A stretch of 23,349 nt of DNA, taken from a virus. The stretch covers positions 1-23,349 of the IMG/VR virus record IMGVR_UViG_3300006803_000099, one strand, 5' to 3'. How positions within the stretch are numbered: the stretch's first letter is position 1; each line of letters starts with the position of its first letter. The position numbers and the translations under genes were made by a program. Below, one piece after another: positions 1 to 23,349 of the stretch. The notes under the pieces were generated by a model. The model did no database searches, had not been told where the DNA came from, and saw only the letters and a program-made list of their open reading frames with translations.

Positions 1-1395
1 AACGCTAAAGTCTTGCAGCGGATGGGCATCCAGCTTACCGATGCGAACCTGTATCTGGCCCACTTCCTCGGGCCGGGTGGCGCTACGGACCTGCTAAAGT
101 CAGCCCCGGGCACCAAGGCAAACGATGTTCTGGGTGCCGACCAGATCAGCGCCAACCAGAGCATCCTCGACGGCAAGACCCGCGAAGAAGTAATCGCGTG
201 GGCCCAAAAGAAGGTGGGCATCTCAGCGACGGAGTTGGACATCCTCGAAGACATCGTGGACACCGAGCGCGACCGCGCCGAGGCTACCCGCGACACTATC
301 GCAGACAACGACTTTGAGATCACCCAGCAGCAGCAGATACTCGACGGCAAGGCCCGTCAGGCTGCCATCGAGAAAGCGATCCGTGAGGCACGGGAGGATA
401 ACCCCGGGATCACCGACGCGGAGATCGAACGAATCAGGGCACAGACTGGTGCCTTGTTCGATCTGGAACTGGCTCAGAAGCGGGCCAGCGACGCGGACAA
501 GGATGCCTCTGCGGAGGCACGGGATGCGTCGGCCAAGGTCAACGCCCTGCTTGCCAACCGTAAGGCCCTGCTCGACCAGCTTGCGGATGCTACGCGGAAC
601 AACGACACAACCGCGCAGGAGGACCTGAAGGCTAAGATCGAAGGCGTCAACACGGAACTCACGGAGGCCATCGCCAACGCCCGCGCCATGTGGGAGGCCA
701 TCGGCGGCCCGGACGCGGAGAACGCCCTTATCAAGCTGGACACGGCTGCACTGGCTGCGGACAATCTGGGCAACAACGCGCAGAAAGTTTACTTGCAATG
801 GGATCGCGTGGCCGACCTGTTCGTGACTGGGCTGGCCTCGGCCTTTGACAGCTTCGCCAAGTCCGTCGCCGAAGGGGAGAACGTCTTCGCTGCGGCCCGC
901 ACGGCCTTCCTGCAATTCGCTGCGGACTTCCTGCTTCAGATTGCTCAGATGATTATCCAGCAGGCGATCCTGAACGCCTTGCAAGGTGCGCTCGGTGGCA
1001 GCAGCTTCGGGTCGCTGATCGGCCTCGGCCACACTGGCGGCATGGTCGGCAGTTCCCGCGTGGGATCAGGCAACAGCAGCCGACAGGTCAACCCCGCGAT
1101 CTTCAATGGCGCGATGAAGTATCACACAGGCGGCGTGATCGGGCTGCGCCCGGGCGAGGTTCCGATCATCGCAAAGCAGGGTGAGGAAATGTTGACAAGG
1201 GACGATCCCCGCCACATGATGAACGGAGGCGGAGCGGGCGGCTCTGGCTCCCCTGCTGTAAACGTCCGCAACATCAACACATTCGACGCGCCGGGCTTCT
1301 TGCAAGCCGCTCTGGACTCACCAATCGGAGAAAAGGTGCTTTACAACTTCATCTCGGCGAACCCCGGGAAGTTCAAAGCTGCGATGGGAGGCTAG
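1..1395 (+). CDS. Tail tape measure protein, C-terminal part (5' end outside window)
   Basis: The reading frame is open from base 1, so only the last 464 codons are seen and the true start lies upstream. Residues near the left edge (NLYLAHFLGPGG) match the end of a lytic-transglycosylase/lysozyme-like domain that many phage tape measures carry to open the cell wall during DNA entry. A long charged, alanine-rich helical region follows (about residues 65-240, coiled coil likely), then a hydrophobic stretch (roughly 275-330). The C-terminus has the motifs HTGG, GLRPGEVPIIAKQGEEMLTR and DDPRH typical of lambda-type tape measure ends. The protein sets tail length and occupies the tail lumen. It is the first gene of the tail-tip cluster, and its stop is 8 bases before the next start. 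The family call is from motif recognition and is firm; the transglycosylase fragment is less certain because most of that domain is outside the window. Confidence 0.88.
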   Translation, partial: NAKVLQRMGIQLTDANLYLAHFLGPGGATDLLKSAPGTKANDVLGADQISANQSILDGKTREEVIAWAQKKVGISATELDILEDIVDTERDRAEATRDTIADNDFEITQQQQILDGKARQAAIEKAIREAREDNPGITDAEIERIRAQTGALFDLELAQKRASDADKDASAEARDASAKVNALLANRKALLDQLADATRNNDTTAQEDLKAKIEGVNTELTEAIANARAMWEAIGGPDAENALIKLDTAALAADNLGNNAQKVYLQWDRVADLFVTGLASAFDSFAKSVAEGENVFAAARTAFLQFAADFLLQIAQMIIQQAILNALQGALGGSSFGSLIGLGHTGGMVGSSRVGSGNSSRQVNPAIFNGAMKYHTGGVIGLRPGEVPIIAKQGEEMLTRDDPRHMMNGGGAGGSGSPAVNVRNINTFDAPGFLQAALDSPIGEKVLYNFISANPGKFKAAMGG

Positions 1396-1403
1396 GAGAA
1401 AAT

Positions 1404-2405
1404 ATGCCAATCACGAAACACGTCACAGGCACCGCGACCGACGATCAGGACCTGTATGCCAAGCTAATCACGTTCCTGACCACGGACGCCGATCTAGTAA
1501 CCGCCGGGGAGAACTGGACTGAGGTCTGGGACCACGCCAGCGGCGACGAAGACGGTATCGTTCTGGAAGGCCCCGGCCTCTCTGGGACCGATCAGGTCTT
1601 CGTGGGGATGCGGCTGGTCCGCGATATCCCGGGAGACACCTACGACCTCGAATTGCACGGCATGACGGGGTTCCTCTCGGGGGCTGTCGATGTGACAGAT
1701 CACGTCAACGTCATGCCCACAAATGCGGTGGTCTTCTTGGACTCTGGGAGCATGACCTACTGGTTTATGGCGTCGGGTCGGCACTTCATCGTGGTCACTA
1801 AGATCACCACGGTCTTCGGATGTGGATACGCGGGCTGGTTCCTGCCGTTTGGGACACCCAGCGAGTATCCTTACCCCATGTTTATAGGGGGCTCCGCAGG
1901 GCCCTACGCGGGGCCGGGGAATACCGGGAGCCCCGAGAGTTGGCGCGACGCCGTCGCAGGACACTCCCTCTTCCCTTGGCCCGTGATCGACACGTCTTTC
2001 GGAGGGGGAGGAACCTACGCATCTTCAGCTTACCTGCTCGATCCTAGTGGCAACTGGATGACCCTCACCAACGTCGGGACCCAGATGGGTGGAACTGTCG
2101 GCCCTGTCTACACGCGGGGAAGCAGGTATCTCTTGTCAGGTGACACCATCGGGCTGTTCAACCCCGTCGAGGGCCATGACCGCCTGATGGATTGCTATGG
2201 GGGCGACAAGATGATCTTCCCAATGACACTCTACGAGACGAACTCCGGGAGCCAAACTTACGGGGCACTGGATGGCGTCTTCAAATGTCAGGGTATAGGG
2301 GTCGGCGCGGAGGACCTTATCACCCTCGCAGGGACAAATCATCTGGTCGTTCAGAACGCTTTTCGGACAGGCTTCTCCGATTACTTTTGTGTGGAGTTAA
2401 GCTAA
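1404..2405 (+). CDS. Virion structural protein of the tail-tip locus (unknown function)
   Basis: 333 residues, start ATG preceded by AGGAGA at 6-nt spacing. No signal peptide or membrane segment. The protein is rich in Gly, Thr and aromatic residues and looks mainly beta-stranded. The N-terminal part (ENWTEVWDHASGDED, then VLEGPGLSGTDQVFVGMR) and the middle (YWFMASGRHFIVVTKI, PYPMFIGGSAG) resemble a conserved protein found just after the tape measure in several siphophages, where it is annotated only as a structural or hypothetical protein. The stop TAA overlaps the ATG of the next gene by one base, so the two are probably translationally coupled. A role in the tail tip is inferred from position; no enzymatic motif is visible. 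Confidence 0.75.
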   Translation: MPITKHVTGTATDDQDLYAKLITFLTTDADLVTAGENWTEVWDHASGDEDGIVLEGPGLSGTDQVFVGMRLVRDIPGDTYDLELHGMTGFLSGAVDVTDHVNVMPTNAVVFLDSGSMTYWFMASGRHFIVVTKITTVFGCGYAGWFLPFGTPSEYPYPMFIGGSAGPYAGPGNTGSPESWRDAVAGHSLFPWPVIDTSFGGGGTYASSAYLLDPSGNWMTLTNVGTQMGGTVGPVYTRGSRYLLSGDTIGLFNPVEGHDRLMDCYGGDKMIFPMTLYETNSGSQTYGALDGVFKCQGIGVGAEDLITLAGTNHLVVQNAFRTGFSDYFCVELS

Positions 2406-3391
2406 TGACATATTCCCTCCAAGCAGTCGCAAGCTGGCAAGACGTGGTCGACCAGATTGAGACCTTCGCAGCGGCCAGAGGCTGGACGACATCGGGTGGC
2501 AGCGGCTCGGCGGCGAACCTCACGAACCCTTCTACCGGGACCGTCACGGTGGTCACGGCGGGAGGGTCGAGTCTTTCCCTGTCTGCTGATGGCGGGGCGA
2601 TGACCTGCGACAACCGCTCGCCGTGGCTGAACGGGACATACCCGGGGTCGCCCGTAGTCCTAAACCCGGTTCAGGTCCACCTCTTCGGAAACAACAGCCC
2701 TTACTCTGCACCTGACACGGAGCCCTTCCTCACAGCCGTCGTGGGTTTCGGTTACAACAGCTACCGCCACATCTACATCGGCACGATGGTCGCGGCAGGC
2801 AATTACACGAACGGCGACGTCATTTCCTGCAACGACTTCAGCAGGTCCTACACCGACCTGTATCCACTCAATGCACTGAGCCGTTACCTTTTCAATGCCT
2901 ATCAGAGCCACCCCGGGGCTGGACATGGTGGAGTGAAGATCACCCATGCGGACAACGCGAACACATGGCGGACCTTCAGGACTCCCTCCGCGTCGTCTAA
3001 CAGCTTTCCGGACAACTACAATATTCTCTATGGAACCGAGGTCTTCGGGGGCAATGGGGATGGGATCAACGACGGCCTCACTTATCGGGCCCACGCGGAC
3101 TATGCCGCAGGGCAGTTGCTAGTTCCTGTGAACTTATACTGCCCCGACGGGGCCGACGGGGTGGACTACCGGATCAGGTCGTTAGGGCACGTCTCGGGCG
3201 CTCGTCTAGTCGACATGGACGGTCTGGAACCCGAGCAGCAAATCTCAATATCCGCTGACAACTGGAGGGTCTTCCCGGAGTTCTCCAAACGGTCCGACGC
3301 TTTCTTGGACTGGTCGGAGATCGGGACCACGACATATTGGCCCTATGAGTTGTCCGGGATGTTCGGATTGGCGTATCGGGAGAACAGCTAA
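2405..3391 (+). CDS. Virion structural protein of the tail-tip locus (unknown function)
   Basis: 328 residues from the ATG in the TAATG overlap with the preceding gene. The frame stays open further upstream, but only this start fits the gene boundary. Composition and size are similar to the gene before it (Gly/Thr/aromatic-rich, no membrane segment). It starts with a helical segment (ASWQDVVDQIETFAAARGWT) that resembles the start of its neighbour, followed by a beta-rich body with YRHIYIGTMVAAGNYTNGD in the middle. That motif recalls a second conserved structural protein that travels with the first in siphophage tail modules. The pair may be diverged homologues or parts of one complex; this is inference. 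It lies between the tape measure and the distal-tail-like protein, so a tail-tip role is likely. Confidence 0.72.
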   Translation: MTYSLQAVASWQDVVDQIETFAAARGWTTSGGSGSAANLTNPSTGTVTVVTAGGSSLSLSADGGAMTCDNRSPWLNGTYPGSPVVLNPVQVHLFGNNSPYSAPDTEPFLTAVVGFGYNSYRHIYIGTMVAAGNYTNGDVISCNDFSRSYTDLYPLNALSRYLFNAYQSHPGAGHGGVKITHADNANTWRTFRTPSASSNSFPDNYNILYGTEVFGGNGDGINDGLTYRAHADYAAGQLLVPVNLYCPDGADGVDYRIRSLGHVSGARLVDMDGLEPEQQISISADNWRVFPEFSKRSDAFLDWSEIGTTTYWPYELSGMFGLAYRENS

Positions 3392-3394
3392 GTC

Positions 3395-5095
3395 ATGGCG
3401 TTCGCGGGCACCTTAAACTCAGCCCTGATCTACTTCGCCAATGGCGACTATGCAGTAGACAACACGGGTAAAACGAACCTTGCTGATCCCCAGCAGGGCT
3501 TTTACCTCGACCCCTTCGGTGCTGGCGCTCACACGGAGAGCCTCGTCGACGTCGGGCGGGCGTCTGGCGGAGGCTACCGCCAAGTCACGTTTGTTGAGGA
3601 CTTCTACAACCGCGTCCACTTCGTCCCGAGTCCATTCACCTTTGGCCCTATCGCGTCCGATACGACACGGGTCATGGCAGTCTGGAACGCCCACCTTGTC
3701 CCGAACGACTTCACCGCTCTGGGCCTCGACGGCGGGATCAACGTCACCTACGGCGGCGACTCGATCCCGTTCACCTTTGGCCCTCTCGAAGAGGTCGACC
3801 TGCCGTTCACAGCCCTGCAAAACGGGACGCCCGCGTTCAGCGAGTTCACGACGTTCACCTTCTCGCTGAAGGACCCCTACAACATCCTGTTTACGGGCGA
3901 CCGAGCAGTCCTGATCGAGCGCGGCCCGAACTGGCGTGACCCAATGGTCGAGACCTACGAGTTCCGCACCGAGATCGTCCACCGCAGCCGCTCGGGCAAG
4001 GAGCAGCGCCGGGCGCTACGACAGGAGCCTCGCAGAACGCTCGCCTACACCCTGTCGACGTGGGGCAACACGAGACGCGACGCAGAGGGCCTGCTAACCC
4101 GCTGGCGTCGTCGGACAGTCGTCACCCCAGTATGGCCGTGGCGCACTACCACGTCGACTACGGCTGTCGCGGCGACCACGACCCTAAACCTCGACTACGT
4201 CCCAAACTGGGCCGTTCCAGACATGAACGTGGTCATCGAACATCCCGGGATGCCCGCCCGAATCAATGGCACCATTGCATCGGTCGGGGCCAGCAGCATC
4301 GTTCTCGTGATCGGCCTCGCCTACGAGGTCCCTGCCGGGGCCACGGTGACGCAGATGCTGACGGCACGGGTGCGCGACGCGCAGAAGGTCGACAGGGTGA
4401 CAGCGGACGTGGCCGAGGTCCCGTTCGTCTTCGACATCACGCCGGGCATCGACCCGATCTACACGCCGCCCGCCGCGTCCGTGTTCCACGATGGCTACGA
4501 GGTCGTGCTGACTGACCCGAACTGGTCAGCAGGGATCGAGGAAACGTGGGATATGCCGCTCGACGTCGTTGACGCGAATTGGGGTGTGAAGGTCTTCTAC
4601 GAGTATCAGGACTTCGTGCAATACACGATGCGCCTGCTCTACTCCGGCCTGCGGGAGACCAAGGTCCAAGACGTGATCGACCTGTTCTACCGGCAGAAGG
4701 GGATGCGCGGCGAGTTCTGGTATCCGACCCGGGGGCGCGACGTCGAGCCCGGCTACCAGTTGGACGAGAGCGCCAGCACGATCCGGATCGCGGGCTCGGA
4801 CTTCGCCACGGACTGGTCGGATCAGTCAACTAATCAGGCGATCATCGTCTGGCTGACCGATGGCACATACTTCACCCGGAGCGTCACGGACCTGTCGACT
4901 ACGACGGACGTCTTCGGGACGGACTCGGTCATCACCTTGGATGATGTCTGGCCCTATGACATACCCACGAGCGACGTCAGGAAAATCTCATGGATGATGC
5001 GCTGTCGGTTCGCAACTGACACACTGCGCGTCGAGTGGCTAAACGACGAGAAGGCCAACGTGCAGTTCTCGCTTTCGACATTGGAGGTTCTATGA
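3395..5095 (+). CDS. Distal-tail-like / tail structural protein with two related beta domains
   Basis: 566 residues; start ATG follows GGGAGA. Two regions appear to share one fold. The N-terminal part (about 1-240) ends in VETYEFRTEIVHRSRSGKEQ and RRALRQEPRRT. The C-terminal part (about 360-566) contains GYEVVLTDPNWSAGIEETWD and FYRQKGMRGEFWYPT. Phrases of the type 'RSGKEQRRALR' and 'KGMRGEFWYPT' are typical of DUF2460-like/distal tail proteins, which form the ring joining the tail tube to the hub. The position between the tape measure and the DUF2163 hub matches the gene transfer agent order (tape measure, distal tail, hub). It is longer than single-domain distal tail proteins (about 200-250 residues), which suggests a duplicated or fused form. 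Its stop overlaps the next start (ATGA). Confidence 0.72.
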   Translation: MAFAGTLNSALIYFANGDYAVDNTGKTNLADPQQGFYLDPFGAGAHTESLVDVGRASGGGYRQVTFVEDFYNRVHFVPSPFTFGPIASDTTRVMAVWNAHLVPNDFTALGLDGGINVTYGGDSIPFTFGPLEEVDLPFTALQNGTPAFSEFTTFTFSLKDPYNILFTGDRAVLIERGPNWRDPMVETYEFRTEIVHRSRSGKEQRRALRQEPRRTLAYTLSTWGNTRRDAEGLLTRWRRRTVVTPVWPWRTTTSTTAVAATTTLNLDYVPNWAVPDMNVVIEHPGMPARINGTIASVGASSIVLVIGLAYEVPAGATVTQMLTARVRDAQKVDRVTADVAEVPFVFDITPGIDPIYTPPAASVFHDGYEVVLTDPNWSAGIEETWDMPLDVVDANWGVKVFYEYQDFVQYTMRLLYSGLRETKVQDVIDLFYRQKGMRGEFWYPTRGRDVEPGYQLDESASTIRIAGSDFATDWSDQSTNQAIIVWLTDGTYFTRSVTDLSTTTDVFGTDSVITLDDVWPYDIPTSDVRKISWMMRCRFATDTLRVEWLNDEKANVQFSLSTLEVL

Positions 5096-5928
5096 CCTAC
5101 GACGCATTTGACCAAGGCAGGGCGACAGGGTCGCCCATCGAGACCTACCTGTTCACCCACGGGCTGAACCCGACCGACTACTACGCCTTCACGGATGCGG
5201 AGCGCAGCTTCGATCTGGCGGGCAAGACCTATGTGGCCGTGCCGATCTTGCGCGACGGGATCACCACTTCAGGGGGGCGTTCCGAACGCAACGACCTGAA
5301 GATCAAGATGTCGGCCAAGGAGCCGATGCTGAATCTGTTCCAGATTTACCCACCAGACCAGCCGATCTCCGTCCTGATAAAATCAGGGCACTTTGAGGAC
5401 GGTGATGCAGAGTTCGTTCCGACCTTCAACGGCAAGGTCATCAACGTCAAGACTATGTCCGACGGCTGGGCAGAGGTTCTGTGCCGCCCTCTCTGGACCG
5501 CAGCCCGTCAAGGCGGCCTGCGCAGGCATTATCAGCTTGGCTGCCCTCACGTCCTCTACGGAGACCAGTGCGGGGCCTCCGAGACGGCGGTGACGACCAC
5601 TGCGGCTGCTTTCCCGTCGCTAAACAAGGTGACACTGGCGGGCGGCTGGGAGGGTGCTTACGCCAAGAGCAAGTTCCGGGGCGGCTGGCTGGAATGGAAC
5701 GTGGGGTCCAACGTCCATAGGCGCACGATCCTCTCTCTATCGGGAGACACTCTGACCCTGTCCGGGCCCGTAATGGACCTGACCGTCGGGTATGCCATGC
5801 GCGTCGTCATCGGGTGCAACAGACAGATGACGGACTGCGCGGACATCCACGCAAACATCCACAACTTCGGGGGTCAGCCTTGGATTCCCACGAAGAACCC
5901 GATCAACACCAACCCGTTCTTCTCGTGA
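5092..5928 (+). CDS. Tail hub protein, DUF2163/phage BR0599 family, with four-cysteine set
   Basis: 278 residues. The ATG at the ATGA junction is chosen over upstream in-frame starts because GGAGG sits 5 nt before it and it matches the gene boundary. The N-terminal half matches the DUF2163 style (ETYLFTHGLNPTDYYAFTDA, then FNGKVINVKT). The C-terminal half is the BR0599 type, with CPHVLYGDQC and CNRQMTDC, that is C-x8-C and C-x6-C, and the ending NFGGQPWIP. In the Rhodobacter gene transfer agent the equivalent hub protein holds an iron-sulfur cluster through four cysteines, and lambda gpL is also an Fe-S protein. The same use here is inferred from the cysteine spacing. It should lie at the tail tip below the distal tail ring. 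Confidence 0.88.
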   Translation: MTYDAFDQGRATGSPIETYLFTHGLNPTDYYAFTDAERSFDLAGKTYVAVPILRDGITTSGGRSERNDLKIKMSAKEPMLNLFQIYPPDQPISVLIKSGHFEDGDAEFVPTFNGKVINVKTMSDGWAEVLCRPLWTAARQGGLRRHYQLGCPHVLYGDQCGASETAVTTTAAAFPSLNKVTLAGGWEGAYAKSKFRGGWLEWNVGSNVHRRTILSLSGDTLTLSGPVMDLTVGYAMRVVIGCNRQMTDCADIHANIHNFGGQPWIPTKNPINTNPFFS

Positions 5929-5938
5929 AGGAATTACT

Positions 5939-6190
5939 ATGCCCCTACCTTGGTTAGCCTCCCTTCTGATCGGTCTCGCGATCTCCGTTGTCGCTTACCT
6001 GATTATGCCCAAGCCAAAGCAGCCCAAGCCGCCCGAGGCGAAGGACCTAGAAGGCCCAACCGCAGAAGCGGGTCGACCTGTGCCTGTTGTTTTTGGTAGG
6101 ATGCGGGTCAAGGGCCTCAATTTGCTGTGGTATGGAAATATCTCGAAGCGGGTTTACGAGGTCGATGCAGAAGGAGGTGGCAAGAAATGA
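5939..6190 (+). CDS. Small tail-tip locus protein with N-terminal hydrophobic segment
   Basis: 83 residues; AAGGA precedes the ATG. One hydrophobic helix at about residues 4-23 (ASLLIGLAISVVAYLIM) is followed by a Lys/Pro-rich linker (PKPKQPKPPEAKD). Then comes a segment of the type GPTAEAGRPVPVVFG and RVKGLNLLWYG, which recurs in small proteins encoded just before the tail tip (J-like) gene of siphophages. Function is unknown; it may be a tail-tip assembly or membrane-insertion factor. The stop overlaps the next start (ATGA). Strong Shine-Dalgarno sequence for the next gene (GAAGGAGGT) lies inside its last codons. Confidence 0.75.
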   Translation: MPLPWLASLLIGLAISVVAYLIMPKPKQPKPPEAKDLEGPTAEAGRPVPVVFGRMRVKGLNLLWYGNISKRVYEVDAEGGGKK

Positions 6191-6411
6191 CGGTCGACCA
6201 TGACACAGGCAGAGACATCGTCCTGAAAGCCGCAGACGCCCGTGTCTGTGGCTTTTGTGGCCGGGGCCAGAATATCTGGGGTGCCGACAAGGGCATCACC
6301 GTGCGCGGGCTTCTGGCTGGTGAATACACGGTTGGTATGGCCGAGGACATGAACGACGCTATGGCGAATCGTATCGCCGCAGCCGCAAGAAAGAGGGTGT
6401 CTGGTGGGTAA
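6187..6411 (+). CDS. Small tail-locus protein with CxxC motif
   Basis: 74 residues. The ATG at the ATGA overlap is chosen because AAGGAGGT lies 8 nt upstream; the frame is open further upstream inside the previous gene. The single motif is VCGFCGRG (CxxC near residue 20), followed by a helical region (AGEYTVGMAEDMNDAMANRI). Similar small proteins with a 'CaRGaR' turn often sit immediately before the tail tip gene in siphophages, without a known role. The CxxC could bind metal or form a disulfide; with only two cysteines a complete zinc site would need partners. It overlaps the following gene by 8 nt. Confidence 0.7.
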   Translation: MTVDHDTGRDIVLKAADARVCGFCGRGQNIWGADKGITVRGLLAGEYTVGMAEDMNDAMANRIAAAARKRVSGG

Positions 6412-8674
6412 AGGTGGCGGCGGAAAACGTAGAGTAATTGACTACCACATCAACATGCATTGGGGCGTCTGTTGGGGTCCTGTGGACTCGATAGAAGAGA
6501 TCAGGTTCAAGGAAAAAGTCGCTTTTAGTGGTTCTGTGTCCTCGAACAATTCGCTCTACATAGACGAGCCGGAACTGTTTGGAGGCGACGAGGCGGAGGG
6601 CGGGGTCCGGGGCTATGTGGACTTCATGCTGGGCGACTCGGGTCAGGTTCTCAGCGACGTTACGGCGGGCCAACTAGGGTTGACGAGCAGCACCGCCCCG
6701 GGCTTCCGGGGGATCACGTCGCTGTGGTTCCACAACGGGGATGTCTCAGAAAACAGGGGGTTTATGATCTCCCAAAACAATCCATACATCTCGACGCTGG
6801 ACGTCCGGGTCGCTCGCTATTCGAGGCACCCAAATCTCAACGTGGCCCATGACCTCATTGGGGACGATGCGAATCCGGCCCACATGATTTTCGAGATTTA
6901 CACGAACAACGACTGGGGTCTCGGCTGGCCCGTCGCCGCGTTTAATCTGACAAGCTGGCGAGCCGTGGCCGAGACCTTGTTCGACGAGAACTTTGGCCTG
7001 TCCATGATGTGGGTCACACCCGGAGAAGTCGAAGCCTTCGTGGCGGAGATTATCGACCACATCCAAGCGACGATCTACACCGACCCGACAACGGGCTTGG
7101 TCGAGATCAAATTGCTACGGGACGACTACGACCTGCTGACTGCGAAGACCTTCAGCCCGGACAACTGCACCTTAGAGGACACCGAGCGCCGGGCCCTCGA
7201 AGACACAGTCAACGAGATTAGCGTCGTCTACACCGACCCAGAAACGGAGGAAGAACTCACCCTCCAAGTGCAGGACCTCGCCAACATCGCGGCCCAGAAT
7301 GGACTCATTAAAGGTGACAGCCGGAACTACTACGGCGTCCGGAACGCGGAACTGGCGTGGTCTTTAGGTGAACGCGATTTACGCGAGGCGTCCTACCCCT
7401 TGTTCAGCACAAAGATCATCGCAGACCGAAGCCAAGGTCAGATCATCCCCGGCGAGGTTATCGAACTACAGTGGCCCGAAGAGGGCATTACCAGCATGGC
7501 CTGCCGTGTCCTCGACATCGCCAACGGCAAGAAGGGTGACGGCAAGATGATCCTGTCCGTGGCCGAGGACATCTGGTCATTAGACCGAGCCGAGTTCGAG
7601 GTTCCCCCAACCACCAACTGGGAACTGCCCTCGGTTTCGGCTACCGCCTTCGCCCAACAGAGCGCGATCACAGCGCCCTATCCCGTCCTATCACGGCAGG
7701 GGCTGACCCCGGCATACGCCGACGTCTACGTCGGCCTGCTCGGCCAGCAGAACGATCTGGATACTGAGTCCTTCACGCTCACCACCGAGGTCGTGAACCC
7801 GGCTGGTGATACAGTCGAGGCCAACTACAGCGGGATGCTCCAAGCGCCGTTTGGTGTGTTGGCCGTGGCTTTCGATGCCGAGGTCGAGTCTGTCGTGGCC
7901 GAGGCCGACATGCCCGCGATGTCAAACGACTTTGGCAGCTACGCCACAGGGCAACTCTTCTACATTGGCGACAGCACGGACGACACGCTGAACGAGATCG
8001 TCATGCTGAAGAGTTACAGCGTAGGCAACTGGACGATCAAGCGCGGCATCTGGGATACCGTGCCCCGTGCATGGCCTCTCTCTACCGAGGTCTGGTATTT
8101 CTCGACCAGCTTCTCCGCAGCCGACCCGAACGTCCGTTCCGCAGGAGCCCCTGTCAGCTACTGGCTGCGGCCTAAGACGCTCGCCGGGACGTTGCCTAAA
8201 CTGTCCGCCGTCGAACTGGTCTACACGCCCAGCGAGCGGCCCCACCTACCCTTCCGCCCGGCCAATGTAGGCGTCTCCGGGGACACGGGCTTCGGCCTGC
8301 TCGACCTCGGAACGCCAGCCCCGTTCACCGTGAGTTGGGCGAACCGAAACCGGGCGCTAGAAGACACCGTCGCCCTGCACTGGGATGAAGCCTCGGTGGC
8401 TGTCGAGACCGGCCAGACGACCACGATCCAGTTCCTTGACGCGAGCGACGACAGCATGATCGTCCAATATGTTGGACTGACCGGGTCCAGCTTTGAGGTC
8501 CCGTCTGGGGGAGGGCCCACGACCGCGTGGTCGACCAAGATGCGGGTCTTCTCTGTCAGGGACGGACTCGAGTCGCTCCAGTATTTTGAGCGGCTGGTCG
8601 ACATAGACTTTGATTTTGCAGGAACTAGCGGCTATGGTTCCGCATATGGCGAAACTTACGGAACAGGGGCGTAG
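6404..8674 (+). CDS. Tail tip / host specificity (J-like) protein
   Basis: 756 residues from a GTG start (MGKGGGGKR) preceded by AAGAGG; no ATG fits the boundary. The N-terminal region has YHINMHWGVCWGPVDSIEEI and GGDEAEGGVRGYVDFMLG, typical of the conserved N-terminus of phage tail tip proteins. The middle (about 290-400) reads like the Phage-tail_3 type domain (ADRSQGQIIPGEVIELQWP, then SMACRVLDIANGKKGDGK). The C-terminal third looks like fibronectin/Ig-type beta modules (PAPFTVSWANRNR, TTTIQFLDA). It closes the tail and usually contacts the host receptor. It is the last gene of the structural tip and is followed by fibre genes. It is shorter than lambda gpJ (1132 residues), which fits adhesion being handed to the separate downstream fibres. 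Confidence 0.87.
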   Translation: MGKGGGGKRRVIDYHINMHWGVCWGPVDSIEEIRFKEKVAFSGSVSSNNSLYIDEPELFGGDEAEGGVRGYVDFMLGDSGQVLSDVTAGQLGLTSSTAPGFRGITSLWFHNGDVSENRGFMISQNNPYISTLDVRVARYSRHPNLNVAHDLIGDDANPAHMIFEIYTNNDWGLGWPVAAFNLTSWRAVAETLFDENFGLSMMWVTPGEVEAFVAEIIDHIQATIYTDPTTGLVEIKLLRDDYDLLTAKTFSPDNCTLEDTERRALEDTVNEISVVYTDPETEEELTLQVQDLANIAAQNGLIKGDSRNYYGVRNAELAWSLGERDLREASYPLFSTKIIADRSQGQIIPGEVIELQWPEEGITSMACRVLDIANGKKGDGKMILSVAEDIWSLDRAEFEVPPTTNWELPSVSATAFAQQSAITAPYPVLSRQGLTPAYADVYVGLLGQQNDLDTESFTLTTEVVNPAGDTVEANYSGMLQAPFGVLAVAFDAEVESVVAEADMPAMSNDFGSYATGQLFYIGDSTDDTLNEIVMLKSYSVGNWTIKRGIWDTVPRAWPLSTEVWYFSTSFSAADPNVRSAGAPVSYWLRPKTLAGTLPKLSAVELVYTPSERPHLPFRPANVGVSGDTGFGLLDLGTPAPFTVSWANRNRALEDTVALHWDEASVAVETGQTTTIQFLDASDDSMIVQYVGLTGSSFEVPSGGGPTTAWSTKMRVFSVRDGLESLQYFERLVDIDFDFAGTSGYGSAYGETYGTGA

Positions 8675-8677
8675 ACC

Positions 8678-8956
8678 ATGGCGGGAACAACAACGAACAA
8701 AAACTGTGTGACGACCGGGTGGATTCTACTCGCGGAGAACGTCACGGCAGCTTGGGTGCAGATGCAAGGCGTGGGCCATGTCCGGGTCCACGTCGGCGCA
8801 GCCGACCCCGGCGCTGGCAGTGAGGTTGGCGTCATCATCGACGGCACGAACCTGTCGACGATCCCGCTAGTCGGATTGGAAAGTGGGGTCGACCAAGTCT
8901 GGGGCCGCGCCATGAACAATGCGGAAACCGTTGCCGTCCTGACTACGGGGGGCTGA
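8678..8956 (+). CDS. Small hypothetical protein in adhesion module
   Basis: 92 residues, starting 3 nt after the tail tip gene. No signal peptide or membrane segment. It looks beta-rich (WILLAENVTAAWVQMQGVGH, VRVHVGAADPG, VGVIIDGTNLS). The pattern resembles a small beta-sandwich decoration or fibre-associated domain, but no family is recognised. It ends 1 nt before the fibre gene. A virion role is inferred from position only. Confidence 0.65.
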   Translation: MAGTTTNKNCVTTGWILLAENVTAAWVQMQGVGHVRVHVGAADPGAGSEVGVIIDGTNLSTIPLVGLESGVDQVWGRAMNNAETVAVLTTGG

Positions 8957-8957
8957 C

Positions 8958-9581
8958 ATGGCATCAAGAATATCAGCAGGGGCGCTGGCCCTTAACACTG
9001 ACTGGGTCCTCGGCGACGCTTGGAAGGCGGGCATGGATGCCAACCTCCTAAAACTGTCCGTCATGTCTATGCCCATCGTCCTGTCGCGAGGGACATCGCT
9101 CCCGGGCGGCACCGAAGGGCAGGTCTATATCGTCCCGACAGGTGACGCCAACGCCGAGGACATCGCCGTCTACGACGAGGCTGTGTGGACCTACTTCACC
9201 CCGGCTGAAGGATTCTTGGCCTACGTCGCCGACGAGGACGCCTTTGTCCGGTTCGACGGTGCGGTCTGGGATGTCTACTCGACCCCGATCCGATACAACG
9301 TCCAGAGCGGGACAACCTACACCCTACTCGAAGCGGACCTTGATGGACGGACTTGCGTCCTGTTCACCAACGCAGCCGCCGTGACCTTCACGATCCCTGC
9401 TGGCCTGACCGGGCTGCAACCCGTCATGTGCATCTCAGAAGGTGCCGGGGGTGTGACGAACACAGCCAGCGGGACGACGTTGAACAGCAAGAATGGTCTG
9501 GTCGCTGCCGAGGGGGCCTGCTGGTCGATCATCCCGCGAGGCGGCGACGTCTTCCGGCTTTCGGGGGACCTGACAGTATGA
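8958..9581 (+). CDS. Tail fibre-type protein, DUF2793-like
   Basis: 207 residues. The N-terminal half contains TEGQVYIVPTGDANAEDIAV, WTYFTPAEGFLAYVADED and FDGAVWDVY, the recurring pattern of DUF2793 proteins (phage and prophage fibre-type proteins, frequent in Alphaproteobacteria). The C-terminal half (about 115-207) is a second beta-rich module, NVQSGTTYTLLEADLDGRTC and TIPAGLTGLQPVMCI, of the kind found at the ends of fibres. No chaperone or enzyme motif is seen. It lies directly behind the tail tip genes, so an adsorption role is likely. Its last base pairs form an ATGA overlap with the next small gene. Confidence 0.75.
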   Translation: MASRISAGALALNTDWVLGDAWKAGMDANLLKLSVMSMPIVLSRGTSLPGGTEGQVYIVPTGDANAEDIAVYDEAVWTYFTPAEGFLAYVADEDAFVRFDGAVWDVYSTPIRYNVQSGTTYTLLEADLDGRTCVLFTNAAAVTFTIPAGLTGLQPVMCISEGAGGVTNTASGTTLNSKNGLVAAEGACWSIIPRGGDVFRLSGDLTV

Positions 9582-9814
9582 CACCAACTATGCGACTCTT
9601 ACTGATGACTACGGCCCTCGGGGGTGGTGGTGGTGGTGGCGGTGGCGGCACTGGCTTCGTCAATATGTATTCGGTCAACCGCATCACCACCATGCGGGTC
9701 CCTGTCGACAGGGTCTCAATGTATTCGGTCAACCGCATCACCACCATGCGGGTCCCTGTTGACAGGGTCACAATGTATTCGGTCAACCGCATCACCGTCA
9801 TGCGCCTGCCGTAA
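9578..9814 (+). CDS. 78-residue polyglycine and 18-residue-repeat protein
   Basis: The ATG at the ATGA overlap with the fibre gene is used; the frame is also open upstream inside that gene. The product has a hydrophobic start (MRLLLMTTAL), a run of ten glycines (codons 15-24), then MYSVNRITTMRVPVDRV repeated: two full 18-residue units and a third ending as MYSVNRITVMRLP. No family is recognised. Location between two fibre genes suggests an adhesin tip, fibre adaptor or membrane-active peptide; all of these are guesses. Near identity of the repeats at the DNA level indicates recent duplication. The shadow frame on the other strand also reads through the repeat but has no gene-like boundaries. 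Confidence 0.62.
   Translation: MTPTMRLLLMTTALGGGGGGGGGGTGFVNMYSVNRITTMRVPVDRVSMYSVNRITTMRVPVDRVTMYSVNRITVMRLP
9620..9649 (+). repeat. Ten consecutive glycine codons
   Basis: The run consists of one GGG, six GGT and three GGC codons within the small repeat protein. It is a simple trinucleotide tract that could vary in length by slippage. Glycine runs of this kind occur in the receptor-binding tips of some phage adhesins. Confidence 0.9.
9665..9811 (+). repeat. 54-bp tandem repeat, 2.7 copies
   Basis: Units begin at 9665, 9719 and 9773 (ATGTATTCGGTCAACCGCAT in each). Units one and two differ by only a few bases in 54; the third copies the first 13 codons and then ends at the stop codon. The period is a multiple of three and preserves the reading frame. 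Confidence 0.95.
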
Positions 9815-9828
9815 GAAAGGAAAACCCA

Positions 9829-10881
9829 ATGGCTGCACCAGTCTTCACCTTCTTCTCGCTCTACCAAGAGGGCGTCACCGTCACTCCCAACACTGGGGCC
9901 ATCCGGCCTGAATACGGGAGCAATGGATACACCACTATGGGGTGCCCGGGATTCGACATATACGGGGGCTCCGCATATGACGCAGAGGTCGCCCTCGACA
10001 TCTCTGGCGACAGTCTCTCCGATGGGTGGCTCCGCTTCCGTTACGTTATGAACAGGCACAGCGCCCTTCAGAACATGGTCGTGTTCTCCGGACCGACCAC
10101 GGACCTGCTTCGCATCCGCAACGTGAACGCCTACTCGACGGACCCCGACCTCCGGTTTGAATACTGGGGCGGTGCGTCTTGGACCCAGATCGGGGTGGAC
10201 ATCGGCTCTTCGGAGAACGTGGACATCGACGTCCACTGGCACATCGACGGCGCGGCGGGAGCGTTCGAGATTTACCTCAACGGGGTGCTGTCTCAAAGCG
10301 TCTCTGGCGACACGCTCCATACCGCCGACACGACCATCGACACGGTCGCGTTCTTCGGGTCTTCAAACACCACGTCCTACGAGACGTCGTTCTGGCACAT
10401 CTTCGTCGACTCGGTTGACAGCCGGGGCCTCTACATGGACGTGGGAGGGACCAGTTTTGCGGGCTTCTACAATGACTTTTCGGGTGGGGATTACACCGAT
10501 GTGAACGAAAGGCCCGGAGAAAGCAACTGGGACCTCGACTACATCATCGGTGACGCTGCGGGCGAGAAGTTCACGGGGATCAACACCGCCATCAACGCCT
10601 CTCTCGAAGCATCCGGGACGGTCGAGACGGTGATCGTCGGCTTCTCCGGCGCGGCCCAGACGGAACCTGCTCTCTACTCCAAGCCTCTGATCCGAATCGG
10701 TTCGACCGACTACAGCCCGACCGGGTCGGTGCAGGGGAGATCGGAAGTTTCCCAGACCCCCAGCTACCGAGGCTTCTATGGGATCGAGGTTCCGAACGAC
10801 CCGTCGACCGGGGTGGCTTGGGCCAACGTCGCTGCGGTCGAGGCCGCTGAGTTCGGGTGGGAGATGTCGGCCACGGCCTAA
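9829..10881 (+). CDS. Lectin-like (LamG/concanavalin A-type) tail fibre protein
   Basis: 350 residues; AAGAAAGGAAAA precedes the ATG. The N-terminal about 215 residues look like a concanavalin A/LamG-type beta sandwich: DISGDSLSDGWLRFRYVM, VVFSGPTTDLLRIRNVN, WHIDGAAGAFEIYLNGVLSQ and DTVAFFGSSN are the strand pattern of such carbohydrate-binding domains. The C-terminal part (about 225-350) has PGESNWDLDYIIGDAAGEKF and a beta-rich end; similar modules serve for trimerisation or attachment in phage structural proteins. Likely a receptor-binding fibre. It is the last gene before the lysis module and is followed by a strong hairpin. No glycan-cleaving motif is visible. The fold call is pattern-based. 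Confidence 0.65.
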   Translation: MAAPVFTFFSLYQEGVTVTPNTGAIRPEYGSNGYTTMGCPGFDIYGGSAYDAEVALDISGDSLSDGWLRFRYVMNRHSALQNMVVFSGPTTDLLRIRNVNAYSTDPDLRFEYWGGASWTQIGVDIGSSENVDIDVHWHIDGAAGAFEIYLNGVLSQSVSGDTLHTADTTIDTVAFFGSSNTTSYETSFWHIFVDSVDSRGLYMDVGGTSFAGFYNDFSGGDYTDVNERPGESNWDLDYIIGDAAGEKFTGINTAINASLEASGTVETVIVGFSGAAQTEPALYSKPLIRIGSTDYSPTGSVQGRSEVSQTPSYRGFYGIEVPNDPSTGVAWANVAAVEAAEFGWEMSATA

Positions 10882-10907
10882 ACCGTAGACAATGGTCAGT
10901 TGATCCT

Positions 10908-10939
10908 TTAGGCTCCCGGGCAACAACTCGGGAGCCTAA
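10908..10939 (+). promoter_or_regulatory. 11-bp perfect hairpin containing the endolysin ribosome-binding site
   Basis: TTAGGCTCCCG pairs exactly with CGGGAGCCTAA across a 10-nt loop. The 3' arm contains the only good Shine-Dalgarno sequence (GGGAG) for the endolysin ATG at 10942. There is no T-tract after the stem, so a simple terminator is unlikely. The structure would hide the ribosome-binding site when folded. Confidence 0.7.
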
Positions 10940-10941
10940 TC

Positions 10942-12003
10942 ATGTCTGGAATCGTTCGCAGCATCACGCACTGGACCGCAGGAGGCGGCAGAGCGTCCGA
11001 CGTCGACAAGAAGCACTACCACAGGATCACCGAACACGACGGCACCATCGTCGACGGTAAGAAAGAGATCGAGGACAACATCGTCACGTCTGACGGAGCC
11101 TATGCAGCCCACACCCTGAACCTGAACACAGGGTCCGCTGGGTTCTCTATGGCGGGGATGCGGGGGGCCAAGGACACCGATGACCTTAACTGGGCCGGGC
11201 CGAGCCCGATCAACGAGCGCCAGTTCGAGGCCCACTGCAAGATGCTGGCCGAGTTCCACCTATCCTATGGGGTCGAGGTCAACGGTCGGACCTGTCTGAC
11301 CCACGCCGAGGTCCAACCGACACTGGGCGTCAAGCAGAAGGGGAAGTGGGACTTCACCCGGCTGCCGTTCAAGCCAGAACTGCGCGGAGCGATCCCAGTC
11401 GGGAACTACATGCGCGAGCGCGTCCGGTCCTACATGCCGGCCCTCCTGCCGATCTCCAAGAACCGCCCCACCCTGCGCCAAGGCGACAAGGGGATGTTTG
11501 TCGAGGACCTTCAGGAACTGGTGGCTGGGGTAGGCATCTTCTCGGGCAAGATCGACGGCCAGTTCGGGCCGCGCACGGAGCAGGCTGTCCTCGCCTTCCA
11601 AAGCCATTCCGGAATCGTCGCGGACGGAGTCGTCGGGCCGCGCACATGGGAGGCCCTGATGCGGGCTCAACCCATGCAGGAGCGCGACGTGACAGAGGCC
11701 GACCTGCGGAAGTCCGGATCGCGGACCATCAAGGCCGCAGACAGCGCAGAGACGGCAGGCAAAGCAAGTGCAGCGGCTGTCGTGGGCCTCGGGTCTCTGG
11801 ACGCCGTCATGGACCTCGTAGACAGGCTAGGAGAGGCCGATTCGTCCCTCCAAGCGGCGCAGCAAGCCATGCTCGCCAACTGGCATATCCTGATCGTCAT
11901 TGGCATCGGCCTGACGGGATACTCATGGGGGCCGAGGATCATGCAGCAGATCAGAGCGATCCGCACAGACGACGCCCAGTCCGGGGCGAACCTCAAACGA
12001 TGA
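10942..12003 (+). CDS. Endolysin: N-acetylmuramoyl-L-alanine amidase with PG-binding domain and C-terminal TM
   Basis: 353 residues. Residues 1-150 are an Amidase_2/PGRP domain cutting the bond between muramic acid and the stem peptide: ITHWTAGGG, HYHRI, YAAHTLNLNTGS and LTHAEVQPTLGVKQKGKWD. Likely zinc ligands are H10, H121 and D137. Residues 176-241 are a PG_binding_1 domain (LRQGDKGMFVEDLQELV, IDGQFGPRTEQAVLAFQ, VVGPRTWEAL). A linker (250-305) leads to a hydrophobic helix at about 313-330 (NWHILIVIGIGLTGYSWG) and a short basic tail. The membrane segment is unusual for a soluble endolysin and could tether the enzyme or help permeabilise the membrane. The gene starts the lysis module; its start is covered by a hairpin. 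The stop overlaps the next ATG. Confidence 0.93.
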   Translation: MSGIVRSITHWTAGGGRASDVDKKHYHRITEHDGTIVDGKKEIEDNIVTSDGAYAAHTLNLNTGSAGFSMAGMRGAKDTDDLNWAGPSPINERQFEAHCKMLAEFHLSYGVEVNGRTCLTHAEVQPTLGVKQKGKWDFTRLPFKPELRGAIPVGNYMRERVRSYMPALLPISKNRPTLRQGDKGMFVEDLQELVAGVGIFSGKIDGQFGPRTEQAVLAFQSHSGIVADGVVGPRTWEALMRAQPMQERDVTEADLRKSGSRTIKAADSAETAGKASAAAVVGLGSLDAVMDLVDRLGEADSSLQAAQQAMLANWHILIVIGIGLTGYSWGPRIMQQIRAIRTDDAQSGANLKR

Positions 12004-12119
12004 TCCGGTGGCCCCTATCATCTCTCGTCTATGACGAGACCGAGAAGTGGCTAGGAGCCGCGACCAAGCTGTGGTTCGTCCGGATCGGGCTCGTGGACTA
12101 TCAAGGAACGAAGCGATGA
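12000..12119 (+). CDS. 39-residue ORF between endolysin and i-spanin
   Basis: The ATG overlaps the endolysin stop (ATGA) and its own stop overlaps the next ATG in the same way, so it is exactly bracketed by its neighbours. The peptide (MIRWPLSSLVYDETEKWLGA and an end of VDYQGTKR) is basic and amphipathic with no membrane helix or signal. No family is recognised. The Shine-Dalgarno sequence is weak, so translation may depend on coupling. It could equally be a non-coding spacer that stays open by chance. Confidence 0.45.
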   Translation: MIRWPLSSLVYDETEKWLGAATKLWFVRIGLVDYQGTKR

Positions 12120-12370
12120 TCTCATACCTGATCGGGGGCCTCGGCCTCGTGGCCCTTCTCGCTGGCGGGTTCGCCACAGTCCAGACCAAGCGGCTCGAAA
12201 CCAAGCAGGGCGAGATGGCCTTGGTGCAGGGCCAACTACAAACCTGCGGAGGTCGCCTTGCCGCGATCCTGCGAGACGTGGAGTCTGACAATGAAGTTGA
12301 TAATCTTGACCTTACCGATTTTGACATCCCTGCTGACTGGATGCGCCCCACCGATCCCCCCAATCCTTGA
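12116..12370 (+). CDS. i-spanin (Rz-like)
   Basis: 84 residues, start at the ATGA overlap; AAGGAACGAAG upstream supplies the ribosome-binding site. The N-terminal membrane helix (about residues 3-22, YLIGGLGLVALLAGGFATVQ) is followed by a charged helix suitable for a coiled coil (KRLETKQGEMALVQGQLQTC) and a periplasmic tail ending in proline-rich residues. This is the layout of inner-membrane spanins, which join with an outer-membrane lipoprotein to fuse the two membranes in the last step of Gram-negative lysis. The call is supported by the lipoprotein gene that starts inside it in the +1 frame, as in lambda Rz/Rz1. Length is short compared with lambda Rz (153). Confidence 0.8.
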   Translation: MISYLIGGLGLVALLAGGFATVQTKRLETKQGEMALVQGQLQTCGGRLAAILRDVESDNEVDNLDLTDFDIPADWMRPTDPPNP

Positions 12371-12551
12371 CGACCCGGTTCTGTTCTGCGATGTGGAAGA
12401 GGCCCGCAGGTTCTCCCACGAAGAGTGGGCATGGCGGGCGGCCAACGCCCCTTGGAACCTCGCCCGGGATGTGAAGACCAACAAAACTTGGGACCGGGAA
12501 TGTGCAGAGCCCACAACCCAAGAGGGGGGAGGACCTCCCGTATCCGGTTGA
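12291..12551 (+). CDS. o-spanin lipoprotein (Rz1-like), nested in and extending past the i-spanin gene
   Basis: 86 residues; start ATG lies inside the i-spanin gene in another frame, and the last 181 bases lie outside it. The N-terminus is a lipoprotein signal: MK, hydrophobic ILTLPILT, then the lipobox LLTGC with Cys18 as lipidation site. A proline-rich APPIPPIL segment follows, as in Rz1. The rest contains two further cysteines (FCDVEEA and RECAEP). It would sit on the inner leaflet of the outer membrane and pair with the i-spanin. It is longer than lambda Rz1 (60 residues). This pair shows the host is Gram-negative. Confidence 0.85.
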   Translation: MKLIILTLPILTSLLTGCAPPIPPILDDPVLFCDVEEARRFSHEEWAWRAANAPWNLARDVKTNKTWDRECAEPTTQEGGGPPVSG

Positions 12552-12618
12552 TACGAGTTGATTTTTCAGGTTCCCCAATCTACCATACCCCCGAAGGGTT
12601 TAACTAAGAGGTTTTGCG

Positions 12619-12906
12619 GTGTTTTTAGGCGAAGGCGATACCTCCAAGCTGGAGGGCGACGAGCAGACAACGCTCGCCCACCTTCGTCGTATGATTGAAA
12701 CCCACCACCTCGTCGCGCTCACCCCCAAAGAGAGCCAAGTGGCGATCAGGGCGATCACCTTCTACGCCCGGTGGGAATCGGCCTTTGCCTTAGTTAATTC
12801 TTTGCGCAACGTCGTATTCCTGACAGCAGGGGGCCTCGCCTTCTGGTGGGCTACGGGAGGCGAGAACTTCGTCACCGAGTTTGTTCGAAGGAGTGTGGAA
12901 CCTTGA
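12619..12906 (+). CDS. Holin candidate, one predicted membrane segment
   Basis: 95 residues from GTG, with TAAGAGG upstream. Residues 1-60 are soluble and helical (ETHHLVALTPKESQVAIRAI); one hydrophobic segment lies at about 63-82 (LRNVVFLTAGGLAFWWATGG) and a short basic end follows. Size, position after the spanins and the N-out single helix fit class III or unusual holins, and no other gene in the lysis module is a better holin candidate apart from the endolysin's own C-terminal helix. There is no sequence-based proof. The stop overlaps a possible TTG start of the next gene. Confidence 0.55.
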   Translation: MFLGEGDTSKLEGDEQTTLAHLRRMIETHHLVALTPKESQVAIRAITFYARWESAFALVNSLRNVVFLTAGGLAFWWATGGENFVTEFVRRSVEP

Positions 12907-12917
12907 GGACCGAACCT

Positions 12918-13430
12918 ATGCCCAATCTCCCGTGGTTTTTCACGCGCCCCCTCGAATTAACTGCGGCGTTCACTGTGGTATTCCTTCTGACGTCGTATCT
13001 TGACCAAAGAGAACAAGACAGGTTCAACTCCACCGCCGAGACGGAGTGGTTCGAGGTCACTGAACTTTTCGTCCCAGACCACGAAGTCGGGGAGAACCCC
13101 TTGCTGGCCTACGACAGAGAAATTCGGAAGCCCTTCAGGGGCTACTGGGTGGCCGAGATCAAAAGCCGCGATTCACATAATTCTGAAGGTCGGTTCTTCA
13201 CGGCCTGCACAGGCAACGGCCAGTCGGACTATGGAGCCGACGACATGCTTGACCCTGCAAAGGTCACATGGGAGTGGTTCCTCGGTAGGCCCTGCGACGT
13301 CCCGCCCGGCATTTACCGGATGGAGGTCACATGGGACATGAAGGTCCCAGAGTTCGACAGGGTCAAACGATACACAGTCCTGTCCAACCCCTTCACGGTC
13401 TATGCGCAGAAGGGGCCGCCGCGTCGTTAG
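12918..13430 (+). CDS. Membrane-anchored protein of the lysis region, unknown function
   Basis: 170 residues from ATG with TTGAGG upstream. An alternative TTG start at 12903 has a better ribosome-binding site (AAGGAG) and would add five residues; the choice is uncertain. An N-terminal membrane helix at about 12-28 (LELTAAFTVVFLLTSYL) is followed by a mostly beta domain outside the membrane: YWVAEIKSRDSHNSEGRFFT, CTGNGQSDYG and PCDVPPGIYRMEVTW, with two cysteines. It is the last gene of the plus-strand late block; its stop TAG overlaps the TAA of the minus-strand methyltransferase gene. It could help regulate lysis or block superinfection; neither is shown. Confidence 0.65.
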   Translation: MPNLPWFFTRPLELTAAFTVVFLLTSYLDQREQDRFNSTAETEWFEVTELFVPDHEVGENPLLAYDREIRKPFRGYWVAEIKSRDSHNSEGRFFTACTGNGQSDYGADDMLDPAKVTWEWFLGRPCDVPPGIYRMEVTWDMKVPEFDRVKRYTVLSNPFTVYAQKGPPRR

Positions 13431-14161
13431 AGCAACGACAGGGCCTCGGCGTCTAGGATCGCGGGCTTGTCCCTGTCGAACTTGCCGACCTCGTTCCCCA
13501 TCGTATGCCAGCCCTCCCCTGTCGAGCGGCTGAACATCTCCAAGTATGGGCCAGCGACCAGAGCCTCAAGTCGGGTCAGTCGGTCATCTGGCTTGCGGCT
13601 GTGTTCCCGGGCCGGTTCGAGGATCGTCTGGCGCACCCCAGCAGACACACGAGACGGCTTACCCTTGGTGAAGATCAAGCCGATCTCGGCCTCCTGCCGC
13701 AGCCACTTCCCCATGCCCATCTTGGGCTTCTCTGGGTCGCTCTTGCAGGTCTTGACCCAGACCATGCCCAGCGACTTGAAGGTGAAGCCCCAAGCGCGGC
13801 CCAGTTCGAGCGCCTGATCGAAGTGCGACGAGATCACCCACATGTGCAGCAGACAATCCTTGGCCGCGACCTCGCCGACCGGGAGGGCCTTCAGTTCTTC
13901 GAGCGTCATCGACTGATATGGAGCGTCATCGGTCCGGTGGGGCACGGTGCCCTGTTCCCGGTTCGAGTAGGTCTTATAGGACCACGGCGGGTCGGCCTCG
14001 ATCACCCCGTAGTGGAGCCTGCGCAGGCCGCGCATGGGGCCGTAGCGGATCACAGGCCCCTTACCCTCGACGGGGGCGTGAGGGCAGTCCTCGGCCCTGT
14101 CAGCGTTACGGCAGACGGTTTTGTCGACGAGGCCACAGAACTCACATATCGGTCCGGTCAT
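13427..14161 (-). CDS. MT-A70 family adenine methyltransferase
   Basis: 244 residues. The catalytic motif DPPW is at about residues 54-57 (GVIEADPPWSYKTY), followed by MTLEELKALPV, LLHMWVISSHFDQALELG and WGFTFKSLGMVWVK, and a late REHSRKPD motif; together these identify an MT-A70-type N6-adenine methyltransferase. The N-terminal 25 residues carry a cysteine cluster (CEFCGLVDKTVC, DCPH) that may bind zinc and is not part of the usual fold. No restriction endonuclease is nearby, so protection of phage DNA from host restriction, or control of host methyl-sensitive expression, is the likely job. The start overlaps the upstream stop (ATGA). Confidence 0.9.
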   Translation of the reverse strand: MTGPICEFCGLVDKTVCRNADRAEDCPHAPVEGKGPVIRYGPMRGLRRLHYGVIEADPPWSYKTYSNREQGTVPHRTDDAPYQSMTLEELKALPVGEVAAKDCLLHMWVISSHFDQALELGRAWGFTFKSLGMVWVKTCKSDPEKPKMGMGKWLRQEAEIGLIFTKGKPSRVSAGVRQTILEPAREHSRKPDDRLTRLEALVAGPYLEMFSRSTGEGWHTMGNEVGKFDRDKPAILDAEALSLL

Positions 14162-14439
14162 TCTAAATCCAACTCTTTGATTATCGCGGCAGCCGCGTTC
14201 ATGGCGTCCTCACGCTCCGCTTTTGTTGACATCTTCGACCACTTGTGATCGCGCAATTCCAGCATCTTCTCACGGCCAAGCCAGACATCCAGCCTCGGGC
14301 CCACGATGCACTTGGCAATACGGAGTTGCTTCGAATCACCAGACCATGGACAGTGCGGCTTGTCCTCGTCCGTGGCCCATCGGATATGGCAAATCTGGCA
14401 GAACCACTCGTCGTTCTGTTGCTCGGGTTGGCAGATCAT
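14158..14439 (-). CDS. Small putative zinc-binding protein
   Basis: 93 residues. The ATG at the junction with the preceding gene is chosen over a longer open frame; GAGGA lies 6 nt before it. WFCQICHIRW and KPHCPW suggest a metal site near residues 15-32 made of CxxC, His and a later Cys. The C-terminal half is a charged helix (KMSTKAEREDAMNAAAAIIK). No family is recognised. It is coupled by ATGA overlaps to the 79-residue gene before it and the methyltransferase after it, so it may work with the methyltransferase; that is inference. Confidence 0.68.
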   Translation of the reverse strand: MICQPEQQNDEWFCQICHIRWATDEDKPHCPWSGDSKQLRIAKCIVGPRLDVWLGREKMLELRDHKWSKMSTKAEREDAMNAAAAIIKELDLE

Positions 14440-14675
14440 GTCTGTTCCTCTTTTTCCACGTTGTCGGTCTCCGAGAGGTCTCCGTGTTCCTTCTTGCTCC
14501 AGTAGCAGTAAACCTCCCCACGAGTATCCGGGGCCATCCGTATCGCCCCACTGGGTTCGTCTATGCCGAGGAAGATCGCCTCGTGATAGAATCCCATGCA
14601 GCCACACTTCACCCTCACATAGTCTCCCGCTTCGGGAAGGGCTTCAGTGTAATGTTTCCATGGACCCCAACTCAT
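14436..14675 (-). CDS. Small hypothetical protein
   Basis: 79 residues; AGAGGAG precedes the ATG. The core looks like a small beta barrel (GDYVRVKCGCMGFYHEAIFL, VYCYW) with a CGC motif and an acidic C-terminal tail (ETDNVEKEEQT). No family is recognised. It starts within the end of the alanine-rich gene (4-nt overlap) and its stop overlaps the next ATG. Confidence 0.68.
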   Translation of the reverse strand: MSWGPWKHYTEALPEAGDYVRVKCGCMGFYHEAIFLGIDEPSGAIRMAPDTRGEVYCYWSKKEHGDLSETDNVEKEEQT

Positions 14676-14893
14676 TCTATTTCTCCTCTTGGTTGGTATT
14701 TTAGTTTAGCATCCTCGGCAGCATAAGCATCAGCACGAGCATCACGAGCAGCCTCCCGGGCAGCATAAGCATCCTCCGCAGCAGCATAAGCATCAGCATA
14801 AGCAGCAGCACGAGCAGTATAAGCAGCATTAGCAGCATCATAAGCGGCTTCAGCAGCATCACGAGCAGCTTTTAGGTCTTCAAGTTTAGTCAT
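14672..14893 (-). CDS. Alanine-rich coiled-coil repeat protein
   Basis: 73 residues, start ATG with AAGGAG 9 nt upstream. The protein is more than 40 per cent alanine and consists of degenerate units such as AAYDAANAAYTARAAAYADA and YAAREAARDARADAYAAEDA. It is predicted as one long helix with tyrosines and charged residues at regular spacing. The DNA is low-complexity, built around GCT/GCA/TAT-type codons, and looks different from the GC-rich codon use of its neighbours. Function unknown; it could be a scaffold or a bundle-forming protein. Its first five codons and leader are nearly identical to those of a small ORF at the right end of the window. Confidence 0.7.
   Translation of the reverse strand: MTKLEDLKAARDAAEAAYDAANAAYTARAAAYADAYAAAEDAYAAREAARDARADAYAAEDAKLKYQPRGEIE
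14706..14872 (-). repeat. Degenerate alanine-codon repeat
   Basis: On the plus strand the words AGCATAAGC, AGCACGAGC and AGCAGC recur throughout. Period is mostly a multiple of three bases, so the reading frame is kept. It covers most of the alanine-rich gene and is a plausible site of expansion and contraction. Confidence 0.85.
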
Positions 14894-15099
14894 TCTGTTT
14901 CTCCTTTCGCACGCGGTCTGATCGACTGGCTGGGAGCATAGGTGCGCATGCATTGAGCCCACGTTTTGCTGCCTCCGAGCGGTGGCGTGGCTTCTGCTAT
15001 GACCACCAGCGCCTCTCCGCAGGCCATCTGACTAGGGTATGTCATGCTGTATGTGTCCGCATTGATGTGGACGAGCAAGATCGTGAGGAGGGGCGTCAT
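14890..15099 (-). CDS. Small hypothetical protein with hydrophobic N-terminus
   Basis: 69 residues. The ATG is chosen at the ATGA overlap with the GapR-like gene. The N-terminus (MTPLLTILLVHINADTYSMT) is moderately hydrophobic and might act as an export signal but lacks a basic start. Two cysteines (MACGEALVV and WAQCMRTY) could form a disulfide if exported. The C-terminus is basic. No family is recognised. Confidence 0.6.
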   Translation of the reverse strand: MTPLLTILLVHINADTYSMTYPSQMACGEALVVIAEATPPLGGSKTWAQCMRTYAPSQSIRPRAKGETE

Positions 15100-15419
15100 A
15101 GGAGACCGTCGTAGTCGTCTTCCGGGCCATCGTCGTCCTCCGGCATATAGTCCCGGAGCGACGTGCCACTGTCGATCCCGAGGGCTTCGCGATACATCTC
15201 CAGAACGGCCTCTTCCTCGGCGATGTCGTCGGGGTTCCGCTTCCGCAGGGCCATGACCTTCTTCAATATCTGAACTTCGTAGCCCCGACCTTTGGCCTCC
15301 GCCCACAACTCCTTCAGGGCGTCGGCGAACTCCTTCTTCTCTGCTTCCAGCCGCTCCGCCCGTTCGATGAACGAGCGGAGTTCTTGGGACACAACCCGGT
15401 ATGATGCATCATCAGACAT
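15096..15419 (-). CDS. GapR-like nucleoid protein, DUF2312 family
   Basis: 107 residues. Residues 6-80 closely follow the GapR/DUF2312 pattern: LRSFIERAERLEAEKKEFAD, LKELWAEAKGRGYEVQILKK and VMALRKRNPDDIAEEEAVLE. In Caulobacter, GapR clamps overtwisted DNA ahead of replication forks and RNA polymerase and stimulates topoisomerases. The family is almost confined to Alphaproteobacteria, which supports the host guess. The phage version carries an extra acidic tail (YMPEDDDGPEDDYDGLL) absent from the bacterial protein I know. It lies between an acidic-tailed protein and a small ORF with stop/start overlaps on both sides. Likely roles are supporting phage replication and transcription or altering the host nucleoid; inference. 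Confidence 0.88.
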   Translation of the reverse strand: MSDDASYRVVSQELRSFIERAERLEAEKKEFADALKELWAEAKGRGYEVQILKKVMALRKRNPDDIAEEEAVLEMYREALGIDSGTSLRDYMPEDDDGPEDDYDGLL

Positions 15420-16129
15420 CAGAGCAGATCGTCATCGTCGAGATCGTCGAGATCGTCGAGATCGTCGGGGCCGGGGTTGATCCCTACGAGGTCGTCCTCG
15501 TCCGCGACCAGATCATACTCGCCGATGTCGTCGAGCCCGGGGGCGCGGCCTTCGCGCAGGTCGTCAGCGTCGGCCACGTCCAGCGTCTTCTTGAAGACCA
15601 TGAACTCGTCGCGCTTGATCTTAGTGACAGCGCCCTTCTGCTTGGGTGGGATGGTCTCGCCGTCGATCTGGAAGACGAAGTCGAGGGTGCCGTCCGAGTA
15701 GCGGTAGAACGAGTTGTTCTTGAACGACTGGGTGGCCCACTCAATCGCTGGCCCCTGTGATTCGCTTTGCACGGAGGGTCTGCTGGTCTTGCCAGCAGGG
15801 GCACGGTCGACGGGCTTGGGCTCTGCGGTTCGTGGTCCTTTGGACGCGACGATCTTCCACTCGTCGAGACTGTCGAAACACAGGGCGTGTTCGCGACTGT
15901 CGACCATGCCACCGGGGAACAAAATCGCACGGCTCCCGACCAGACGGGCGAGGCCGTCAAGCGTGATCGGATGGGGCGGTCGGTAGGGGTTGTCCGCTTG
16001 CGGTGCCCAAGCGATCACGGGGGTCCGCAGCACGGCACCGCTCTCGCCGATCTCGACGATGTAGGTCTCGGGCGCTGCCGAGATCATGGTGGGCATGAAC
16101 TGCCCTCTGGAGTCCGGGAGAGACGACAT
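15419..16129 (-). CDS. Hypothetical protein with acidic repeated C-terminal tail
   Basis: 236 residues; GAGGA precedes the ATG. The N-terminal about 85 residues seem to form a globular domain (SAAPETYIVEIGESGAVLRT, HPITLDGLARLVGSRAILFP). A basic, proline-containing linker follows (TAEPKPVDRAPAGKTSRPSV). A second domain at about 125-185 holds YRYSDGTLDFVFQIDGETI and VTKIKRDEFMVFKKTLDV. The tail is strongly acidic and ends DDLDDLDDLDDDDLL. Acidic tails are common in phage single-strand DNA-binding proteins, but I see no OB-fold signature, so that is only a possibility. Its stop shares a base with the start of the GapR-like gene. Confidence 0.65.
   Translation of the reverse strand: MSSLPDSRGQFMPTMISAAPETYIVEIGESGAVLRTPVIAWAPQADNPYRPPHPITLDGLARLVGSRAILFPGGMVDSREHALCFDSLDEWKIVASKGPRTAEPKPVDRAPAGKTSRPSVQSESQGPAIEWATQSFKNNSFYRYSDGTLDFVFQIDGETIPPKQKGAVTKIKRDEFMVFKKTLDVADADDLREGRAPGLDDIGEYDLVADEDDLVGINPGPDDLDDLDDLDDDDLL
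15437..15463 (-). repeat. Three 9-bp repeats coding for (DLD)n acidic tail
   Basis: GTCGAGATC occurs three times in tandem on the plus strand, coding on the minus strand for the repeated DDL units of the acidic tail. The unit keeps the reading frame. Confidence 0.88.
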
Positions 16130-16204
16130 TAGCTTTCCTCTTCGTAGTTGTTAGTGATCTTGTCGATCAAGTTTTTCAGGGCTTCGCTGTCCGTAACATA
16201 TAGA

Positions 16205-16369
16205 CTACCCGAGGTAGGCGATCAAGACCCGAAAAGCCAGACCGACCGATAAGAGGCCAGCGACGATCCACACCAGCACAGCCCTAAGAGAATCGACGCT
16301 CTCCTGCTCGGGCGTCTTGCCGTTGATACGATAGAAGTTTTTCCGCCACTCTTTCTCCCAGTCATCCAT
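16205..16369 (-). CDS. 54-residue membrane protein
   Basis: Start ATG lies inside the end of the upstream gene (8-nt overlap), with AGGACC and similar purine-rich bases before it. The charged N-terminus (MDDWEKEWRKNFYRINGKTP) is followed by a single membrane helix at about residues 29-52 (RAVLVWIVAGLLSVGLAF then RVLIAYLG). No family is recognised. It is one of several tiny membrane proteins in this operon. Confidence 0.65.
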   Translation of the reverse strand: MDDWEKEWRKNFYRINGKTPEQESVDSLRAVLVWIVAGLLSVGLAFRVLIAYLG

Positions 16370-16757
16370 TGCGTAGGTCCTCCGATATTTCCTGCCGTGC
16401 GTCCTCTTCCCATGTGTGGTCGCCAGTCTTGTTGCGGCAGAGGTTGCTGCGGGGGTTATAGATCACTGCGTCGTCGGGTAGGTGGTGGGTGCAGATCGTG
16501 AACATCGAGCCCTTGGGTTCGTCGCCCGGGGGGTTGGCTGGGTCGTTCTGCACGACGCGCCCGGTCCGGTGGACCGCGATCACCCCTGCCTTGACACAGT
16601 AGTAGCACTGCGCCTCGGTTCCGAGCGGCACGTCGTAGTATTGCGGGCGCTTGTCGGCCCGTGCTGCCGGGATGGCAGCGGCCTGTTCGGCTCGATTGCG
16701 CTCCATGGCTTCGGCAGCACGGCGTTCCCGGCGATTCATGTTTGGATTACTCAGCAT
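16362..16757 (-). CDS. Hypothetical protein with possible zinc site
   Basis: 131 residues. The ATG at 16757 overlaps the end of thyX and is preceded by AGGAG at 6 nt; an inner ATG (MNRRERRAAEAMERNRA) is the alternative. The N-terminal 35 residues are a basic, alanine-rich helix that could bind nucleic acid. The middle has AQCYYCVKAGVIAVHRTGRV and MFTICTHHLPDDA; the CxxC and CxHH could make a metal site. No family is recognised. Confidence 0.65.
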   Translation of the reverse strand: MLSNPNMNRRERRAAEAMERNRAEQAAAIPAARADKRPQYYDVPLGTEAQCYYCVKAGVIAVHRTGRVVQNDPANPPGDEPKGSMFTICTHHLPDDAVIYNPRSNLCRNKTGDHTWEEDARQEISEDLRNG

Positions 16758-17709
16758 CTTGGACTCCTAGCTTCTTCAGGTATTCCTTATGTTCACCCCG
16801 GCTCATGGAGGGGTGGACGAACTGTTGCGCGGCACGATCCTTGTCGACCAGCAGCAGCAGGTTCTCGATCTCTGCCCGGCTGAAGCTGACCGCTTCAAGC
16901 TGGTAGTCGACGAAGGCTTCCCAAACGTTGGGCATCCAGTTCTCGAAGATCTGGCAGATGACCTCGGCGTAGACCCTGATCTCGCGCTGGGCGTGAGGGT
17001 CGGCCCGCAGCCGCAGGAAGTGCAGCAGGTTGTGGGCGTCGACCTTCCAATACCATTCGGTATAGATGTTGGTCGGCAGCACCATGCGGGCCAACTCGCG
17101 GGCCATTCCGAGTTTCTTGTCGTGGGGATGTGCGTCGCCTGAGTCTTCCCAAAGTTCCCCTGTGTCATCGACCCAAGGCCAGCCCGTAAGCATCTCTTCG
17201 TAGGTATCGAAGGCCATCTCCGACACCTGTTCGATGGTGTCCGTCATACCGAACCGCATCTCTTCAGGCAATTCGCCTCCCCGCCCTTGGTGGTTCGTCT
17301 TGCTCTGGGCTTCGATGTCAGCCGCGTCAGGGAAGAAGAACTCATTTGCTAAGATCGAGTAGCGGGCCGAGTGTTCGTTCACGTTGGCGGTCCGGTGCCT
17401 GATCCACTGCCGGGCCACAAAGACGGGCAGCTTGACGTGCAGCTTGATCTCACACATCTCGAACGGCGTGGTATGCCAATGGCGCAGCAGGTAGCGCAGC
17501 AGGCCACGATCCTCGCTGACGCTCTTGGTGCCCTTGCCATACGACACGCGGGCGGCCTGACAAATTGCGGCCTCGTCGCCCATGTAGTCGATGATCCGGA
17601 TGAACCCTTTGTCGAGGACAGGGAACGGGATGCCCAGCTTGTCGTCCATGTAGTCCACAGACGGGCGCTTCAGGCGGTCCCACTTCTGAGGTGTAGTGAT
17701 GTCATTCAT
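16747..17709 (-). CDS. thyX: Flavin-dependent thymidylate synthase ThyX
   Basis: 320 residues. Converts dUMP to dTMP with methylene-tetrahydrofolate and FAD/NADPH. The ThyX signature RHRx7S is at residues 104-114 (RHRTANVNEHSARYS), with HTTPFEMCEIKLHVKLPVFV before it and LRADPHAQREIRVYAEVICQ near residue 232-251, the conserved second substrate region. It is somewhat longer than many bacterial ThyX proteins (about 220-260) because of an insertion around residues 125-205 (with WPWVDDTGELWEDSGDAHP). It is found with a class II ribonucleotide reductase and a DUF550 hydrolase, a common phage set for raising dNTP supply. Start ATG overlaps the 27-residue ORF upstream. Confidence 0.95.
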   Translation of the reverse strand: MNDITTPQKWDRLKRPSVDYMDDKLGIPFPVLDKGFIRIIDYMGDEAAICQAARVSYGKGTKSVSEDRGLLRYLLRHWHTTPFEMCEIKLHVKLPVFVARQWIRHRTANVNEHSARYSILANEFFFPDAADIEAQSKTNHQGRGGELPEEMRFGMTDTIEQVSEMAFDTYEEMLTGWPWVDDTGELWEDSGDAHPHDKKLGMARELARMVLPTNIYTEWYWKVDAHNLLHFLRLRADPHAQREIRVYAEVICQIFENWMPNVWEAFVDYQLEAVSFSRAEIENLLLLVDKDRAAQQFVHPSMSRGEHKEYLKKLGVQDAE

Positions 17710-17789
17710 CGGTTCTTCTCCGGGTGCAGGATAGGGGTGAAGGTCCGGGACGGCTCGGTCATCTTGAAGATTCCAGTTCCTTTACCCAT
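17706..17789 (-). CDS. 27-residue micro-ORF upstream of thyX
   Basis: Encodes MGKGTGIFKMTEPSRTFTPI plus a seven-residue end (LHPEKNR). The ATG has GGAGG 8 nt upstream, the start overlaps the preceding gene by 8 nt, and the stop overlaps the thyX ATG (ATGA), so it fits the tiling of the operon exactly. No family is recognised. It may be a real micropeptide or act mainly as a coupling leader for thyX. Confidence 0.5.
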   Translation of the reverse strand: MGKGTGIFKMTEPSRTFTPILHPEKNR

Positions 17790-17982
17790 CGTGGGGTCCT
17801 CCGTTATGTGGGCGAACACGGTATGCGACGCCCTTGTAGAAAAAGAAGCCTTTGCGGGTCATCTCGTGGATGATCCGCTCGACTGCGGCCCGAGTGACCG
17901 CGATCATAGCGACCGCAGTCAAAGCCCCTCCCGAGATAAACCCGGTGAGGAAGACTGTCACGTCGTATAGGTCGATGTCCAT
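17782..17982 (-). CDS. 66-residue membrane protein
   Basis: Start ATG has GAGGGA upstream and overlaps the stop of the preceding gene. One membrane helix at about residues 8-30 (VTVFLTGFISGGALTAVAMI) is followed by a basic, helical cytoplasmic or periplasmic part (ERIIHEMTRKGFFFYKGVAY) and a Gly/His-rich end. No family is recognised. Confidence 0.65.
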   Translation of the reverse strand: MDIDLYDVTVFLTGFISGGALTAVAMIAVTRAAVERIIHEMTRKGFFFYKGVAYRVRPHNGGPHDG

Positions 17983-18212
17983 TACTTGGAATCCCTCTCA
18001 TTCTTCAGCGACCACTGCTGGATGCTAACCAGAGGGTAGCAGATGGTTTCAGTTCCGCAGAGCAGGATCAGTTGCCCGGTCTGCCCGGCCTGTGCGGCCA
18101 GATACTGGGTGAGCGACAGGCTTGCTTTCAGGGCGTGGGTCTTGACCTCGCCATCTGTCAGCACGACCTCGCAGTCGACCCAGCGTTCGGGCCATGTGCG
18201 GTCTTCAGACAT
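17982..18212 (-). CDS. Small hypothetical protein
   Basis: 76 residues. The inner ATG (MSEDRTWPERWVDCEVVLTD) is chosen because GGAGG is 5 nt upstream and because it leaves only an 8-nt overlap with the DUF550 gene. Beta strands are likely (CEVVLTDGEVKTHALKA, TGQLILLCGTETICY). There are three cysteines without a clear metal pattern. No family is recognised. Confidence 0.65.
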   Translation of the reverse strand: MSEDRTWPERWVDCEVVLTDGEVKTHALKASLSLTQYLAAQAGQTGQLILLCGTETICYPLVSIQQWSLKNERDSK

Positions 18213-18654
18213 CGTCGCCTCCCCGCACATGCTGGATCGCCTTGTGACCAACTTGGGTGCGCCAGTCAGGCCAGCTACGGCCTTCGTTCTTGGTCTGTTT
18301 GGCCGATATAATCCGGCAGGCCAGTTCTGCGACCTCGTGCGAAGTCAGTTTACCCCCTGACTCCTCGTGGATCGACCGCCAGAAGCCGTCGAAAGCGAGC
18401 AGCACCACGTCGACCCACTCCAACGGGTCGCCTAGCCGCTGGACCTGTCCGCGCTCCGTGGCACGGTCCAAGACAATCTGGATGGCTTTGGCTTGGTCAA
18501 AAGACAGGACGGCCAGTTCCAGATCGGACGGGGCCGCACCTAGTTCGACCAGTTCCTTGCGGATGTGGTCGGTGACTCCGTTCAGCCGGGTGCCCGGGCC
18601 GAAGGTCTGGGCACTGAAAAGCTGCTGTCGGGTCAAGTGGTCTATGAGGTTCAT
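18205..18654 (-). CDS. dATP/dGTP pyrophosphohydrolase-like protein, DUF550 (MazG-like)
   Basis: 149 residues. The pattern FGPGTRLNGVTDHIRKELVE (residues 18-37), DPLEWVDVVLLAFDGFWRSI (about 76-95) and KQTKNEGRSWPDWRT near the C-terminus identifies the DUF550 family. This is an all-alpha MazG-like group thought to hydrolyse purine deoxynucleoside triphosphates to monophosphates. Acidic residues for metal binding are E34, E37, E79 and D82 by this count. In phage it may adjust the nucleotide pool or remove alarmone-like nucleotides. It lies three small genes upstream of thyX in the same operon. Confidence 0.85.
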   Translation of the reverse strand: MNLIDHLTRQQLFSAQTFGPGTRLNGVTDHIRKELVELGAAPSDLELAVLSFDQAKAIQIVLDRATERGQVQRLGDPLEWVDVVLLAFDGFWRSIHEESGGKLTSHEVAELACRIISAKQTKNEGRSWPDWRTQVGHKAIQHVRGGDDV

Positions 18655-18794
18655 TGCAAGCGCTCCATAAGTTGGCGATGGTTCTCCAACGCACGTTCAG
18701 CCGAGGTCGGCCACGAGGCGACGTCCTTGGCTATCCACCAGCCGCCCGAGAGAGCGACCACGAGTATCAAAATCCAGCCTTGCGTCTTGGTCAT
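18651..18794 (-). CDS. 47-residue membrane protein
   Basis: Start ATG has GGGGGAG upstream and sits in an ATGA overlap; its stop overlaps the DUF550 start in the same way. One membrane helix at residues 6-24 (GWILILVVALSGGWWIAKD) is followed by a helical tail (TSAERALENHRQLMERLQ). It has the size and layout of an i-spanin-like or lysis-inhibition peptide, but the true spanins are on the other strand. Function unknown. Confidence 0.62.
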   Translation of the reverse strand: MTKTQGWILILVVALSGGWWIAKDVASWPTSAERALENHRQLMERLQ

Positions 18795-18955
18795 TTTGTC
18801 TCCCCCTCGGGACAGTCCTCGTTCGCCATGCACAACTGGTGCTGCACGTTCAGTATGACCTTGTTGGTCTGGGTGAAGATGAAAGTCAGGATCAGCCCGA
18901 AAGCGATCACGCTCATGAGGGTAGCCAGCTTCTCCATCATATCTGCATAGTCCAT
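18791..18955 (-). CDS. 54-residue membrane protein
   Basis: The ATG (MDYADMMEKLATLMSVIAFG) is chosen because AGGAG lies 7 nt upstream; the open frame further upstream lies in the structured gap. One membrane helix at about 13-31, then a short tail with two cysteines (QLCMANEDCPEGETK). First gene after the triple-hairpin region. No family is recognised. Confidence 0.65.
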   Translation of the reverse strand: MDYADMMEKLATLMSVIAFGLILTFIFTQTNKVILNVQHQLCMANEDCPEGETK

Positions 18956-19141
18956 ATCGGTTCTCCTGTGGGTGTTTGTGAGAGAGGGGCGGCCCTTTCC
19001 GGGCGAGCCTTGTCCTCCGAGGCCGGGGTCATGCCGACACGAAGTAAGCCCCTCTCTCAAAAACACCCCCCGGGTCTGGGGACAGCACCCGGGGAGCAAC
19101 AGCGCGGAGGAAACGACCAAGGAACTCCCGCGCTGATTCGT
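18956..19141 (-). other. Non-coding gap with three strong hairpins (possible structured RNA or leader)
   Basis: No gene-like frame is present. Read on the minus strand in the direction of transcription there are three structures. First, AGCGCGGGAG pairs with CTCCGCGCT (19134-19125 with 19109-19101, one bulge). Second, CCCCGGGT pairs with ACCCGGGG (19094-19087 with 19075-19068). Third, a stem of 20 bp with one mismatch joins 19067-19048 and 18990-18971 (TTTTTGAGAGAGGGGC against GCCCCTCTCTCACAAA). Its 57-nt interior holds at least two small hairpins. The ribosome-binding site of the next gene follows directly. It may be an untranslated leader, a processed small RNA or a terminator followed by an RNA stabiliser. 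Confidence 0.7.
19059..19094 (-). terminator. Possible Rho-independent terminator after the DUF932 gene
   Basis: On the minus strand an 8-bp all-GC-rich stem (CCCCGGGT/ACCCGGGG, with an extra inner CTG/CAG pairing) is followed by GGTGTTTTTG. The short T run starts 4 nt after the stem, so termination would be partial at best. It lies about 50 nt after the DUF932 stop. Confidence 0.4.
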
Positions 19142-20326
19142 TTAGAATTCGGCGAGGTCCAGCAGTGCCCCGCCCTTGCGTTCCAGTGCAACCCGGTCGT
19201 CTTGGTTCCGGATCGTCTTAGCCGCAGCGGTCACGCCAGTCACGGCATCCCACAGCGTCTCGATTGGGCGGCCCTCTTCGCGGACGTGGGCTTCCTCTGC
19301 CACGCGACGCTCGGCCTGCGAGAAGTTGCGCTTCTTGAAGAACTCGGCCAGATCGTGATCGACCCGCACCTCCTGCGCGATGGCGATAGTCTGCTCGATA
19401 GGTGCAGCCGCCGCGTTGGCATATTCCTGAAGCACAGGAACGACCCCCTCCATCCAACGGTCAGGCGCACCTGATGTGTGACGCAGGCGCATCTCCTTGA
19501 AGCCCTGCGCACCCCAGACAATCCGGTTCGAGCAGGCGAAGTCGAAGAGGAAGAACGCAGCACCCAAGCTGGACGACCCGACCTCAGAGTTCCAGACGAA
19601 GAACCCACGGGCCAACGACCCACTCTTGCCGTCGCGGCGGTCCTTCATCTCGACACGGTTGGTCTCGTCAGCGAGGAACACAAACATGTCGCGGTCCGAT
19701 GCGTAGAGGGTCGTGTTGTCGCGGGTGATCGGGACCTCCTTGCCGAACTCACCGGGAACTCGGAAGTCTCCTGTGCGACCGTCGCCGAAGCGCGAACGTA
19801 GCATGTTGATGATGTCAACATCCCAGACGCGGCCATAGTTTGGACCTGTCGCGGCCCGCAGTTCCACCTGTTCTGTCACGGCCCCCGTATAGACGGCAGA
19901 CGCATCGCTGATCTTCTTTTCGCCATAGAAAAGTTCGCCCGGGCCCGCGACCTCCACTTCGCTCTTGGTGCGGAGGATGCCCACTTCCTGCACGTTGCGG
20001 TTAAAGTGCATCGAGTAGTTCAGGTTGTCCGCGACCAGCGCAGGGTCGAGGGTCCGCAGGTAGGACGCAGGAGCCCCTGCCAGCGACGCGATCTGACCAA
20101 ACGAATAGTGAGTCGGATCATAGAAGCCGTCCTGACCTTCGACAGTGAGGCCCTTGCGCGGGTTGCTTGGGTGTGGGATGAACTTCAGCTTGCGGTTCGA
20201 GATCACGTTCTCGACGGATGCCTCGCGAATCGCTTGCTTCTTGGTCGCCATCTCGTCGAGGGACAAGAAACGTTGGTCGGCTGGGCGCTTGGCCCACTGT
20301 TCGGATGCTTGCATGAGAGTAGTCAT
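19142..20326 (-). CDS. DUF932 phage/plasmid-like protein
   Basis: 394 residues. The DUF932 (phage/plasmid-like, TIGR03299-like) pattern is visible: FGQIASLAGAPASYLRTLDP in the N-terminal third, LYASDRDMFVFLADETNRVE, RGFFVWNSEVGSSSLGAAFF and DFACSNRIVWG in the middle, then a helical C-terminus (about 300-380). The family is widespread on phages and plasmids, often near replication or early genes. Its biochemical function is not established to my knowledge. Start ATG (MTTLMQASEQWAKRP) has only a distant AAGGA. It is the first gene after the terminator/promoter gap, so it likely heads a minus-strand transcript that runs on to the methyltransferase. Confidence 0.88.
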   Translation of the reverse strand: MTTLMQASEQWAKRPADQRFLSLDEMATKKQAIREASVENVISNRKLKFIPHPSNPRKGLTVEGQDGFYDPTHYSFGQIASLAGAPASYLRTLDPALVADNLNYSMHFNRNVQEVGILRTKSEVEVAGPGELFYGEKKISDASAVYTGAVTEQVELRAATGPNYGRVWDVDIINMLRSRFGDGRTGDFRVPGEFGKEVPITRDNTTLYASDRDMFVFLADETNRVEMKDRRDGKSGSLARGFFVWNSEVGSSSLGAAFFLFDFACSNRIVWGAQGFKEMRLRHTSGAPDRWMEGVVPVLQEYANAAAAPIEQTIAIAQEVRVDHDLAEFFKKRNFSQAERRVAEEAHVREEGRPIETLWDAVTGVTAAAKTIRNQDDRVALERKGGALLDLAEF

Positions 20327-20504
20327 TGGGTTTTAGTCCTTCCAAGGGGTTATACCGTGGGGCTATCATCGCCCCCTGCCATGAGAGATAGGCTACTCTC
20401 GGTAGACAATCAACCCCTCGTAGATAAAAAAGTTGAAAAAAGATTCAGACTATGCGAGGGTAGGTCAATCCTACCACCCTGTTGGACGACACCTGCCCTG
20501 AACT
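20327..20504 (-). promoter_or_regulatory. Upstream region of the DUF932 gene: weak promoter, palindromes and leader hairpin
   Basis: No gene is seen here. On the minus strand TTGATT (20413-20408) and TATCTC (20390-20385) are 17 nt apart and could be a weak sigma70-type promoter. A-rich tracts lie just upstream. The palindrome GGTAGG-N5-CCTACC (20459-20475) could be an operator. GGGGC/GCCCC (20375-20371 with 20363-20359) would form a leader hairpin between the promoter and the start codon. Promoter strength is judged by eye only. Confidence 0.35.
20459..20475. promoter_or_regulatory. Operator-like palindrome
   Basis: Perfect 6-bp inverted repeat GGTAGG-TCAAT-CCTACC, extended by AGG on the left and CCT on the right if one unpaired A is allowed. 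It lies about 45 bp upstream of the candidate promoter for the DUF932 operon. Confidence 0.4.
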
Positions 20505-20541
20505 AAAGCCCTGACGGCCTCCCTCGTCAGGGCTTTTTCTT
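20505..20541 (+). terminator. Rho-independent terminator pointing along the plus strand
   Basis: AAAGCCCTGACG pairs with CGTCAGGGCTTT (12 bp, 8-nt loop) and is followed by TTTTTCTTT in the plus direction. In the minus direction the following bases are only TTTAG. No plus-strand gene precedes it within 7 kb, so it may block antisense transcription into the reductase gene. Confidence 0.7.
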
Positions 20542-20553
20542 TGGCCGCTCAAG

Positions 20554-20594
20554 AAAAACGGGGCGGCAATCCGAGAATCGCCGCCCCGTTTTTT
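20554..20594 (-). terminator. Bidirectional Rho-independent terminator after nrdJ
   Basis: ACGGGGCGGC pairs with GCCGCCCCGT with a 12-nt loop. A/T tracts of five to six bases flank both sides, so T-tracts follow the stem on both strands. It begins about 23 nt after the nrdJ stop and would end the nrdJ transcript. Confidence 0.9.
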
Positions 20595-20616
20595 GGTGGG
20601 GTCTAGGGCAAAACCT

Positions 20617-23058
20617 TTACCCGCATTTGCTGTGGCCGCAATCCTTGCAGACCAGACAGCCGCTTTCGTTCTTCAGGTTCGTGCCGTGGCACTCGGGGCA
20701 TGACGGGCCACAAGGGCGGTCGACGAACTCTGGACCCCCGTGTAGCGCCGACGAGAACACCGCCATCGAATCGGTCTTCCGCAGTTCCTGCGGCACGTCC
20801 GGGTCGTTGATGTAGCCGATGCGGATCATGTGAATCTCGATCACCCGGCCAATCGCGGCCACGGTCGAGTTCCAGTATTTACCCTGCCAGTAGCCTCCCC
20901 CCTTGGGATCGAAGACGCTCTTCAGTTCCTCGACCACGAAGCGGCTGTCATGGGGCCGCCGGAAGACGGCGGAGATCATCAGGGTCAGGGCCGAGGTCCA
21001 CTGCATATGCTGCGGGTTTTTGGCGACGATGAAGACCTCGAACGGGCGACGCCTGCCGTTCTCTTCGATGTCGTTGATCGTCACATAGAACGCCGGGTCG
21101 CCACCCAGCTTGACCTTGTAGGTGTGGCCTGCCGTGTCGAACGGGCGCTCTTCGACCTTCTCAGCGCCGTAGGGTGCAACCACCGCTTGCTCTGGGGCGT
21201 CCTCGGCGAAGATGTTCTCGACCTCGGGTTCCTTTGGTTCCCCTGATTGGGCTTTGGGGGTGCTTTCCTCTACTGTCGTTAGCTTTGGCTCCCCTTCAAC
21301 CGAGATCACCGAGCCTGTGATGTCGTTCGGGCGGTAGGTAGTGCAGCCCTTACAGCCGCTGTCAAAGGCCAGTCGGTAGACCTCTTTGAACGCCTCGAAG
21401 TCCGCGTCCTCGGGCACGTTGATCGTCTTGGAGATCGACGTGTCGACCCACCCCTGAAGCGCGGCCTGCATCTTCACATGCTCGGCTGGCGTCAGCGTCT
21501 GGGCGTCGACGTAGGCCGGGGGCAGGGTGGGAGCGTCGAGGTCGTAAGCGGTGAATTTCTCCCAGAGCGCCACGGCGTAGTCCACGACGCGCTGCTCTTT
21601 CTTCGAGCCGTCGTCCTGCAAGGTCTTGCGGGTGTAGCTGGGCGCGAAGATCGGTTCGCCACCGGACGACACGTTGCCCGCGTAGAGCGAGATCGTCCCG
21701 GTTGGCGCGATGGACAGCAGATGGCTGTTGCGGATGCCGACCTGCATGATGTCCCGCTTCATCGAGTCGGGCAGCTTCAGATCGGCGAAGTTGCCGCTGC
21801 TGGTGTATTGAGCGCGGTCGAGGGCAGGGAACGCACCCTTCTCTTGGGCGAGGTCGATGCTGGTGTCGTAGGCTTCCAGTGCGATCACCTGCATCCACTT
21901 CTCGGTCCGGGCAGCGGCGTCGTCGGAGCCGTAGCGCAGGCCGACCATCAGCAGGGCGTCAGCGAGCCCCATGATCCCTAGTCCGATGCGACGCTTGGCC
22001 TTGGCCTCGGCCAACTGCTCGGGCAAGGGGAACAGGCTGATGTCGTTCACGTTGTCCATCATGCGGATGGCGATCCGGACGAGCCGCTTCAGGCCCTCGC
22101 TGTCGATCCCTGCGTTGCTCTTGAAAGCGTTCGCGACCAGCGCGGCCATGTTGATCGAACCGAGCAGGCAGGCACCATAAGGTGGTAGAGGCTGTTCGCC
22201 GCAGGGGTTCGTGGCGGAGATCGTCTCGCAATATTTCAAGTTGTTGTCGATGTTGATTCGGTCGATGAAAATCACCCCGGGCTCGGCGGCGTCGTAGGTC
22301 GAGCGCATGATCGTGTCCCAGAGAGTCCGGGCTTCGACCGTCTTGTAGACCTCGCCACCGAAGACGAGGTCCCAGAGTTCCCCCTTCTTGACCGCTTCCA
22401 TGAACTTGTCCGTCACCAGCACCGACATGTTGAACATGCGCAGGCGGCTCGCGTCGTGTTTGGCGGTGATGAAATCTTCCACGTCGGGGTGGTCGCACCG
22501 CATGGTCGCCATCATGGCCCCCCGGCGCGATCCTGCGGACATCACGGTGCGGCACATCGCATCCCAGACGTTCATGAAGGTTAGAGGTCCGCTGGCGTCT
22601 GCCGCGACCTTCTTGACCTGTGCGCCTTTGGGGCGGAGCGTCGAGAAGTCGTAGCCAATGCCCCCTCCCTGCTGCATGGTCAGCGCGGCCTCACGCAGCG
22701 CCGAGAAGATGCCCTCCATGCTGTCGGGGATCGTGCCCATCACGAAGCAGTTGAACAGCGTCACGCGGCGGCTGGTGCCCGCTCCTGCGATGATCCGACC
22801 TGCCGGGAGGAACTTGTAGTCTTCGAGGGCTTCGTAGAACTCACCCGCCCAGTATTCCTGTGGCGTCATGCCCGGGGAGTGCTGGATGCCCGCCGGGAGG
22901 GCCGTCTCAGGTTCGGCCAGCGCGGTCGCGATCCTCCGCCATGAGTCCTCGACCGTCTGGTCGAAAATCTCGCCAGTGAACTTGTTGAGGTGACGGTATT
23001 TCTTCTCCCAAATCTCCTGCGAGATCGGGGCGTGGAAGCGTGTGGAGATGTCAGTCAT
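20617..23058 (-). CDS. nrdJ: Class II (adenosylcobalamin-dependent) ribonucleotide reductase
   Basis: 813 residues; reduces ribonucleotides to deoxyribonucleotides using a B12-derived radical, with or without oxygen. Visible landmarks: LFNCFV (C104, redox cysteine), SATNPCGEQPLPPYGACLLG (residues 281-300, with N285, C287 and E289 of the active site), RNSHLLSIAPTGTISLYAG (443-461), SGCKGCTTYRPN (568-579), a TSCPD-type region (about 640-745), and a C-terminal cysteine-rich zinc ribbon (CGPSCPEC at 783-790, CLVCKDCGHSKCG at 801-813) that also supplies the redox cysteines. MTDISTRFHAP is taken as the start; an upstream ATG in frame would add 11 residues. No small activating subunit gene is present, as expected. 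It is uninterrupted by inteins or introns. No B12 riboswitch is seen in the short upstream gap. Confidence 0.95.
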   Translation of the reverse strand: MTDISTRFHAPISQEIWEKKYRHLNKFTGEIFDQTVEDSWRRIATALAEPETALPAGIQHSPGMTPQEYWAGEFYEALEDYKFLPAGRIIAGAGTSRRVTLFNCFVMGTIPDSMEGIFSALREAALTMQQGGGIGYDFSTLRPKGAQVKKVAADASGPLTFMNVWDAMCRTVMSAGSRRGAMMATMRCDHPDVEDFITAKHDASRLRMFNMSVLVTDKFMEAVKKGELWDLVFGGEVYKTVEARTLWDTIMRSTYDAAEPGVIFIDRINIDNNLKYCETISATNPCGEQPLPPYGACLLGSINMAALVANAFKSNAGIDSEGLKRLVRIAIRMMDNVNDISLFPLPEQLAEAKAKRRIGLGIMGLADALLMVGLRYGSDDAAARTEKWMQVIALEAYDTSIDLAQEKGAFPALDRAQYTSSGNFADLKLPDSMKRDIMQVGIRNSHLLSIAPTGTISLYAGNVSSGGEPIFAPSYTRKTLQDDGSKKEQRVVDYAVALWEKFTAYDLDAPTLPPAYVDAQTLTPAEHVKMQAALQGWVDTSISKTINVPEDADFEAFKEVYRLAFDSGCKGCTTYRPNDITGSVISVEGEPKLTTVEESTPKAQSGEPKEPEVENIFAEDAPEQAVVAPYGAEKVEERPFDTAGHTYKVKLGGDPAFYVTINDIEENGRRRPFEVFIVAKNPQHMQWTSALTLMISAVFRRPHDSRFVVEELKSVFDPKGGGYWQGKYWNSTVAAIGRVIEIHMIRIGYINDPDVPQELRKTDSMAVFSSALHGGPEFVDRPCGPSCPECHGTNLKNESGCLVCKDCGHSKCG

Positions 23059-23115
23059 AGCGAATCCTATATGTTGATTGGACCAGAGCAATCTGCACCG
23101 GATGTTGTGTTTAGG

Positions 23116-23198
23116 TCAACACTGGCCACAATAACCGACCGGGTGGCCGCATGTGGCGCAGAGAGACTTGGACGAGGGGGTTCTTCAAGTTTAGTCAT
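23116..23198 (-). pseudogene. Mini zinc-ribbon ORF broken by a 1-nt shift at a C5 run (or alternative 43-residue ORF)
   Basis: The ATG has GGAGA upstream and begins MTKLEEPP. In that frame the ORF runs to 23067 as a 43-residue peptide with no recognisable features. If one base is added at the run of five Cs after codon 6, the product becomes a 27-residue protein ending CATCGHPVGYCGQC, a clean CxxC-x6-CxxC zinc ribbon, with its stop at 23116. That ribbon frame has no start codon of its own. The likely explanations are a sequencing indel, a true inactivating deletion, or programmed frameshifting on the C run. Confidence 0.45.
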
Positions 23199-23349
23199 CC
23201 TTTTTCTCCTCGGCGATCTCTTGGGACGGCTTGTCCTTATCATCACGATCATGGGCGTTTCCGCCCTTGCCGTTGGCGTCGCTGTTATCTGTCTTTTCCT
23301 TTTCGTCATCGGTCACAGGCGGATCGGTCACAGGCGGATCGGTCACAGG
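23191..23349 (-). CDS. Acidic protein with PVTDP repeats, C-terminal end only
   Basis: The minus-strand frame is open from the right edge to a TAA at 23193-23191, giving 52 residues of a larger protein whose start is outside the window. It begins at the edge with three PVTDP units (15-bp repeats), then a highly charged tail (DDEKEKTDNSDANGKGGNAH, DRDDKDKPSQEIAEEKKDD). It overlaps the ATG of the next ORF by 8 nt. No family can be assigned from this end. The tail composition suggests a disordered, soluble terminus. Confidence 0.65.
   Translation of the reverse strand, partial: PVTDPPVTDPPVTDDEKEKTDNSDANGKGGNAHDRDDKDKPSQEIAEEKKDD
23311..23349. repeat. 15-bp tandem repeat reaching the window edge
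   Basis: GGTCACAGGCGGATC starts at 23311, 23326 and 23341 with no mismatch in the visible part; the third copy is cut by the edge, so the array may be longer. It codes for PVTDP units. Confidence 0.9.

Follow-up and report, generated by a model that had tools for sequence, protein, structure and literature searches.

DUF2793, the N-terminal domain of the fibre considered here, also forms the N-terminus of the tail fibre of RcGTA (PMC8265664, PMC10883770). In T-even-type phages, a separate adhesin, gp38, is located at the fibre tip (PMC12892980). Mass spectrometry of CsCl-purified virions of Roseovarius phage RPP1 identified two proteins, gp81 and gp82, which were noted there as having no recognised domains (PMC4193335). 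Gp60 of RcKickapoo (76 aa) and gp57 of RcTiptonus, both from Rhodobacter phages, are annotated as hypothetical proteins of 75-76 aa. We found no earlier description of the repeat array treated below among openly licensed papers. We analysed a complete IMG/VR record of 23,349 bases (hereafter the window), whose nearest annotated phages are Casjensviridae, and focused on its small open reading frame at 9578-9814 (+). We propose, with a probability of about 0.5, that this ORF encodes a miniature virion adaptor, which would link a tail fibre to a lectin-like protein of the phrog_6368 family by presumed docking.

Architecture and coding status of the repeat gene

The ORF lies directly behind a tail fibre gene (8958-9581, +), which contains DUF2793 (aa 28-104) and a conserved distal domain (aa about 110-207), with matches to PF10983 (E 9.8e-12) and phrog_21978 (E 1.5e-35). 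An HMM of the distal domain built without the window still finds it at E 2.4e-20, and the domain terminates at the stop codon (9579-9581), which the start of the ORF overlaps as ATGA. A Shine-Dalgarno-like GGGGGA (9563-9568, +) is placed 9 nt ahead of the ATG. The 78-aa product reads MTPTMRLLLMTTALGGGGGGGGGGTGFVN, then MYSVNRITTMRVPVDRVS, MYSVNRITTMRVPVDRVT and MYSVNRITVMRLP. It begins with the leader MTPTMRLLLMTTAL (9578-9619, +), which is free of acidic residues, also across positions 2-16, is 60% hydrophobic, and is comparable to the MMSLLLSSVSASA-type leaders found at the same place elsewhere. Ten glycine codons follow (9620-9649, +; residues 15-24; GGG, five GGT, GGC, GGT and two GGC), presumably encoding a flexible spacer. 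Tandem-repeat analysis then delimits three units, namely unit 1 (9665-9718, +) and unit 2 (9719-9772, +), both of 18 aa and identical at 52 of 54 bases, and a C-terminal unit 3 (9773-9811, +) truncated to 13 aa (33/39 bases identical). The array (9665-9804; period 54, 2.6 copies, 95% matches) is by a wide margin the top-scoring tandem repeat of the window, and the self-similarity of the protein at period 18 reaches z 13.3 against shuffles. The ten glycines, the 18-residue repeats and the ATGA overlap with a DUF2793-like fibre, all reported in the preliminary description, are thus borne out, except that the unit printed there had 17 residues, whereas the actual one is MYSVNRITTMRVPVDRV followed by S or T.

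The coding signal of the ORF (0.327 bits per codon) is comparable with that of in-frame pieces of the neighbouring genes (0.371 +- 0.118) and far from the off-frame values (-0.423 +- 0.197), and an identical copy is present in two other IMG/VR contigs. The ORF is a real coding frame. When we searched the product against Pfam and PHROG profiles, nothing rose above the noise caused by the glycine run, and a PDB sequence search returned only glycine linkers. The single-sequence fold was of low confidence (pLDDT 59.7), with no structural match found in the PDB. Searches by tblastn and for related loci with the 78-aa query also gave no match, but the low-complexity query makes both uninformative; indeed, the related-locus search missed the two contigs that carry the identical copy. 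Seven single MYSVNRIT matches in IMG/VR were rejected as chance, since all of them were antisense or out of frame.

Short repeats were also observed in other parts of the window. An Ala/Asp/Tyr-rich protein encoded at 14672-14962 (-) contains 21-base repeats (AAYADAYAAAEDAYAAREAAR), with two SNPs relative to contig L007 inside the gene (14738 and 14756). The protein encoded at 15419-16129 (-) ends in DDLDDLDDLDDDDLL, derived from a perfect 9-base repeat, a C-terminus reminiscent of the acidic tail found in single-strand-binding proteins of phages. A perfect 15-base repeat (VTDPP) occupies the very end of the contig (23308-23349), where the assembly probably stopped.

A recurring cassette with a variable middle slot

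The next gene (9829-10881, +), which starts after a gap of 14 nt, encodes a phrog_6368 protein (E 3.6e-19; E 6e-9 with an HMM built without the window), which is predicted to adopt a concanavalin-A-like jelly roll and is the presumed partner of the repeat protein. Its model (pLDDT 68.4, pTM 0.72) matches the jelly rolls of galectin-8, neurexin and others. Matches to clostridial neurotoxin receptor-binding domains reflect the same generic fold, and we do not take them as kinship.

The order of fibre distal domain, slot gene and phrog_6368 gene recurs in about 16 distinct phages. These neighbours agree with the adhesion locus proposed in the preliminary description, and its suggestion of a tip or adaptor protein fits a place between a conserved fibre distal domain and a phrog_6368 protein. 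In other phages, the gene after the same distal domain mostly starts at the fibre stop and first encodes a short hydrophobic leader; Asp and Glu are missing from residues 2-16 in 60 of 71 distinct slot genes, compared with 67 of 330 control genes. The rest of the slot proteins is highly variable and includes Gly-rich, FN3-like, discoidin-like and RCC1-like parts as well as proline-rich runs. Those encoded beside phrog_6368 usually end in tandem beta-type repeats of 14-21 residues, with the last copy truncated. Most relatives have a large domain between leader and repeats, as in DSS3_MAL1, MD18, RcXuper and DFL12phi1, where an array of this type closes the large slot protein and phrog_6368 follows. 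This domain is absent from the window protein, which equals a large slot protein, MAL1_84 for example, reduced to its leader and C-terminal repeats, and from the miniatures of the same plan, RcKickapoo gp60 with its 18-aa repeats, RcTiptonus gp57 and the products of two IMG/VR loci, L128 (94 aa, MMSLLLSSVSASAVIAVGGGG..., 20-aa repeats) and L133 (66 aa, 14-aa repeats). A scan of genome contigs with the fibre distal domain as query returned two loci, neither of them with phrog_6368.

Separately, the slot genes of L076, L083, L100 and L104, which have no phrog_6368 gene beside them, close with extended arrays of PPGFF(A/S/G), FFPP or SFPP; this is a different low-complexity solution for the slot.

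Association of terminal repeats with phrog_6368

We scored repeats by an unsupervised periodicity measure with a threshold of z >= 3. As a result, 12 of 16 slot genes with an adjoining phrog_6368 gene were positive at the C-terminus, compared with 4 of 63 without it, and these four were Pro/Phe-rich. The Fisher p-value of 5e-8 (2e-7 without the window) is inflated by the relatedness of the phages. The link was first noticed in phage records and then checked in 33 fresh IMG/VR loci fetched by phrog_6368 alone; the regular expression and the first profile were written after examples had been seen, whereas the periodicity score and this second set of loci were not. Among the 33 loci, the gene upstream of phrog_6368 ends in repeats in L125, L127, L128, L130, L131, L133, L135 and L141. 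Recognisable repeats were missing upstream of phrog_6368 in L129 and in RD-1410W1-01. The pair also exists on its own, as DSS3P8 and DSS3_MAL1 encode, far from the fibre, a 123-124-aa protein of about six repeats whose gene overlaps a phrog_6368 gene.

Several related arrangements were noted beside this pattern. Proteins of 123-124 aa encoded at L037:3630-4004 and L042:3291-3662 consist almost entirely of about six ~20-aa repeats. Their genes overlap a phrog_6368 gene by ATGA and lie close to tRNA genes, well away from the tail cluster. A phrog_6368 protein of L125 (4001-5380) itself carries seven C-terminal repeats of 15-20 aa (QNQRMFGIVGG, AQQRMYGILGS and others), and its gene precedes two others of phrog_6368, with four tandem copies in this locus. 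In L139 (4624-5562), L142 (5832-6749) and L144 (4989-5654), repeats such as VTKLSRYDVL, ASKFVSFNVL and RVSQVAVETL, possibly a related strand repeat, are encoded downstream of distant phrog_6368-like genes.

The strand motif taken for the linked repeats is [ST]-x-[YFH]-x-[VI]-[LI], and by eye MY-S-V of the window resembles RMYGIL of L125 and FYSII of L128. A repeat profile made from the other phages ranked the window ORF 111th of 5482 and 651st of 3604, and 36th of 3604 after addition of the L125 repeats, all within noise. In leave-one-out runs the profile finds most of the other members but misses DSS3P8_013, and it places RPP1 gp81 at noise level; it is strict, and the window repeat could be convergent. 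We therefore base the family membership of the window ORF on its slot, leader, period, truncated last copy and partner gene, and not on the profile. The preliminary description recognised no family, which holds for sequence profiles, whereas by position and architecture a family exists.

Sequence variation among assemblies

The two contigs with the identical copy carry 251 bases around the ORF without any difference; their overlaps with the window span 11.1 and 14.8 kb and contain 10 and 18 differences, respectively. The near-identity of the repeat copies makes the recent duplication suggested in the preliminary description plausible. In contrast, its idea that the array changes length quickly found no support, since the array is identical in three assemblies that differ at 10 and 18 sites elsewhere; such identity is weak evidence against rapid change, as minority lengths may hide in assemblies. 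RcKickapoo and RcMenchie likewise share their repeat copy number.

Along the same contigs, the stretch of 8.5 kb with tail and adhesion genes (window 2930-11439) is free of SNPs, and the next 1.2 to 3.4 kb contain 8 to 11 differences. This uneven distribution perhaps reflects recent exchange.

Proposed role and alternatives

The observed basis of the adaptor reading is the coding frame, the three-gene order, the property of the leader and the tie between repeats and phrog_6368; in addition, the repeat-bearing gp81 of RPP1 and its phrog_6368 partner gp82 are virion proteins (PMC4193335). In the proposed arrangement, the hydrophobic, acid-free leader would dock on the distal domain of the preceding gene's fibre, the ten glycines would serve as a flexible spacer, and the three C-terminal 18-residue beta-type repeats would form a platform holding the phrog_6368 jelly-roll protein of the next gene. 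The ORF may then be seen as a stripped-down slot protein; in most relatives, a large domain, probably for receptor binding, separates the leader from the repeats.

The main rival, which we regard as rather unlikely, is that the repeats themselves contact the receptor as the tip of a miniature adhesin, with the phrog_6368 protein acting independently. The slot elsewhere indeed holds modules resembling receptor-binding domains (discoidin-like, FN3-like, Gly-rich and RCC1-like), always directly after the fibre distal domain, and the separate gp38 at the fibre tip of T-even-type phages (PMC12892980) offers a parallel. However, the same kind of repeat is appended to proteins that already possess large domains, the repeats track which gene comes next and do not vary freely, and the pair of repeat and phrog_6368 also occurs without any fibre.

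It is improbable that the ORF is a remnant, that is, a larger slot adhesin that lost its middle domain, with a drifting residue and tandem duplication as a by-product. Both the correspondence to the two ends of MAL1_84 and other large slot proteins and the near-identity of the tandem copies would suit such decay, but the codon signal is as strong as in the neighbours, and the three assemblies show no difference. Moreover, miniatures recur independently, in RcKickapoo/RcTiptonus as well as in L128 and L133, and retain the leader, the start overlap and the gene order.

Fibre chaperones are often encoded between structural genes, and the ORF is likewise a small gene between two of them, so that a non-virion assembly factor, such as a chaperone or a capping peptide for the fibre or the phrog_6368 protein, was also considered. 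We judge this quite improbable, since RPP1 virions contain the repeat-bearing gp81 (PMC4193335) and the larger slot proteins contain adhesin-type domains. Finally, an action of the array at the DNA or RNA level (binding sites, hairpins or a recombination target), with the ORF incidental, is extremely improbable despite short palindromes within the units and a fold of the strand more stable than in dinucleotide shuffles (z -3.3), because protein sequence, codon usage and repetition reproduce this fold (z -1.07 against synonymous nulls of the same protein and -0.68 with repetition kept), the period is divisible by three, the coding potential is normal, and the equivalent proteins elsewhere share anatomy, not DNA.

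Under the adaptor reading, a formerly unassigned 78-aa repeat ORF becomes the smallest instance of an attachment cassette that recurs among phages and in which the C-terminal repeats may act as a docking handle for phrog_6368 lectin-like proteins. If so, this would explain many "hypothetical" small genes beside fibres in Roseobacter and Rhodobacter phages. The cassette also suggests how phages may swap receptor-binding parts while both joints are kept. More tentatively, the phages of marine and purple alphaproteobacteria might possess a plug-in system undescribed so far, in which the short leader would clip any protein to a shared fibre end and a C-terminal array of beta repeats would recruit a jelly-roll lectin, with the window ORF as its minimal form. 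RcKickapoo, whose host is R. capsulatus YW1, and RPP1 are isolated phages, so the docking hypothesis is readily testable.

Comparison with known systems

The polyglycine-rich gp38 tip adhesin of T-even-type phages, represented by Salmonella phage S16, resembles the window protein in being a separate gene product after the fibre, in its tip position and in its glycine richness; this likeness is an analogy only. Unlike the window protein, gp38 is far larger, lacks terminal repeats and forms a polyglycine sandwich, which a protein of 78 aa with a single Gly10 run is too small to accommodate.

RPP1 gp81 shares with the window protein its C-terminal repeats (period 19, z 6.6) and the phrog_6368 protein that follows, gp82, but it is 208 aa long and has neither a comparable leader nor a DUF2793 fibre gene directly before it. 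The slot proteins of DSS3_MAL1 (gp84), Phaeobacter phage MD18 and RcXuper (gp69) agree with the window in leader, terminal repeats and neighbours, and differ in about 450-550 residues inserted between leader and repeats, which in MD18 are F5/8-type-C-like.

The miniatures RcKickapoo gp60 and RcTiptonus gp57 occupy the same slot, overlap the fibre stop, precede the same downstream family, and carry a hydrophobic leader and C-terminal repeats of 18 or 20 aa with a truncated third copy. They differ from the window protein in lacking a glycine run and in their repeat sequence, and BLASTP between this type and the window protein was not significant. The L128 protein (IMG/VR contig 3300035181_000829) has four strands with a period of 20 aa, a GNIG-type loop where the window protein has a different one, and another sequence. 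Like the window protein, it combines a leader, a GGGG stretch and near-identical repeats, the last copy cut to ...YSIILP, and is followed by phrog_6368.
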